NCBI GenBank assembly: GCA_030267965.1
Contig: BRYA01000531.1
Span: 1 to 64,000 of the forward strand
Source: Triparma columacea
Lineage: Eukaryota > Sar > Bolidophyceae > Parmales > Triparmaceae
DNA length: 64,000 nt
Direction of reading: 5' to 3'
A program made the translations under genes and the position numbers. Within the stretch, counting starts at the first letter, position 1; the number at the start of each line of letters is the position of its first letter. The notes beneath the pieces are model-generated. The model saw only the letters and a program-made list of their open reading frames with translations, did not search any database and was not told the DNA's origin. Positions 1-64,000 of the stretch are shown here, piece by piece.

Positions 1-1116
1 CCTCTCTCTCCACAGGAACTTGTCAATGCCCTCCTTCAGTGTCCCCTTGATTCTCTTCCCTTTTGTGTGAAACCCCTTCTCTAGACCCCCAACCCTCTCC
101 AACATTGCCTCCTCCTCTGTTGTCAGGTGCGGTGCTCTCGGCATGACCTCCACCACAAAGTGTCTTTTCCTCCTCTCATCAATGACCGCAGGCTGTCTGA
201 ACTCATCCATGACTTCATTGAGAATTCCCTTCAATGAGGTATAGGCAGACTTGGTGTCGCTTTTCCCGTCTCTTTTGAAACTAGGGCTCGCACTAATGAA
301 ACTAGGGCGGGCACTCTTGAAACTAGGGTGGGCACTCTTGAAACTAGGGCGCGCACTATTGAAACTAGGGCGCGCACTATTGAAACTAGGGCGCGCACTC
401 TTGAAACTAGGGCTCGCACTCTTTGAGCTTTTGTTTGAGCTAATGCCAACTTCCGATTTTGTCTCTTTTACCCTCTCCTCTGCCTTAAGAGTTCCCACCA
501 TGGTGGCTGCAGTTTGTCCAAACTCAAAATCAGTGAAGCTGAGCTCCCCCTTAATGACACCTCGCTTGACAGTCTTGGTCTTTACTGACGCTAGAATTTC
601 TACAAGCATCGTAGTTGCCTCATAAGAAAGATCGCCCTCGTCGATGGATGTTAATTCTATAATGTTCGTCGATTTGTCAGGAGATACAACTTTGACGTTG
701 AGGAGAAAATCGACAAACTTATTCCCGCTGCCGTAGTGCTGCCAGCAGACGAGTCTGTGAACGACTCCTTCCTTTTCGTCATACTCCTGGAGGGTCTTCC
801 TTCGGAACTTGCCCTGCTCGCAATCGGTGAGGAGAAAGTCAATGATCTTGTCTCGCTCGTCGTGGAAGACACCAGCGAGCTCCATAACTTTCACGTCGAC
901 GCCGGTAGAGTTGTCTATGAAGCCTTCAACGGCTCCGCGGTCATCCAGAAGCTTGACTAGTTCGACTTGTTTGGGGTCAAGAGCTGTGTAATCGATATCT
1001 ACGGGACCGTGTATTGCGGAGGGTGTGTGATTGGGGCCTGAGGGGGGCTTGGAGGCGAAGTTGGTCTCGCCGGCGTCATTCACGACTCCAGCATCTGCTT
1101 CAACCTCGCCCTCCAT
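1..1116 (-). CDS. 5' end of a giant START-like/membrane protein gene (partial, left paralogue)
   Basis: An open frame runs from the ATG at 1116-1114 leftward out of the window, 372 codons without a stop. It aligns codon for codon with the first part of the large gene starting at 55708, from MEGEVEADAG through the FRQP...DERRKRHFV block to the GTLKEGIDKF segment. It is therefore the N-terminus of a second copy of that protein, pointing away from it. The N-terminal region itself has no domain I recognise; in the right copy START-like and membrane domains follow beyond this point. Unlike the right copy it carries seven in-frame copies of a 7-residue Ser/Pro/Phe repeat (274-420). Whether the rest is intact cannot be seen. 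Confidence 0.85.
   Translation of the reverse strand, partial: MEGEVEADAGVVNDAGETNFASKPPSGPNHTPSAIHGPVDIDYTALDPKQVELVKLLDDRGAVEGFIDNSTGVDVKVMELAGVFHDERDKIIDFLLTDCEQGKFRRKTLQEYDEKEGVVHRLVCWQHYGSGNKFVDFLLNVKVVSPDKSTNIIELTSIDEGDLSYEATTMLVEILASVKTKTVKRGVIKGELSFTDFEFGQTAATMVGTLKAEERVKETKSEVGISSNKSSKSASPSFKSARPSFNSARPSFNSARPSFKSAHPSFKSARPSFISASPSFKRDGKSDTKSAYTSLKGILNEVMDEFRQPAVIDERRKRHFVVEVMPRAPHLTTEEEAMLERVGGLEKGFHTKGKRIKGTLKEGIDKFLWRER
274..420 (-). repeat. 7 x 21-bp coding minisatellite (SAxPSFx heptads)
   Basis: Seven head-to-tail 21-bp units read in frame as S-A-(R/S/H)-P-S-F-(K/N/I). Units differ at the third and seventh residues. The right-hand paralogue has only a loosely similar SAR...STR...S stretch near 56404, so the expansion arose after the duplication. 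It makes a Ser/Pro-rich spacer. Confidence 0.9.
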
Positions 1117-1779
1117 GACGATCTTGATTGGGTGCTGAAAATCATGCGTTCAAGATTGACGCGCGTTAAAAAAAGGTGGCGGAGCGGCGTTTTTAGGTGT
1201 GAGTAGAGATATCATAAAACAGCGTATTCGTTAGGTGAGCGTATTAATTTTCCAAAATCAGAGAATTTTGCTCTTTTTTTGCTTTTATTTTGCCCATTTT
1301 CTCCTTTTTCTCATCTTCACCAAGTCACGAAATCAGTCGCCGAAATCCTCGACGGAGTCAGCGAGGTCTCCTTCCTCCCTCCTTCCTCCCTCCCCTCGCC
1401 ACTTCCCCCACGCTCTCCCCCCTCCACGTATCGCCCGCCCTCCCAACTTACCTCTTAACTACACGTCCTGTAGCCCCACTCCTCCAAGGGTCCCAGGAAG
1501 TTGTCGACAAGGTCGGCCTCGAGAAGGTCCTAGTTTTTAAGTCCCTTGTCACCGTCTTTCGTCGATTAGTTTTTGTAGGGCTGGTTCGTATTTGCTTTGT
1601 TAGTATTACCACACGCTAATAGTCGATAATCTCTCCTCACAGCGCAAGTTTACCAAGGCAAAACAATTTGCTCTTGTATAGTATTATTGATCTTCTTGTT
1701 GCAACGAATACGACAATGCGATGTAAATGAGTTTGGAGTAATTAAGAAATTGTTTGAGGGTTTGTTTTGGAAAGTTACT
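1117..1779. other. Intergenic; shared upstream region of the duplicated gene
   Basis: Up to 1670 this is the upstream part of the inverted duplication. A block near 1160-1205 (minus-strand sense: AACGCCGCTCCGCC followed by a T run and ACGC) is preserved in the right arm at about 55633-55667 and lies close to both start codons, so it is a candidate core promoter. The region 1290-1530 is C/T-rich without a convincing gene. 1671-1779 is the 3' flank of the next minus-strand gene. Confidence 0.5.
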
Positions 1780-4070
1780 TCACTTGGCAGTCGCATTGAG
1801 TCGCACCTTCTTCTTTGTCCCTTTCGTTGACCTTTTGCTTTTGTTGCTTACATCTGACTCAGTGGACACAGTGCTCCCCTGGGCCGAAATGCTATCCCCC
1901 CCGAATTTGCCCCCCCCTTTGGAGCTCGTCGTTCTTCTCCCTCTTCCTCCCCCTCCTCCTCCCTTCCTTGAGATGCTGCTTCTCCTCCCTGTTCTCCCTC
2001 TGCTGCTTGATCTGTCTGAGTCGACACTAATTTCCTTTTCGTCCTCATTGCTTTTGTCCTCTCTCTTTTTCAGGTTGGACTGGTTTTCGTCGAGTTTGTC
2101 GAGCCCAAGTTCCTGCGGAGAGCGACGGTTAAGGATTAATTTAAAGCGACGATTTTGTTCAAAGGACCTTGGATGTCGACTCACCTGCTGCAGAAGTAGT
2201 TGTAATTCTTGGAGGTCCTTGTTCTGTTGCGTCTTGCGCGCGCTCCTGACCCTCGCAACCTCGTAGATTTCCTTGATAATCTGCTCGTCGGTCGGGATCC
2301 TCTTATAAACAGGAGTAGCTTCGATGTACGATTCGCCCCCGTTCTCCCTGATCCAGCTTACCATGGCGCCCTTCTTTTTTAGCGCCTTGCAAAACTTTCT
2401 CGCTTCGAGAGGGTTCCCGAAGATTGCCTTTTCCCTAACCATGTCCGTCAGGATTGGCCATACTTCGTATTCCTCGTAGGCCATGAGTTTCAGTACGTGG
2501 TTTTGTCTATTTCTAATGACCCAATTTGCGATTGACTTGGCCTTGAAGTCTGGCTCAAGTGGTATTTTGGGATCGGGCACTTTCACGATATTTTTCTTGC
2601 CATTCTTGGGTGACGAAAATTTCTTTTCAGGGGATAAGGGGGGGGAAGGGGGGGGGGGGGGGGGGGTTAGAAGCAGCGTTGCCTCGCCCATGGCTTTCCC
2701 GTGTCTTATGCTCCTTCACGCCTTGCACTTTCTCCGCCAACTCTCACCTGCTTCCTTGCCAGTCGCTCCAACTCCAGTCTCTTCTCTTCGCACTCCGGGA
2801 GGTACCACTTCATGACGCGTTCGTACTTCCTGGAGATGAGCTCCACCTGGGCGCGGTTGCAGATGATCCTCTGGTGCAGCAGCTTCTGCAGCTTTAGGAG
2901 GATCCATTTTAGCTTCTTTGCAATCTGCTTGATTTGCCCGTCCCTGTGCATGAACCTGAGGAATCCGATTAGGGTATCGGCGCTTTTCTTTTTCCTTTTC
3001 CGACGAATCTTGTGGAGAGCGAAAATTGATATGGCCGTGATGGCATTTATTTGCGCATGCCTGTGCCTTTCCTCCCTCGACTTTTCCAGGATGCGCTTCC
3101 AGTGAGTAGTTGCCTTGCAAGTCACGAGGATGGCAAGCCACGACTTCTGGGTGTTGTTATTCTTGCGAAGGCCCTGCTGCAGAATGAATTCGGCCATCGC
3201 CTTCTGCCTCAGTTTCTTCGCGTTGATCGCGTCCCTAGTGGTGCTGACCTTCCTGGACTGCTGCTCGTACTGCCTGGAGCTCCTCTTCTGCAGAGCGACC
3301 ATGCGCTTCACGTCGTTAGTCAGCTTCATCGTCAAGCCCCTCTCCTCCTTGGACATGAGGTAGCTTTCCACGTCCATGTTCTCCTGTAGGAAGTTGTGCC
3401 CACTGTTCGCTATATCCTTGAGTTTCTTGGCCTTCTCGTCCTTCTTGTACTTCTCCAGCTGCGGGCGCAAGGGGGGGAAGGGGGGGGTTAGGGTTTTGGG
3501 TTAGTCGGGTGAGATTTTCCCTAACCCCAAGAGCAACATCAGCGAAAGAGCCTAAACACTAGGGAAACGAATTTTATCCGTTGTGCCCCCATCGACGTCG
3601 TCCGTTGCCTCACCTTCTCTAACAAAACCGGTTTCTTCCAGCGCACCTCCTCGATTAACTTATCCACCCTCTCTGCCAAGGTGAGGTGCTCGTGGTGCCT
3701 CTTCTTGAGGTGGAATTGAGGGTAGTGGGTGGGGGCGGTCTTGGGACGCGTCGTCAGCTTCAGCGTGACGGGAATTTCCCTAGGAATGACGACCCTGAGG
3801 GGGGAGGGGTAGAGGGGAATCAGGTTGAGTCCTGTGTGATGTGATGAAATATACTAGGGATGGGGGCCAAGGATGCGTAGAGCGGGCCTTTCACATTCTC
3901 CAACCCCCACCCCCACCCCATCCCCCCTCCCCTCTCCACCCTCACCTGAAGACCCCATCGGGACCCTGCTCGAAATCCAAGGTTGGTATGTCGTCTCGGT
4001 TCCTCAGGTTCAGTGCGTACTCCTCCTTTTCTCTGAGCTCTTCCTTGTCGACCGCGGTGGCCTTAATCAT
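1780..4070 (-). CDS. Basic, probably coiled-coil protein of unknown function (4 exons)
   Basis: I assemble exons 3946-4070, 3614-3794, 2748-3458 and 1780-2622 on the minus strand; all phases agree and give 619 residues. Donors are GTGAG; acceptors are CAG in two introns and AAG in the last. The protein is rich in Lys/Arg and Glu, with long charged helical stretches in the middle (exon 3) and a Ser/Gly/Arg-rich tail including a run of glycines and RRSS motifs. A compact segment with NWVIRNRQNH and YEVWPILTDM at the start of exon 4 may be a folded region. I do not recognise a family. The last intron contains a long C run in the coding sense. The gene is head to head with the membrane protein at 4389. 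Confidence 0.7.
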
Positions 4071-4388
4071 TTGAGGGGAGAGAGCGGGAGAGATATTTTA
4101 TTGAGGGGGATATGGAAGCAGGTTAGGGGAGGGTGGGGAGGGGTTTATTGGAGGGGGGGGTTGATGACACAAGTTTCAGCGGGGTCGGGACGGTCGAATT
4201 GGGGAGTTTGGAGTGTAGGTGAGGGGTTGAGGCGGTGGCGTGGTGTGTGGCAGGTGGGGGAGTGGGGAGTTTGCTTAACAGATTGGCCAAAGCACTGAGG
4301 GAAAAGGAATGTAACAGATCCAAGAAAGGCATAAGCGTACCTCCGCGATTGAGGCCATACAATCGCCGAAAGGTTGTCGAGGCTTACT
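4071..4388. other. Head-to-head intergenic region
   Basis: These 318 bp separate the start codons of two divergent genes. The sequence is G-rich on the plus strand (4120-4265) and I see no clear TATA element or RNA gene. Confidence 0.4.
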
Positions 4389-6275
4389 ATGCAGGTCGTC
4401 CCGGATGATAAAGAAGTGGAGGAAGTGCCAGATCACACACAACTACCCCAACAGCATGAGACCGATCTTGAAGCCAACATTGCAGTGGAGGAAGATGATA
4501 ATACGAAATTTAGGCGGCAGAGTATTGATCTTGGAATTTATCAACCACCGCGAGTTGCGCCGCTGCTCTTGACAAGCCAGCTGAAGCAGCTGACTGACAG
4601 TCAAATCTCTTCCATCGCAGACAGTCTTATCCTGTCAATCAAATCAAGCAGCGGTATTGGGAGGGCCGTCGACAGTTGGGCGGCGGATGAGCTCCCAGAG
4701 GCTGAAGGGGGAGAGGCGAAGGAGGTCATCATGTTCATGAAACGCGTCGTGCATGCACTCGCAAAAAAAATTGTAACTTGGCTCAAGATGGCAAGGATAG
4801 GCCTGACAGTAAGGATCTTCGTAGCGCTAGTGTTGACGTATGAGGATATTACAACGGATATTCTCGTCTCTATCGAATACAAGGAGACTGGGAGAGAGGG
4901 ATTTTTTCGAGCTTCAATGGGTATTCTTGTGGTTGCGATACTACTCCATTGTACAATCGCCTGGTTAGATAGCAAGAAGAAAGAGACCAACCAACGAATT
5001 CGTCGTTTAGCTATCGCGCTTTCGTTGATGACGCCGATTGTTGATGCATACAACGTTTGGACGGGGAAAGAAGCTGATCATGACCTCCAATTTACTCCAG
5101 AGGAAGCCCTTGTGATAAGCCGTGTTATTGAGCTGGTGTTTGAAAGCCTTCCCGAATCGGTACTTCAGGTGTATATACTACTCCACACGGACCGGGATGA
5201 CGTGTCCTCACTAATGGTTGTCTCCATTCTGGCATCATTGTCAGCAGCGGCGTTCATCATGTGTGATAGCAGCATTAGTTACGAACGTGAATATATGACT
5301 TCTATCGATGGGCCTCACGTTCACCCCGTGTTTGGTTATATCCCCGTTGAAAAGAGAAAGCAGATCGGCTTGTATGTCGGTATGTTCTCCTTCTTTATGG
5401 GGAACTTCGCGTCTAACGTTTTGGCGTATACAAACATGGCGATGCACTCCCCCCCCGTCGTGATCCCGGTTCTGTTATCTATGGAGATCGGGGTGTTCCT
5501 CTTCATACAACATAAGCGTGGGTTATCGGTATACTATCATGCGCCTCTTGGAAATGAGAAGTTGAGCAGCTTCTTTGTGAATTTATGCTACTACTTACTG
5601 ACTGCGATACTTCCATGGACACAACTTCGGATTCCACTTTGCAACGGCCCTGCACTGTTTGCCTTTATCATTATCTACACTAATTTGAAGAACGCTTTGA
5701 TTAATATCTACGCAGTGACCGTCAGCAGTGGTGAAACACAGGAAACGCAGCGAGCTGCGCTAATTGTGTCAGTTGTACTTGTCATGTTCGGAATTTTCTT
5801 CACGCTACTAAACTCTCATGCCGAGCACCGTAGAACTTTTTACACTTTCGAAAGGTCACTGAATGGCAAGTACTTCGATTTTGACTCATCATTGAGTGGC
5901 AACAACACATTCTACAAAACAAGAGATGAGGCAATGGGGAGGGTATGTTTCTTGTTCCATCCTGTAATTCATAGAAGGGTGCAACTTCTGGAGTGGGTAT
6001 TGTCTATCGATGTTAACAAATCGTCAATTTTCCAGTCTGGGAAAAACCTACCACGGAGCGTCTCTGGAGTCTCCGAAGATACGCCACATAGTTTCCTATT
6101 CGCCAAATTGCGCGCAATGTTTGCTTACTACGAGGACGAAGAAGCAGCGGCATTGGTGGAAGAGAAACTGTCGTCGTTGGAGGACATGCTCGCAAAGAAA
6201 ATAGAAGAGGAGGAACGGATCGTGAGGACGCCCACTTTCAATACAGAGGTTATTCACCGAACCACAAGGTCATAA
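4389..6275 (+). CDS. Polytopic membrane protein, XK-related-like family (paralogue 1)
   Basis: Single-exon frame; the first ATG is at 4389 and gives 628 residues (the frame opens a few codons earlier with TTG, unlikely as a nuclear start). The N-terminal ~130 residues are acidic and soluble. A membrane region follows, beginning with an EDITTDILVSIEY segment, then PIVDAYNVWTGKE, a helix with ESLPESVLQVY, the FGYIPVEKRK loop and at least four further hydrophobic helices; the C-terminus is charged and soluble. The same order of motifs occurs in the genes at 19214, 21606 and 55708. The TD motif in the first helix and the ExxPxxxxQ helix recall XK-related (XKR) proteins, which scramble phospholipids, but that is inference. 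It is the most divergent family member here. Start choice and membrane nature are well supported; function is not. Confidence 0.85.
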   Translation: MQVVPDDKEVEEVPDHTQLPQQHETDLEANIAVEEDDNTKFRRQSIDLGIYQPPRVAPLLLTSQLKQLTDSQISSIADSLILSIKSSSGIGRAVDSWAADELPEAEGGEAKEVIMFMKRVVHALAKKIVTWLKMARIGLTVRIFVALVLTYEDITTDILVSIEYKETGREGFFRASMGILVVAILLHCTIAWLDSKKKETNQRIRRLAIALSLMTPIVDAYNVWTGKEADHDLQFTPEEALVISRVIELVFESLPESVLQVYILLHTDRDDVSSLMVVSILASLSAAAFIMCDSSISYEREYMTSIDGPHVHPVFGYIPVEKRKQIGLYVGMFSFFMGNFASNVLAYTNMAMHSPPVVIPVLLSMEIGVFLFIQHKRGLSVYYHAPLGNEKLSSFFVNLCYYLLTAILPWTQLRIPLCNGPALFAFIIIYTNLKNALINIYAVTVSSGETQETQRAALIVSVVLVMFGIFFTLLNSHAEHRRTFYTFERSLNGKYFDFDSSLSGNNTFYKTRDEAMGRVCFLFHPVIHRRVQLLEWVLSIDVNKSSIFQSGKNLPRSVSGVSEDTPHSFLFAKLRAMFAYYEDEEAAALVEEKLSSLEDMLAKKIEEEERIVRTPTFNTEVIHRTTRS

Positions 6276-6597
6276 GTAGTTACGGTCGCCATTTTTACCT
6301 CGGAGGTCATCGCCACTCTGTGGGGAAGTTAATAAATCGATATTCTTGTATGTAAAAAAGAGATACATAGGTGCGAAGGTTGCAGTGATGGGGGGGATGG
6401 GGGGCGGGGTGCCCCCTGATAGAGCGCGCACTTGCTTGTAACTTTCTTATCAAGGCAGGGAAAAATCTGCCCAAGAGCGCTTTGACAGACTGTGAAGAAT
6501 TCTGGAAGTCTTATTATTCAGTTTTTCTAATCCAATTTTAACGCTGAATAGAAGTACATACGACTATATAATCTTGTTTAGGGTATCATAATAGATC
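6276..6597. other. Intergenic, 3' flank and upstream region
   Basis: A short region with AATAAA at about 6331 (possible polyadenylation signal of the upstream gene) and a G run near 6390-6410. I see no gene or RNA. Confidence 0.4.
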
Positions 6598-7883
6598 ATG
6601 GCAAGCATCCTAGAGTGGGTTGGTATGATAAAAAGTCGCAGGAAGAGCAGCAGAAGGAGAAGGTAAGTCGTTTCAGCGACGATGTTTGAGAATTTGTCTC
6701 ATTTTTGTTTTTCTCACACCTATACACACACCACCTATACACACAGCATATACCTCAACCCAACATCACCTACACCATTCGTATTCATATTCTCAGAAGA
6801 CGTAATGTTCAATATTTCGTCCTTCTTAAAGCCAATTGAACTCTGTACTCTCATGTACCAATGCTCACGCTACATGGGAGACCACTTTAGGCAGAGCGGA
6901 GAGGAGAGTGCATGGTGTGCACAGCTATTTAGGGACTATTACTCCTATTATAAGGAGAAATTTCCTCCTCCTTCCAACTTCATTTCTTCCTTCCCTACCA
7001 ATGGTAATACCTTCCAAAAGGGGAGGGGAGAGGGGGGTATGGAGGGAGGAGGGGGGGGACTGTTGGCTGAGGGCACCTCATCCTCTTTTGACACGTATTT
7101 GAGGCTCTACACAAAGAAACTGGAACAACAGTACTACCAGGTCGTCTCTTTGAAGGCCCTCCACGTTCGAATGTCCAACTTTATTAAGGATAGATCGAGC
7201 AAGAAAGGTCAGGAGCTCATCGGTTGCATATTCGATCTGATAAGGGTCGAGAATCCTGATATTGCCCGTGCCATCGCGATTAGAAGGCAGCGTGCCATGA
7301 AGACTGTCATCGTGCGGACAGGCAACGCCTTCATGGAGTTCCGGCGTAAGGAGCCCAACTCTCGACCCCTATCATTCCTACCCCTGGACATGTCCTTTGA
7401 CACCATCGCGCCGGGCCCCCTGGACCTACCCCTGCAAGTGGGCAAGATAGAAGGGTTCAGAGGATACGCTATCGACCTTATAGACCTGAGACCAGAGCAC
7501 CAGCACTTGAGAATGAGGTAAGAGCTGGGGGGATTAGGGGCCTACATTTGAAAGTTAAGACTTGCAAAGGCCTTGCCCTTACCCCCCATCCCCCAAACCC
7601 CCCCCCCAGCGTTTTCTGGGCGCTCTTCAAGGACCTCGCTGTTTTCGACGATGAAGTGAGTGCCCAGCGGGCTGCAGTAACAGTAGGTTCGAAGCTCTTC
7701 TACGCCTCTATAAAGGAGTCAAAGTTTCTGCCGACCCCTCAAATTCTTATTCAGTCAGGAGCTGACGCCAGCTTCCTACCAAAGACTGGAACCGTCAACA
7801 GTGACGCGCTGGAGAGCAGGGCGAAAGAGAAGCTCGGACGGGTGCTTGAGTTGCTGAGCAAGAAGAAGGGGGATGTAAAATAA
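6598..7883 (+). CDS. F-box-like protein (3 exons)
   Basis: Exons 6598-6662, 6747-7517 and 7610-7883 join in phase to 369 residues. The first acceptor was chosen at 6745-6746 because only it keeps the frame; a nearer-looking AG at 6795 would shift it. After a short basic N-terminus, the stretch around EDVMFNISSFLKPIELC and the following Cys/Trp-containing helices resemble an F-box (the Skp1-binding motif of SCF ubiquitin ligases). The rest, including a Gly-rich insert, is not recognised. The second intron ends in a C run before CAG. It could equally be another F-box-containing adaptor without ubiquitin function. Confidence 0.65.
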
Positions 7884-7935
7884 GTGCAACGTGTGGGGTA
7901 GTTTGTGTAATAAACATGAAATTCTGCGGCTTGGT

Positions 7936-9138
7936 TCATTCGTAAACGTAACTCTGCCCCGTTTTGAAGTCGATTATCTTGTCGCCCTTCTTGTAATCGT
8001 GCTCGTAATCAATAAGGAGTTGCAGGATGTACTGTAGGGGGTGACGTGAGCGAACGTCAGGTTTTTGTTGTTGTATGTGTTTGCCGCCGACACTCACCTT
8101 CTCAGCGGTTGGATCATTAACGGGCTCGCTAAAATGTAAAAGCTCCGTCTTTGACTTGTACAAGAGGGCAGTACCTGAAATTGGAGATACTGCCAAACCG
8201 TCCTCAGGGAACACCGTCCGACCCCCGCCACCCTCGGGAACAGTGTTGAGGTAAATGAGGAGAGTCGCGTCCTTGCCGTCAACATGGGGGGGAACTCCAT
8301 CGTTGAGGCCGTATTTCACCATCGTTTGGTCCCTGATAATAATTCTTCGAGGTGTTGGTCTGTATTGGGGAGTGGAGGGGAGGGGGGGGTGCGGGAGGGG
8401 GGTGATATAGATGGATGTTAGAAGAGCTCAGTGTAAACATTGACCAGTACAATGTAGCTTGGCTTAGCACAACAACCCCCTCTATCCCTTCCCGCCGCCA
8501 CCCCCTCATACTCACCTCTCCCAGGCACCCTCCTCAAAGAAAAACGATCTCCCTTCTAACCCCATCACGTACGCGACCCGCTCCTCGAGGATTTCCTTAA
8601 CAAGAGCCTCTTCCAAACGAACCCTGAAGCCCCCCCCAGCGTCCTCCGCCATGTCTACCTTGCACTCTTCAATCAACAACTTGGCCTCCTCGGAAGTTCC
8701 CAACGTGGAAACCTCAGAGTTGACCCTGGCATTCAAATATTCCTCGCACTCTGCACCTGTCGCAGCGATCCTCTCCCCGGCCTCGATGATCCTGCGGCAC
8801 TCCTCTGCGTTGAGAAAATCAGGCATCTGAACAACAACTGACGGGGGCGGAGAATTGCTTGGGACATTGGGAGGCCGAGACAATTTCGGGAAAAACGCGC
8901 TTGGGAAGCGCTCTTTAACATTCTTATTGCTGAAGTGACCAGACTCATACGCCACATCGGACGCACTAGACGCACTAGTGCTTGATCTCAAGACCACCTC
9001 GTTGGAAAGGAATCTAGATCGCACTGAAAATGTCTTAAAGGCGGACCTACAAGATATTATATTGAAGCAAGTCGCATGATGGACGAATAATACAAATATA
9101 AACAAGTTCACCAAGTTTAACATGGCCCGTAATACCAT
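7936..9138 (-). CDS. Prolyl-4-hydroxylase-like 2OG-Fe(II) dioxygenase (3 exons)
   Basis: Exons 8516-9138, 8098-8332 and 7936-8031 give 317 residues. The N-terminus has a hydrophobic segment after the first ATG, fitting a signal peptide or anchor, so action in the secretory pathway is likely. The oxygenase fold begins at PDFLNAEECRRII. Iron ligands are visible as H224-V-D226 and H274 in LLHFSEPV; K286 in AEKY fits the 2-oxoglutarate-binding lysine of this family. The family hydroxylates prolines or other residues using O2 and 2-oxoglutarate. The second intron (8032-8097, 66 nt) is in frame with no stop; removing it restores the family pattern HxxxPV...EKYIL, so I treat it as an intron. A second in-frame ATG at 9123 is an alternative start. 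Confidence 0.8.
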
Positions 9139-9169
9139 AAATAGGCCGGACCAAAAAATGACCAAAATT

Positions 9170-9550
9170 TTTCATGATTTCTATGATTCTATTTTATCTG
9201 AAGAAACATTGATTATTCAATTGAAACAAATTATTCTTGATGTGAAACTTGTAATATTGTAAGATTCATTCTAAATATTTGAAAGAAATGTCCACCTTAA
9301 CTGATGATTTATAAATTATTGCACCATTGTTAGTATCAAAAATGATCGATATTAGTTTTGATATATTTTCAGATCACATTAATAAAAATTCATAATTTAC
9401 AATTATTTTATTTTTGACTTGAATTTTATTTTTTATTTTTAAATCTATATTATGCAAATTAGATCATGTATGTATAATCGTTTGTTTTTTAGATTTGATA
9501 GAGCGGTATGGAGCGTGTGAAAAAAAATTGAAAAAATGAACAAAAAAATT
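9170..9550. other. AT-rich island (about 22% GC)
   Basis: I count 78 G+C in the 360 bases 9181-9540, against roughly half in the surrounding genes. There is no ORF of note and no obvious simple repeat. It lies upstream of the oxygenase start and beyond the 3' end of the WW/ankyrin gene. 9551-9728 returns to normal composition and holds no gene. Confidence 0.8.
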
Positions 9551-9728
9551 GAAAGATGGGACGATGATGGGGTTCAGCTCAAGTCAGATTTCCCATATCG
9601 ATGTCCCCAAAAGAACGCGCTAATTTCCCCCCTTATTTTCTATAGCCAATAGCAACGTCGTTATTATTGTCGCGACACCAACCACCTGATTATGTCCGCA
9701 GCTCCTCAAGCCCATGCTTTACTTTACA

Positions 9729-12700
9729 CTACACTCCTCCACTGCCACCCCCGCCCCCACCGCCATCCCCGAAGACGTCGACGTATCTCTTCCTTACGTC
9801 TCTGACTCCCTCCCCGCCTTGCGCAAACACTCTACTTTCTCTCTCCTCCTCCTGTTTCATTTTCAGTTCCAGGGCCTTCCTTACATCCTCAGGGATTTCT
9901 TGTCCCCCCCCCCTTCCTCCGCCTCTCTGTTGCATGGCGATCTGAACGTCGAGGGGTGGTTGCGAAAGCATCATAGGGGGGCCTCCTGTTCCTCCTCCGG
10001 ACCTCCCTCCCACCCCACCCCCCCTCCCTCCTCCTCTACTCCCGAAACTTGCACCCCTGCTCCTGCTCCTTCGTAGGTCATTGTCTGTGGGCGGTGGTGC
10101 GACCGGTGGGGATCTTGGAGGAGGTGGAGGTGGGGGTGGCATCTGAGACGATATGTTGGCCAGGTTCCCGCTTCCCCTGCTGTTGTAGGATGACTGCGAC
10201 ATGGTATCGGTGAGGTCGTGTATCATTTGCCCCCCCCCCTCGAAACCTCCCCCTCCTCCCCCCCCAGCCCCGACCCCCCCCACGGGGGGGCTGAAGAGTT
10301 TTCCAAAAAGTCCCCCTACGGCTCCTCCAACTGCTCCCCAGACGCCGCTCCCCCCTCCNNNNNNNNNNNNNNNNNNNNNNNNNNNNNNNNNNNNNNNNNN
10401 NNNNNNNNNNNNNNNNNNNNNNNNNNNNNNNNNNNNNNNNNNNNNNNNGCGGCGGGATCCCCCCCCCCCCCCCCCCACCGTAGTCGTCGTAGGAGCCAAC
10501 GGAGTGTGAGTCTGAGATAGGACTCCTTGGTCTTGGCGCGGCGGGATAGGAGGAACCATAGGATTGCTGCAAGCGCGGCTTTTGCTGAGGTGGAAGGATA
10601 CCCCTTTGTTGGCCGCCGTGTGCGTACTGTTGTTTCGACGGCTGCTGTTTGAAGGCCACTCGTTGTTGATGGCTTAAATACTGTCCCCCTGACATCTCGT
10701 GCTGCTGTTGCTGATGTTGAGCCCCGCCGTACTGGTACTGCGGCGGAGGTGCCCCCCCATACTGGTGCTGCGGCGGGGGAGCCCCCCCTCCGTACTGCTG
10801 CCCACCCGTATGCCCGCCATACCGCTGGCTCCCTCCCCCGCTGTACTGTTGAGCCCCCCCAGCCGCCCTGTAATGCCCCCCTCCACCCCCTCCCCCTCCA
10901 CTCCCCTCCCTCGGGGGTAGTGGCAATGATGTCTTGACCCCGTTTCTCTGTAGTATCTCCTCAACGAATCTCATTGTCTTCCAAAGAGCCTTAGGCATCT
11001 TGTACGCCATGGGGGACCTTGCCATCACATTGTCGAAGCAATTCAAGCCACCATCGTTCCTGCTATCCACTTGGGCCCCATACTCAAATAATGCCGCCAC
11101 GCAAACCTTATTCCCGTGCCACACAGCGAGATGAAGGGCAGTGTCACCGTTCTTATTTTGCGTGTGCACGACGGACGCAGATTCCAACAGAAACCGCAGA
11201 ACGCCCTCTGTTCCCCTCACTGCAGCTATGTGCAGCGGGCTGAGACGAGAGAGGCGGGTCGCGAATAATGGTTGATTGCGTTAGCGGTAAGGATAATTTT
11301 GTATATTGCGTTAATGTCTTTGGCTCGTTCTGCAGTTTTCACATCATGTCCATTCTCACCTATTGCCCTGGACGTCGGTGGCATCGACGTCGGCTCCGTA
11401 GTCACAAAGTACAGCGACAATTTTTTGATCCCCGACTCTGCAAGCATGGTGCAGGGGAGTCCTGCCAGATTTATCAGCGCAATTTGCCACGGCCCCTGCT
11501 AACAAGACTTTTTCTACGTTCTCAGTCTCACCCCTCAAAACCGACGCAAACAAAGATGCAGATTTTGTGTGCTCATCATTCTGGTTGTCCGGCCTAAGGC
11601 TCAACTCGAGGAGTTCAAAGTACTCATCGTCTTCGAGGTGCTTTCCCCAGTTCTGTGGCGCAGATGGACCGTTTGGTTGCGTCCCAATCTGGCTTTTCAT
11701 GGCATTCTGGAAAAACTTGTTCCATATTGCCATGTGCGTATCATTGTTGTTTGCAGGCGCCCCATCAGTATTGCCTTGGTCAGTTTCGAGATTATTGTCG
11801 TCATCGGCGTCAATAAAAGTATCCGTCTCGCTGTCATTGCTCGGACTGAGACGTTGCTTGGATTCGTCAAATAGACGAGGAGGGATTGCAGTCAAAGGAG
11901 GGTAAGATGGGTCAGCAAGCCCCCCCCCGGAGAGTGATTCCACCTCCTCTTCCTCTTCTTGTCTATTCTCTTCAGTCCAGGAAGCTGGTTCAGGGGCTGT
12001 TGATGTGGGAGGAGGTTGAGGAGCTTGACGAAACGGGTTGTCCCAGCTGCTGTCTCCAGTTTCGGTGTTGTAGTAGTAGACACTCCCCGACTCCGTCGTG
12101 CAAGGGATCCAAGGGGATGCCTGTTTGGCAGGTGCAGGTGCAGGAGCAGGTGCAGGTGCAACAGCAGGTGCAGGTGCAGGAGCAGGTGCAGGTGCAGGTG
12201 CATGTGCAACAGCAGGTGCAGGAGCAGGAGCAGGAGCAGGAGCAAGAGCAGGGGCTGTCGCAGCCACCTCGACGTTTTCCTGCTTGACGACTCCCTGCTG
12301 ACCCGCTAAAACTATTATCTGCATGCAACCAAGTTCTCCGACAACCGCAGACAAGTGCAGTGCGTTTTGCCCATTCGAATCCAGCACTCCAATGTCACAG
12401 GAAGGGTGAGTCGACAGTGCAGACACGACGGCCTCATGGCCATTCAAAACGGCAAGGTGAAGGGCTGTCTTGCCCTCACCGTTGACAACGTTTGTATTGG
12501 CGCCACACTCGAGCAGCATTTTAACACAATCAACCAACCCCTAACGAGCTATGGGTTAGAGTGGCGACAAAACAGCATCATCTGCACTTCCTCTACTTTT
12601 TGCTCCTCCTCACCTTATTTTGCCCCTTTGGAAGCTCGCATATCTTGTGCAAAGGTGTGTTGCCGGCGCTATCGACGCAGTTGACTTCGGCTCCGTTACT

Positions 12701-14188
12701 AATGAGAAGCAGCATTCCCTGGATCGAGCACTGCGAGGATACGATGTGAAGAGGTGTCCCGTTATTCGATGCAGCCGAAATTATGGACGAGCTTGTTGGG
12801 CGGACAATGTCGGAAGGAGGAGGAGACGAGGTTAGCTTAGGGGGGGAGGAAGGGACCTGCATCTGCCTGGGGGGCGAGGTGGGAGGAGAATTGTAGTCCG
12901 CTGGTTGGTCCCAGGAAGACTCTCCCGTGATCTCATTGAAGTAATAAGTGTAGTTGTTTTCATCAGAAGTCGTGCATTTCTTCCATGGAGAGGGTGTGGG
13001 AGATAACGAGGGGGGTGGAGTTTTGGCGAATCTGGAAGGTGGGCAAGGGGGGGGAGGGGGGGTTGGAGGGGCGAAACGACGACCAAGCGATGGTAATAAG
13101 GCGCATCGAACCTCACCTCTTTGATTCGAACTTGGCCGAAAGCTTGTAGTGCGGCTGGGCAAACGCCTGCTGGGCAGGTAAGAGCGGGGGCTCTGCTATC
13201 TGCGGAGGGTCCGGCTCAGAGACCAGCATTTCGAAGGGGACGGGGGAAACCTCGGTTGACGATATGTACTGGTTGACGGAGGAGGAGGGGGAAGAAGGAG
13301 CATAGTTTACGGAGGAAGGAGTCGAGGCACGGGAGGTCGGATTGGATGTAGTGTTGGGAGGTGGGAATGAAATCGGGAGGGCATGAAGGGATGAGTTGGA
13401 ATTCAGAGACAGGGAGAGGCCAGAGGCTTGATGGGGTGGGGGGTTGAGAGTATGTGCGGGAGGGTTCTCAATGGAGAAGGACAGCTCACTTTGATTGTCG
13501 TCCATGTCATCGTCGTCAGAGTAATCGAAGTTGGAGTGAGAAGAAGCGGCTGAGGAGGGGTGGGTGGGCGCAGTCTTACGGTCGAGATAGAGCTGGTGCT
13601 CAAACTGCTGCACAATGTTCTTCACCGATTTTTTTCTCTCCCGTTGGGGAGGAGGGTCGGAGGCAGCGTGGGGTACAGGGTTGGGGAGTGTAAGCATTGT
13701 AGCAGTGAGCTCGGGGGCATTGAAGGAGGAGGTATGCTGGTTGAGCTCCCTGGCCGCATCGTGAAGGTCCGAGGAGGCTGCAAAAGTGGGGCGACGGGCG
13801 AAACGAGTTGCAAGTGCGAAGGTGGTAAGTATGTAAGCATGTGCATAGGTGTGCACAGGGCGGTATTACGCTCCTCCTCCTCCTCCTCTCTTTCTCATTA
13901 CTCACTCTTTGCGAGGGACTTTGCCAGAGCAAGGGCAGCAGAAGGATTGTAAGGCGAAACGGACTGTTGGGAGGGATTCAACGGAGGCTGGGCAGAGGGG
14001 GACGAAGGAGGGAACGCCGTGGGAGGATAATTTTCATAAGTATCGAAGGCCTGCCCGGAGATCCTGTGGGGTATTGTGTAGGGTTCAGTTGATGGAGGGG
14101 GCTTGGGAGAGCCATTCGGAGGGACGGAGGAGATGGGTGGGTGATGAGAAGGAGGGACGGCGGAGTCGCCAGACGATGACGACTCCAT
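9729..14188 (-). CDS. WW-domain and ankyrin-repeat protein (5 exons, interrupted by a sequence gap)
   Basis: Exons 13906-14188, 13117-13777, 12614-13031, 11360-12540 and 9729-11239 join with matching phases. Two WW domains are visible: PWKKCTTSDENN...YYFNEITGESSWDQP in exon 3 and PWIPCTTESGSVYYYNTETG...SWDNP in exon 4. Ankyrin repeats (NTPLHKIC, KTALHLAV, RTPLHHAC, SPLHIAAV, DTALHLAV) surround them. WW domains bind proline-rich ligands and ankyrin repeats bind proteins, so a scaffold role is likely. A long Ala-Pro repeat (12126-12250) precedes the second WW domain. The C-terminus is Gly/Gln/Pro-rich. Ninety N bases (10359-10448) break the last exon; the frame that looks like protein after the gap differs from the one before it, so the gap length is wrong by 1 or 2 modulo 3. 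Head to head with the PX-PH gene, 102 bp between starts. Confidence 0.8.
10359..10448. other. Assembly gap (90 N) within coding sequence
   Basis: The gap sits in the Gly-rich C-terminal coding region of the WW/ankyrin gene, next to C homopolymers at 10459-10475. The flanking frames do not agree, so its true length is not a simple 90 bases. Confidence 0.95.
12126..12250 (-). repeat. Ala-Pro coding microsatellite
   Basis: Runs of a 6-bp unit (GGTGCA/GGAGCA on the plus strand) encode repeated Ala-Pro on the minus strand with occasional AV or AHA interruptions. All frames are open, which explains the long spurious ORFs on both strands here. Confidence 0.85.
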
Positions 14189-14290
14189 GGTGGGGGAGAC
14201 TTAGTGGATTAATCAAAAATCCAAATTAGTTCACAGGAAAAAAAAAGGGAAGGGAGGAGATTTATTTGCCGCAGGTATTTATTCACTGCA

Positions 14291-15552
14291 ATGGCACAAT
14301 TCTATAGCCCCCTCGACGACGTTCCGGGAGTTGGGCGTGAGGATGATTGGAGCGGAAGCGAAATGACCAGTTTTGGGAGGAGGGGGGAGGATGGAGGTGG
14401 GGGGGATGGGGGGGATGGGATGGGTTGGAAGGAGAGAGAGGGGGAGAGAGAGGTCAAAAAGGGGAAACTGGATATCAAGCTGGAGGACATCGACGACATA
14501 AGGGGTGTAAAGGTGGGTGGGTGGGGTGGGGGACACCCCTGGAGAGGGGGATGGGGGATTGGGGGTGATGGTGATGGGATGGGAGTGGTTGAGAGAAGGA
14601 GGGGTGTTATGTGTGTCCCGCAGACGAGGGTTGTCCGTTAGTTTTGGCCTCTTATTCATCTACTCCAAATACGACCAGTAGCAACTGCATTACTGACCCT
14701 CACCCCCCTCACCCCCACCACACCACTTACCAGGTTCGTGTGTGCAACACGTCCCTCGGTGGCAACGGTTTGAAGACTCACATAATCTACAAGTTCGAGT
14801 TCAACCTAACCGTCCCCGGGCACGGTGCCGAGGGCGTAAGCTGGTACGTGCAGAAGCGGCACAAGGACTTCCAGAAGCTGGAGGAGGAGATGGGGATGGA
14901 GAGGGGGATGCCGAGAGCGAAGGAACTGGGGAAGCTACCGAAGCACGAGACGGTGCTGTCGATATACGCGGGGGGGGTCAGTGGTAATGTTTTGAAGAGG
15001 TGCAGGAAACTGTGCGCGTATTTGAGGAACTTGGTGGGGAGCGAGGCGAGGGACCTGAGGTGTGTGAGGGAATTCCTCGGAATGGTGGGAGAGGATGCCG
15101 GGGGAGTAGGGAGGTCGGGGGTATCAAGCAACTTCGAGACCTCGTTCAGGGAGGAGGGGGCGGAGGGGGAGATTTTGAGGGAGGGCTACGTTGAGGTTTG
15201 TGTGAATAGTACGGGGCCCAAGGACGTGACGTACTTCAAGAGGAGGTACGCGGTGCTTCTCGAGCGGGGGCTGTTCTTGTACAGGCACCACGACGACGAC
15301 TGGAAGAGTTTCACGAGCTGCTTGGACGGGGGGACATTAAGGGTTGAGACGGGGGGGGGGGGAGGGAAGGGACACTCGTTCTGGAGAATTTGGGTCGAGG
15401 ACGGAGAGGGGTCTGAAGGGGGTTGGGGGGGGAGAGGAGGGGGGAAGTACGCCGTGGGGGGAGAAGGGGGTAGTAGCTATTTCTTCAGGGGCACAGACAG
15501 GCAAAGGGAGCTGTGGATGGAGGCAATGGGGGGCGTGAAGCGGATAGCATAA
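14291..15552 (+). CDS. PX-PH domain phosphoinositide-binding protein (2 exons)
   Basis: Exons 14291-14512 and 14734-15552 give 346 residues. A PX domain spans about residues 70-185, with the typical HIIYKFEF strand, SWYVQKRHKDFQKL and a Pro-containing loop near PRAKELGKLP. A PH domain follows at about 225-343: EGYVEV, KRRYAVLLERGLFLY and the closing helix with the invariant Trp in ELWMEAM. Both domains usually bind membrane phosphoinositides, so endosomal or plasma-membrane trafficking is likely. The PH core has long Gly-rich loop inserts. The intron lies at the start of the PX domain. Confidence 0.85.
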
Positions 15553-15587
15553 CGAGAAATAACAGTTTGCGTCCAATCCATATTGCT

Positions 15588-15950
15588 TTAGTAATCGCCG
15601 GTTCCCTCCTCTCCACCGAACATGTCCATGGCACCTCCCATGTCCATCTCCTCCTCCTCAGCCTTCTCCTCCTCGACCTCCTCAGCGGCAGCGGCATCAC
15701 CAGATCCTCCTCCTCCTCCTCCTCCCGAGCCGGGAGCGGCGCAAAACTTGTCGACACCCTCGGCGGCAGCGGTGATCTTAGCGAAGATACCGGTGTACAT
15801 GGAGTTAGCAGAGTTTCCAGAAGCGGAGATAACAGCCTCAATGGCCTCCTGGGTAATCTCTCCACCGGCGTCAGCAACAACAAGGGTAGCAAGGGACGTG
15901 ACCATCTCGTCCTTCTTAGCTCCAGTAAGATCAGTAAGAGAAGTAGCCAT
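15588..15950 (-). CDS. RPLP1: 60S acidic ribosomal protein P1
   Basis: 120 residues, single exon. The N-terminal dimerisation region (MVTSLATLVVADAGGEIT, then ...MYTGIFAKI) matches the P1 stalk protein, followed by a Gly/Ala hinge and an acidic tail EEEEMDMGGAMDMFGG. P1 with P2 forms the lateral stalk of the large subunit that recruits and activates translational GTPases. The tail differs from the usual DDDMGFGLFD ending: it lacks the LFD and ends in GTGDY, which is unusual because that peptide binds elongation factors (and ribosome-inactivating proteins). P1 rather than P2 is judged from the spacing and the FAKI segment. Confidence 0.88.
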   Translation of the reverse strand: MATSLTDLTGAKKDEMVTSLATLVVADAGGEITQEAIEAVISASGNSANSMYTGIFAKITAAAEGVDKFCAAPGSGGGGGGGSGDAAAAEEVEEEKAEEEEMDMGGAMDMFGGEEGTGDY

Positions 15951-16925
15951 GTTAGCTGTGGCGTAGGGTGAGGTGGTGAGGGGTGTGTGGGTTAGTCAAT
16001 ATGTTGGATGTTTTTCCCGATGTAGTAATGAGTCAATATTTCATCCAATTCATCGTTTTGTGCTATATTAATCAATTTGGGGTGATATTAGGTATATACA
16101 GACAAGCCCTTATGGTCGGAAGTGAGATTGGAATGAAGTGAGAGCCAAACTTCCCAAGAATACAAACATTGCCGACGAGTTTCATGGGATGCTTTTCCAG
16201 TCAATGACCACATTCATCGGCATTCATGCAACCTCGAGTGCTTAAACTATTATAATCCGCACATAGCTGAAAGAGGAACGTGAATTTCAGACGTTTGGAG
16301 AATGGGACTCACTTTCGATTTTGGCTTTTTCTTCATGAGGAAATTGGGTGATGAGACATGCTGGAAAGCTCTTCAAAATTGTCAAGTGGCCTTTGGTTGT
16401 CGGGAGCGGGGATGGAATTAGGGCATTGAAAGATTGAATGGGGAGTGACATGATTGGAACGCGCGGTGCCACGTTCATGACCTGAATTTTGCAATTCATT
16501 GAAAAAAAATCCAAAATTCAAACCAGAACACGATCAAAGACGACATTAAAATACCGACTTGCTCTTCTTCAAAACCATTAACACTCATCCCTCGATAATT
16601 GAACTCAATCACCGCCCTTCCAAAACCCTCAACCCACCCCCAAAGCAACCTATAAAAGCAAAGCGCACCTCACCGCTTTCAACTGATACTGCGAATCCAT
16701 ATCGGCTGCCCCCTCCCCCCTATCGACACACTCCACCCTCCTCATCCCCCCTTCCTTCTCCCCCCCTCCCTCCTTCCTCTTTGTCCTCCTTCACCAACCG
16801 GCCCATTTATCGCCAGCCCTCAAATCCTTCTTTTTAACCCCTCCCACTACCTTCTTACCACTCCACTACGCTAATCTCTAACGTAGTATCATTGACCCCC
16901 CCCAAAATAACCCCTTTCGTCAATC
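15951..16925. other. Long intergenic region between divergent RPLP1 and SF3A2
   Basis: About 975 bp with no supported gene. 16000-16560 is mixed composition; 16590-16900 is strongly C/T-rich on the plus strand, as in a 5' untranslated region. Open frames here are Pro-rich artefacts. Confidence 0.5.
16651..16657 (+). promoter_or_regulatory. Candidate TATA box for SF3A2
   Basis: TATAAAA occurs 275 bp before the SF3A2 start codon, followed by a C/T-rich leader. Position allows a transcription start near 16680. Sequence evidence only. Confidence 0.3.
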
Positions 16926-17709
16926 ATGGACATGCAAAACCGCGTAGGCTCCAAGTTTGGAGGAGGAGGCGTAATGTCTGAGGGTCAAGCTGCCCGCGAC
17001 CGCAAGGAGCGGCTCCGCCAGCTCGCCCTCGAGCACTGCGACCTCTCCAAGGACCCTTACTTCATGCGCAACCACTTGGGGACGTACGAGTGCAAGCTAT
17101 GCCTTACACTACACACCACGGAGGGGAGCTACTTGGCGCACACGCAGGCGAAGAAGCACCAGATGGGACTGCTGAGGAGGGCGAAGGAGGAGGAGCTGCT
17201 GAAACAGAGGGAAATGCCGGTTGCGACCAAGAAGCAGACGGGGGTTATGGCGAAAAAGGTCAAGATAGGGAGGCCAGGTTATGGTGTCACCAAGGGAGTA
17301 GGTGAGTTGAGGGTAGGCTGCGGGAAGGCTGAGGGAAGGCGGAGCAAAGGCGGAGCGAGGGCCCTTCGCCACCACTCAGAATTCTAACCCCCCTCCCCCC
17401 CCCCCCCACCCCCTAGACTCCAACGGTGCCAAATGCCTAACCTTTTCCATCTCCTACCCTGAGATTACCCCCGGAATCGTCCCCCGCTACCGCTTCATGT
17501 CCTCCTACGAGCAGCGCGTGGAGGCGCCCGATCCCAAGTACCAGTATCTGCTCTTCGCCGCCGAGCCTTACGAGACGGTGGCATTCAAGATACCCAACGA
17601 GCCCATTGACAAGGACGAGGGGAGGTTTGTCACTAACTGGAGGGACGGCAAGTTCAACCTTACTCTTTTCTTTGCCAAGAAGGCGGAGGAGGAGGGGAAG
17701 GGGGAGTAG
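16926..17709 (+). CDS. SF3A2: Splicing factor 3A subunit 2 (PRP11)
   Basis: Exons 16926-17301 and 17417-17709 give 222 residues. The protein is colinear with SF3A2: RDRKERLRQLALE, KDPYFMRNHLGTYECKLCL, the U1-type zinc finger (C56, C59, H72, H78), KIGRPGYGVTK, then PGIVPRYRFMSSYEQRVE, QYLLFAAEPYETVAFK and the Trp-containing end. SF3A2 is part of the SF3a complex that joins U2 snRNP to the branch site. It lacks the long Pro-rich C-terminal repeats of the vertebrate protein, like yeast PRP11. The intron ends in a C-rich tract and CTAG. Confidence 0.95.
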
Positions 17710-17843
17710 AACCAAAAGAAGCCCTTTGTTTAATGACACAAAAACAGACACATTATTCCTCTACACACAAACTCAACACACAAACTAAGCCCACAAAGCC
17801 CCAATATTCTTGCCCCCCCCCCCCCCCTCCCATATCTTGCACC

Positions 17844-18782
17844 TCAAACCACACTGTCCCCCTCCATGTATCTGAAAGCCCTGCTAGTGAATTCCCCTCC
17901 GCACGTTTCCACTTCCAATTTCTCTTCCCTGCACTCTCTTTGTACTCCGTTCCTGTTCCCCTCTCTCGCCCTTTCAACGCACTTCGACCACCTGTTGTAT
18001 CTCCCCCTCCCCCCCCCGCATGTTGTTGACGCTAGGCATGTACTGTAGTTAACGGCGTTGCTGAAGTGGTCCTTAAGGAGCTGAACGTCCACTGAATTTG
18101 AAGGACCAGGAACGGAGGGGGAGGAAGCTTGAAGAGCGAGCATGGACTTCTCGGACTTTACCAAGCGGTCCAAGTGGGGACCACAGGCATCGACTAACCT
18201 CCTGAACTCCCCCCCAACGTCCCCCATTGGACTTCTATATAAATTGTCCATTGCCCTATCCGTGACCCTGGTCTTTCCACCCCCCCTTCCGTGACCTAGA
18301 GCCTCCCTGAGCAGCATGTCTACGGAGGATAGGGACGGGTGAATTCGAGAGAAACCACGGATACCTTGGAACACGGCTTCAGCGGAACGAGCGGAGGATG
18401 ACGCATGGTAGGATGATGTGACGTTTGAGGAAGCTTGACGAGCGGAATCAAGGATGGAGGTTGTTAAAGCGTCTATTGAAGCGTCTTGTGAGGTCTGAGA
18501 AGGTTCAGAGAAGGGTTTTGGGGAAGTGCTAGGGTTGGAGGGATTTGATTTGGGTAAAGGGAAGGAGGACGATGATGAGGATGACGAGGACGACGAGGAT
18601 GATTCAGGCTTGGGATAAGAGGAGCGCAGAGTGTTGAGGAGCGCGTCAACTTTGTCTTGTCCTTTGTCTATGTCGGGGTCAGAGTTTTGGGAGGTAGAAT
18701 GTGGGGAAGGGGGAGGAGGAGGAGGAGTAGAAGTAGAGGACGATGAGTTTGAATAAGTGGATTGATCTCTTGTTGGAGGCAT
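17844..18782 (-). CDS. Ser-rich protein of unknown function with Cys-containing C-terminus
   Basis: 312 residues in one exon. The N-terminal 110 residues are Ser/Pro-rich with a 13-Ser run; 110-240 look helical (SAEAVFQGIRGF, VDMLLREALGHGR, FRRLVDACGPHLDRL). The C-terminal 80 residues hold several cysteines, including a C-x9-C pair (CREEKLEVETC) and a CxxxxxC. This could be a CHCH-like intermembrane-space module, but the other spacing does not fit well, so I make no functional call. The frame and ATG are clean. Confidence 0.6.
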   Translation of the reverse strand: MPPTRDQSTYSNSSSSTSTPPPPPPSPHSTSQNSDPDIDKGQDKVDALLNTLRSSYPKPESSSSSSSSSSSSSFPLPKSNPSNPSTSPKPFSEPSQTSQDASIDALTTSILDSARQASSNVTSSYHASSSARSAEAVFQGIRGFSRIHPSLSSVDMLLREALGHGRGGGKTRVTDRAMDNLYRSPMGDVGGEFRRLVDACGPHLDRLVKSEKSMLALQASSPSVPGPSNSVDVQLLKDHFSNAVNYSTCLASTTCGGGRGRYNRWSKCVERAREGNRNGVQRECREEKLEVETCGGEFTSRAFRYMEGDSVV

Positions 18783-19213
18783 TTAATCGTAGTATGGTTT
18801 TTTGTGTTGAAAAATGAACAATCCTTTTCTTCCATTTTCTGTCTTTTCCTTCTTCCTCCCGGGTCACCTCCCAGGGTCAGATAAAAGTTTAGATTGGGAA
18901 ACGATTTTCATCTGTGCTTTCGTTAATAGAAGTTAGGTATCCTAGTTTTCGAATTGTGAAAAAATAAATCGTGAATTCAGAGTGGAAAATCCGAAAATCC
19001 GGTTTTCCCCCCACCTTTTTCCTCTCTTCAATCTCATCAAGAGGTGGGCGATTGCAGGGTGTTGGGTGGGAAGACAAAAGGACAACAAACGGCTTTCGGA
19101 GATCTCAATGATATTGGATTCTCGCTCGCTTACATGACAGGGTTAAAATGAAATAGAGAACTTCTTTCCCAATCCGGTTCCAGTATTAAAAGTACATAGC
19201 TAAGTTTTGACAT
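18783..19213. other. Intergenic region between two minus-strand genes
   Basis: Moderately AT-rich sequence with no ORF I can support; it should contain the promoter of the gene ending at 17844 and the 3' flank of the gene ending at 19214. Confidence 0.4.
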
Positions 19214-21523
19214 TCATCGATCCTCCTCTTCTCCACCCCCATCCCCACCTGCCGTCTGCGTCGCAAATATGTCCCCCAAGGAGCTTCGTCGCCTCTGTTC
19301 TATTATTTTTTTCACGTTATTCGTCCGGAGCTTCACGAGGATCTCGGGGTCGGTCACGAAATCATCAGGTATGATGGATCGCCGCTGATCGTTGAACCAC
19401 TCTGGAGGTTCTTCCAACCACAATGGCAGCCTCTGGTTGATCCACGCCTTAACCTTTGCCCCAATCTTGTCCTCCCACTTGTGCCTATTTTCCTCGAAAA
19501 TCTTAAATCTCTGTTCGTCTTCCTCATTCTTGGTGAATACCTCTTGAACGCCTTCATTGCTTGTCTTCGTGCTGATGAAGGTATGCAGATACTCTCTCTT
19601 CACCGACACTAGTAGACTCGTGTAAGACACCACCATCCCAGCACATGCAGCCATCATGATTGTGACCACGGTGCTCTCCTCCAATCCGCTCTCTTCTCCT
19701 CCGACAATCTCATTATCCTCGCCCAACTCAACATCCTCGTCTGTAATGACATCGTCGACTACCTTCTCATACTGCAGCGCTGCAACAACACCCATGACTA
19801 CTGTCAAACCTAAACTGAAAGTGAAATACGCACCGCCAACCTCGTTAGGATGTCGAAAGTGGACAACTGCGGTCCAGTCGACAATGACCTTGACTGCCCA
19901 ACGAATCATCCACGAAAGGAACACTCCCAAGCCACCGTATACAGGCATCCAATACCAAAGATCTCGCCTCAGCCCTTTGATCACGAAGTAAATGAGAAGC
20001 TCTCCTCCCAGCAGCGTAGCCACCTCTGAAATCCCGCCCTTGATGTAGAAAAGAACACAGGCAAAGCTGCGCGTAAGCAGGTTGAAAGCCGAAAGGAAGT
20101 ACAGCGAAGCGAACACCTTCACCTTACCCTTCACATTGCTCGGAATATACCCGTAAAATGATCGCCTCTTCTTCCGATTCTCCTTACTCAAATCCCAATC
20201 CCATGACGTGATTGTCGACGTGAAAGCGGCCGTCAAGATGCAGAACGCAAATGAGAAAAGTGCGCTCCTGGTAGGCTTAGACTCAGACATCAATAGCGCA
20301 GACAGTTGGATCAGCGTCCCAGGGATAGCCTCTGCCACCAACTCAACACTCTTATTCATTGTCAACTCAGTCTGTGCATCCACCATCTGTCCCTCCTCGT
20401 GTGCTGCCCCACTTGCAACGCGCCATGCGTCAACCCCTGGCTTCACAAGAGACCAGACAAAAAACTGCTCCTTTAGCTGTCTCTGCCACGGCTTCGCTCT
20501 ATTCTGAAAGAATGTACCAATAGCTTGGAAAATGAGGTTGGTCAAGAGACTCCCAAGGGACGCCCATGCATACCCCCACAAGCTCCTTGTCTGAAAGTAC
20601 TGCACGATCATCATAATGTCCGTAACCATATCTCCTAGACTCAACAACGCTGCGAAGAAAAGCTTAGCCTTCGCTAGCTTCTGCTTATCCCCGAGCCCTA
20701 GTTTAATGACTTTTACGTGCAGTTCATGGAAGTTCTTTACGACCTCGTTCAGCTCCTTCATGCACGGATAACTCTCGAGGACTTTCTCAATAGCATCCAC
20801 CTCAGTAGCTTCTCGTTTCAGGAAGTATAGCATCCCGTCGGCAAGTGTCTTCACGTCGCCCAATGTCAAATCCTGCAAGCCCACATCACACTCTGGCTTC
20901 TTACCAGGGACGGGCCTCTGCATGTCGAGCTGCAAGAGGTATGTAGATATGACGTCGGCGTTATCTTGCAGTTTGTCTTTCATAGTACCGGCGGGAGCCT
21001 TCATCACGGGTTTCGGCTTAAATTTGTCTTTCAAGAGACACAAGTTGATCCCATTAAAGTGGGGGTTGGTCCCGGTCAGCTCCCTCATGCATGGATAACA
21101 CTCGAGGACTTTCTCACTAGCATCCTCCTCATTATTTTCCTGTCTGAGGAAATATAGCACCCCTCCAACAAGGGTTTTCACATCGGCCTTTGTCAAATCA
21201 CTCAAGGCCGCACTGCAAACGGGCTTCTCATGAGGGACAGACGTCTCTTTGGTTAGCTCTTGGATATATAAGTAGATTACTTGGGCAACATCCAGTTTGA
21301 CATTCGCGGTGAAAGAACTGGGAGCCTCCATCGGTACATCGACACCGTCACCGACCGCAGCATCCTCGACAATCACAGGGACTTTTCTGGAAGACACAAC
21401 TGCCTCACTCGGTGAGGGGTAATTTTTACCCTCTTCTTCATTACGGGGGGTATTTTGTTTCATAACGGGTGATGTATGATCGGAAGAGTCGCCGGAGGGG
21501 TCAGATTGGGGAACAATCTTCAT
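19214..21523 (-). CDS. Polytopic membrane protein, XK-related-like family (paralogue 2)
   Basis: 769 residues, single exon, start ATG 21523-21521. After a polar leader it has two copies of a ~85-residue helical module (about residues 77-160 and 188-270), each with DLTxxDVKTL, YFL(R/K), and (E)xY(P)CM(R/K)EL. The membrane region begins near 283 with LLSLGDMVTDIMMIVQYF, then YAWASLGSLLTNLIFQ, KPGVDAWRVASG, AEAIPGTLIQLSALL, SWDWDLSKENRKKRR and FYGYIP, RRDLWYW, and VDWTAVVHFRHPNEVGGAYF, ending with a soluble charged tail (WINQRLPLWLEEPPEWF). About six to eight membrane spans by eye. Divergently paired with the next gene, 82 bp between start codons. Role unknown; XKR-like phospholipid scramblase is a hypothesis. 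Confidence 0.88.
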   Translation of the reverse strand: MKIVPQSDPSGDSSDHTSPVMKQNTPRNEEEGKNYPSPSEAVVSSRKVPVIVEDAAVGDGVDVPMEAPSSFTANVKLDVAQVIYLYIQELTKETSVPHEKPVCSAALSDLTKADVKTLVGGVLYFLRQENNEEDASEKVLECYPCMRELTGTNPHFNGINLCLLKDKFKPKPVMKAPAGTMKDKLQDNADVISTYLLQLDMQRPVPGKKPECDVGLQDLTLGDVKTLADGMLYFLKREATEVDAIEKVLESYPCMKELNEVVKNFHELHVKVIKLGLGDKQKLAKAKLFFAALLSLGDMVTDIMMIVQYFQTRSLWGYAWASLGSLLTNLIFQAIGTFFQNRAKPWQRQLKEQFFVWSLVKPGVDAWRVASGAAHEEGQMVDAQTELTMNKSVELVAEAIPGTLIQLSALLMSESKPTRSALFSFAFCILTAAFTSTITSWDWDLSKENRKKRRSFYGYIPSNVKGKVKVFASLYFLSAFNLLTRSFACVLFYIKGGISEVATLLGGELLIYFVIKGLRRDLWYWMPVYGGLGVFLSWMIRWAVKVIVDWTAVVHFRHPNEVGGAYFTFSLGLTVVMGVVAALQYEKVVDDVITDEDVELGEDNEIVGGEESGLEESTVVTIMMAACAGMVVSYTSLLVSVKREYLHTFISTKTSNEGVQEVFTKNEEDEQRFKIFEENRHKWEDKIGAKVKAWINQRLPLWLEEPPEWFNDQRRSIIPDDFVTDPEILVKLRTNNVKKIIEQRRRSSLGDIFATQTAGGDGGGEEEDR

Positions 21524-21605
21524 CTGCTTTAGTTAATTCCCCAAATAAAATCCCTGCAATACCAAGAACACATTCCCAAAGTAAGTACACGTGTAAGTCC
21601 CAAAG
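21524..21605. promoter_or_regulatory. Short bidirectional promoter region
   Basis: Only 82 bp separate the start codons of two divergent paralogues (127 bp if the second ATG at 21651 is used), so core promoters must share this DNA or lie within the reading frames. No TATA is evident. Confidence 0.45.
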
Positions 21606-23609
21606 ATGTTGTTACATCTTCTGTTGCTTTTGAAAAATATCATTAGCGATATGGCAACCCAGATCCACCCCGATAAGGGAAGTGCATCGGATAAATCACT
21701 CGCCTCGTCGTCGCATTTCGTTGAAGGTGGTGCTCAGGACCCTGAACCAACCTCAATCATGAGGATGTCCAGCCGCCCTTCAATGGTGAAAAAGATCAAA
21801 GACAACACCGAGTTGGTGATTGAGTTCTACACAATCTTGGCTTCCACTCGAGGCACACCGGCGTCGGAGCCCGTATGCGACGTAGCTCTGGCTGCCATGA
21901 CAGGGAGGGACCTTACAACACTTGTAGGAGCCCTCAACTACATGCTCAAGTACGAGGCCAATGAGGAGGACGCCGTGGCTAGGTTCGTAGAGACGTACGA
22001 GGCGATGAAGGATCTGAATGCAGCTTATCCTAGTTTCGAGAAGAGCTTACAAGAGCAGAGTAAGAGATTGCTCGCTGATAATCAGAAGTGGGCCAAGGTG
22101 AAACTGTTTGTGGCCGCGGCGCTGAGCATTGGGGACCTCTTTACTGACATCATGATGGTGATCGAGTTTTTGGGGACGGGAAACCCTGGGTACGCGTGGG
22201 CCACACTGGCGAGCATCTTGGTCAACCTTTTCCTTCAAGCGGTGGCAGTTTTCTATCAGAATAGGGCATTGCCGCTGAGGACACGAATTTGGGAACAGGT
22301 GTATGTATGGACGCTGGTGAAGCCTGGAGTTGATGCTTGGAGAGTGGCCAGCGGGACCGAACAAGAGGTTGGGAAAGTTCTTCATCCTAATCTGGAGATC
22401 GTACTTACCAAATTTTGTGAGATCGTTGCTGAGTCGATACCAGGAGCCTTGATCCAACTGTCAGCAATCTTAAGGGCCGGCTCGAAGACGACAAGGGCCG
22501 CGCTCTTTTCCTTTGTGTTCTGCATCTTCACCACAGCATTCACTTCCGCGATCGTAAGTTGGGATTTTGACGTGTCGAAAGAGGGGCGGAGGATTATGCC
22601 CTCCTTTTATGGATATATTCCGCGTAATTTGATTGGAAAGGCAAAAGTTTTCCTGTCCCTGTTCGCTCTTGCGAGTTTCAACTTGCTCGTGCGTACATAT
22701 GCGTGTATTCTGTTCTACATGGAGGGTGGGTTTACAGGGATATCTATCGTGTTTGGTGGTGAGATGCTGCTTTATTTGTTGATAAAGGCGCTGAGACGGG
22801 ATCTCTGGTTTTGGGCGCCCATATATGGATTTGGTGGTTACTTGGGAAGTGCATGTTCAAGAGTTATTGCTAAAATAGTCGTGGACTGGACTGCTTTGGT
22901 ACATCTGCGTCATCCTTTTGAGATTGGTGGTGCATATTTCACCTTCAGTATATTCATCACTATCACTGGTGGAATCATTGCTGCTCTTGGTTACGAAAAG
23001 AAGGTGGTCGAGGAGGTTTTTGAGGGTGATGAAATCAATCGCGGAAATGAGAGTGTGGTCGAGGAAGTTTTGGAGGGTGATGAAATCAATCGCGGAAATG
23101 AGGGTGTGGGAATGGAGGAGAGCACTGTAGTCACGACAATGGTAATCGCTTGTGTTGGGACCATTCTTTCGTTCGTCACACTTCTACTATCCATGAACAA
23201 GGAATATGTACACACATTTATCGGCACGAAGACTGGTGATAAATTAATTCAGGAAAGCTTCACAGACTTTGAGGAAGATGCTATCAAATTTCAGGTCTTC
23301 GAAAACAACAGGTATAAATGGGAGTACAAGATCGGACCCCAAGTCAAGTCCTGGTTAGACGAGTGCCTTCCCGTCTGGCTTGAGGATGAGCCAGAGTGGT
23401 TCAACGATCTAAAAAAGTCTCGAATCCCCGACGACTTCGTCTCCGACCCCGCCATCCTCGTCAGACTCCGCACGAATAACGTCAAGGCAATATTAGAAGA
23501 GCGGCGACGAAGCTCCGTGCTCGGGATACTGACGTCCAGTACCGCTGTCCATGATGAGGTCGTGAATAGTGGGGGGTCTGTCGAAGAGCAGCAGGAGGCG
23601 AAGGAGTAG
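21606..23609 (+). CDS. Polytopic membrane protein, XK-related-like family (paralogue 3)
   Basis: 667 residues from ATG 21606; an ATG at 21651 (MATQIHPDKG) gives a polar N-terminus more like the neighbour and may be the true start. It has one copy of the N-terminal helical module (AAMTGRDLTTLVGALNYML...ETYEAMKDL), where the neighbour has two. The membrane core repeats every landmark: LSIGDLFTDIMMVIEFL, YAWATLASILVNLFLQ, KPGVDAWRVASGTEQE, AESIPGALIQLSAIL, SWDFDVSKEGRR, FYGYIP, RRDLWFW, VDWTALVHLRHPFEIGGAYF. The C-terminus (WLDECLPVWLEDEPEWFNDLKKSRIPDDF) closely matches the neighbour. A 51-bp tandem duplication (23004-23105) adds a second VVEEVxEGDEINRGNE unit in a loop. Function unknown. Confidence 0.88.
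   Translation: MLLHLLLLLKNIISDMATQIHPDKGSASDKSLASSSHFVEGGAQDPEPTSIMRMSSRPSMVKKIKDNTELVIEFYTILASTRGTPASEPVCDVALAAMTGRDLTTLVGALNYMLKYEANEEDAVARFVETYEAMKDLNAAYPSFEKSLQEQSKRLLADNQKWAKVKLFVAAALSIGDLFTDIMMVIEFLGTGNPGYAWATLASILVNLFLQAVAVFYQNRALPLRTRIWEQVYVWTLVKPGVDAWRVASGTEQEVGKVLHPNLEIVLTKFCEIVAESIPGALIQLSAILRAGSKTTRAALFSFVFCIFTTAFTSAIVSWDFDVSKEGRRIMPSFYGYIPRNLIGKAKVFLSLFALASFNLLVRTYACILFYMEGGFTGISIVFGGEMLLYLLIKALRRDLWFWAPIYGFGGYLGSACSRVIAKIVVDWTALVHLRHPFEIGGAYFTFSIFITITGGIIAALGYEKKVVEEVFEGDEINRGNESVVEEVLEGDEINRGNEGVGMEESTVVTTMVIACVGTILSFVTLLLSMNKEYVHTFIGTKTGDKLIQESFTDFEEDAIKFQVFENNRYKWEYKIGPQVKSWLDECLPVWLEDEPEWFNDLKKSRIPDDFVSDPAILVRLRTNNVKAILEERRRSSVLGILTSSTAVHDEVVNSGGSVEEQQEAKE
23004..23105 (+). 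repeat. 2 x 51-bp in-frame tandem duplication
   Basis: Units 23004-23054 and 23055-23105 differ at a few bases and encode 17-residue acidic units, each containing EGDEINRGNE. Recent, in frame, and absent from the divergent partner gene. Confidence 0.92.
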
Positions 23610-23970
23610 GTGACGAGCATAGCAGTAATAGTAATGCGACAAACATAGCACGCAAATTAGTCAGTCTAATAGGGTTAACGTTTAACGTTAATTCTCAGTT
23701 CTTAGCCAAAACAAATGATCTCAAATCTCAAAATACCTCACAATTTGAGCCTGAATTAGAGGCTGAATTAGAGGCTGAATTAGAGCCTGACTTTGAGTAT
23801 TCGTTCGTTCCATAATCCAATTAGACGATAAATGTCCAAATTTGTAATATAAGTCAAATATAAGTCAAAACATAAGCAAATACCCACAGATACCCCGCTG
23901 CTCCCTCCAATATCCTCTCTCAAACAGGCTCTAAAATAGGCATTCTCATCACAACAACAACATCACAACA
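23610..23970. other. Intergenic with short tandem repeat
   Basis: 3' flank of the membrane gene and upstream region of delta-tubulin. A 12-bp unit (GAATTAGAGGCT-like) repeats about three times near 23753-23791, and ATAAGTCAA repeats twice near 23850-23870. No gene seen. Confidence 0.5.
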
Positions 23971-25762
23971 ATGACAACATCAACACCAACCAATCCCTCA
24001 ACAACAATAACAATACAAGTAGGACAATGTGGCAATCAGCTTGGTTCCTCCCTCCTCAATACCCTCTCTGAACAGAACCCAACTTCCTCTACCCCTACTC
24101 CTCCCTCAAGTATGTACTTCCGCGTCCCTTCCTCCTCCACTTCCTCCTCTACTCTCTCTTCTACTCCCACCGGTCGTGCTGTGTTAATAGATACAGAGCC
24201 CAAGGTGATAAACAAGTGTCTTGACAGTAAAAATCAGAAACTTAGGAACTTCAAGTACGACCCGAGGTCGGCTTGCTGCGTGGGTGACGGGGGGGGGGCA
24301 GGGAACAACTGGGCTAGGGGTAATAGCCTCTTCAATGTAGGTAGGGTTAGGGAGGAAATACTAGACAAGATTAGGTGAGAGGGGGTTGGGGTGGGGAGGG
24401 GGAGGGGGAGGGGGAGGGGAGGGTATCTATCTATCCATGAAGGCAGTACACAGGGAGGCCAACACCCGAAAAATGAGAGACGAGGCTAATTTACAACGAA
24501 CTTTGTCCGACGCTTCACAAGGCCACTTGAACACTCGCCGCTTCACCACCCACTCGCCGCTTCCATTCACCACTCGCCTAGCAATTCTAACACGTTACCA
24601 CAACAATTTAACTTTCCGCACTGCAGGAGGGAAATAGAGAGGAACGACAGGCTGTCTAGCTTCCATATAATAAGCAGTCTTGCAGGCGGCACCGGCAGCG
24701 GTCTCGGTTGCGCCGTAACGTCCGGCGTAAAGGACTCGTTCAGCTCCAAGGGTCTCTGCATGAACACCGTAGTCTCCCCCTTCTCCTCCGGGGAGGTAAT
24801 CGTTCAGGACTACAACGCAGCGCTTACTCTGGCTAGCCTGCTGAGGAGCAGCGACGGGATCGTGGTTATGGACAACGAGGTCGCAGTCAGGAAGTGCAAG
24901 AAAGGGTGGAGGATAGAGAGGCCAAAGATGGACGACGTTAACAGGGTAATGGCCGAGGGTCTCGGGGGTGCCTTGAAGGAGAGCTACGCAAGCAAGTCCG
25001 ACGAGGCCTCCCGCGTCCGACCCCACGGCATCCCAACCCTCGTCTCACACTGCGTCCCTCACCCCTCCTACAAGCTCCTGTCTATCCTGCACGTACCTAC
25101 CATGCCTAGGGAGTCTGTGGAGTTCACGAGGGACACGTGGGAGGGGGGGGTCGTGGGGAGACTAAGGCAGATGAGCAGGACGGGCTGCGAGGTCGAACAG
25201 GAGATTAAGTGGGGGGTTAAGGAGGAGATGCAGAAGGTGAGCCAAACACGAGTGGGCCCCCCAACCCGCCCCTTNNNNNNNNNNNNNNNNNNNNNNTGAC
25301 GGTGGTCTCCCTCCCCCCCTCTCTCCCCCTCCCTCCCTTTTCGCTCCCTCCCCCTCCCCCCACCTCCCCCCCTCCACCCCCTCCCCTCAAAAGTTTTCCC
25401 CCTCCCCCCACAAGTCCCCCCCCGCCCCCCCCCCAACAAGGAGAACAGACGACGTCTGGGAAGTCCCAACATCCCCCTTCGATAGTGGTTTCGGTTACGT
25501 CTACCCCCCCCAAAATCCCTCTTCCCCCTTCGCCTGTCACCGCACCTACTCCAAGTACCGGTCGTTCGATAAGCACGGTACCCTCATACAGAACTCCTCC
25601 CTCCCCGCATTAAAGGCACTGGGGAGGGTGGAGGGGGCCATGAGGAAACACGAGGCCGGGGCGTACTTGTGGCAGTATGAGAGGGAAGGGGTGGGAGAAG
25701 GGGAGTGGGAGGAGGTTTGGAACACGGGGACGGAGGCACTGGGGAACTATAGGAGACTGTAA
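23971..25762 (+). CDS. TUBD1: Delta-tubulin (exon probably missing at an assembly gap)
   Basis: Exon 23971-24374 carries the tubulin start (TIQVGQCGNQLG), VLIDTEPKVINKCL and GAGNNWARGNSLF; exon 24627-25236 carries the GTPase loop LAGGTGSGLG, SPFSSGEVIVQDYNAALTL and SILHVPTMP. EPKVIN, GNNWA and GEVIVQ(D/N)YN are delta-tubulin signatures. The last exon starts at 25441 or 25449 and ends at 25762 (YSKYRSF..., LWQYEREGVGEGEWEEVWNTG), matching the delta-tubulin C-terminus. Exon 2 ends in phase 0, but neither last-exon acceptor accepts phase 0, and about 50-60 residues of the family are absent; the 22-N gap at 25275-25296 lies exactly there. Delta-tubulin supports triplet microtubules of basal bodies. 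A C-rich insert lies in the intron. Confidence 0.88.
25275..25296. other. Assembly gap (22 N)
   Basis: Lies in the delta-tubulin intron region, followed by about 130 bp of C-rich sequence. It probably hides an exon, as judged from splice phase and missing family residues. Confidence 0.9.
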
Positions 25763-26062
25763 GATGGTGTTTTGTTGAAGAAGAATTTGCTTTGAGAATA
25801 TAGGTGCATGCATTTTAAAAAGAGAAGAGCGTCAAGCGTTTTCTAGGCAAAAGTCATTAGAGGTTAGGGGGACTCCCTACTTAAGTTAGGCTTTTTTAGG
25901 CTCGACCATAAAAATCGCGCCTGCCTCCCTCTTCACGATCCACTCTCCCCCCTTCATTTCGCCGTTATAATGTGTCTCTCTCCCACAAAGTGGGAAACAT
26001 TCTCGTCATCCTATTCCTCCTCAGTGACGCCTTAACATTCCCCAACATTCCACCAAAACTGT
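25763..26062. other. Convergent 3' intergenic region
   Basis: Between the 3' ends of delta-tubulin and the ATPase. No gene or RNA seen. Confidence 0.4.
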
Positions 26063-29000
26063 TTAGTAGTAGGTGTTCCTCTCGAGCCATCCCTTCATCC
26101 TGATGACCTGTCCGGAGGCAGCGTCGATGGCCTCTGGTGAGGTGGTCCTCATGAGGTACTTCCTGACCTCGTCGTACGTGAAGATCAGGCACGACCAAGG
26201 GATTCCTGGGAGCCAGTGGGTGAACCTGATGGGCCTGGTACCGAGGGCGTCCTTGAAGCCTGGCATGTAGCAAAGCCAGGCGCCGAGGAGGGTCTCGAAG
26301 AAGAGGCCGAAGTTCATGACGGAGTTGTGCATACCCTGGGTCCTCAGACTGAGCCACCTCGTCTTACAGATGAGGAGATCAGCCCACTGGACGACAATGA
26401 TGGAGATGAAGTAGGATCCCTGGGCGTGGTGGAGGGCCTCCTTCTGGACCATCCTGGAAGCAACATTCGCGCAAGGGGTAGCACGGTTGGTGGCATCGTA
26501 AGTAAGGGCGTTGTAGTCAATATTGGAGTATCCGCAAGAATCCTGCCAGCTGGGCATGTTGAGGTCAGCGTCGAAGACGGTTCCGCACGCGGCGTTCTGG
26601 TCGGCGTCGCCGTTGCAGAAGATGGCATCCTTGAACATCCTGACCTTGCCGTCTCCTCCAGATATGGATGTGACGGAGCTGTCGCACAAGTCTCCTGGGA
26701 ATCCTTGCGGGTCCGCGAGGTCGAGCTGGTCGATGGCCTCGCCGGAAGCGGCCTCTGAGGAGGTAGAGTATTCCGACATGTCGGGATCAGCGAGGCAGAT
26801 AGACCAGATTCCGACGGGTCCGTAGGAGAAAAAGGCGTCATCGGTGGAGTCCCTTCCGAACTGTCCTCCAGGGGCCTCCTCGTCGTCGATGGACCAGGAG
26901 AGCCAGTCGTTCTCCCAGAAGGGAGACATGCGTCCCCTCCAAGGAATGTAGTGAAAGTAGAGCTGCTGCTCGAGGGCGGCGATACTCTCAGCGGTAATAG
27001 TGGTCTGTCCGGAGGTCTTGGTGTTGGCTCCGTCAGATCTGGCGGAGTAGCCATCGTTTCCACCCTTTCCCTTGAAGTTCATAACGGGGAACTCGCAGTC
27101 GATGATGTAGCCGCCGTCTCCACGGTCCCAGAGAGGGTACGCCTTGGTAGGTCCTTGATATAGAACGCCGAGGTGATGCTGGTAGTCGGCAGGTACTGTC
27201 ATAGCGTCTATCATGGCTTGGGTAACAGTACCAACGGGGGTGGCCATACCCTCGCCACCAATGTTGACGTACTGTCCTCCCTTGAAGCGGCAGTAGAGAG
27301 GCTGGAGTCCCCAGTAGTCGACTCCTCCGAGTCCTGCGAGGACGTGGGGGGGGAACCCGTAGTCGTTGAGGACAACCATGTAGACGTAGAATCCTGACAT
27401 GGCCTGCATGATTCCGATCTGGAGGTAGGCGAGGTGAATGAGCTTCTTGGTCACGAGCCTGTCAACCTTGGCGTTACGGGGGGGCCTCTTCATGATGTCA
27501 GCCTCGGCGGTCTCGTAGGCCATGGAGATGGCAGGGACCATGTCGGTTCCGAGATCAATTCCCAAAATGAGGATGGTAGAAAGGGGGAGAGGGATGTCGA
27601 ACAAGACCTGGGAGATGAAGGGGGAGATCTCAGGGATGTTGGAGGTCAAAGTGTAGCAGATGGACTTCTTGAGGTTGTCGAAGATGAGACGTCCCTCCTC
27701 GACTCCAGCGACGATGGAGGCGAAGTTGTCGTCAAGGAGGATCATGTCTGCGGCGTTCTTGGAGACTTCGGATCCCATGATTCCCATGGCAACTCCGATG
27801 TCGGCCTTCTTAAGGGCGGGGGAGTCGTTGACACCGTCTCCGGTGACGGCGACGATGTGGCCGAGGCGCTGGCAGTTCTCGACAATCACGAGCTTCTGCT
27901 GGGGGGAGGTACGGGCGAAGACAATCTGGGGGTGGTCGAGGATGGCATCCCACTTCTCCTCTTCCATGTCGATGGAGATCTCGTGTCCGGGCACAACAAT
28001 GGCCTGGGCGGTCTCGGGGTCCTGGTATCCCTCGTCTCCGGGGGAAAGTCCGGCGCGGTCGTTGTCCTTCTCCATGTCTCCAACGGTCTTGGACCAGAGG
28101 ATTCCAACCTTGTAAGCGATAGCCTGGGCGGTGACGGGGTGGTCACCGGTGACCATGATAACCTTGATTCCGGCGGTCTTGCACTTGGACACGGCGGGGG
28201 GGACAGCGGGGCGGGGGGGGTCGATGAGGGCCATCATGCCGACGTAGACCATGCCCTCGTCGGAGTTGGGGTGCTTCTTATCCGGGCCGTCGTACTTCTG
28301 GTTGAAGTCACCGATGGGGAAGTTAGGTGAGCAGTATCCATCAGGGTCCGCCTTGTAGTCGTACCCAACCGGGAACTTCTCGATGTCAAGCTCGGCCTGG
28401 CAGAAGGCGAGGACGCGGAGTCCGTTCTCTGCTAGCTTCATGTTGAGGTCGTCGATCTTCTTCCTGTCCTCCTCGCTCATCTCGGTGATCTTACCGTCGA
28501 CCATCTGCTTGTCGCAGCGGGCGAGGATGCGCTCTGGGGCCCCCTTCATGTAGACCATGCGGTTGCCCTGGTTGTTCTTGAGGATTTCGTCGGGCTTGGT
28601 GGAGATGGTGGTTCCTTCGGCGTTGTATGTGGCGTCGACGTGGACGTGGACCTGGTACTTGTTCTTGGAGTTGAAGGGGATGACGGTCTCGGCAGGCGCG
28701 AGGGCGCGGTTGACGTCGACGTCGGAATCCTTGGATAGGGGGTGGACGAACTTGATCATGGCGGCCTCGGAGGCGTTTCCGACGGGCTTCCAGGCGACCT
28801 CGCGGATGGTGGATCCGTCTCCCTGCTCACGGAGGTTGAAGAAGTCGATGGGCTGGCGGTTTCCGGCAGAGTCGAGGACGAACTCGTTGTCCTCGTTGGT
28901 GACGAACTTGGACTTCTCGTCGAAGACGGCAACGTTACAGAGGGTAGCGCACTTGCAGAGGGCCTTGAACGACTCGGACTCAACGTCGTAGGAAGCCCCA

Positions 29001-30304
29001 GACTTGGAGAAGGAGGACTCGCAGTCCTCGATGCTGAAGCCGTCCTTTCCACCGTAGACAATCTGGGCGACGGTCATGATGTTCTGGGTGAGCGTTCCGG
29101 TCTTGTCGGAGCAGATGCACGAGGTGGATCCGAGAGTCTCGACTCCCTCGAGGTTCTTGACAAGGACCATCTTCGTGTGCATGCGGTTGGCGGTAAGGGT
29201 GAGGCACACGGTGACGGTGGTGATGAGACCCTCGGGGACGTTGGCGACGATGATACCGATCATGAAGACGAGGTTGGTGATCCAGTTGACTCCGCGGATG
29301 GCGTTGACGACGAGGAAGGTAACGCCGAGGAAGATGGCAATGCCGGAGATGATGTGGATGAAGTTCTCGAGCTCCTTGTTGATGGGGGTCTGCTCGTTGT
29401 CGGTGGCCATGGCGAGGGTAGCGATGCGGCCCATGACGGTGTGGTCTCCGGTGGAGATCACAACTCCCTTGCAGGATCCCTCAGGGATCTGGGTTCCGAA
29501 GAAGCAGAGGTTCTGGGTCTCGAGGGGGTCGTCGTGGGTGCACTCCTTCTTCCTCTTCTGGGGCTCAGCCTCTCCGGTGAGGGAGGCGTTGTCAACAACG
29601 AGGTTGTCGGAGCACTCGAGGATACGGACGTCGGCGGGGACGAGGTCTCCAGCGTTGATCTCGACGATGTCTCCGGGGACCATCTTGACAGCATCCTCAA
29701 AGGACATCTCTCCGTCACGGAGGACGAGGACCTTGGGGGGAAGCATGTTTGCGAAGGACTTCATGAGGTTGTCGGACTTCTGGTTCTGGACAAAGGAGAA
29801 GATTCCTGTGGCCAGGACGACGAAGAAGAGCACGATTCCAAGGTAGAGGTTGTCCTTGGACTTCTGGAGGCCGTAGCCGACGAAGCAAAGGATTCCTCCG
29901 ACCCAGAGAAGGAGCGAGAAGAAATCAGTTAGCTCAAGGATGAACTTGATGCAGATGTGAGTCTCCTTGGGGGGGGTAAGCTGGTTGGGGCCCCACTTCT
30001 CCTGGAGGGTGGCGACCTGAGCAGAGGTGAGACCCTGGAGATGGGGGGGGGGCGGGGGCGGGGGCGGGGGCGGGGGGGGTGGGGGGGGGGAAGGGGAAGA
30101 GATGGGAGATTAGGGTTAGAATACTAGTTTGGTAATGGAATAAGGGGTAGATTTGTGCACCCTCATCCTGCGGCTTACCTTCTCGTAGTTGGTCCCTAGC
30201 CTCTTGCACATGTCACCGAGGTCCTCCTTGTGCTCGGTCATCTCGACATTACGCTTGAGGTCCTTCTGCCTTTCGGCTTCGATCTCCGCTTTGGTGGGAG
30301 GCAT
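26063..30304 (-). CDS. Na+/K+-ATPase-type P-type ATPase alpha subunit (P2C), with enlarged extracellular loop
   Basis: Exons 30179-30304 and 26063-30034 give 1365 residues, against about 1020 for animal alpha subunits. N-terminal TEHKEDLGDM...GTNYEK and GPNQLTPPKET match the family. The phosphorylated Asp is about D352 in CSDKTGTLTQN; TGDGVNDSPALKKADIG closes the P domain. Ion-site helices are intact: VANVPEGL (M4), LTSNIPEISPF (M5), GIDLGTDMVPAIS (M6). The A-domain motif reads TGEA rather than TGES. M8 (SIIVVQWADLLICKTR), YDEVRKYLM and the terminal TYY are kept. The M7-M8 extracellular loop is about 300 residues (about 26430-27335) where animals have about 45. The animal loop contacts the beta subunit. 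It should export Na+ at the plasma membrane, consistent with a marine cell. The first intron carries long C/G runs. Confidence 0.93.
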
Positions 30305-31075
30305 GGTTGGGGGTTTTGAAAAAAGGGTCTGAGGGAAGAGAAGAGCGTCGGGTGAGAGGTTGGGGGGGAGGTTTGGGGGGAAAGGGGGAGAGTGTTAGGC
30401 GTGGGTATGGGAGAGAGGCTGGAACGAGAAGGGAGAGAGGCGTTGCGTTGGAAGATAGAGACAGAGAGAGGCTAGGGGGACACAATTTGAACATTTTGGG
30501 GTGGATCTGGATCCCGTTACCCGTTGGGGTCTTGTTATGAATCAAGGGTTTGTGGAAGGAAATACAGCGAAAAAAATTCGCAAAGGGAATCATATACTAC
30601 GGGGAAGGGGTGAGGGGGGGGGATGGGGGACGCACCTAAGCCAGTAGTGTGTGGTTAAGGTCCCTTCTCAAGATATGACGAAATGGCCAAAATTTCAGAG
30701 GAGGTTGCACCACCTGACAGAAGCCCAACCTTTTGGTTTTTTTAACGAGACGAACAGTCGACAACGCGCTTTAAAAACATTCAGCAAGCGTGTCACGTAC
30801 ACTCTCATCTCAGCCAAGTGGTACGTACGTGGTTATCGCTTTGTAAACGCTTCTGAAATAAATGTTTGTGGTCTAAAAACGAGCTTCCTGCGAGTAGAAA
30901 CGAAGCATATTTCCAACTCGCGATTCCCTATATCATCATAGTCCCGTAAATGAATAAAAACCCCGCACGTTGCCTCTGAAAGCAGTTCTTTTTTAGAGAC
31001 CACTAGCCAAAACTGATGTCAACTTAAGTGTTCCACTTCACCCTCAATCCCCTCTCATCAAAGTAGATAAAAGCG
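30305..31075. other. Head-to-head intergenic region (ATPase / EF-hand gene)
   Basis: 771 bp. 30305-30480 is G-rich on the plus strand and probably ATPase leader; 30600-31070 is mixed. The frame at 30651-30941 has no ATG at its start and no recognisable content. AATAAA occurs near 30952. Nothing else supported. Confidence 0.45.
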
Positions 31076-32274
31076 ATGGTAAAGTTCACCCCTATGCTTA
31101 GCGTGGTATTCATGTTGGCCGTAGCCCGTGGTCAGCAGTATGATGATTACCCAGGTGAGATAATTGGTTGGACACAATCGCGACATCGGCCGGTGTTGGG
31201 TGAAGTTGTGCTTTTGGGGGTTTATAGACGTGAAGGAGGGTATGTTTGGGTGTAGTATGATCACCTCTCACACATCTTACGACTCATATACTATATAACG
31301 CCTAAACAGCTGATGATAATATGTATCACGACTACGCTCAGAAACAACAGGCTAAAATGGATGCTGGGGGAGGGGGAGGAATCAAAGCCATCATGGCGGG
31401 GGGACTTGGAGGATTTATAGTTGGTGAGTAACGCGTGGGAGGGGGGGATGAGGGGGGTTGAGATAAGCTAGTGGGCTGTAGGGGGGGGAGGGTGAAGGGA
31501 GATTTGGATGGAAGGGGAGGATGGAAGGGGAGGATGGAAGGGGAGCATGAAGGGCAGGGTGAAAGTTTAGCATAGAAGGGCAGGACGGACAAGCAAAAGC
31601 TGAGCGTCAAATTAGACGATGGAAAGCTGGAACAGAAGCGAGAACCATCAGCCCTTGCAGTCGTCGCCTTGGTGCGTGCTCTTCGTTATCAAATCCGTCG
31701 CCAACAAGTTGCCCTCCCCCCCCCCCCCTCCCCAGGTAAGCTGCACTCCGGTCGCAAGGTGCGCCAGTTAAAGAAGCAGCACCAGAAGGACCAGAAGAAG
31801 CTCTACACCCAGTACTACAACGACGTCTACAAGATGCAGGAGCAGATAAACGAGTACGCCTACCAGGCCGAGCACTACAAGTCCGTCGCCGTACAGGTCC
31901 AGGAGTCCGCAGAGATGGACGCCATGCAGCGCGACTACGACGAGTTCAAGCAGCCGGACGTGGACGGGGACGACCGCATAAGCAGGGCGGAGTTCAACAT
32001 GTACGTTAAGAACTACCTGGCAAACTACCCGGGACTGGCGGAGAAGGACTACCCGAGGTTCGAGGACTTCGACCACGACCACGACGGGTTCGTCAGCTTC
32101 TCAGAGTACTCCCAGCAGATGGCGCTACAGGTACAGCAGGCGGAGTACGAGGCGTACTACGGGCAGCAGCAGGGAGGGGGGGGGAATAACAACCTGGCTA
32201 ACGCACTTAAGGGACTTAGCGGGGAAACTAAGAAGGCGAACAATTTTAACGACCTTTATCAGGGGTACCGGTGA
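31076..32274 (+). CDS. Secretory-pathway/membrane EF-hand protein (3 exons)
   Basis: Exons 31076-31154, 31310-31423 and 31736-32274 give 243 residues. The N-terminus (MLSVVFMLAVARGQQ) is a signal peptide. A glycine-rich hydrophobic stretch, IKAIMAGGLGGFIVGKL (about residues 50-67), is a likely membrane span. A charged helix QLKKQHQKDQKKLYTQYYND follows. Two canonical EF-hand loops are complete: D139-x-D-x-D...I-x-x-x-E150 (DVDGDDRISRAE) and D177-x-D-x-DG...V-x-x-x-E188 (DHDHDGFVSFSE). It should bind calcium; the target is unknown. The C-terminus is Gln/Gly/Asn-rich. Exon 3 begins after a long C tract and CAG; all phases agree. Confidence 0.85.
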
Positions 32275-32394
32275 AAAGGGAAAATGGACGTGGGGGGAGG
32301 AGAGTAATTCAATAAGAGAACGACAAAGGAAGGAAGGCTTGTTTTTTTAACCTTACCAACATTTTTAAACATGATCCAACTCTTTCAAGGCAAC

Positions 32395-33342
32395 TCACAA
32401 ACCTTTCTCCCCCTTCCTAAACGCAACGATGTAATTGCCCATATCCTCACCCTCTCTACCTTCTCTAACCGTCCATTCCCCACCTTTCCCTTTAAACCCG
32501 TATGTTAATATCTCTTCTTTGATCCCCCCTTTAACTTCCATAACCCCTATCCCAATCATCTTCATATCCTCACCAACAATTTCTTCAAGTTCGTTTAACT
32601 TAACAAAGTAATCCCATCTATGCGTCCCTTTCTCAACAACCCCTGTAAAATATTCCGCTCCCAAAATACCTTTTAGAAACCCCTTCATGATACTTCTATC
32701 AATCGTACTAACAACCATTAACCCTCCTTCTTTAAGTGACTTAACTAAACGTGAGAATATGATAGGACGTGAAGATGGTGGTATATGTTCGATTACTTCC
32801 AACATAGTAACAACGTCAAATACCTCCTCCTCCACTACAACATCCTCTACAAATCCATTCCTCACATGAACAGATGGATGACGGTTTGATAATACAGTAC
32901 ATAACTCATTACTAGGTTCAACTGCGGTTACTGATGAGGGGGGAAGACCAAGGGAGAGGAGGGAAGTTATTAATATACCACCACCAGGTCCTACCTCCAA
33001 CCATTTTAAACGTTCCCCCTTTAAAGGATCAGCCTTTACTACAGGGAAGGGACCAACGGTTTTAGGAGGTGGTAATATAAACTCAAGAATGAAGGATAAA
33101 CGAGCTGGGTTCATCTCTATTAAAGGGTTTCGGGAAAAAGGGGTTTCGGTGAACCAGGTTGAGGCGAGGGAGGAAAACTTTGTTACTTCGGTATTTATGG
33201 GGGTGGGGGTAGGGGTTGAGAATAAACGGAGAGGGTTGGATTTGAGGAGGGTTGAGGAGAGGGGGGAGGAGAGAGGGGATTTGAGGGGGGAGGAGAGGGG
33301 GAGGAGGAAGGGGGGACGGGAGATACGTAGGATTTTGTTCAT
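32395..33342 (-). CDS. COQ3: Ubiquinone biosynthesis O-methyltransferase, mitochondrial
   Basis: 315 residues, single exon. The first ~45 residues are Ser/Pro/Leu/Arg-rich without acids, fitting a mitochondrial presequence. Then FSSLASTWF and MNPARLSFI correspond to the (F)xxLAxxWW and (L)NPxRxxFI blocks of UbiG/COQ3. The SAM motif I is LEVGPGGG (115-122, usually DVGCGGG), then AVEPS, DVVTMLEVIEHI, VVSTIDRS and the AEYxxxxVxKGTHxW block, which is diagnostic of COQ3. It methylates both hydroxyls of the quinone head-group precursor in coenzyme Q synthesis at the inner membrane. Low GC for this window. Head to head with the next gene. Confidence 0.92.
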   Translation of the reverse strand: MNKILRISRPPFLLPLSSPLKSPLSSPLSSTLLKSNPLRLFSTPTPTPINTEVTKFSSLASTWFTETPFSRNPLIEMNPARLSFILEFILPPPKTVGPFPVVKADPLKGERLKWLEVGPGGGILITSLLSLGLPPSSVTAVEPSNELCTVLSNRHPSVHVRNGFVEDVVVEEEVFDVVTMLEVIEHIPPSSRPIIFSRLVKSLKEGGLMVVSTIDRSIMKGFLKGILGAEYFTGVVEKGTHRWDYFVKLNELEEIVGEDMKMIGIGVMEVKGGIKEEILTYGFKGKGGEWTVREGREGEDMGNYIVAFRKGEKGL

Positions 33343-33649
33343 TTTTTGATGTTTGTTGAATGGAGAGAGATGGAGAGAGATGGAGAGAGATGGAGAGAGA
33401 AGGAGTGGGAGATGGGAATGAGTCGAGGCAGAGTGTGTTGGTTGGTTTTATTTCCTCAATTACAGCACTTTGAGATGTTATTGGAGATATTATTGAGATA
33501 ATATTGAGACAATTAAGGTGTGGAGTATATTTTTAATCGTCAAATGAGCAGAGTTGAAAGAAAAATGGAGAAAAAGAAGGAGAAAATGGAGCGGTCCGGA
33601 TTTTGTCTTTTTCCACTTTTCCACATATTTCTTTCATTTCCTCCGCCTA
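33343..33649. other. Head-to-head region with 10-bp tandem repeat
   Basis: The unit TGGAGAGAGA repeats four times at about 33360-33399, just upstream of COQ3. The rest is mixed sequence between two divergent start codons. Confidence 0.6.
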
Positions 33650-34468
33650 ATGTCAGCATTTGAAGCAACATCTGTCAATGACGTTAATGACGTTAACACA
33701 ATAGAAGAGTATATCAGTGGTGTACTAAATAAGCTAGAACTAGATTGCGATGCCTACTCACCATATCTGTCCTCAGCTATTTCCTCATTATTAGACGTAT
33801 TAGCTATCAATTTAGTGTCATACACATCATCTACATCATACACATCATCTACTACAACATCACCTATAACATCACTCACTAAACAAGCTGAGAAAATCCT
33901 CTCCAAACAAACTGACCTTATCGCTGACTTTGAAGATGTTTTTGATCTTCTATTAGCAAGCTCTGAAGCAACTAATGAAGCACCTAATGAAGCAACTAAT
34001 GAAGCAAACACAGACATCAAAGATACACTCATCAAAGAAGCATTCAAAACAATAACCAAACACTCCGTAACCATTGAGATCGACCGTCAACGCCGTCGAA
34101 AAGAGTTAGATGCATTAGCTGCGCAAGCCAGCAAACTAGAGCTTGTCGCAGCCTCTAATTCAACCCCCAATACAGACGACAACAACAAGGGGAAGGAACT
34201 AACAGAGGAGGAGAAGGAACGTAAAAGACTCATACTACAAAACTACCAATACGAGGAGCCTACAGATCTGGGTGTTTCAGACGACACCACCAACGCCTCC
34301 TCCGTGCAGGGTGCGGTTGAGCAGAAGAAGCAAGGAAAGGGTGGTGATGTTAATAAGCAAGTTGATAAGAACGTGGAAAGGAAGAAAACAAAGGAACATG
34401 AGAATGGGAAGAAAAAGAAAAAGGAAGATAGAAGGAAACGAGCACAGAAGTGTGAAAGGAAGGCTTGA
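33650..34468 (+). CDS. CCDC43-like coiled-coil protein
   Basis: The frame is open from 33554, but I choose ATG 33650 (MSAFEATSVND), which gives 272 residues and begins just before the conserved helical part (EYISGVLNKLELDCDAYSPYL). The diagnostic segment is LTEEEKERKRLILQNYQYEEPTD, which parallels the SEEEKxRKxxLLxQY block of CCDC43, followed by a very basic Lys/Arg/Glu coiled-coil tail. CCDC43 is a conserved eukaryotic protein without a settled biochemical role. Asn/Glu/Ala-Thr repeats (EATNEAPNEATNEAN) and TSSTSYTSST repeats occur in the linker. Confidence 0.7.
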   Translation: MSAFEATSVNDVNDVNTIEEYISGVLNKLELDCDAYSPYLSSAISSLLDVLAINLVSYTSSTSYTSSTTTSPITSLTKQAEKILSKQTDLIADFEDVFDLLLASSEATNEAPNEATNEANTDIKDTLIKEAFKTITKHSVTIEIDRQRRRKELDALAAQASKLELVAASNSTPNTDDNNKGKELTEEEKERKRLILQNYQYEEPTDLGVSDDTTNASSVQGAVEQKKQGKGGDVNKQVDKNVERKKTKEHENGKKKKKEDRRKRAQKCERKA

Positions 34469-34580
34469 ATGTGTAAGATTTGTTTAGATTTTAGAGGGAT
34501 AATAGAATATTCTCGTTCACAAGAAGAACAACAAGGGGATTTAACAAAACTTAGATAAAAAACAAACCTGACTTTTAGAG

Positions 34581-35276
34581 CTACAGAAATTCCAGAATAA
34601 CTCTCCACATAACCTTCGGGAGCCTCTTGCGTACCGCAGTTACCCCAAGTGTTTGCGCTTCACCTCCTTCCAGTCGTTTCCTCTTTTTTTGGGTAGTAAA
34701 GAGTGTCTTAAGACAGGTCAGTACGGTGACGCGTGAGAGTATGCGGTGCCACCTAGAATGGAGAAGGGCAGAGACAGTCGGAATATTTTGTGAGGCAGCG
34801 GCTGAGATTAGGGCAGTGCAGTTGAGGAAGCACTCTTCACCGATGTAGACGGCAGGAGATAAACTGATTCTCATCAGGGCGGAGCATCCGTAGAAGGCGC
34901 GATAACTAAGCGTGGTCACTGAGTCCGGGATTGTGATGGCCGTGAGGGAGGAGCATCTAGAGAAGGCCCAATTGGCAATCTCTGTCACTCCGTCCGGGAT
35001 GGTGATGTCTGCGAGGGAGGAGCATTCCATGAAGGCGAAACCGCCAATCCTTGTCACACCATCCGGGATGGTGAGGGCCGTGAGGGAGGAGCATTCCAAG
35101 AAGGCGTAATTGCCAATCGTAGTCACTGAGTCCGGGATTGTGATGGCTGCGAGGGAGGTGCAATTCCTGAAGGCATCATCGCCAATCGACGTCACTCCCT
35201 TTGCAAAAGTCACCTCTGTGAGTTCACGATCGTCTTTGAAGCTCTCTTTGCCAGAGTATACTGCTGATTTGGGCAT
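34581..35276 (-). CDS. BspA-type leucine-rich repeat protein (array gene 1, 5 repeats)
   Basis: 231 residues from MPKSAVYSGKESF. Five ~23-residue LRR_5 (BspA/TpLRR) units of the form ITIPDSVTTIGNYAFxxCSSLTA make a curved solenoid. A fixed C-terminal module (HSRWHRILSRVTVLTCLKTLF ... LPKVMWRVILEFL) follows. No signal peptide or anchor, so probably intracellular. BspA-type repeats usually mediate protein binding. First of four direct copies; it has the fewest repeats. Confidence 0.85.
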   Translation of the reverse strand: MPKSAVYSGKESFKDDRELTEVTFAKGVTSIGDDAFRNCTSLAAITIPDSVTTIGNYAFLECSSLTALTIPDGVTRIGGFAFMECSSLADITIPDGVTEIANWAFSRCSSLTAITIPDSVTTLSYRAFYGCSALMRISLSPAVYIGEECFLNCTALISAAASQNIPTVSALLHSRWHRILSRVTVLTCLKTLFTTQKKRKRLEGGEAQTLGVTAVRKRLPKVMWRVILEFL

Positions 35277-35700
35277 TTTGGGAAGGACTTAGGAAGGATG
35301 AAAGTAATAGTACTAACAGTGCTCGATCTAGGGTATAGCGTAAATGTTTAGATGGAGAGGATGAGATTGAAAGTTAGGGATATGGGCGATGTAGTTTTGT
35401 TGGGGACCAAATTTAGCTAAAGCCTGTAATGTGTTTGGATATGATGTAAGTAGTAGTATTGTTGTTGGTATTGTGAAGAGTTAGGTTGGTTGTGAAACGT
35501 AGCTAAAGTGTATAATACAGTTTTCTTGTCAAATTCTGCCCAAATCTCCCACAAAGGTTTTCCTCATTTTCCTCATTTTTCCTCTAATTGTGAGAGCTAC
35601 TCTAAAATAGCTCAGGGAGCAGCATGAGCATGTCGCTTCTGAAAAGAGCTAAAGACAATGTCACTTTTCTTGCCTACATTGTTCAACATTGATTTTAGAG
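35277..35700. other. Duplicated spacer of the LRR array
   Basis: The 424-bp spacer is similar to those at 36958-37381, 38560-38980 and 40022-40290. It includes the upstream region of array gene 1 (GATGGAGAGGA, TTGAAAGTTAGG, GTTTGGATATG blocks) and the 3' flank of gene 2. No separate gene. Confidence 0.7.
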
Positions 35701-36957
35701 TTACAGAAATTCCAGAATAACTCTCCACATATCCTTTGGGAGTCTCTTGCATGCAGCAGTTCCCTGAAGCGCAACCACTTCATCTCCATCAAGGCGCTTC
35801 CACTTCAGCCCATCTGACAGAGCGAGAATCCACTTTATGATGAAGACTACGAGAGCATTCTCCGATCTCCTGGGCTGGTCCTCCAAGAGTGTCTTGAGGC
35901 AGGACAGAACGGTGACGCGTTCACGTATGCGGTGCCACCTAGAATGGAGGAGGTCCTCGACAGTCGCCATATTTTGTGAGGCAGCGGCAGAGATTAGGGC
36001 AGTGCAGTCCAAGAAGCAGTCTTCACTGATGGAGACGGCGGGAGATAAACAGAGCTTCGTCAGGGCAGAGCATCCGTAGAAGGAGCGATTGTGAATCCTC
36101 GTCACTGAGTCCGGGATGGTGATGGCCGTGAGGGAGGAGCATAAGTAGAAGGCGGCACGGCCAATTGACGTCACTCCGTCCGGGATTGTGATGGATGTGA
36201 GGGAGGAGCATCTGTTGAAGGCGCCATTGCCAATTGTCGTCACCCCGTCCGGGATTGTGATGGCCGTGAGGGAGGAGCATCTGTTGAAGGCGTCATTGCC
36301 AATCATCGTCACTCCATTCGGGATTGTGATGGCCATGAGGGAGGAGCATCTTAAGAAGGCGCTATTGGCAATCGTCGTCACTCCGTCCGGGATGGTGATG
36401 GCTGCGAGGGAGGAGCATCCGTAGAAGGCGCAATTGCCAATCGTCGTCACAGAGTCCGGGATTGTAATTGCTGCGAGGGAGGAGCATTCGTAGAAGGCCC
36501 AACTGCCAATCATCGTCACTCCGTCCGAAATTGTGATGGCTGCGAGGGAGGAGCATCCCTGGAAGGCCTTATTGCCAATCGACGTTACTGAGCCCGGGAT
36601 TGTGATGGCTGTGAGGGAGCAGCATCCGAAGAAGGCGTAATCGCCAATCTTCGTCACAGAGTCCGGGATTGTGATAGCTGCGAGGGAGGAGCATCCCCAG
36701 AAGGCATCATCGCCAATCGTCATCACTCCGTCCGGGATTGTGATGGCTGCGAGGGAGGAGCATTCATAGAAGGCGGCCCAGCCAATCGTCGTCACTCCGT
36801 CCGGGATTGTGATGGCTGCGAGGGAGGAGCATCCTTGGAAGGCTCCTTGGAAGGCTTGATTAGCAATCGTCGTCACTCCCTTTGCAAAAATCACCTCTGT
36901 GAGTTCACGATCATTCAAGAAGCTCTCTTTGCCAGAGTATACTGCTGATTTGGGCAT
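35701..36957 (-). CDS. BspA-type leucine-rich repeat protein (array gene 2, 12 repeats)
   Basis: 418 residues with the same MPKSAVYSGKESF start and 12 LRR_5 units. The C-terminal module is more divergent than in the other three: it has an insertion (ENALVVFIIKWILALSDGLK) and LPKDMWRVILEFL. Repeat count and the insertion separate it from genes 1, 3 and 4. Frame intact throughout. Confidence 0.87.
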   Translation of the reverse strand: MPKSAVYSGKESFLNDRELTEVIFAKGVTTIANQAFQGAFQGCSSLAAITIPDGVTTIGWAAFYECSSLAAITIPDGVMTIGDDAFWGCSSLAAITIPDSVTKIGDYAFFGCCSLTAITIPGSVTSIGNKAFQGCSSLAAITISDGVTMIGSWAFYECSSLAAITIPDSVTTIGNCAFYGCSSLAAITIPDGVTTIANSAFLRCSSLMAITIPNGVTMIGNDAFNRCSSLTAITIPDGVTTIGNGAFNRCSSLTSITIPDGVTSIGRAAFYLCSSLTAITIPDSVTRIHNRSFYGCSALTKLCLSPAVSISEDCFLDCTALISAAASQNMATVEDLLHSRWHRIRERVTVLSCLKTLLEDQPRRSENALVVFIIKWILALSDGLKWKRLDGDEVVALQGTAACKRLPKDMWRVILEFL

Positions 36958-37381
36958 TTTGGGAAGGGTTTGGGAAGGATGAAAGAAAAAGTCCTGACAG
37001 CGCTCAAGCTAGGGTATGGAGTGAATGTTTAGATGGAGAGGAGGAGATTGAAAGTTAGGGATATTGGCGGTGTAGTTTTTTGGGGACCAAATTTGAGCTA
37101 AAATACAATGTTTTTGGATATGGTGTAGGTAGTAGTATCGTTGTGTTGGTATTTTGAAGAGTTTGGTCGGTCGTGAAACGTAGCTAAAGTGTATAATACA
37201 GTTTTCTTGTCAAATTCTGCCCAAATCTCCCACCAAGGTTTTCCTCATTTTCCTCATTTTTCCTCTACTTGTGAGAGCTACTCTAAAATAGCTCAGGGAG
37301 CAGCATGAGCATGTCGCTTCTGAAAAGAGCTAAAGAATATGACACTTTTCTTGCCTACATTGTTCAACATTGATTTTAGAG
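36958..37381. other. Duplicated spacer of the LRR array
   Basis: Second copy of the spacer; its 3' flank part (from about 37185) is nearly the same as 35500-35700, including the CTCAGGGAGCAGCATGAGC block. Confidence 0.7.
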
Positions 37382-38559
37382 TTACAGAAATTCCAGAATA
37401 ACTCTCCACATAACTTTCGGGAGCCTCTTGCGTGTCGCGGTTACCCCAAGTGTTTGCGCTTCACCTCCTTCCAGTCGTTTCCTCTTTTTTTGGGTAGTAA
37501 AGAGTGTCTTAAGGCAGGTCAGAACGGTGACGCGTGCAAGTATGCGGTGCCACCTAGAATGGAGAAGGGCCGAGACAGTAGACATATTTTGTGAGGCAGC
37601 GGCAGAGATTAGGGCAGTGCAGTTTGAGAAGCAGTCTTCACCGACGGAAACGGCAGGAGATAGAATGAGTTTCGTCAGGGCAGAGCAATTTCTGAAGGCC
37701 CAGTTTCCGATCGTCGTCACTGAGTCCGGGATGGTGATGGCTGCAAGGGAGGAGCAATCAGCGAAGGCGTACTCGCTAATCTCCATAACTCCATCCGGGA
37801 TGGTGATTGCTGCAAGGGAGGAGCATGACCTGAAGGCGTTAATGCCAATCGACGTCACAGAGTCCGGGATTGTGATGGCTGCGAGGGAGGAGCATCCCCT
37901 GAAGGCGCCATAGCCAATCGACGTCACAGAGTCCGAGATTGTGATGGCTGCGAGGGCGGTGCACCCGTAGAAGGCTTCATCACCAATCGAAGTCACAGAG
38001 TCCGGGATGATGATGGCTGCGAGGGAGGAGCATCCATAGAAGGCGCCACGGCCAATAGTCGTCACTCCGTCGGGGATGGTGATGGCTGCGAGGGAGGAGC
38101 ATCCGAAGAAGGCATTAACGCCAATCGTTGTCACTGAGTCCGGGAGTGTGATGGCTGCGAGAGAGGAGCATCCGCAGAAGGCGCTATAGCTTTCGTCGTC
38201 ACTCCGTCCGGGATGATGATGGCCGTGAGAGAGGAGCATCTTTGGAAGGCCTGATTGCTAATTGTCATCACTCCAATTGGGATGGTGATGGCCGTGAGGG
38301 AGGAGCATTCGTGGAAGGCGCCATTGTTTATTGTCGTCACTGTGTCCGGGATTGTGATAGCTGCAAGGGAGGAGCATCCAGAGAAGGCGCCCTTACCAAT
38401 CGACGTTACTCCGTCCGGGATGGTGATGGCTGCGAGGGAGGAGCATCTACAGAAGGCCTCATCGCCAATCGAGGTCACTCCCTTTGCAAAAGTCACCTCT
38501 GTGAGTTCACGATCGCCCCAGAAGCTCTCTACGCCAGAGTATACTGCTGATTTGGGCAT
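37382..38559 (-). pseudogene. BspA-type leucine-rich repeat gene with a 1-nt frameshift (array gene 3)
   Basis: The start (MPKSAVYSGVESF at 38559) and first four repeats are in one frame; the remaining eight repeats and the C-terminal module are in another (to 37382). Comparison with sister repeats places the loss of one base at about 38186-38196, where the sisters have 12 bases between ACGACG and GCCTTC and this copy has 11. If real, the product stops about 142 residues in and loses the C-terminal module. A sequencing or collapse error in a highly repetitive stretch is the alternative. All else resembles a functional gene of 12 repeats. Confidence 0.8.
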
Positions 38560-38980
38560 TTTGGGAAGGATTTAGGAAGGATGAAAGTAATAGTACTGAC
38601 AGCCCTTGAGTTAGGGTATGGAGTGAATGTTTAGGTGGAGAGGATGAGATTGAAAGTTAGGTGTTTGGTCGATGTAGTTTTGTTGGGGACCAAATGTGAG
38701 CTCAAACTACAATATGTTTGGATATAGTGTAGGTATTATAATCGTTGTTGGTATTGTGAAGAGTGTAGTCGGTTGTGAATAGTAGCTAAAGTCTATAATA
38801 CAGCTTTCTTGCCAATAATGCCCAAATCTTTCCCACCAAGCCCCAAGCCCCAAAATATATTTATGGTTTGAGGTCTTTGGAGCCTCCAAAAAAGAAAACG
38901 TGTTCGTAAATTGCAAAAGAAAGCATTGTTCGTGAATATTGCAGGACTCTTCTGCGTGCCGTTCAACAGTGACTTTAGAG
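38560..38980. other. Duplicated spacer of the LRR array
   Basis: Third copy of the spacer; its promoter-side half matches the others, while 38820-38960 differs (AAAAAAGAAAACG region), so the 3' flank of gene 4 is not fully shared. Confidence 0.65.
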
Positions 38981-40021
38981 TTACAGAAATTCCAGAATAA
39001 CTCTCCACATAACTTTCGGGAGCCTCTTGCGTGTCGCGGTTACCCCAAGTGTTTGCGCTTCACCTCCTTCCAGTCGCTTCCTCTTTTTTGGGGTAGTAAA
39101 GAGTGTCTTAAGGCAGGTCAGAACGGTGACGCGTGCAAGTATGCGGTGCCACCTAGAATGGAGGAGGTCCAAGACAGTCGACATATTTTGTGAGGCAGCG
39201 GCAGCGATTAGGGCAGTGCAGTTTGAGAAGCAGTCGAAACTGACGGAGACCGCGGGAGATAAACTGAGTCTCGTCAGGGCAGAGCATCCGTAGAAGGCTT
39301 CATGGCCAATCGACGTCACTGAGTCCGGGATTGTGATGGCTGCGAGGGAGGAGCATTCCACGAAGGCGTTATTGCCAATCGACGTCGCTCCGTCCGGGAT
39401 GGTGATGGCTGCGAGGGAGGAGCATTTGTAGAAGGCGCTATTGCCAATCGACGTCGCTCCGTCCGGGATGGTGATGGCTACGAGGGAGGAGCATCCCCAG
39501 AAGGCGCCATCGCCAATCGACGTCACTGAGTCCGGGATTGTGATGGCTGCCAGGGCTGTGCAACTCAGGAAGGCGTAATAGCCAATCTCCGTAACTCCAT
39601 CCGGGATTGTGATGGCTGCGAGGGAGGAGCAGTGGCTAAAGGCGCCATCGTAAATCGTTGTCACTCCGTCCGGGATTGTGATGGCTGTGAGGGAGGAGCA
39701 ATCTCTGAAGGCGCGCTCGCCAATCGTTGTCACTGAGTCCGGGATGGTGATGGCTGCGAGGGAGGAGCAATATGCGAAGACGCATTGACCAATCGACGTC
39801 ACAGAGTCCGGGATGGTGATGGCTGTGAGGGAGGAGCATCCGTGGAAGGTGTTATCGCCAATCGTCGTCACTGAGCCCGGGATTGTGATGGCTGAGAGGG
39901 AGGAGCATCCGAAGAAGGCCTCATCGCCAATCGACGTCACTCCCTTTGCAAAAGTCACCTCTGTGAGTTCATGATCTTCAAAGAAGCTCTCTTTGCCAGA
40001 GTATACTGCTGATTTGGGCAT
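38981..40021 (-). CDS. BspA-type leucine-rich repeat protein (array gene 4, 10 repeats)
   Basis: 346 residues with 10 LRR_5 units between the common start and the C-terminal module LPKVMWRVILEFL. The module is almost the same as in genes 1 and 3, arguing for recent duplication or gene conversion. The unit-to-unit DNA period is 69 bp. No signal sequence. Confidence 0.87.
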   Translation of the reverse strand: MPKSAVYSGKESFFEDHELTEVTFAKGVTSIGDEAFFGCSSLSAITIPGSVTTIGDNTFHGCSSLTAITIPDSVTSIGQCVFAYCSSLAAITIPDSVTTIGERAFRDCSSLTAITIPDGVTTIYDGAFSHCSSLAAITIPDGVTEIGYYAFLSCTALAAITIPDSVTSIGDGAFWGCSSLVAITIPDGATSIGNSAFYKCSSLAAITIPDGATSIGNNAFVECSSLAAITIPDSVTSIGHEAFYGCSALTRLSLSPAVSVSFDCFSNCTALIAAAASQNMSTVLDLLHSRWHRILARVTVLTCLKTLFTTPKKRKRLEGGEAQTLGVTATRKRLPKVMWRVILEFL

Positions 40022-40480
40022 TTTGGGAAGGATTTGGGAAGGTTGAAAGTAATATTACTAACAGTGCTCGATGTAGGGTATGGTGTGAATGTTTAGATGG
40101 AGAGGAGGAGATTGAAAGTTAGGGATATGGGCGAAGTAGTTTTGTTGGGACCAAATTTTAGCTAAAGCCTGTAGTGTGTTTGGATATGATGTAGGTAGTA
40201 GTATTGTTGTTGGTATTGTGAAGAGTGTAGTCGGTTGTGAAAAGTAGCTAAAGTCTATAATACAGTGCAAACTATTATGCCCAAAATAATCTCCCCCCAA
40301 GCCAAATAAATCCTTCAGAAGTGTTCATGGAGCGGCCGGTTGACGTGAAGGGATTCGGAAGGGATTCGTTAAGATGTTGATAATAGAACATTTTCGTTTG
40401 CAAGAAGAACATCGACGCGGGATAACAAAAACTTAAAAACAAAACCCTATGAAAAAAAACAACAAACATCTAATAGAGTC
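40022..40480. other. Spacer upstream of the LRR array
   Basis: 40022-40270 is the fourth copy of the shared upstream block; 40290-40480 is unique sequence with no gene seen. Confidence 0.6.
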
Positions 40481-41425
40481 TCACAGTGCGGGTTTGTAAC
40501 CCCCCGATTCACCACCTACGTAAAAATTAAACGCCACACTCCACCTCCCTCCTCCCCCCGTGATATCCGGCGCCGTCGCTCCACTATCCGTCGTGATATC
40601 CGGTGCCGTAGCGTGAGGTAAAAAACCGGGGAAAACGTACAGCCAACCTACCGCGGGTTTAAGCGGTACGTAACACGCCGATTCGTCGGTCACATGAGGT
40701 CTAAGGACTAGAGCTTTCGGGTCAGAGTCTTTCGGTAGGGAGGGGTAGTATACACATGAGTACGTCGAAGGGGTATGGTCGTGGAGAGCGTGGTGGGAGA
40801 GTGTGGGAGAGGGGGAGAGGGGGGTTGGGGGGGAGAAGGGGACGGTGGGGATTAAGGAGAGGTAAGAAGACGGCGTTACTAACGGGGAATGTAGAGATGA
40901 TGATGAAGACGAAAGCTGAACTGGAACATCCTCCGACTCATACTCCTCATCCTCATCATCCTTCACATCCTCCTCATCCTCCCCCTCCTCCCCCCCCACG
41001 CCTCCAACGTTCGTAACGTTAACCCAGAACTCCGGTCTCCTTCTTTCCCTCCAAACCCCTCCACCCCCCGTCCTCCTTTCGTGGAATTTTATAACCTCTC
41101 TTCTAACAGCTTCACCTAACTCTTCCCACACACCCTCCCCCCGGGCACCGAAAGGGAGGAGGAACATGGTATCACTTCTCCAAGTTTCACCTTGGTTACT
41201 CTTTTTAACACCTTCACCCCCACACCTTCTAACCTTTCTGCATTCCCTTGCCACTTCGTTGTTAAGTCTGAATCCAAGGTCGGGCAAGTATGATGCTTGT
41301 AGCACGGAGAGGAACTCGGGAAGTGTGGGGGGGACGTATAGTGGGAAAGACTGAAGGATAAGAGGGAGTGTTGAGGGAGCGAGGGAAGGGGGGGGGGAAG
41401 GGAGATGGAAGGGTGGAGAGGACAT
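40481..41425 (-). CDS. Putative 2OG-Fe(II) oxygenase (2OG-FeII_Oxy_5-like)
   Basis: 314 residues, single exon from ATG 41425. The C-terminal half has the order of motifs of the 2OG-FeII_Oxy_5 type: FWVNVTN, then HDHTPSTYSCVYYPSLP (candidate HxH metal ligands before a YY strand), PAVGWLYVFPGFLPHATAP (distal His) and GRWSVAFNFYV (candidate co-substrate Arg). An acidic Glu/Asp stretch and a Ser run interrupt the middle. The N-terminal part is Pro/Leu-rich and not recognised. Substrate unknown. Head to head with the IQ protein gene (173 bp between starts). Confidence 0.68.
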   Translation of the reverse strand: MSSPPFHLPSPPPSLAPSTLPLILQSFPLYVPPTLPEFLSVLQASYLPDLGFRLNNEVARECRKVRRCGGEGVKKSNQGETWRSDTMFLLPFGARGEGVWEELGEAVRREVIKFHERRTGGGGVWRERRRPEFWVNVTNVGGVGGEEGEDEEDVKDDEDEEYESEDVPVQLSSSSSSLHSPLVTPSSYLSLIPTVPFSPPTPLSPSPTLSHHALHDHTPSTYSCVYYPSLPKDSDPKALVLRPHVTDESACYVPLKPAVGWLYVFPGFLPHATAPDITTDSGATAPDITGGGGRWSVAFNFYVGGESGGYKPAL

Positions 41426-41598
41426 TGGAGGGAAGATGTGGAATAGGGAGACAAGGGAAGTGGAAGGGGAACGGGGAGAAATCTGAGAGACGTGGGTGGG
41501 AATTCGAGGAGGTAGATTGTATTAGACAACTGCTTTCTTCTCCAATTTGTGCTGCCTTGAAGAAATTTTAGTTTTCACTACTTAGCCTTATTTCTTAC

Positions 41599-43970
41599 AT
41601 GCCCGACAGCGCGTTAGACCCACCCCCCTCCGATGTCAACTCCTCAAGGGACAAATTTGTCGGAGAAGGAATAGAAAAACCAACATCGCCCTCAGCAGTT
41701 GAGGGCGATGTTCCTACAGAGATCCGTACAAAGAGCCCCGTAGACAATGAGCATAGGCACACGATAGGTGGTAAGAGATATAGCATGGTGAGTTATAAAT
41801 TTCGGCGATTTTGCTGCTGATCCCCTTCATTCCTAACCCCCACCCTCCAACCCTTTCAGACCCCCCTTATGAGTAACCTCACCTTGGACATTGATCAAAC
41901 GAGCGACGCCTCTTTGAGCGTTTCCGAGGAGGGGGAACACGATGATTCCGACGAGGAGGGTTATTCCGACTCTGTGAAGAGGTAAGTTGCAGAGGTGGGG
42001 AATGATTGGGGGGGGAGAATTTTGACAAGTAAGGCACATCTTATCGCAATGCTTGCCACTCACCGCCTCCCCTCCACCCTCATAGCAACCTGACGGACGA
42101 GGAAAGCTACGCAGTATCAACATCAGGTTCAGAGAACGAGGGCTCCCCCGACCGTCTCCCTTTCTCTGCTTACGCCCCCAGTCCAAGTCACTCCGAAGCA
42201 TCTTTTGACGTAACGAAAGATGTGACGGATGGTGTAATTTCCCCCAACTCTGCCGCAAGGTATGCCGCCAAGACACCTAAGGTGAAGGAAATGAAGCTGA
42301 AGAAGAAGGCGGCGAGGAGGAAGAGACACAAAAAAAAGGAAGACAAGAAGAGGCATTTGGCGGCGACGACCATCAGGGGACTCTTGCTGATACGAAGGGC
42401 CAGGGTCGTGGCGAGGTTCCTGAGGGAAAACCCGGACTTGAAAAAGAATGAGAAAGACATTGTGAAGATTCAGTCCCTCCTCCGAGGCAACTCTGACAGG
42501 AAGAAGGTAGCTGTGATAAACGGGGACTATGTTGCGAACGCCGGGCTGGAGGTCCTTAAGGGGCAGCACAATGGGGAGCGGGGCCTGTGCGAGTACATCC
42601 GAAAGCTAGAGGAGGAGAATAGGCAGCTCCTCCTTGATCTGGCGAATGTCAACTCGATGAACCTCCTCACGGGGCCATGGAAGGAGAAGGGAAAGGAGGA
42701 GGGGGGGGAGAGGAAGGAGAGGCTGCAGCCTCCCGGGAGGAGGAAGGGGGGTAAGAAACAGAAATGGTGCCTTTACAAGCTGGACGGGGACACCGGGGCG
42801 TATGTTGAGGTCAAGTTAGGGTACGCGGGCCTCAGGAGACTGGACATTATCGCGGAGCAGAACAGCGTTAGGAAGGTGGAGAAGGAGGAGGGGAGGAAGG
42901 AGAGGGAAAAGAGAAGGGAGATGGAGAGGAGGGAGATGGAGGCAGTGAAGAGGGAGGAGGACGAGATTATCATCAAAAAGGAAGTCAGCCCGATGGAAGA
43001 GGTGGAGGCAATCGAAGGGAGAAGGGGAATAGAGGGAGATATCGAGGTAGAGGGGGACATGGTGGAGGGGGAGGAAGAGACGGAGGAGGAGAAACACATG
43101 AAGAAATGGATGGATAAGGAAAAGAAAAAAGAGATGTCTGATAGGAGGGACGCAAGGGTTACGGATGCTGGGGCCACAAAGGCCGCCATCGCACAGTTGA
43201 GCGTTGGCGAAGGGCCGACAGAGTCTGCAGAGAGGAGGGACGCAAGGGTTACGGATGCTGGGGCCACAAAGGCCGCCATCGCACAGTTGAACGTCGGTGA
43301 AGGGCCGACAGAGTCTGCAGAGAGGAGGGACGCAAGGGTTACGGATGCTGGGGTCACGAAGGATGCCATCAAGGGACTCAACGTGGGGGAGGGACCGGCA
43401 GAGTCTGCAGAGAGGAGGGACGCAAGGGTCACGGATGCTGGGGCCACGAAGGCCGCCATCGCACAGTTGAACGTTGGTGAAGGGCCGACAGAGTCTGCAG
43501 ATAGGAGGGACGCAAGGACCACTGATAACGGAGCCACGAAGGATGCCATCAAGGAACTCAATGTGGGGGAGGGACCGACAGAGTCTGCAGAGAGGAGGGA
43601 CGCAAGGGTTACGGATGCTGGGGCCACGAAGGCCGCCATCGCACAGTTGAACGTTGGTGAAGGGCCGACAGAGTCTGCAGAGAGGAGAGACGCAAGGGTT
43701 ACGGATGCTGGGGCCACAAAGGCCGCCATCGCACAGTTGAACGTCGGCGAAGGGCCGACAGAATCTACCCAAAAGCTCGAGTCCAAGCCTCAGTCGGACC
43801 CTTCACCAACGGATCCCGCAACGACGCAAATCTCGGCTCCCAAGCCCCATATCCCGCCCCCGAAGAAGGAGGAGGAAGTAGATATCGTGCTGCAGTGGAG
43901 GCAGAGCAGAGGCTACGGTCTTGGGGACAACGAAAGAAAGAAGAAGAAAAAGAAGAAGGCACGATTTTGA
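41599..43970 (+). CDS. IQ-motif protein with seven 30-residue repeats (3 exons)
   Basis: Exons 41599-41787, 41860-41981 and 42086-43970 give 731 residues. The N-terminus is acidic/Ser-rich. A Lys/Arg-rich helix (about 170-215) and an IQ motif (IQSLLRGNSDRKK, about 230-245) suggest calmodulin binding. Charged coiled coils follow. Residues about 457-666 are seven 30-residue repeats beginning RRDARVTDAGATKAAIAQL and ending VGEGPTESAE. The C-terminus is Lys-rich. I do not recognise an orthologue. Confidence 0.8.
43143..43772 (+). repeat. 7 x 90-bp coding tandem repeat
   Basis: Seven 90-bp units in frame. Units 3 and 5 are a second type (DAIKGLNV/DAIKELNV instead of AAIAQLNV), giving an A-A-B-A-B-A-A order. 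No indels between units. Confidence 0.92.
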
Positions 43971-43974
43971 TCAA

Positions 43975-44104
43975 TATCTTTCGATTTTGATGTTTTTCTT
44001 ACCCTAAAGATTGCCATCACCACCACCACCAACACCACCACCAACACCACCACCACCACCAACACCACCACCACCACCAAACCTCAAAACCCAAACCCCC
44101 CTCC
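43975..44104. repeat. ACC trinucleotide tract in convergent 3' region
   Basis: (ACC)n with AAC interruptions from about 44019 to 44078, between the 3' ends of the IQ gene and the CLC gene. Simple repeat; no coding value. Confidence 0.8.
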
Positions 44105-47035
44105 TTAAAGCACACCGACGAACGAGTTGCTTCTCTTGAGCTTGGCAGGCGCATTGGCATTAGCACCCTTGATCCTTGTGCTTCTCTCCATCCTCATCAT
44201 TGCCTCCCTAGTGCTCCTCACGAACTTGGGGTCCCTGATGGCGGACTGCACGGTTGAGGGCGCGTTGATAAAATCCTTCCTGGTGATACACCCGATGACG
44301 CGCTGGCGGGAGTCTACAACAATCAAATGCCTTAGACCCATGCCCCTGAAGAGCCTCAGCACGCGGCGAAGACTGAGCTGGCTCTGCACGATGAATGGCT
44401 GAGGGTCCATTGCAAGGGATATGTCGATTGAGGCCTTTCCATCCTGCTTCATTGTATCCAGGCATTTGTCGAGATTCTCGCGCGTGATGGAGCCGCAGAA
44501 GAATCTGTTCATGCCGCTTACTCCAGTGTCGACGACGGGGAATGTGTTGTGGGTATTGTTCAAAGCATCCTCGATCTCACCCATTGTGGGCTCGACGCCA
44601 ATCATGACAGGGTTCCTCGCCATGATATCCTGAGCGCTCAGGGTATCAAACACATCAGGAGGGTCGGGTTCGAGGTAAGGGATACTCGCAAGATCCATGT
44701 GGACGTCGTAGAGGCTGTGCGTGAACTTGTCCCCAACCGCCTTGGATATAGCGAGGGCAAGCATGATGGGCAGCAGGTAGTTGATGTCGTTCGAAATCTC
44801 AACCATTATGACCGTGAGGGAAATTGTCATCCTAGTTATACCACCGAGAATTGCAGATGCTCCCACGAGGGCGTAAAGTCCAGGGTCGACCTTGCCAGGG
44901 ACAACGAGGTTAAGAAGTTCTGTGAACGAAAAAGGCGCGTGAGCGAGCGAGTGAGTCAGCGAGCATTAGAGACCTTGGGGTTTGAAAGCTCAGGAAATGA
45001 AACCTTACCTCCAATCAGCCTCCCGAAGCCAGCTCCAATCATCATGGAAGGAATAAAAAGCCCGGCGGGGACAGCGACTCCGTAGGCCGTGACGGCGCAG
45101 ACGAAGAAGAATACCGTGAAGACGGCAAGAGTTGTAATGCTAAAGTACCCCTGGGTGTTCCTGCTGTACAACTGGAGGATGGTAGTCTCCTGAGGCGTCA
45201 GAAGCAAGGTCGCAAACTCGTTGTACACGGAGGGAATTTCGCTCGCAGCCAGGCGGCGGTGGTCGTCCTGACAGTTGTACTGGACGGGGTTGATACCGTG
45301 GAAGCCGGTGTGGTGACTCATGTCATCGTTCGACGGAACATCCTTGCAGGGCCAAAGCATGGGAAGCCAGAAGAAGAGTGTGAGCATCCCACCCACGACA
45401 ACCCAGGCCTCAACGACCCTCCACAAGGGGCTCTTTCCGGCCCAGAACTTCTTCCTCGCCATGGTGATATGTTCGTTGATGTAAACGTAGGCCGAACCTA
45501 CCAGCCCGCCAATGACGGCAATGACCATGAAGACAAACACTTCCCACACGGCGTAGGTGCCATCGTCCTCGGTGGTGTGACCGAAAAGCACAAGACCTTG
45601 GTCAGCGAACCCTCCGGCGTTGACAGCCATGAAGATGTTGACAGTGTAAGCGGCGATGATGGCGCAGATGAAGGACCTCCAAGTGAGGGCGGGGGACCAG
45701 AAGGAGGAGACCTCTTCGAGAGAGAAGAGGATCCCGCCGATTGGCGCGTTAAAGGCTGCGGCAACGCCGGCGGCGGCTCCCATGGAGACAAAATCGCGCC
45801 TGTCCTTGGTGTTGTCGAAGCCTGCGTAAATGCCTGGCAGGCATGGTAGGTAGTCGGAGTAACCGCGGGCAAGGCCAGCAGAGAGGATGGCTCCGGTGTG
45901 AACCATGGGGCCTTCCCTTCCAGCTGGCATGCCAGAAGTAACGCAGAGACTGATGCCAACGACCTTGGCGATAAGGGTCTTCATCCTGAGAATACCAGGG
46001 ACTTGGTTACCATTGAGGTAGGCCTTGACCTGGGGAATTCCCGAGCCAGCAGACTCGGGAGCCCAGACAACTAGCATCGCAGCTCCAGTAAGGGATGCTA
46101 TGACCCACCCCATGTAGTAAAAGTACGCCTCCCACGTCTTTCCCTCCTGCATCAACTTCCAGGTGTTATCCCACTTGACAGTGACCATCCTACCGACGCA
46201 GAAAGTCATCCAGTACGCGATGCAGCCCGTAATGGTTCCGATAAGGAAGAGGTAAACCCAACGGAAGAGTTCCTTCTTCCTGCCTTCCCTCTCGACCTAG
46301 GGGTAGAGGAGGCGGCAACAACCAGCGGGGCGATGGTGAGCGAGGAAGGAATAATTTATAGTTTAGAATGTGTATGGTACATTCTCTTCCGCAGCTCACC
46401 TCGCCCTTGTCCCTGAGAATCCCTGACATGAACTCATTGTCAGGGGTGTCGTAGTCAAAGCTCTCGAACTTCTCGCCGAGCTTTTTACGATACCTGCGGG
46501 ACGAGAACCTGAGAAGTGGAGGGAGAGGGTGGGGCGAGGGAGGGTTAAGGTAAGAATTTTACAGCTCAGTATCGTGGTCCCCCACACAGCTCATACAAAA
46601 CTCACTTTGCATACGACTTGCTAGGCGTCGTGACCATGTTCCTTAGGGATTTGCCCATATCTTTGAGCGTTGGTCCGTGGCCAAGATCGTCTAGGGCCTC
46701 GTTGCCGACACTATCCCGGATCCTTTTCAACTCCGATTCTGTTGATGGATCCTTACTTGATTGGTCATCAACAAACCTCTGCGACGGGCGGGTTTGGTAA
46801 GATGACGGGGGAATTAATCCGAAGCAACGGCATTAACGGGGGGAAGATCAAATTAGTGTCTAGGATACAACAGAAACAACCAACGTACCCTTAGCACCTT
46901 GATCTCATTTCGGAGCCTTTCAATCTCTGAAAGCTCCTGCTTGGGCTTTTTACCACCCTCAACGTCGCCGCCGAGGAGTACATTCTTGGTGCCCATGGTG
47001 GTCAACTCCATCTGAACGTGCTTCTTGCCACCCAT
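44105..47035 (-). CDS. CLC-family chloride channel/transporter with two CBS domains (5 exons)
   Basis: Exons 46889-47035, 46606-46778, 46400-46508, 45009-46296 and 44105-44919 join in phase to 843 residues. CLC selectivity motifs are present: GSGIP (227-231), GREGP (269-273, gating Glu 271) and GLFIP near the end of exon 4. E338 in LFSLEEVSSFW is where Cl-/H+ exchangers carry the proton glutamate, so I expect an exchanger (CLC-6/7 or plant CLC-d type) rather than a channel; this is inference. The C-terminal cytosolic part has two CBS domains (NPVMIGVEPTMGEIEDAL... and ...SLRRVLRLFRGMGLRHLIVV), usual for eukaryotic CLCs. The location is probably endomembrane. Head to head with the FKBP gene. 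Confidence 0.93.
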
Positions 47036-47172
47036 CCCAAAGATCAGATATCTTTGATGAGCAGAAAATTTCAGCTATTCCTAACTTTTGTCATCAAGAA
47101 AAAGACAGCATCTTTACTTCGCCGGCGCTCACCCCTGCAGTGATTTGGCAGTAGCCGATCCTTGAGAAGGAA
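47036..47172. promoter_or_regulatory. Bidirectional promoter region of CLC and FKBP
   Basis: 137 bp between divergent start codons; no TATA box is evident. Confidence 0.4.
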
Positions 47173-47716
47173 ATGGGAATTAAGAGATCAGTCCTTACGG
47201 AGGGGGATGGACAGAGCTACCCGAAGAAGGGAGATAAGGTGAGGCAAAAAATAGGGAGAGAAGTGATCGTCACAATACTTTGGTCGGGCCTAGACGACCC
47301 TCTCCTCGCCCCTCCTCTCTCACAGCTCACTCACCATGCACACCCTTTCCTCTCCCTTCTTCTAACCTCTTCTACCTTCTACCTACCTCTTCTAACCTCT
47401 TCTACAGCTCACCATGCACTACGTTGGTACATTGAAGAAGGGCGGAAAAAAGTTTGATTCTTCCCGCGACAAGAATAAGCCTTTCGTCTTTACCATCGGT
47501 CAAGGCCAGGTAATTAGAGGTTGGGACGAGGGTGTCATGGAAATGTCTCTTGGTGAAAAATCGACTCTGGAAATATCGAGCGATTATGCTTACGGAGACC
47601 AGGGGATATCAGGGGTAATACCGGGCGGCGCAACGCTCATGTTCGAGGTAGAGCTTTTGAAGATTGGCAACTTGACTAAAGACTGGCAAAAGAGTGGGAC
47701 ATGCGCTTTGATTTAG
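47173..47716 (+). CDS. FKBP12-type peptidyl-prolyl isomerase with CaaX-like C-terminus (2 exons)
   Basis: Exons 47173-47238 and 47408-47716 give 124 residues. The fold is complete: [61 protein letters not shown]. Active-site residues of FKBP12 (Y, F, D, F, V-I, W, Y, F) are recognisable in these strands. The normal FKBP12 ends at the last strand; here about 15 residues follow, ending CALI, a CaaX prenylation motif (Ile suggests geranylgeranylation). It catalyses prolyl cis-trans isomerisation and probably binds FK506/rapamycin. The intron contains a decoy acceptor (CACAG then CTCACTCACCATGCA) that resembles the true exon start. Confidence 0.93.
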
Positions 47717-47826
47717 GATATAGAGATTTACGACAGGCACATCACATGACCCCGAGAGGGGGGGGGGGAGGTGGAGGTGGCGGTCAAAAACTAACTTGGA
47801 AAAACCTGCCGCTTTTACTTCAAATG

Positions 47827-50314
47827 TCACTGATTGTCTTTTCCACCCTCCAGCTCATCCCGGTTGAGTATAAATTGTGGAGGGATTGTTGGTGCGCTGA
47901 GCCTTCTTCCGCCCCTAAGTTGGTCCAACTTTTCATTAACTTCTGCCAAGTCCTCCTTACATTTAGCAACAGCCCCTTTATAGACTTCCTGCAGGTTCTC
48001 CGGGGATTTTTCACTGAGGGACTTTGTCTCCTGAAGGAGATTCTCCAACCTCGATTTCATTTCCATCAGCGATTGTGTCTCCGTGTAAACCCCTTGCTTC
48101 ATCCTATTTTCTTCGAGAGATGACAGCTCCTGAGATGTAGCCTCAAATTCAGGCAGAAGCGAAGAGGAGTTGCCGCCGCTCTCGCTGACCTCGTACTTGG
48201 AGCCCCCGGCGACATCTTGCACGGTTTCCATTGGGAATATCTAATGGAGAGAGCGAAGAAAAGCGATAATTGAGCGAGAGTTGATGGAGGAGCGAAGTAG
48301 AGGTCATCATTTGTCTCGTGCACCTGCGCCGCTCGCTCTTACCTTTCTGCTTCCTATGTTAATTTGGTTTTTGGGGGTGAGCGTGTCCTTGGGCAAGTTC
48401 CCCAAGTCGGCCGGGTCATAGTTGTTGTACGGGTTTTCACTTGTGATGGCCCTTCCAGTTCTCGGGTCGATTTTCTCTTCCTGGATTCCGCCAAGGTCAG
48501 TCAGCATCATGGGGCTCCCAGAAGAGCTCTTTCTTCTACCTCGTTCGGTAGGTTTGCGTGAACCATTTTCTTTGATGATTGAATTATCTTTTTCCCCATC
48601 CGAATCTCTCGAAGGTGTACCGTCTGGCAGCATCACATGGTCTTCTGGGGCCAAGGACATCCTTCTTATTTGTGTTCTGACCATTTGGTTCTTATGAGGG
48701 TTCGTCAAGTAAGGGTTGTACTTGAAGTCCTTGAAATGAATCTGCTGCTCTTCTGTTAGTGCCGGCCTACTCTCTTCTTCTTTTGGGTCTAATCCTCCGA
48801 GAAGCTTCATGAGGTCCATCTCCCCGGTGTGCACAGAAGCCCTGGACGTGTCAGGGATCGAGGGTGGCGTCGCAGTGTGGTCCTTCATTGCCTGAAAGTC
48901 AATTCCTTCAAAGAAGTTGTGCTGCGATGAATGAGCAAAGCGAGCCGAGCCGAGTGGAGGTTTGGGTTGGTGGATAGGCTTGATTGATGCCTTCTGAGCT
49001 CCTCCCCAATTCTCACCTTCATGACTTGCCCGGCTCCCTTCGTCCCAAGTCTGTATCTCTCGTTCATCATCAGCAGCCCTTTGATAAAATCTTTGGACTC
49101 ATTGTTGGGAAGGCGGCGTAACTGCTTTTCGTCGAGCTGGTAGTGCGCCGGGAGGGCCGCGGCTTCGAGCTCCAGAGCCGCTTCACGCAGGGCCGAGGAG
49201 GCCGCAGAGCCGGTCCCCTGATCGTAAGTCAAATCTTGGGGGCTTCCCCCGGGGGTAGCATCAGGCTTTCCAACTGACATCTCCGAGAGGTGAGCAGCAA
49301 TAACTGTGTTGAAGTTTCCGAATTTTGAGAAGGGGTACTGGCAAGTGAACATAACGTACAGCATTACGCCCATGCCGAAGAAGTCATGTTCTGTGATAGT
49401 AGTAGTGCGGTTGAGTTAGTGCGCGAAGTGTCACGTCTCGGGGCAATGTTATCCAACATGATATGATGCTCCTCCTCCCAAAGTACATTCTCTCTCACCT
49501 ATCCCATGCCTCCCTCTCTTCTCCTTGTTCCTGGATTCAGGGGACATGAAAGACAGGGTCCCTCCCCGTGCGTAGCAGTGTCCATTTGAGTTGAGGCGTC
49601 CGCAAAGTCCAAAGTCTGCCAGCTTGGCGTACCCATCTTTGCCGAGCAGCATGTTCGCGGGCTTGATGTCCCTGTGCAAGAAGCCGAGCTTGTGAATCTC
49701 CTCGAGGCCCAGTACGCAGCACGCCGCATACCACTTGATCCGAGTCAAGTCGAACCTCTTCAAGCGGGTCCGGTGCATCATATTGAAGTGCAGATCGCCC
49801 CCGTCCATCAAGTCCTGCACGATGTAAAGCTTGTCGGTGGACATGAAAGCGCACTCCTGTTGTTGTGGAGGGTGGGGGTTAGTTTGAGGAAGAGGAAACC
49901 TCCTCTCATTGCAAAATAAACGATATCAGGGCTCACCATGTTCATGAGAAACTTGGCCCCACGGCCCTCGAAACCTTCGGAAATCTCAATCATGATCTTG
50001 AGCTCATTCAAGATCATTTGCGGCAAGCCCTTGACCATGCAGATTTTGTACTTATCAAGCTCCTGCGGTTGAAATAGACATTGACGCAAGGGTTAAGGGG
50101 GGTAACGGTCTGGGGGAGGAGGGACAATGACTCGAATACGCAACTAACTCACCTTGGCAGCATAGAAAACCTCGTTCTCCTCATCGCTGGCAAACTTTTT
50201 TCTCACAGCATAAACTATACCGAAACCACCCTTTCCTATGATCCTCTCTTCGCTGAAAAAGTCGAACCCCAACTTGCTCATGTCGTACTCTTCCTCTGAA
50301 AGGCAATTACCCAT
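47827..50314 (-). CDS. AGC-type protein kinase with N-terminal acylation motif (6 exons)
   Basis: Exons 50153-50314, 49937-50062, 49499-49856, 49017-49390, 48343-48921 and 47827-48240 give 670 residues. MGNCLS is a myristoylation site (G2) with a neighbouring Cys4 for palmitoylation, so membrane attachment is likely. The kinase domain follows: G-loop GKGGFG (27-32), K54 in VFYAAK, HRD with D159 in [11 protein letters not shown] at 177, GTLSFMSPE in place of APE, and an AGC-like end HNFFEGIDF. The N-terminal layout and [10 protein letters not shown] resemble STK32/YANK kinases. The C-terminal 330 residues are mostly disordered with a helical segment ([18 protein letters not shown]). A large insert rich in Ala/Leu lies in the C-lobe. 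Substrates unknown. Confidence 0.87.
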
Positions 50315-51189
50315 GATATTTGGTGGGTCTTTCCACTCGGAACCGGGGGTGTTAGGTGCTGGTTATGTTGTAGGTGGGGTGTTGGGATACACAAGGAGGC
50401 TGAGCGGGCGAATTATGCGCCACAATATCACGGCAGATGTCCAAAGACGACTGAGACGTTTCTTATGAGGGGAAAATGTGGGTGGAAGAAGAAGGGTTGA
50501 GGCACGGGGGGTAATGTTGTTTTGACTAAGTTGAGGGGTTCCGTTGACGTCAGTGTCGCTAGACTTCGTCAGACCGGAGATGGTTACCTAAGAGTTGCCA
50601 GTGAGATTACTGAGGCCTTCTATGAATATGAGATTAACTACTAACTTTTTAAGGGTGACACAGGATTGACAGGAAAGTTACTGTCCGACTCTAATAGTGT
50701 GTTCTCCCCAAACAATGAAAATGATTAGACAAAACCCCAAAAACCCACGGGAAAAAATGTCGGATGTATAGCGGTCGACGAAAAGGCTCCCATATCGTTC
50801 CCTCAAACCCCCCTCACAATGAAATAGAAAGTGATAGTAAGTGTTCATTCGCAACCCCAAAATGTCAGTAAGTTATCTCTTGCCTAGTCACACCTCCTCG
50901 TCCTCAACGAGTTCGCAAAGCGCGAAAATCTATGAAAGAACCTCCCCTTTTTGTTCACGACGACACCGGTTCCGCCTCCGCAACGAAAGGGCGGCGGGTT
51001 TTCGATGCTCTCCGTTATTTGATGTATTGCCCTGATTTTGGGTGGGGGGTGGGGGGGGGAGGGGGGTGAGCGACGGGCGGAGTGATGGGTTGCACGCCCC
51101 CCCCGCAATTTTCTTACCTCCTTGTTTCACCGAAAATCCTCCTCCTCCCCCCCTCCCCCCCCCCCACACACAAAGAATCTTAGCGCAAT
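50315..51189. other. Intergenic region, possible short minus-strand exon
   Basis: 875 bp upstream of the kinase and downstream of cofilin. On the minus strand, 50884-51033 is open after a C tract and ATCAG acceptor (AIHQITESIENPPPFRCGGG ...), with a GTAAG donor near 51116, which looks like the local intron style. No family match and no convincing start, so I do not call a gene. Confidence 0.35.
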
Positions 51190-52281
51190 TTAAGTAAACT
51201 TCTTAACTGCGGGAAGGATGGAGGTCTCATAGTCGAGTTCGCTGCTGTCCGTCGCGTTCAAGTGGATCCCGACTCCGACCAGGACGCGCTTTAGCGCCTC
51301 CTTGGAACCGGAGTAAAGCATCTTGGACCTAATTGGAGCGTCGTCGGGGTTCCAGGCAATGAAGACAATCTTGGAGGTGGGACGACCGTCGTCGGTCTGG
51401 AATTCGAGGTCGATCAAACCGTACCTGCAGTCATTGTCGGGAAGGGCCTCGCAAAAGTCTTCGTAAGTCTGAAAGGGGGAGGGGGGAAGGGAGGGGGGGG
51501 GGGTTTAGTGAGGTGGTAGGAGAAGACATGGGGTAAAAAGGAACTTCGAAAGAAGCTGCGCTTTCACAAACCAAACGCCACGACAGCCCCCCCATCCCCC
51601 CCACCCCACCACTCCACCTCACCTTGTCAAGGGCCCCCATGGAGTCCATCTCGATAAACTTTTTGTCGTCGCTAACCTTGTAAGTGAAGTAGCGGACCTT
51701 GTGGGGCTCGCGCTTTAGCTTGAAGTTGTTGAACGCCTCGATGACGTCGTCGGTTACAGATACTCCGGTAGACTAGGGGAGGGGGGGGAGAGGTGGAATA
51801 AGGGAAGAGATGGAAAAAAGGAAGAGGGGATGAAGGTTAGAGATAGATTGATTGAGAATACGCGGTAGTCACAGGAGGGAGGGTTAGGGTCGAGAGAAAG
51901 AGCACAAATATTGAGCCTCGTCGAGCACTTTGAGACGAAGTAGGGAGGAATATAGGTTATAATCTTGGAAATGAAGCGGGTGTTCCCAAGGTTCTCGTTT
52001 GTTGGGCATCTAAAGGTCTCTTATTTCGTCATTTTCTACCTTTTAAAGTACTAAAACTTGACAAGTCGATAACAAATAAATAAATGTATCCACATACAAG
52101 TTTAGGACGTGAAAGATTGTGGAGAAGGCAAGAAAATGGAGGTTATATCCTTCGTTCGTTAGATGTTACCGATTGCCAAGATTCACATTTTATAACCACA
52201 AAGAGGATAACAGACACCACAAAACACAGCAATGGACTAAACTTTGTGTGAAGGTGTGTTTGGACCTTCAGCGCTCACCAT
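51190..52281 (-). CDS. Actin-depolymerising factor/cofilin (3 exons, first exon codes only ATG)
   Basis: Exons 52279-52281, 51623-51772 and 51190-51468 give 143 residues. The N-terminus reads M-STGVSVTDDVIEAFNNFK, then VRYFTYKVSDDKKFIEMD, TYEDFCEALPDNDCRYGLIDLEF, KIVFIAWNPDDAPIRSKMLYSGSKEALKR: all core cofilin strands plus the actin-binding helix. Exon 2 begins in phase 0 at the Ser codon; the only upstream ATG followed directly by a GT donor is at 52281-52279 (AAAAAATG then GTGAGC), so the first coding exon is a lone ATG, as in many plant ADF genes. ADF severs and recycles actin filaments. N-terminal Ser2 after Met removal is the usual inhibitory phosphosite. Head to head with CCT2. Confidence 0.9.
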
Positions 52282-52387
52282 TTTTTAAGATTACAAAAAG
52301 TTGGGAATATTGCTCTTTTAAGCTTCTTTGGCCTCGTTTTTTTGCCTTTTTTGCCATTCTTTTCCAAAACAACACCTCAAAGCCAAA

Positions 52388-54728
52388 ATGGAACAAGCTT
52401 ATATGGAACAGGGAACGCAAATGGACAAGGTCAGTGCATTGCCCACAGTGTGCTTCCTACACGTCGTTGTACCCCAAAACCCTAACAATTTTGAATTGAA
52501 ATTTGAGTTTCGGGAGCTGCTGCGACGTTGTCTTTTTTTGAAGCCTTGGGAAGGAATTGCAGGATAACGAGTTGGTTATCCGGCTAACATAAGGTTTACT
52601 TACAGCGTGTATTTCCGGAGAATCATAAATATCGCTCATTACCCTTTTTTGGCATCTTTCCCCCACCCCTCACGCTCCCCCCTCCCCCCTGTCTCTTCTA
52701 ACACCTCCCCCTAACGCTCCCCCCCCTGCCCAACCCTCCCCTCGCTCATCTCTCCTTCCTACCACCAGGGCGACAATGCCCGCATGTCGTCCTTCGTTGG
52801 TGCCATCGCCATAGCGGATCTCGTCAAGACCACCCTCGGTCCCAAGGGCATGGACAAAATTCTGCAGCGTGTATCTCAGCAGGACCAGTCCATCTCTGTG
52901 ACCAACGACGGGGCCACCATTCTCAAGGCTGTCAACATCGACAACCCCGCCGCCAAGGTCCTCGTAGACATTGCCAAGGTCCAGGACGATGAGGTTGGTG
53001 ATGGGACCACGTCAGTTGCCGTCTTCTGCGGCGAGCTCCTCAGGGAGGCCGAGAAGCTAATCGCCCAGCGCATCCACCCCCAGACCATCTGCAAGGGGTG
53101 GCGCCTGGCCCGCGACGCGGCACGCAAGGCCCTGGAGGAACATGCTAGGGACAACGCCGCTAATGAGGAGAAGGTAAGAGGCGAAGGTTGGGGCTTAAAG
53201 CTTGGGCTAGTTTTACTAGGTGCACTGTGGCCGAACCTTATGGTCTGGGGGCATGGCGTAGTCTTTTTAAAGCCATCACTTCAAAGTACTCCCCATCAAA
53301 CCTATCCTTCTAACCCTCCCTTACTCTAACCTCGCCACCATACGAACCAACACAGTTCCGCGACGATCTCTTCAACATCGCTCGTACCACCCTATCCTCC
53401 AAGCTCCTAACCCACGACAAGGACTACTTCTCCAACCTTGCCGTCGACGCTGTCATGCGCCTGAAGAAGTCCGGCAACCTCGACTACATCCAGATCATCA
53501 AGAAGTCCGGAGGCCAGCTCCGCGACTCGTACCTCGAGTCCGGCTTCATCATGGACAAAAAAATCGGAATAGGCCAACCCAAGCGCATCGAGAACGCCAA
53601 GATCCTCATCGCCAACACATCCATGGACACTGACAAGATCAAAATCTACGGATCCAGGGTCAGGGTCGACGCCATGTCAAAGGTCGCGGAGATCGAGGAG
53701 GCTGAGAAGGATAAGATGAGGTGAGAGGAAGGGGAACATTTAGTAGAGAGAGAGGGAGGGAATCGACCAACGCAAGGCGGTGTGCACTCACAAGTCACCA
53801 CTTCTCACCCCTCCCCCCCCTCCCTCCCGTTACTCACAACAACTTGCAGGGGCAAGTGCAAGAAGATAATCGACCACGGCATCAACGTTTTTGTCAACCG
53901 CCAGCTCATCTACAACTTCCCCGAGCAAATCTTTGCCGAAGCCGGTATCATGTCCATCGAGCACGCCGACTTCGACGGCGTCGAGCACCTGGCCGCCGTC
54001 ACGGGAGGGGAAGTCGCATCCACCTTCGACCACCCAGAGCTTGTTGAGTTGGGGAAGGTGAGCGATGAGTTAGGGGACCGTGTGCATTGGCTCAACTATC
54101 ACTCTTTGCTAAGCCTCCACTTACCCCCCTATCCCTCTCCCCCCCCTTCTCGCTCTACTCAACCTAGTGCGACCTTATCGAGGAGGTCATGATCGGAGAG
54201 GACAAGGTAATCCGCTTCTCTGGTTGCGCCTCCGGGGAGGCCTGCACGATTGTCCTTCGCGGAGCCTCCAACCACCTGCTCGACGAGGCCGAGCGCTCCC
54301 TCCACGACGCCCTCTGCGTCCTAACCCAGACCGTCAAGGAGACCCGCACCATCTGCGGAGGAGGCTGCACCGAGGTCCTCATGGCTCAAGCGGTCGACAA
54401 GGAGGCTCCCTCCATCCCAGGGAAGAAGGCACTGGCCATGGAAGCCTTCGCCAGGGCCCTCCGCCAGATGCCGACCATCGTGGCGGACAACGGAGGTTAC
54501 GACTCCGCCGAGCTCGTCACCCAGCTCCGCGCCGCCCACGCCGCAGGCAACGACTCCTACGGACTCGACATGTACAACGGTAAGATCGCGTGTATGGATG
54601 AACTCGGAGTCAGGGAGTCATTCAAATCTAAGCTGCAGGTTCTGATGAGCGCGAGCGAGGCGGCGGAAATGATTCTTAGGGTTGATGATATCATCAAGTG
54701 CGCACCTAGGCAGAGGGAGGGACACTAG
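52388..54728 (+). CDS. CCT2: CCT/TCP-1 chaperonin subunit beta (5 exons)
   Basis: Exons 52388-52429, 52769-53173, 53356-53720, 53850-54057 and 54168-54728 give 526 residues. Group II chaperonin motifs: [17 protein letters not shown] (60), GDGTT (91-95, ATP site), then beta-subunit-specific blocks such as [19 protein letters not shown], [26 protein letters not shown] and [13 protein letters not shown]. The ring of eight CCT subunits folds actin and tubulin in the cytosol. Exon 1 ([14 protein letters not shown]) is short and uses a less typical GTCAGT donor, so the exact N-terminus is less certain; all other boundaries agree in phase. Confidence 0.93.
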
Positions 54729-55707
54729 GACATCTACAGTAAATGGGGTGAAAGAAGTGAAGGGGGGGGAGGAGGGAGGTGGGATGGCTAAAACAACAGG
54801 GGTAATGAACAACGGAATATAATTGTCTGGTTTGTAAATGGAACTCACGTAGAGGTTATTTATTTTTTGTCTCCAAGGCCAAGGCCGAGGTGTTGGTTCG
54901 AGTCATTTTTTCTGAAAGCCTGAGTAGGATCCCCAGAATCTGCATGTGCACCTATTAGTGGGTTACGCTTTAGGGATAAGGTTAGGCGGAATTAAGGGGG
55001 GGGGGTGGTTTGGGCGGGTTGGGTTGGAATAAGGCAAGGGAATGGGAGGGGGGAGGAAATGTGATGAACGTTTATTTCAAAGCTATAGTATTTCTTAATA
55101 AAAGGAGGAAGGCGACCGTACCAAGGGCGAGTAGATGGTACGCATTTGCTTGCTGGTTTTAGGTTGTGTGAGCAGGGTTTAATAATGGCAAATTGTTTTG
55201 CCTTGGCTAAACTCGCTGTGAGGAGAGATTATCGACTATTAGCGTTTGACAATACTGACAAGGCAGAAAACAACCGTCCCAACTCGAAATAATTGACGAA
55301 ACACGGTGACAAGGAATTTAAAAACTAGGACATCCGGGGGGCTGGCCTTGTCGACAACTTCTTGGGACCATTGGAGGAGTGGGGCTACGGGACGTGTGGT
55401 TAGGAGGTACGTTGGGAGGGAGGGTGATCGGTGGAGGGGGTGGAGAGTAGAGGAGAAGCGGTCACGGATGGAAAAACCTTAAGAGAGGAGGAGGAGGGAG
55501 AAGGAGCCGAGGAGTTAACGCCTTTTCTCTCTGATGCTGTTCTGGGCTTTGGATGGGTGATTTTGGGGAAAATATAAAAACGCGCAATAACGACGCACTT
55601 GGCAACTTACGTTATCTTCACTCACACCAATAAACGCCGCTCCACCCCCTTTTTTTTACGCCCGTCGATCGCGAACGCATGATTTTCAGCACCCAATCAA
55701 GATCGTC
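54729..55707. other. Intergenic region; inner part unique, outer part of inverted duplication
   Basis: 54729-55188 is unique with G runs near 54995-55010 and AATAAA-like elements; I see no gene or tRNA. From 55189 it mirrors 1117-1670, including the promoter-like AACGCCGCTCCACC block before the T run at about 55633-55667. Confidence 0.6.
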
Positions 55708-56720
55708 ATGGAGGGCGAGGTTGAAGCAGATGCGGGAGTCGTGAATGACGCCGGAAAGACCAACTTCGCCTCCGAGCCCCCCTCAGGCCCCATTCACACA
55801 CCCTCCGCTATACGCGGTCCCGTAGATATCGATTACACAGCTCTTGGTCTCGAACAAGGTAAACTTGTCAAGCTTCTGGATGACCGAGGAGCCGTTGAAG
55901 GCCTCATAGACAACTCTACCGGCGTCGATGTGAAAGTTATGGAGCTCGCTGATGTTTTCCACGACGAGCGCGACAAAGCCATTGACTTTCTCCTCACCGA
56001 TTGTGAGCAGGGCAAGTTCCGAAGGAAGACCCTCCAGGAGTATGACGAAAAGGAAGGAGTCGTTCACAGACTAGTCTACTGGCAGCACTACGGCAGCGGG
56101 AATAAGTTTATCGAATTTCTCCTCAATGTCAAAGTAGTATCTCCTGACAAATCGACGAACATTATGGAGTTGGCACCCCTTGATGAGGATGACCTTTCTG
56201 ATGAGGGAACTGCGATGCTTGCCAGAATTCTAGCGTCAACAAAGACCAAGATTGTCCAACGAGGTGTCATTAAGGGCAAACTCAGCTTCACTGATTTTGA
56301 GTTTGGACAAACTGCAGTCACCATGGTGGGAACTCTTAAGGCAGAGGAGAGAGCAACAGAGATGAAACCAGAAGTTGGTGTTCGCACAGTCAAAAGCTTT
56401 AAGAGCGCGAGATCCACGAGATCTGGCGTTGAAGGCAGGAACAGTGGCAGGACCAAGAAGGGAGACGTCAAGGCTGTGTATGCAGCTGTCAAGGGTATCA
56501 TGGAGGAGGTCGGGAAGAAGTTCAGACAGCCTGGTCTCATTGATGAGAGGAGGAAAAGACACTTTGTAGAGGACGTCATGCCCAATGTGCCAACTCTTAC
56601 TGAGGAAGAGGACAGGATGCTGGAAAGTGTTGCAGGGCTAGAGGAGGAACTCTACAAGAAGGGAAAGAGAGTCAAGGGGACACTGAAGGAGGGTATTGAC
56701 AAGTTCCTTTGGAGAGAGGA
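55189..56720 (+). repeat. Right arm of long inverted duplication
   Basis: Plus-strand counterpart of 1-1670. Similarity certainly continues to 56720, where the left arm leaves the window, so the true arm may be much longer. Contains 5' flank and the first 340 codons of the giant gene. Confidence 0.9.
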
Positions 56721-59700
56721 GGACAATGTGTGGGCAGCCTTTGGGGTCACTGTGGACAAGTCAGCAAAGGGTGTGTTGGCAGAGCAATTTCTGCTTGACG
56801 CATTTGCGCGATCTGAGAAACACTTCAAAAATAATGGGAACTTACCAAGGGTTATCAGGAATGATTTTAAGGGAACTAGAAGCACGCACTATCATTCTGG
56901 CGTGAAGGTCCCTGCTGCCACCAATCGACTCTTTGAGAATTGGTTTGTGTGGAAGGAAGTCAAACTTGAGAATGGCCAGACTTCATACATGGTAGCTTTT
57001 GTGCCGCTGACAGAGTACCCAGGAGGAGGCTTCAAGGACCTTAGTAAGGAAGGATTTGTGCTAGCAGAGTCTACAGGTGTCTACTTCTTCAACGAGATCG
57101 CTCCAAATGTCTGCAGAGTAACACGCATTCAAACAGTTGATCTGAAATTTAGTGGCATTCATAAGACAGTGATGGACAATGCCATTGACTACCTTGCAAA
57201 GAATCAGCTTGTTGAGGCCAACAGGTTGCAGAAGAAGTTCAGGAGGAACGGGAAGGAAGTTGATGCTGAGGTCAGGGTGGCCTTGGTGGAGAGGATGAGG
57301 CAGGGCGTTGATTTGGAGGAGGACCAGAAGAAGGTGTTTGGGGAGTTGGAGGAGCTCTTTGGTGGGGAGGATAAAGAAGGGTGGGGGCCTCTTGAGTCAC
57401 CTTATGAGGGAGTGAAGATGGAGACCAAGTACAAGCAGCAGGAGAAAGGGCAAAGGAGCATTGCACTAGGAAAGGCTAGCGGAATGGCAGACTGTACAGC
57501 AGAGGAGGCAGCAGCATGGTACTTTGAGTACTGTGGCAGGGAGAGGAACACTCTTGGTTTCCAGGCTGGCGATCTTGCCCGGCTTGAAGTAAGAAAGGGA
57601 GGGCAAAGGAGAAACGAGAAGCTGATTGTGTCAGTCAAGAAGTTTCCTTTCCTGCTCAATAACAGAGAATTTGTCTTTAGACATCTGTGGAAAAAGTATG
57701 AAAATGACAGTATCTCTGTTGGCTCTTGGCCAAGCAACGATGAGATTGATTACGGTGGAGAAATAAAAAATGCAGTCAGAGCAGAAGGCAGAGGACTGCT
57801 AATAGCTACCAACATCAGCAAAGAAGAAGGGATAGCGCAGTGTAAGCTTGATTTCAAACAGCACTTGGATGCAGGCGGTTTCACCCCCCTAAAACTTCTT
57901 GAGAAAAAAATTCCAAAGCAACTGCAAATCTTACATGAGATTCAAGAAGCTTTCAAGCAAGATGAGGAGATTGATAAGGCTGCGCTAGAGAATCTTGCAC
58001 ACATCATCAAGAACGAACACCAAGATTATACTGATGAGGAGAAAGCGGCAATCAGGAAGGGGAAGGAACTTTATGAGAAGTGCAAGATCGATGAGAACTT
58101 TGATGATTTGAAGAGTCCTGATGAGAGGGTCAAGATGAAGCTAGTCCATGTTGATGGGGCAAGCAGTGGGACTGGTTTTGCCACTACTGTGGTAGATGCT
58201 AGTGTTGAGGAGTGTGCAGCATATGAATATACCAAGTTGGGCAACAGGTATTTTACTAGGAATGCCAAAGACATTGATGGAATCACCTTCTTGAAAGTCA
58301 TCAAAGTAAATCCCCACACTCTCTACTACGTAACAACAAGGAACCTTGGCATCCCTGGTTTTGTTCCTCGTGATAGTAGGAGTAAAATTACCTGGTTCAA
58401 GCAAGATAACGGCAAAATTATCATTGACGTTGCAGACACAGAGGAGGTTCAGGTAGACTTTCCAGTGAAGGCTGGGAATATTTTAGTAAAGATTCACACA
58501 GTATGGGTGTTTGAGCCACTTGACCCTATTGGAGGTGTGCCACAAACATCAGTCACTTTCACAACAAAGGTAGATCTTGGTGGTATTATCTTCTCCTCCA
58601 TTGTGAACAAGCTTGCACCAAGATTTCTTACGATAGTCTCAAGTTTGAGGAAGAAATTTGACAAGAGCAAAGAGAATGACGCCTTCAAGAGACAGCAGAT
58701 CATTGCAAAGTTTGAAGAGATTGCAATTGAGGGAGCACCAGGGATTGAAAGTCACTTTGATGAGATTGATGGAGCTCAAGAGATCAGTAGTGCGTTGACT
58801 GGGCAGACATTGATAAAGGCAGAGAAGAGAATGGGGTGGGGGAAGACTTCAATATCTGTGAGAGCATCCAACAAGGAAGTTGCAGCATACTTCTGGGGCC
58901 TTAAAAGTGGAGTTGCCTCCAAGCTTGATTTTCACAGATTAAACAACAAGACACTTGTTATCACAGTTGGACACAAAAGACATTTCACTGCTGCAAAATT
59001 TGGCGAGGTAGACCAGAATAAGACGGAGGTTGTATTGGTGACTAGACATGAGGGTTTAGGAAAAGCTGCCAGCAAAAAGAGCGTAATTAAGCACCTGGGC
59101 ATGGCAACTGATGCTGCTTACTACTTTGACAATCTGCTGAAGAGCAATGAAGCAAGGGAACAGGATGGGAGGAGGTTTGGAGAGCAGCTGATGGAGAGAC
59201 TGAAGAAAAGGAATGTTGGGGACAGTAAAGTAGAGGTAGTAAGGGACTTTATTGCCGCCAATAGGACACTGGGAGAGATTACAGAGCAGCATGGTTTCAT
59301 GAGAACACTGCTGTATGCTGTGGTTATGAACAAACTTAAAAGGAGAGCAATTAATGAGGGAGAAGATAATAGTGAGGAGGAAGCCAGGGGATGGGAGATT
59401 GGGAGTGCAATAACAGCAGTCATGTTGACTACTTTGTCTGCTGCTCATGCTGTAGATGAGTGGGCTCATCAATTCACTGAATTGCAAGAAGTCATGAACG
59501 AACAAGTTTGGTTAAGGCCCATGCTTGAGGAGATTGTTATGAATCTATTTAAGAAGTCTAACTTAGGCTTAAAGGCAAGGGTGACTGTTGGGGCTATTAC
59601 TAGTATGTCTGATTTGCTCACTGATGTGTATGTCACTTACATGTTTTTGAGTGATGAGAAGTATGGGTACTTTAAGGCATCATTGGCAAGTTTGACAGTA

Positions 59701-62700
59701 TCAATTGGGATTCAAATGTTTGCTATTTGGGGACAGAATAGGAAGTTAGGGATGAAGAGGGTGCTAAGGGAGTTGTTTCCTATTTTGATTGGGTTTAAGC
59801 CCGCAGTTGATGCTTACAGGGTAGCAACTGGAGCAAAGCAAGAGGTTGGAACATCATTTGACCCAATGCTTGAGATGTCAGTTATGAAAGTTGTTGAGAT
59901 GTTTGCTGAGGCAATTCCTGGAGTCATCATCCAACTTATGGCTATAGCAACCAGTAATAAAGATGTTGGAACTTCAGCATGGCTTTCAGTTGCAGTGTCA
60001 GCAATTACAACAGGCTTTGCCTCTGCAACTATTAGTTATGACTATGACACAGATCCTGCTAAGAGAGAATATGCACCAGACTTTTATGGGTATATACCAG
60101 CAAAAGCAAGCAAGAGAACAGTAGTATTTGTGTCCATGTTGCTATTCACTGCAGGAATGCTTCTAATAAAGTGTACAACAATAGTTCTTCTTGGGTTGAT
60201 GGGAGGTAGTTGGGTCTTTCTTTACATTGGAGCTGACCTTGGTTTGTACTTGTTGGTTAAGATATTGAGGGGTGACTTCTGGTACTGGTTGCCATTGGGG
60301 GGTATGTTAGAGATTGTGAGTAGTATTCTATTTAGAGTAGTTGTAAAGATCATTGTAGACTTCACTTCCATAGTACACTATAGACATCCTAATGAAGTAG
60401 GAGGAGCCTACTGGTTATTTGGTCTCATAATGACAATAGGAAGCCTACCAGTGTCAATACATTTAACTTCACCTTATGTAGAAGAGGGAGCAATTGATAT
60501 TGCATCAACTATTGCAAAGTATTTCATACTGATAACTGCCCTATGTTTTGCTGTCTTCTTTTTGAACATTGAAAGGAAATACTGGCACACATTTTGGAGC
60601 ACACAGAAAGGGAAGCACAAGACTATGGAATATTTCCTTGAAGGGAAAACTGATGCAATAATGTTTTCAGTCTTTAAAAGGTCAGAACATCATTGGGTTT
60701 CAATTGAAGGAGAAATAAGGAAGTGGGTTGAGTTAAACTGGGCTAAGTGGGAAGAGGAGCAGCCAGAATGGTTTACTGATGTTATGAAATCTAAGGTGCC
60801 TGTAGATTTTATTCCATCAGATGGAGATGCTAGAAGAAGAGAGAGTGTCAGGAGAGCAAGTGTTGATGCTGAAGCTGAGGGTGGTCTAGCAGGTACTTTG
60901 GGAGCAAGTATTAGGAGAGCAAGTGTTGGCTTGGACAATGGAGGTGCACTGATTGCTTCACACGCTGTGAATGATACTACACAAGACTATGCAGGTTTAG
61001 ATCCAAAAGAAATAGGAAAGTTTTTGGGCGAGCAACTGTTGGTTGCATTAAACTTCAGTAAAAAGGGGATTACAAAGGAGCAAGCGGTCAGGTCATTTAT
61101 TTGGAAAAACTACGTTCTGAGACAGGCTGCAGAGAAGTATGTGGTTGTTACACCAATGCTTGGCGCTGTTGTCAAGAACAAGCTGCTTGGGCTTAGGAAG
61201 GTAGATGGTAAGGCTGCGGAGCTTGGGGAGAATGAGGGAAGGCAGATTGGAGAGTCTCTAGCGAGGAGTTTGGCTATCAACACTCAGCCAGCTGCTGCAG
61301 TTGATGCCTTCATATTAAATTTCTCTGCCCTACAGGAGCTTGATGAGGAATATGAATGGTTCAGACCTATGCTTGAGACAATTAGCTACAGACTTTTGGA
61401 GGAAGTTCCGTGGGGGTTGAAAGCAAGAGTGACTGTTGGGGCTATTACTAGTATGGCAGATTTGCTGACTGATGTGTATGTGACAAACATGTTTTGGAGT
61501 GATAAGAAGTATGGATACTTTAAGGCATCTTTGGCAAGTCTGGTAGCGTCAATAGGCATACAGATGCTTTTTGTTTGGGCTCAGAATAGAAATTTGGGAA
61601 TGAAACGGGTGTTAAGGGAATGGTTTCCAATTTTGATTGGATTTAAACCTGCAGTTGATGCTTACAGGGTAGCAACTGGGGCAAAGCAAGAGGTTGGGAC
61701 ATCATTTGACCCAATGTTTGAGATGTCATTCGTAAAATGCACTGAGATGTTTGCTGAGGCAATCCCTGGAGTGATTATCCAACTTATGGCTATTGCAACA
61801 AGTGACAAAGATGTTGGAACTTCAGCATGGCTTTCAGTTGCAGTGTCAGCAATTACAACAGGCTTTGCCTCTGCAACTATTAGTTATGACTATGACACAG
61901 ACCCTGCTAAGAGAGAACACACACCTGACTTCTATGGGTATATACCTGCAAATGCAAGCAAGAGAACAGTAGTGTTTTTGTCACTGTTGGTGTTCACTGC
62001 AGGAATGCTTCTAATAAGGTGCATGACAATAGTTCTTCTTGGGTTGATGGGAGGTAGTTTGGTCTTTCTCTACATTGGAGCTGATCTTGGTCTGTTCTTG
62101 TTGGTTAAGATATTGAGGGGAGACTTTTGGTACTGGATACCATTGGGGGGTAACTTAGAGATTGTGAGTAGTATTCTATTCAGAGTGATCCCAAAGATTG
62201 TTATAGACTTCACATCAATTGTGCAGTTTAGGCATCCCAATGAAATTGGGGGAGTGTATTGGTTGTTTGGTCTTTTATTGACCATGGGAAGCCTTCCAGT
62301 GTCGATATATATAGCTTCACCTTATGTTTATGAGCAGGCAATTGATATTGCGTGGACAATTGTGAAGATTTTCTTACCAAGTAGTGGCTTGTGCTTGGTA
62401 ATATTCTTTTCAAACATTGAGAGGAAGTACTTGCATACCTTCTGGAGTCCACAGAGGTCAAAGGATATGTCAATGGCATTTTTTCTTGACGGAGAAAGTG
62501 ATGCAATAAAGTTTGAGGTCTTTGCAAGCTCAAGACATCACTGGGTCTCAATTGAAGGAAAATTAAGAAAGTGGATTGAGTTGAACTGGGCTGAATGGGA
62601 AAGGGAGAAGCCAGAGTGGCTTACCGATGTGAGGAAAGCTTTGGTTCCAGTCGATTTCATTCCATCAGATGGAGATGCTAGAAGGAGAGAGAGTGTCAGG

Positions 62701-64000
62701 AGAGCAAGTGTTGATGCTGAAGCTGAGGGTGGTCTAGCAGGTACTTTTAGAGCAAGTTTTAGGAGAGCAAGTGTTGGCTTGGACAACGAAGGGGCACTGG
62801 TTCCTTCACATGCTGTGAATGATACTACACAAGACTATGCAGGTTTAGATCCTAATCAAATAGGAAAGTTGTTGGGTGAGCAACTGTTGGTTGCATTAAG
62901 TTTCAGGAAGAAGGGAATGACAAAGGAGGAAGCTGTCAGGTCATTTATAGTGTCAAACTATATTCTCAGACAGGCTGCAGAAAAGTACTCGTTTGCCATA
63001 CCAATGTTTGACGCTGTTGTCAAGAATAAGCTGCGCAAGTTGAGGAAGGTAGAGGGTAAGGCTGCAGAGCTGGGAGAGAAGGAAGGAAGGGAGATTGGAG
63101 AGTCTCTAGCGAGGAGCTTGGCTATTAATACAAAGCCAGTTGCTGCAGTTGATGCCTTCATATTAAATTTCTCTGCTCTACAGGAGCTTGATGAGGAATA
63201 TGTATGGTTCAGACCTATGCTTGAGGCAATTAGCTACAGGCTTTTGGAGGAAGTTCCTTGGGGGTTGAAGGCAAGAGTGACTGTTGGGGCTATCACTAGT
63301 ATGGCAGATTTGCTGACTGATGTGTATGTTACATACATGTTTTGGAGTGATGAGAAATATGGGTACTTTAAGGCTTCTTTGGCAAGTTTGATGGCGTCAA
63401 TTGGGCTTCAGATGTTTTTTGTCTGGGGTCAAAACAAAAAGTTGGGGATGAAAAGGGTCTTAAGGGAATGGTTTCCAATTTTGATTGGATTCAAACCTGC
63501 TGTAGATGCTTACAGGGTAGCAAATGGAGGAAAGCAAGAGACTGGGCATGCTGTTGATCCAATGTACGAGATGACTGTCATGAAAGGGATTGAGATGTTT
63601 GCTGAGGCCATACCTGGAGTGATCATCCAACTTATGGCTATTGCAACAAGTAAAGACGACATTGATGATGCAGCTTGGGTCTCACTTTCAGTTTCAGCAT
63701 TGACAACAGGCTATTCATCTTCAACCATCAGTTATGACTGGGACACTGACCCAGTGAAGAGAGAACAAGTGCCTGACTTCTATGGGTATGTGCCTGCAAA
63801 TCCAACCAAGAGATCTATCATATTTGTTTCAATGATGTTCTTTAGTGCAGGTATGCTCGTGATAAGGTGCATGACAATAGTTTTGTTAGGGCTACTTGGT
63901 GGTAGATGGGTCACTCTCTATATTTGTGCTGACCTTTGTCTGTATTTGTTGGTGAAGATCTTTAGAGGAGACTTTTGGTATTGGATTCCTGTCGGTGGGC
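55708..64000 (+). CDS. Giant START-like and repeated XK-related-like membrane protein (partial, runs off right edge)
   Basis: From ATG 55708 every codon to 64000 is open: 2764 codons, no intron. Residues 1-590 are soluble without a known domain. Three segments resemble START lipid-transfer domains: about 594-707 (AEEAAAWYFEYC), 821-937 (SVEECAAYEYT) and 1041-1127 (SNKEVAAYFW). Three copies of the polytopic core follow, at about 1281-1694, 1897-2310 and from 2514 to the edge, each with TSM(S/A)DLLTDVYVT, KPAVDAYRVA(T/N)G (AVDAYRVANGG in the last), AEAIPGVIIQLMAI, DFYGYIP or DFYGYVP and RGDFWYW. Their DNA period is exactly 1848 bp. A Ser/Arg linker (RRESVRRASVDAEAEGG) and a helical segment separate them. 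The body is nearly devoid of CpG. Lipid sensing or transport at a membrane is a guess from the START-like parts. An outward-facing twin starts at 1116. Confidence 0.87.
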   Translation, partial: MEGEVEADAGVVNDAGKTNFASEPPSGPIHTPSAIRGPVDIDYTALGLEQGKLVKLLDDRGAVEGLIDNSTGVDVKVMELADVFHDERDKAIDFLLTDCEQGKFRRKTLQEYDEKEGVVHRLVYWQHYGSGNKFIEFLLNVKVVSPDKSTNIMELAPLDEDDLSDEGTAMLARILASTKTKIVQRGVIKGKLSFTDFEFGQTAVTMVGTLKAEERATEMKPEVGVRTVKSFKSARSTRSGVEGRNSGRTKKGDVKAVYAAVKGIMEEVGKKFRQPGLIDERRKRHFVEDVMPNVPTLTEEEDRMLESVAGLEEELYKKGKRVKGTLKEGIDKFLWREEDNVWAAFGVTVDKSAKGVLAEQFLLDAFARSEKHFKNNGNLPRVIRNDFKGTRSTHYHSGVKVPAATNRLFENWFVWKEVKLENGQTSYMVAFVPLTEYPGGGFKDLSKEGFVLAESTGVYFFNEIAPNVCRVTRIQTVDLKFSGIHKTVMDNAIDYLAKNQLVEANRLQKKFRRNGKEVDAEVRVALVERMRQGVDLEEDQKKVFGELEELFGGEDKEGWGPLESPYEGVKMETKYKQQEKGQRSIALGKASGMADCTAEEAAAWYFEYCGRERNTLGFQAGDLARLEVRKGGQRRNEKLIVSVKKFPFLLNNREFVFRHLWKKYENDSISVGSWPSNDEIDYGGEIKNAVRAEGRGLLIATNISKEEGIAQCKLDFKQHLDAGGFTPLKLLEKKIPKQLQILHEIQEAFKQDEEIDKAALENLAHIIKNEHQDYTDEEKAAIRKGKELYEKCKIDENFDDLKSPDERVKMKLVHVDGASSGTGFATTVVDASVEECAAYEYTKLGNRYFTRNAKDIDGITFLKVIKVNPHTLYYVTTRNLGIPGFVPRDSRSKITWFKQDNGKIIIDVADTEEVQVDFPVKAGNILVKIHTVWVFEPLDPIGGVPQTSVTFTTKVDLGGIIFSSIVNKLAPRFLTIVSSLRKKFDKSKENDAFKRQQIIAKFEEIAIEGAPGIESHFDEIDGAQEISSALTGQTLIKAEKRMGWGKTSISVRASNKEVAAYFWGLKSGVASKLDFHRLNNKTLVITVGHKRHFTAAKFGEVDQNKTEVVLVTRHEGLGKAASKKSVIKHLGMATDAAYYFDNLLKSNEAREQDGRRFGEQLMERLKKRNVGDSKVEVVRDFIAANRTLGEITEQHGFMRTLLYAVVMNKLKRRAINEGEDNSEEEARGWEIGSAITAVMLTTLSAAHAVDEWAHQFTELQEVMNEQVWLRPMLEEIVMNLFKKSNLGLKARVTVGAITSMSDLLTDVYVTYMFLSDEKYGYFKASLASLTVSIGIQMFAIWGQNRKLGMKRVLRELFPILIGFKPAVDAYRVATGAKQEVGTSFDPMLEMSVMKVVEMFAEAIPGVIIQLMAIATSNKDVGTSAWLSVAVSAITTGFASATISYDYDTDPAKREYAPDFYGYIPAKASKRTVVFVSMLLFTAGMLLIKCTTIVLLGLMGGSWVFLYIGADLGLYLLVKILRGDFWYWLPLGGMLEIVSSILFRVVVKIIVDFTSIVHYRHPNEVGGAYWLFGLIMTIGSLPVSIHLTSPYVEEGAIDIASTIAKYFILITALCFAVFFLNIERKYWHTFWSTQKGKHKTMEYFLEGKTDAIMFSVFKRSEHHWVSIEGEIRKWVELNWAKWEEEQPEWFTDVMKSKVPVDFIPSDGDARRRESVRRASVDAEAEGGLAGTLGASIRRASVGLDNGGALIASHAVNDTTQDYAGLDPKEIGKFLGEQLLVALNFSKKGITKEQAVRSFIWKNYVLRQAAEKYVVVTPMLGAVVKNKLLGLRKVDGKAAELGENEGRQIGESLARSLAINTQPAAAVDAFILNFSALQELDEEYEWFRPMLETISYRLLEEVPWGLKARVTVGAITSMADLLTDVYVTNMFWSDKKYGYFKASLASLVASIGIQMLFVWAQNRNLGMKRVLREWFPILIGFKPAVDAYRVATGAKQEVGTSFDPMFEMSFVKCTEMFAEAIPGVIIQLMAIATSDKDVGTSAWLSVAVSAITTGFASATISYDYDTDPAKREHTPDFYGYIPANASKRTVVFLSLLVFTAGMLLIRCMTIVLLGLMGGSLVFLYIGADLGLFLLVKILRGDFWYWIPLGGNLEIVSSILFRVIPKIVIDFTSIVQFRHPNEIGGVYWLFGLLLTMGSLPVSIYIASPYVYEQAIDIAWTIVKIFLPSSGLCLVIFFSNIERKYLHTFWSPQRSKDMSMAFFLDGESDAIKFEVFASSRHHWVSIEGKLRKWIELNWAEWEREKPEWLTDVRKALVPVDFIPSDGDARRRESVRRASVDAEAEGGLAGTFRASFRRASVGLDNEGALVPSHAVNDTTQDYAGLDPNQIGKLLGEQLLVALSFRKKGMTKEEAVRSFIVSNYILRQAAEKYSFAIPMFDAVVKNKLRKLRKVEGKAAELGEKEGREIGESLARSLAINTKPVAAVDAFILNFSALQELDEEYVWFRPMLEAISYRLLEEVPWGLKARVTVGAITSMADLLTDVYVTYMFWSDEKYGYFKASLASLMASIGLQMFFVWGQNKKLGMKRVLREWFPILIGFKPAVDAYRVANGGKQETGHAVDPMYEMTVMKGIEMFAEAIPGVIIQLMAIATSKDDIDDAAWVSLSVSALTTGYSSSTISYDWDTDPVKREQVPDFYGYVPANPTKRSIIFVSMMFFSAGMLVIRCMTIVLLGLLGGRWVTLYICADLCLYLLVKIFRGDFWYWIPVGG
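59581..64000 (+). repeat. 1848-bp tandem coding repeat (two full units and part of a third)
   Basis: The landmark GTGACTGTTGGGGCTAT falls at 59581, 61429 and 63277 (GTGACTGTTGGGGC there, then TATC), each 1848 bp (616 codons) apart. Units 60817-61430 and 62659-63278 are almost the same over linker and helical segment. No net indel in either period. Confidence 0.92.

Follow-up and report, generated by a model that had tools for sequence, protein, structure and literature searches.

The end of this 64,000-nucleotide window of Triparma columacea DNA raises the question of whether a single gene can join putative lipid-binding domains to several membrane-spanning modules and, if so, what the resulting protein would do. 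The first-pass annotation had described an uninterrupted, intronless ORF of at least 2764 codons, and this was borne out; the frame starts with ATG, is still open where the window ends and runs on to a stop codon at contig position 64,725, giving a full-length protein of 3,005 aa (Table 1). The stop is 0.9 kb from the telomere repeats, (TTAGGG)n, in which the contig ends at position 65,749. That around 3,000 codons are free of stops at 42-48% G+C, that long relatives exist elsewhere and that pairwise dN/dS between XKR units is 0.17-0.52 (120 unit pairs) together argue that the ORF did not arise by chance. Relatives of 2,383-2,479 aa from separate metagenome assemblies (P0002-P0005) align across the entire query (residues 821-1900), and related long frames are also found in Triparma columacea; Triparma proteins are the sole relatives with a name among those listed. 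The median dN/dS of 0.30 indicates only moderate constraint. It is clear that the long ORF at 55708-64000, with its START-like and repeated membrane parts, is real.

Table 1. Positions of the gene and its parts within the window
Feature	Positions	Strand	Remarks
Single unspliced ORF	55708..63999	+	2764 codons within the window; stop beyond it, at contig position 64725
Helix-grip (START-like) unit 0, residues 75-214	55930..56349	+	model secondary structure alone
START-like domain 1 (START1), residues 330-510	56695..57237	+	hhalign profile match, identity among copies, model
START2, residues 569-769	57412..58014	+	cassette swapped between copies; edges at about residues 581-591 and 765-782
START3, residues 772-990	58021..58677	+	CERT/StarD4-like START fold; likewise falls into types among copies
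Short helix-grip unit 4, residues 1033-1143	58804..59136	+	model
XKR unit 1 (616 aa)	59158..61005	+	helical N-terminal part, 8-span core at about 59569-60594, Arg/Ser tail
Unit 1 tail	60835..60927	+	three RRxS sites (RRESVR, RRASVD, RRASVG)
XKR unit 2	61006..62853	+	unit modelled; XKR4/8/9 fold, unit residues 128-479
Unit 2 tail	62683..62775	+	three RRxS sites (RRESVR, RRASVD, RRASVG)
XKR unit 3	62854..63999	+	cut by the window end; whole on the contig

The C-terminal part of the protein consists of three direct copies of an XKR unit at an exact spacing of 1,848 bp, with 82-85% identity across a 300-bp reference stretch, in agreement with the earlier claim of at least three multi-span membrane cores. 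Pfam XKR (PF09815) matches three stretches with 46.8 bits against a cut-off of 24.8. When the AlphaFold model of unit 2 was compared to the PDB, the best structure matches were XKR9, XKR4 and XKR8, the fold being recognised by comparison of the whole model rather than by a span-by-span count; identity to the solved animal chains is 12-14% over the aligned cores. Searched by sequence against the PDB, neither the portion of the protein inside the window nor unit 1 gave a match, and a profile search reached XKR9 weakly (E 0.0062). In the solved structures of XKR8 and XKR9, as described in PMC10938166, there are 8 spans and 2 half-spans each, so three units of this type would be expected to supply about 24 spans, in line with the 20 or more predicted before. 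The three units are not recent tandem copies; they do not group together, and unit 1 clusters with the first units from other copies.

Essential charged residues of XKR8 are also retained in these units. The comparison of the charged path covered D26, D30, K134, E137 and E141 (R183, R98, D129, R214 and D295 lying outside it), and the counterparts of D26, D30, E137 and E141 are each present in 61/61 rows, while that of K134 is present in 60/61, with R in the remaining row. Phospholipid scrambling by the XKR units is predicted. A kept charged path does not by itself prove scrambling, as XKR7 illustrates, for which PtdSer scrambling was not observed according to PMC10938166. None of the 112 XKR matches listed contains an internal stop in its matched stretch.

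Behind each core is an Arg/Ser tail, and the unit tails have an RRRESVRRASV-type sequence in common; in the last unit RRESVR and RRESVG occur close to the C-terminus, at residues 2943 and 2969 of 3005. The RRxS tail is conserved, yet 6/61 rows have no RRxS and 4/61 have one, some of these rows being truncated. Unit residues 570-616 have a pLDDT under 50 in the model. RRxS could serve a purpose other than that of a kinase site. The genome contains 130 cNMP-binding matches, which fit cyclic-nucleotide signalling and do not show PKA.

The START-like segments proposed at first pass are likewise supported. The model of the region N-terminal to the XKR units contains five helix-grip units (pTM 0.53), and by structure comparison of this model a START helix-grip fold is present, absence of a family from the lists of matches not being counted as evidence against it; the first-pass annotation had named structure comparison as a check for XKR and START folds, and both were found. 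START1 matches, with an hhalign probability of 92, a profile built from parmalean START segments that Pfam confirms and is the best conserved START domain among copies, with a median aa identity of 0.76 over residues 340-600. Helix-grip unit 4 gives a partial profile match (probability 82 across 40 columns), and residues 60-200, with a probability of 3.3, are unmatched. Pfam START (PF01852) does not match this copy, even when the START segments are searched alone, but it matches 6/24 rows of alignment A3 at E up to 0.05, and frames C602, C166 and C620 of the same genome exceed its cut-off. Pfam recognition is a criterion of detection and not a trait that defines the START family; in this copy the START assignment stands on the structure model together with its relatives. 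Lipid binding and transfer by these domains are putative.

Comparison of the copies shows that START2 and START3 exist as discrete types which have been exchanged between copies that are alike elsewhere; MaxChi supported recombination in each of three triplets (0/2000 permutations). START1 and the stretch at residues 751-840 are better conserved than the START2/START3 types. START2 types are common to different species. The region past START3 (1040-1270) is also highly variable, with a median identity of 0.42, and the variation thus extends beyond START2 and START3. These exchanges have taken place between members of a subtelomeric family.

The window alone reveals neither the telomeric place of the gene, nor how large the family is, nor the shuffling of cassettes, nor the conservation of the RRxS tail. 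An exact pattern for the XKR-unit motif occurs at 540 sites in the genome, the first 100 places being listed, and match counts from scored candidates are lower bounds. The motif points outward at 23/30 of the telomeric ends listed and inward at 0/30. Direct reading of the ends (with C71 right left out and C70 left covered over 5 kb) raises the tally of START-XKR or XKR genes to 25/30. On the plus strand are 45 of the 100 listed places; 20 of these lie on 12 contigs whose right end is known, in every case no more than 10 kb from that end. The telomere rate was not taken from 20 systematically sampled contig starts, of which 9 were masked. At least one copy, that at C75 right, has no START, so the START-XKR coupling is not obligatory. 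At three of the five ends without a START-XKR or XKR gene (C53 left, C68 left, 8 kb in, and C98 right, about 3 kb in) there is a match to a Cys-rich receptor-START gene (L051-like), with a kinase in the adjoining frame on C53; a fourth, C70 left, carries an Ephrin_rec_like receptor. The START domain of the receptor shares 48-56% identity with those of long end-located frames and 49% with residues 751-996 of this protein. Separately, telomere repeats on both ends indicate chromosomes as small as 68-84 kb.

What would such proteins do? The explanation to which we give somewhat better than even chances is that this is a telomeric, cassette-shuffled family in which START lipid-transfer domains and XKR scramblases work in one chain, perhaps under the control of phosphorylation at the RRxS tails. 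The large subtelomeric family consists of START modules covalently joined to one, two or three XKR modules. The START domains would face the cytosol, as would both ends of each 8-span core. The START domains would pick up a particular lipid and either pass it to, or gate, the neighbouring scramblase, which would equilibrate the lipid handed over across the bilayer; this placement and the geometry of the hand-off are proposals, the START-region model having the modest pTM given above. The whole chain would be a single-protein counterpart of the VPS13A-XK partnership. On the model of XKR8 with its C-terminal plug, the Arg/Ser tail behind each core may keep the scramblase closed until an AGC/PKA-type kinase phosphorylates the RRxS sites and opens it. 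Recombination among chromosome ends exchanges the START2 and START3 cassettes, leaving copies that differ strongly in their lipid-binding domains.

Alternatively, the chromosome ends may hold a combinatorial lipid-recognition repertoire, an idea we regard as possible but doubtful. Hundreds of START-XKR effectors, together with telomeric receptor-START-kinase genes bearing a related START, would then act as a system of immunity, allorecognition or programmed death. The START2 and START3 cassettes of the effectors would come from a set of ancient types that species share and that are reshuffled among telomeres, so that different copies read or move different lipids of viruses, prey or mating partners. 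The XKR units would be the output, scrambling the cell's own membrane and leading to phosphatidylserine exposure or lysis, and the telomeric genes that combine EGF-like, membrane-spanning, START and kinase parts would serve as the repertoire's arm at the cell surface. The combination of telomeric location with cassette exchange, the receptors at XKR-free ends, the identity of their START to that of the end-located frames, and the role of XKR8 as an apoptotic scramblase (PMC10938166) are all consistent with this. Against it, the ligand and any joint working of receptor and XKR genes are purely putative, cross-species START2 types are equally expected of standing functional types, and dN/dS of whole units, which is not a per-site test, stays below 0.53.

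It is improbable that the chain is a polyprotein from which cutting at the Arg-rich tails frees single-unit scramblases. The sequence common to the tails would suit such a scheme, and XKR8 is a precedent, being activated when a caspase cleaves its tail (PMC10938166). However, a six-frame search of the genome did not find Peptidase_C14 (caspase/metacaspase), which introns could conceal, other proteases being possible; furthermore, the last unit has its RRESVR and RRESVG near the C-terminus, where nothing remains to be freed, and the serine is retained alongside the arginines, which cleavage alone would not need. Equally improbable is a bulk supply of lipid, for silica-plate vesicles or the flagellar membrane, with copy number reflecting dosage and easy duplication at ends rather than specificity. 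Parmales are enriched in START and further lipid domains (PMC10328945) and functional genes are reported to be duplicated subtelomerically in Cyanidiophyceae red algae (PMC9812998), but dosage leaves the discrete START2/START3 types between better conserved stretches unexplained. An assembly artefact or non-functional subtelomeric filler is very improbable: contig-end repeats are typical sites of misassembly, the L052 copy shifts frame near its 3' end and the masked contig starts could not be judged, but related long frames occur in separate assemblies as well as in Triparma columacea, the XKR matches listed are free of stops, 120/120 unit pairs have dN/dS below 0.53 and this contig terminates in telomere repeats.

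The family preferred here, of START transfer domains and XKR scramblases in one chain, differs from known XKR scramblases (XKR8, XKR9, XKR4, XK; PF09815) in that one chain carries several cores in tandem, preceded by fused START domains, and has an RRxS tail, in a genome where the six-frame search found no caspase-type domain. Unlike known START proteins (PF01852: CERT, STARD4, StAR), it has several consecutive START domains on a polytopic protein, below Pfam detection in this copy, with START types exchanged as cassettes. In the VPS13A-XK complex a lipid-transfer protein is partnered with an XKR scramblase (PMC9436381); the coupling, predicted here from genes, is alike, but that complex has two proteins and bridge-like transfer whereas here there is one chain with START-type domains. 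An expansion of START proteins is reported for Parmales, where START domains also occur fused with kinases, with transporters and with transcription factors (Ban et al. 2023, PMC10328945). Those proteins come from the same group of organisms, and the main text of that paper contains 'XK-related' and 'telomer' 0 times. Subtelomeric families of protists, parasites among them, and red algae also have copies at chromosome ends (PMC9812998 for red algae), but those compared are stress-adaptation or surface-antigen genes, whereas here START-XKR fusions occupy most telomeric ends examined. The parmalean START-transporter and START-kinase fusions aside, the first-pass view that the architecture is absent from described proteins holds for the literature searched, a scope that leaves aside subscription journals, preprints and supplements. 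The fusion of START and XKR that it had read is supported, and a role in sensing or moving membrane lipids is one that we infer. The START-XKR system with its telomeric shuffling suggests an undescribed, diversifying system of lipid handling or sensing.

Lipid transfer and scrambling joined in one chain would be a natural 'Rosetta stone' for partnerships of the VPS13-XK type, of which ATG2-ATG9 is another, and single proteins would allow the hand-off to be examined directly. To our knowledge, the START-XKR family would rank among the largest scramblase expansions of any genome; it belongs to the group that is sister to diatoms, and its copies sit at chromosome ends, where they are reshuffled.

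The START-XKR frame runs to the end of the window without a stop, and its stop codon was found on the full contig of 65,749 bases, of which the window takes up the first 64,000 (assembly, 37.85 Mb in 789 contigs). The contig is closed by (TTAGGG)n repeats with a few TTATGG variants about 0.9 kb past this stop, so that the gene adjoins a telomere and is oriented towards it. Among the matches listed, Triparma columacea and T. laevis are the only named sources of related proteins, most of the other matches being from JGI and ENA metagenome sets; the genome was therefore taken as that of a parmalean (Bolidophyceae) alga. Published parmalean assemblies are similar in size, at 31-44 Mb, with an N50 of 63-83 kb in five of eight (PMC10328945). 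Three contigs, C70 (75,484 bp), C75 (67,733 bp) and C71 (about 84.3 kb), carry telomere repeats at both ends and are apparently complete, very small chromosomes; the count of telomeric ends suggests that the genome could have many of these.

Features of the window and of compared loci, regions of the START-XKR chain and types of its START2 domain
Feature	Position	Strand	Description
START-XKR gene	55708 to stop at contig position 64,725	+	3,005 residues
Single-unit XKR gene	window 4389-6275	+	separate gene, 628 aa; PF09815, E 1.6e-10
Row of BspA-type leucine-rich-repeat ORFs	window 35701-40021	-	LRR_5, E down to 1e-106
Two adjacent ORFs	window 44105-46209	-	voltage-gated chloride-channel domain and CBS domains; probably one spliced gene
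Receptor-START gene, L051	732-3569		Cys-rich EGF-like ectodomain, likely membrane span, START-like domain
Receptor gene, L050	321-4472		Ephrin_rec_like; at or near telomere
Receptor gene, L053	2-2749		Ephrin_rec_like, also WW domain; at or near telomere
START1	residues 340-600		median identity 0.76 (16 rows)
START2	residues 610-750		median identity 0.45 (16 rows)
Following stretch	residues 751-840		median identity 0.78 (16 rows)
Further variable stretch	residues 1040-1270		median identity 0.42
START2 type			this copy and L018; identity 0.87
START2 type			L015, L023, P0002-P0005, P0136, P0138; identity 0.68-1.00
START2 type			P0008 and P0135; identity 0.85
START2 types			four single rows

The family was probed with an exact degenerate pattern for D-L-x-T-D-V-Y-V, which has 257 + 283 sites in the genome; the reversed pattern, used as control, has none. 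Strand and position were analysed for the first 100 places listed (contigs C1-C122). Within 10 kb of a left contig end lie 52 of these, all on the minus strand and so pointing outward; three further minus-strand places lie deeper inside a contig and 45 are on the plus strand. Twenty of the latter are on contigs whose right end is known, and by hand check all 20 lie within 10 kb of it. Neighbouring places less than 4 kb apart are mostly spaced by 1,848-1,857 bp (29 of 37 pairs), and a hand count gives about 60 clusters per 100 places. Extrapolated to the remaining places, if these are alike, this amounts to about 300 genes, both haplotypes possibly being counted.

The same placement is seen from the telomeres. 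Arrays of at least eight repeats, listed for C1 to C104 and part of C105, define 30 telomeric ends; 23 of these show an XKR motif that points outward within 10 kb, the nearest lying at a median distance of 2.1 kb (range 1.6-3.9), and none shows one that points inward. Direct reading brings the total to 25 of 30: at C2 left lies a diverged copy, its match shifting frame near the 3' end, and at C75 right a leader and one XKR unit without START. The single-unit XKR gene within the window has no match to Pfam START; it shares the D-x3-D and E-x3-E residues. Of the other five ends (C53 left, C68 left, C98 right, C70 left and C71 right) the first four were read. The first three match the receptor-START gene L051, with a protein kinase in a neighbouring frame at C53, and C70 left has an Ephrin_rec_like receptor. 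Long L051 matches form a second end-located class, the minus-strand ones mostly within 10 kb of a left contig end. Short tandem repeats (GAGAAGTAAA, AAAGGGTGT) occur at the contig ends L030, L032, L034 and L038, immediately preceding the TTAGGG repeats in L030, and are probably telomere-associated satellites.

Sixteen START-region rows were compared, only four own-genome regions being long enough to enter. The START2 rows sort into types, with identities of 0.37-0.50 between types; START3 is likewise typed, but with different partners (14 rows comparable). This copy and L015 have a START3 type in common but not a START2 type, as do P0135 and P0146; the reverse holds for P0135 and P0008, which agree in START2 type and differ in START3. 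Furthermore, P0136 (T. columacea) and P0003 (metagenome) are identical over START2 and only 0.84 identical over START1. Nucleotide windows are similar in all copies compared over codons 301-600; over codons 601-800 they give 0.58-0.66 for this copy versus L015 and 0.82-0.87 for L015 versus L023, and over codons 1001-1400 they give 0.80-0.93 and 0.42-0.57, respectively. The strongest edge by maximum-chi-square lies at residues 765-782, and it is to this edge that the permutation figures apply (0 of 2,000 permutations attained it in each of three triplets); a second edge was seen at 581-591 in two of the three. Independent evidence comes from a genome search: among 40 scored contigs, 25 match nearly the full query, two (C161, C528) lose the match within START3, and eight (C26, C544, C67, C170, C92, C81, C611, C471) match both flanks but miss part of START2, query bases 698-950 being absent in all eight.

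The number of XKR units also varies: one in L015 and L023, two in L018 and three in this copy. In a tree of 18 units, in which five forks are weak, the three of this copy do not group together; its first unit falls into a single clade (100/100) with those of L006, L015 and L018. Since first units of different copies group together, the tandem arrangement seems, from these sequences, to predate the divergence of the copies compared. Over the 120 of 153 unit pairs sharing more than 250 codons, dN/dS is 0.17-0.52 (median 0.30).

Each unit closes with an Arg/Ser-rich tail (RRRESVRRASVDAEAEGGLAGTLGASIRRASVG in unit 1). The structure model has pLDDT below 50 across unit residues 570-616. Even so, mean entropy at positions 561-600 of the 61-row alignment is 0.76-0.94 bits, no higher than values reached in the membrane core, which runs from 0.47 to 1.27 bits over positions 141-440. 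RRxS, the consensus of PKA-type kinases, occurs at least twice in 51 of 61 rows, once in four and not at all in six, where composition predicts 0.11 sites per 616 residues. In XKR8 a C-terminal tail keeps the scramblase shut until caspase cleavage or phosphorylation opens it (PMC10938166). By analogy, and given the conserved RRxS tails, we infer that the START-XKR scramblase may be under phospho-control; a domain search of the genome found no caspase-type domain, which weakens a cleavage model.

START domains are established lipid binders. An even number of spans in the XKR cores would place the START domains and all tails on one side, expected from XKR8/9 to be cytosolic. Scrambling of lipids between the bilayer leaflets is established for XKR4, XKR8, XKR9 and XK (PMC10938166), and START and XKR in one chain could couple lipid delivery or sensing to scrambling. 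Such coupling of delivery and scrambling has been proposed for VPS13A-XK (PMC9436381), where it involves two proteins rather than one. For Parmales, an expansion of START has been reported, as has its fusion to kinases and to transporters (PMC10328945); neither 'XK-related' nor 'telomer' occurs in the main text of that paper. Among the papers listed in the literature searches, judged by title, there was no description of a START-XKR fusion or of its telomeric placement. The domain families are known; the chain, its copy number, its location and its mode of variation are undescribed. START2 and START3 vary strongly while START1 and the scramblase core are better conserved, which points to the choice of ligand as the property that diversifies among copies. 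Such diversity may serve either bulk lipid traffic or recognition; since the START domains of the telomeric receptor-START genes are 48-56% identical to those of the long end-located frames, a role in recognition would be worth testing.
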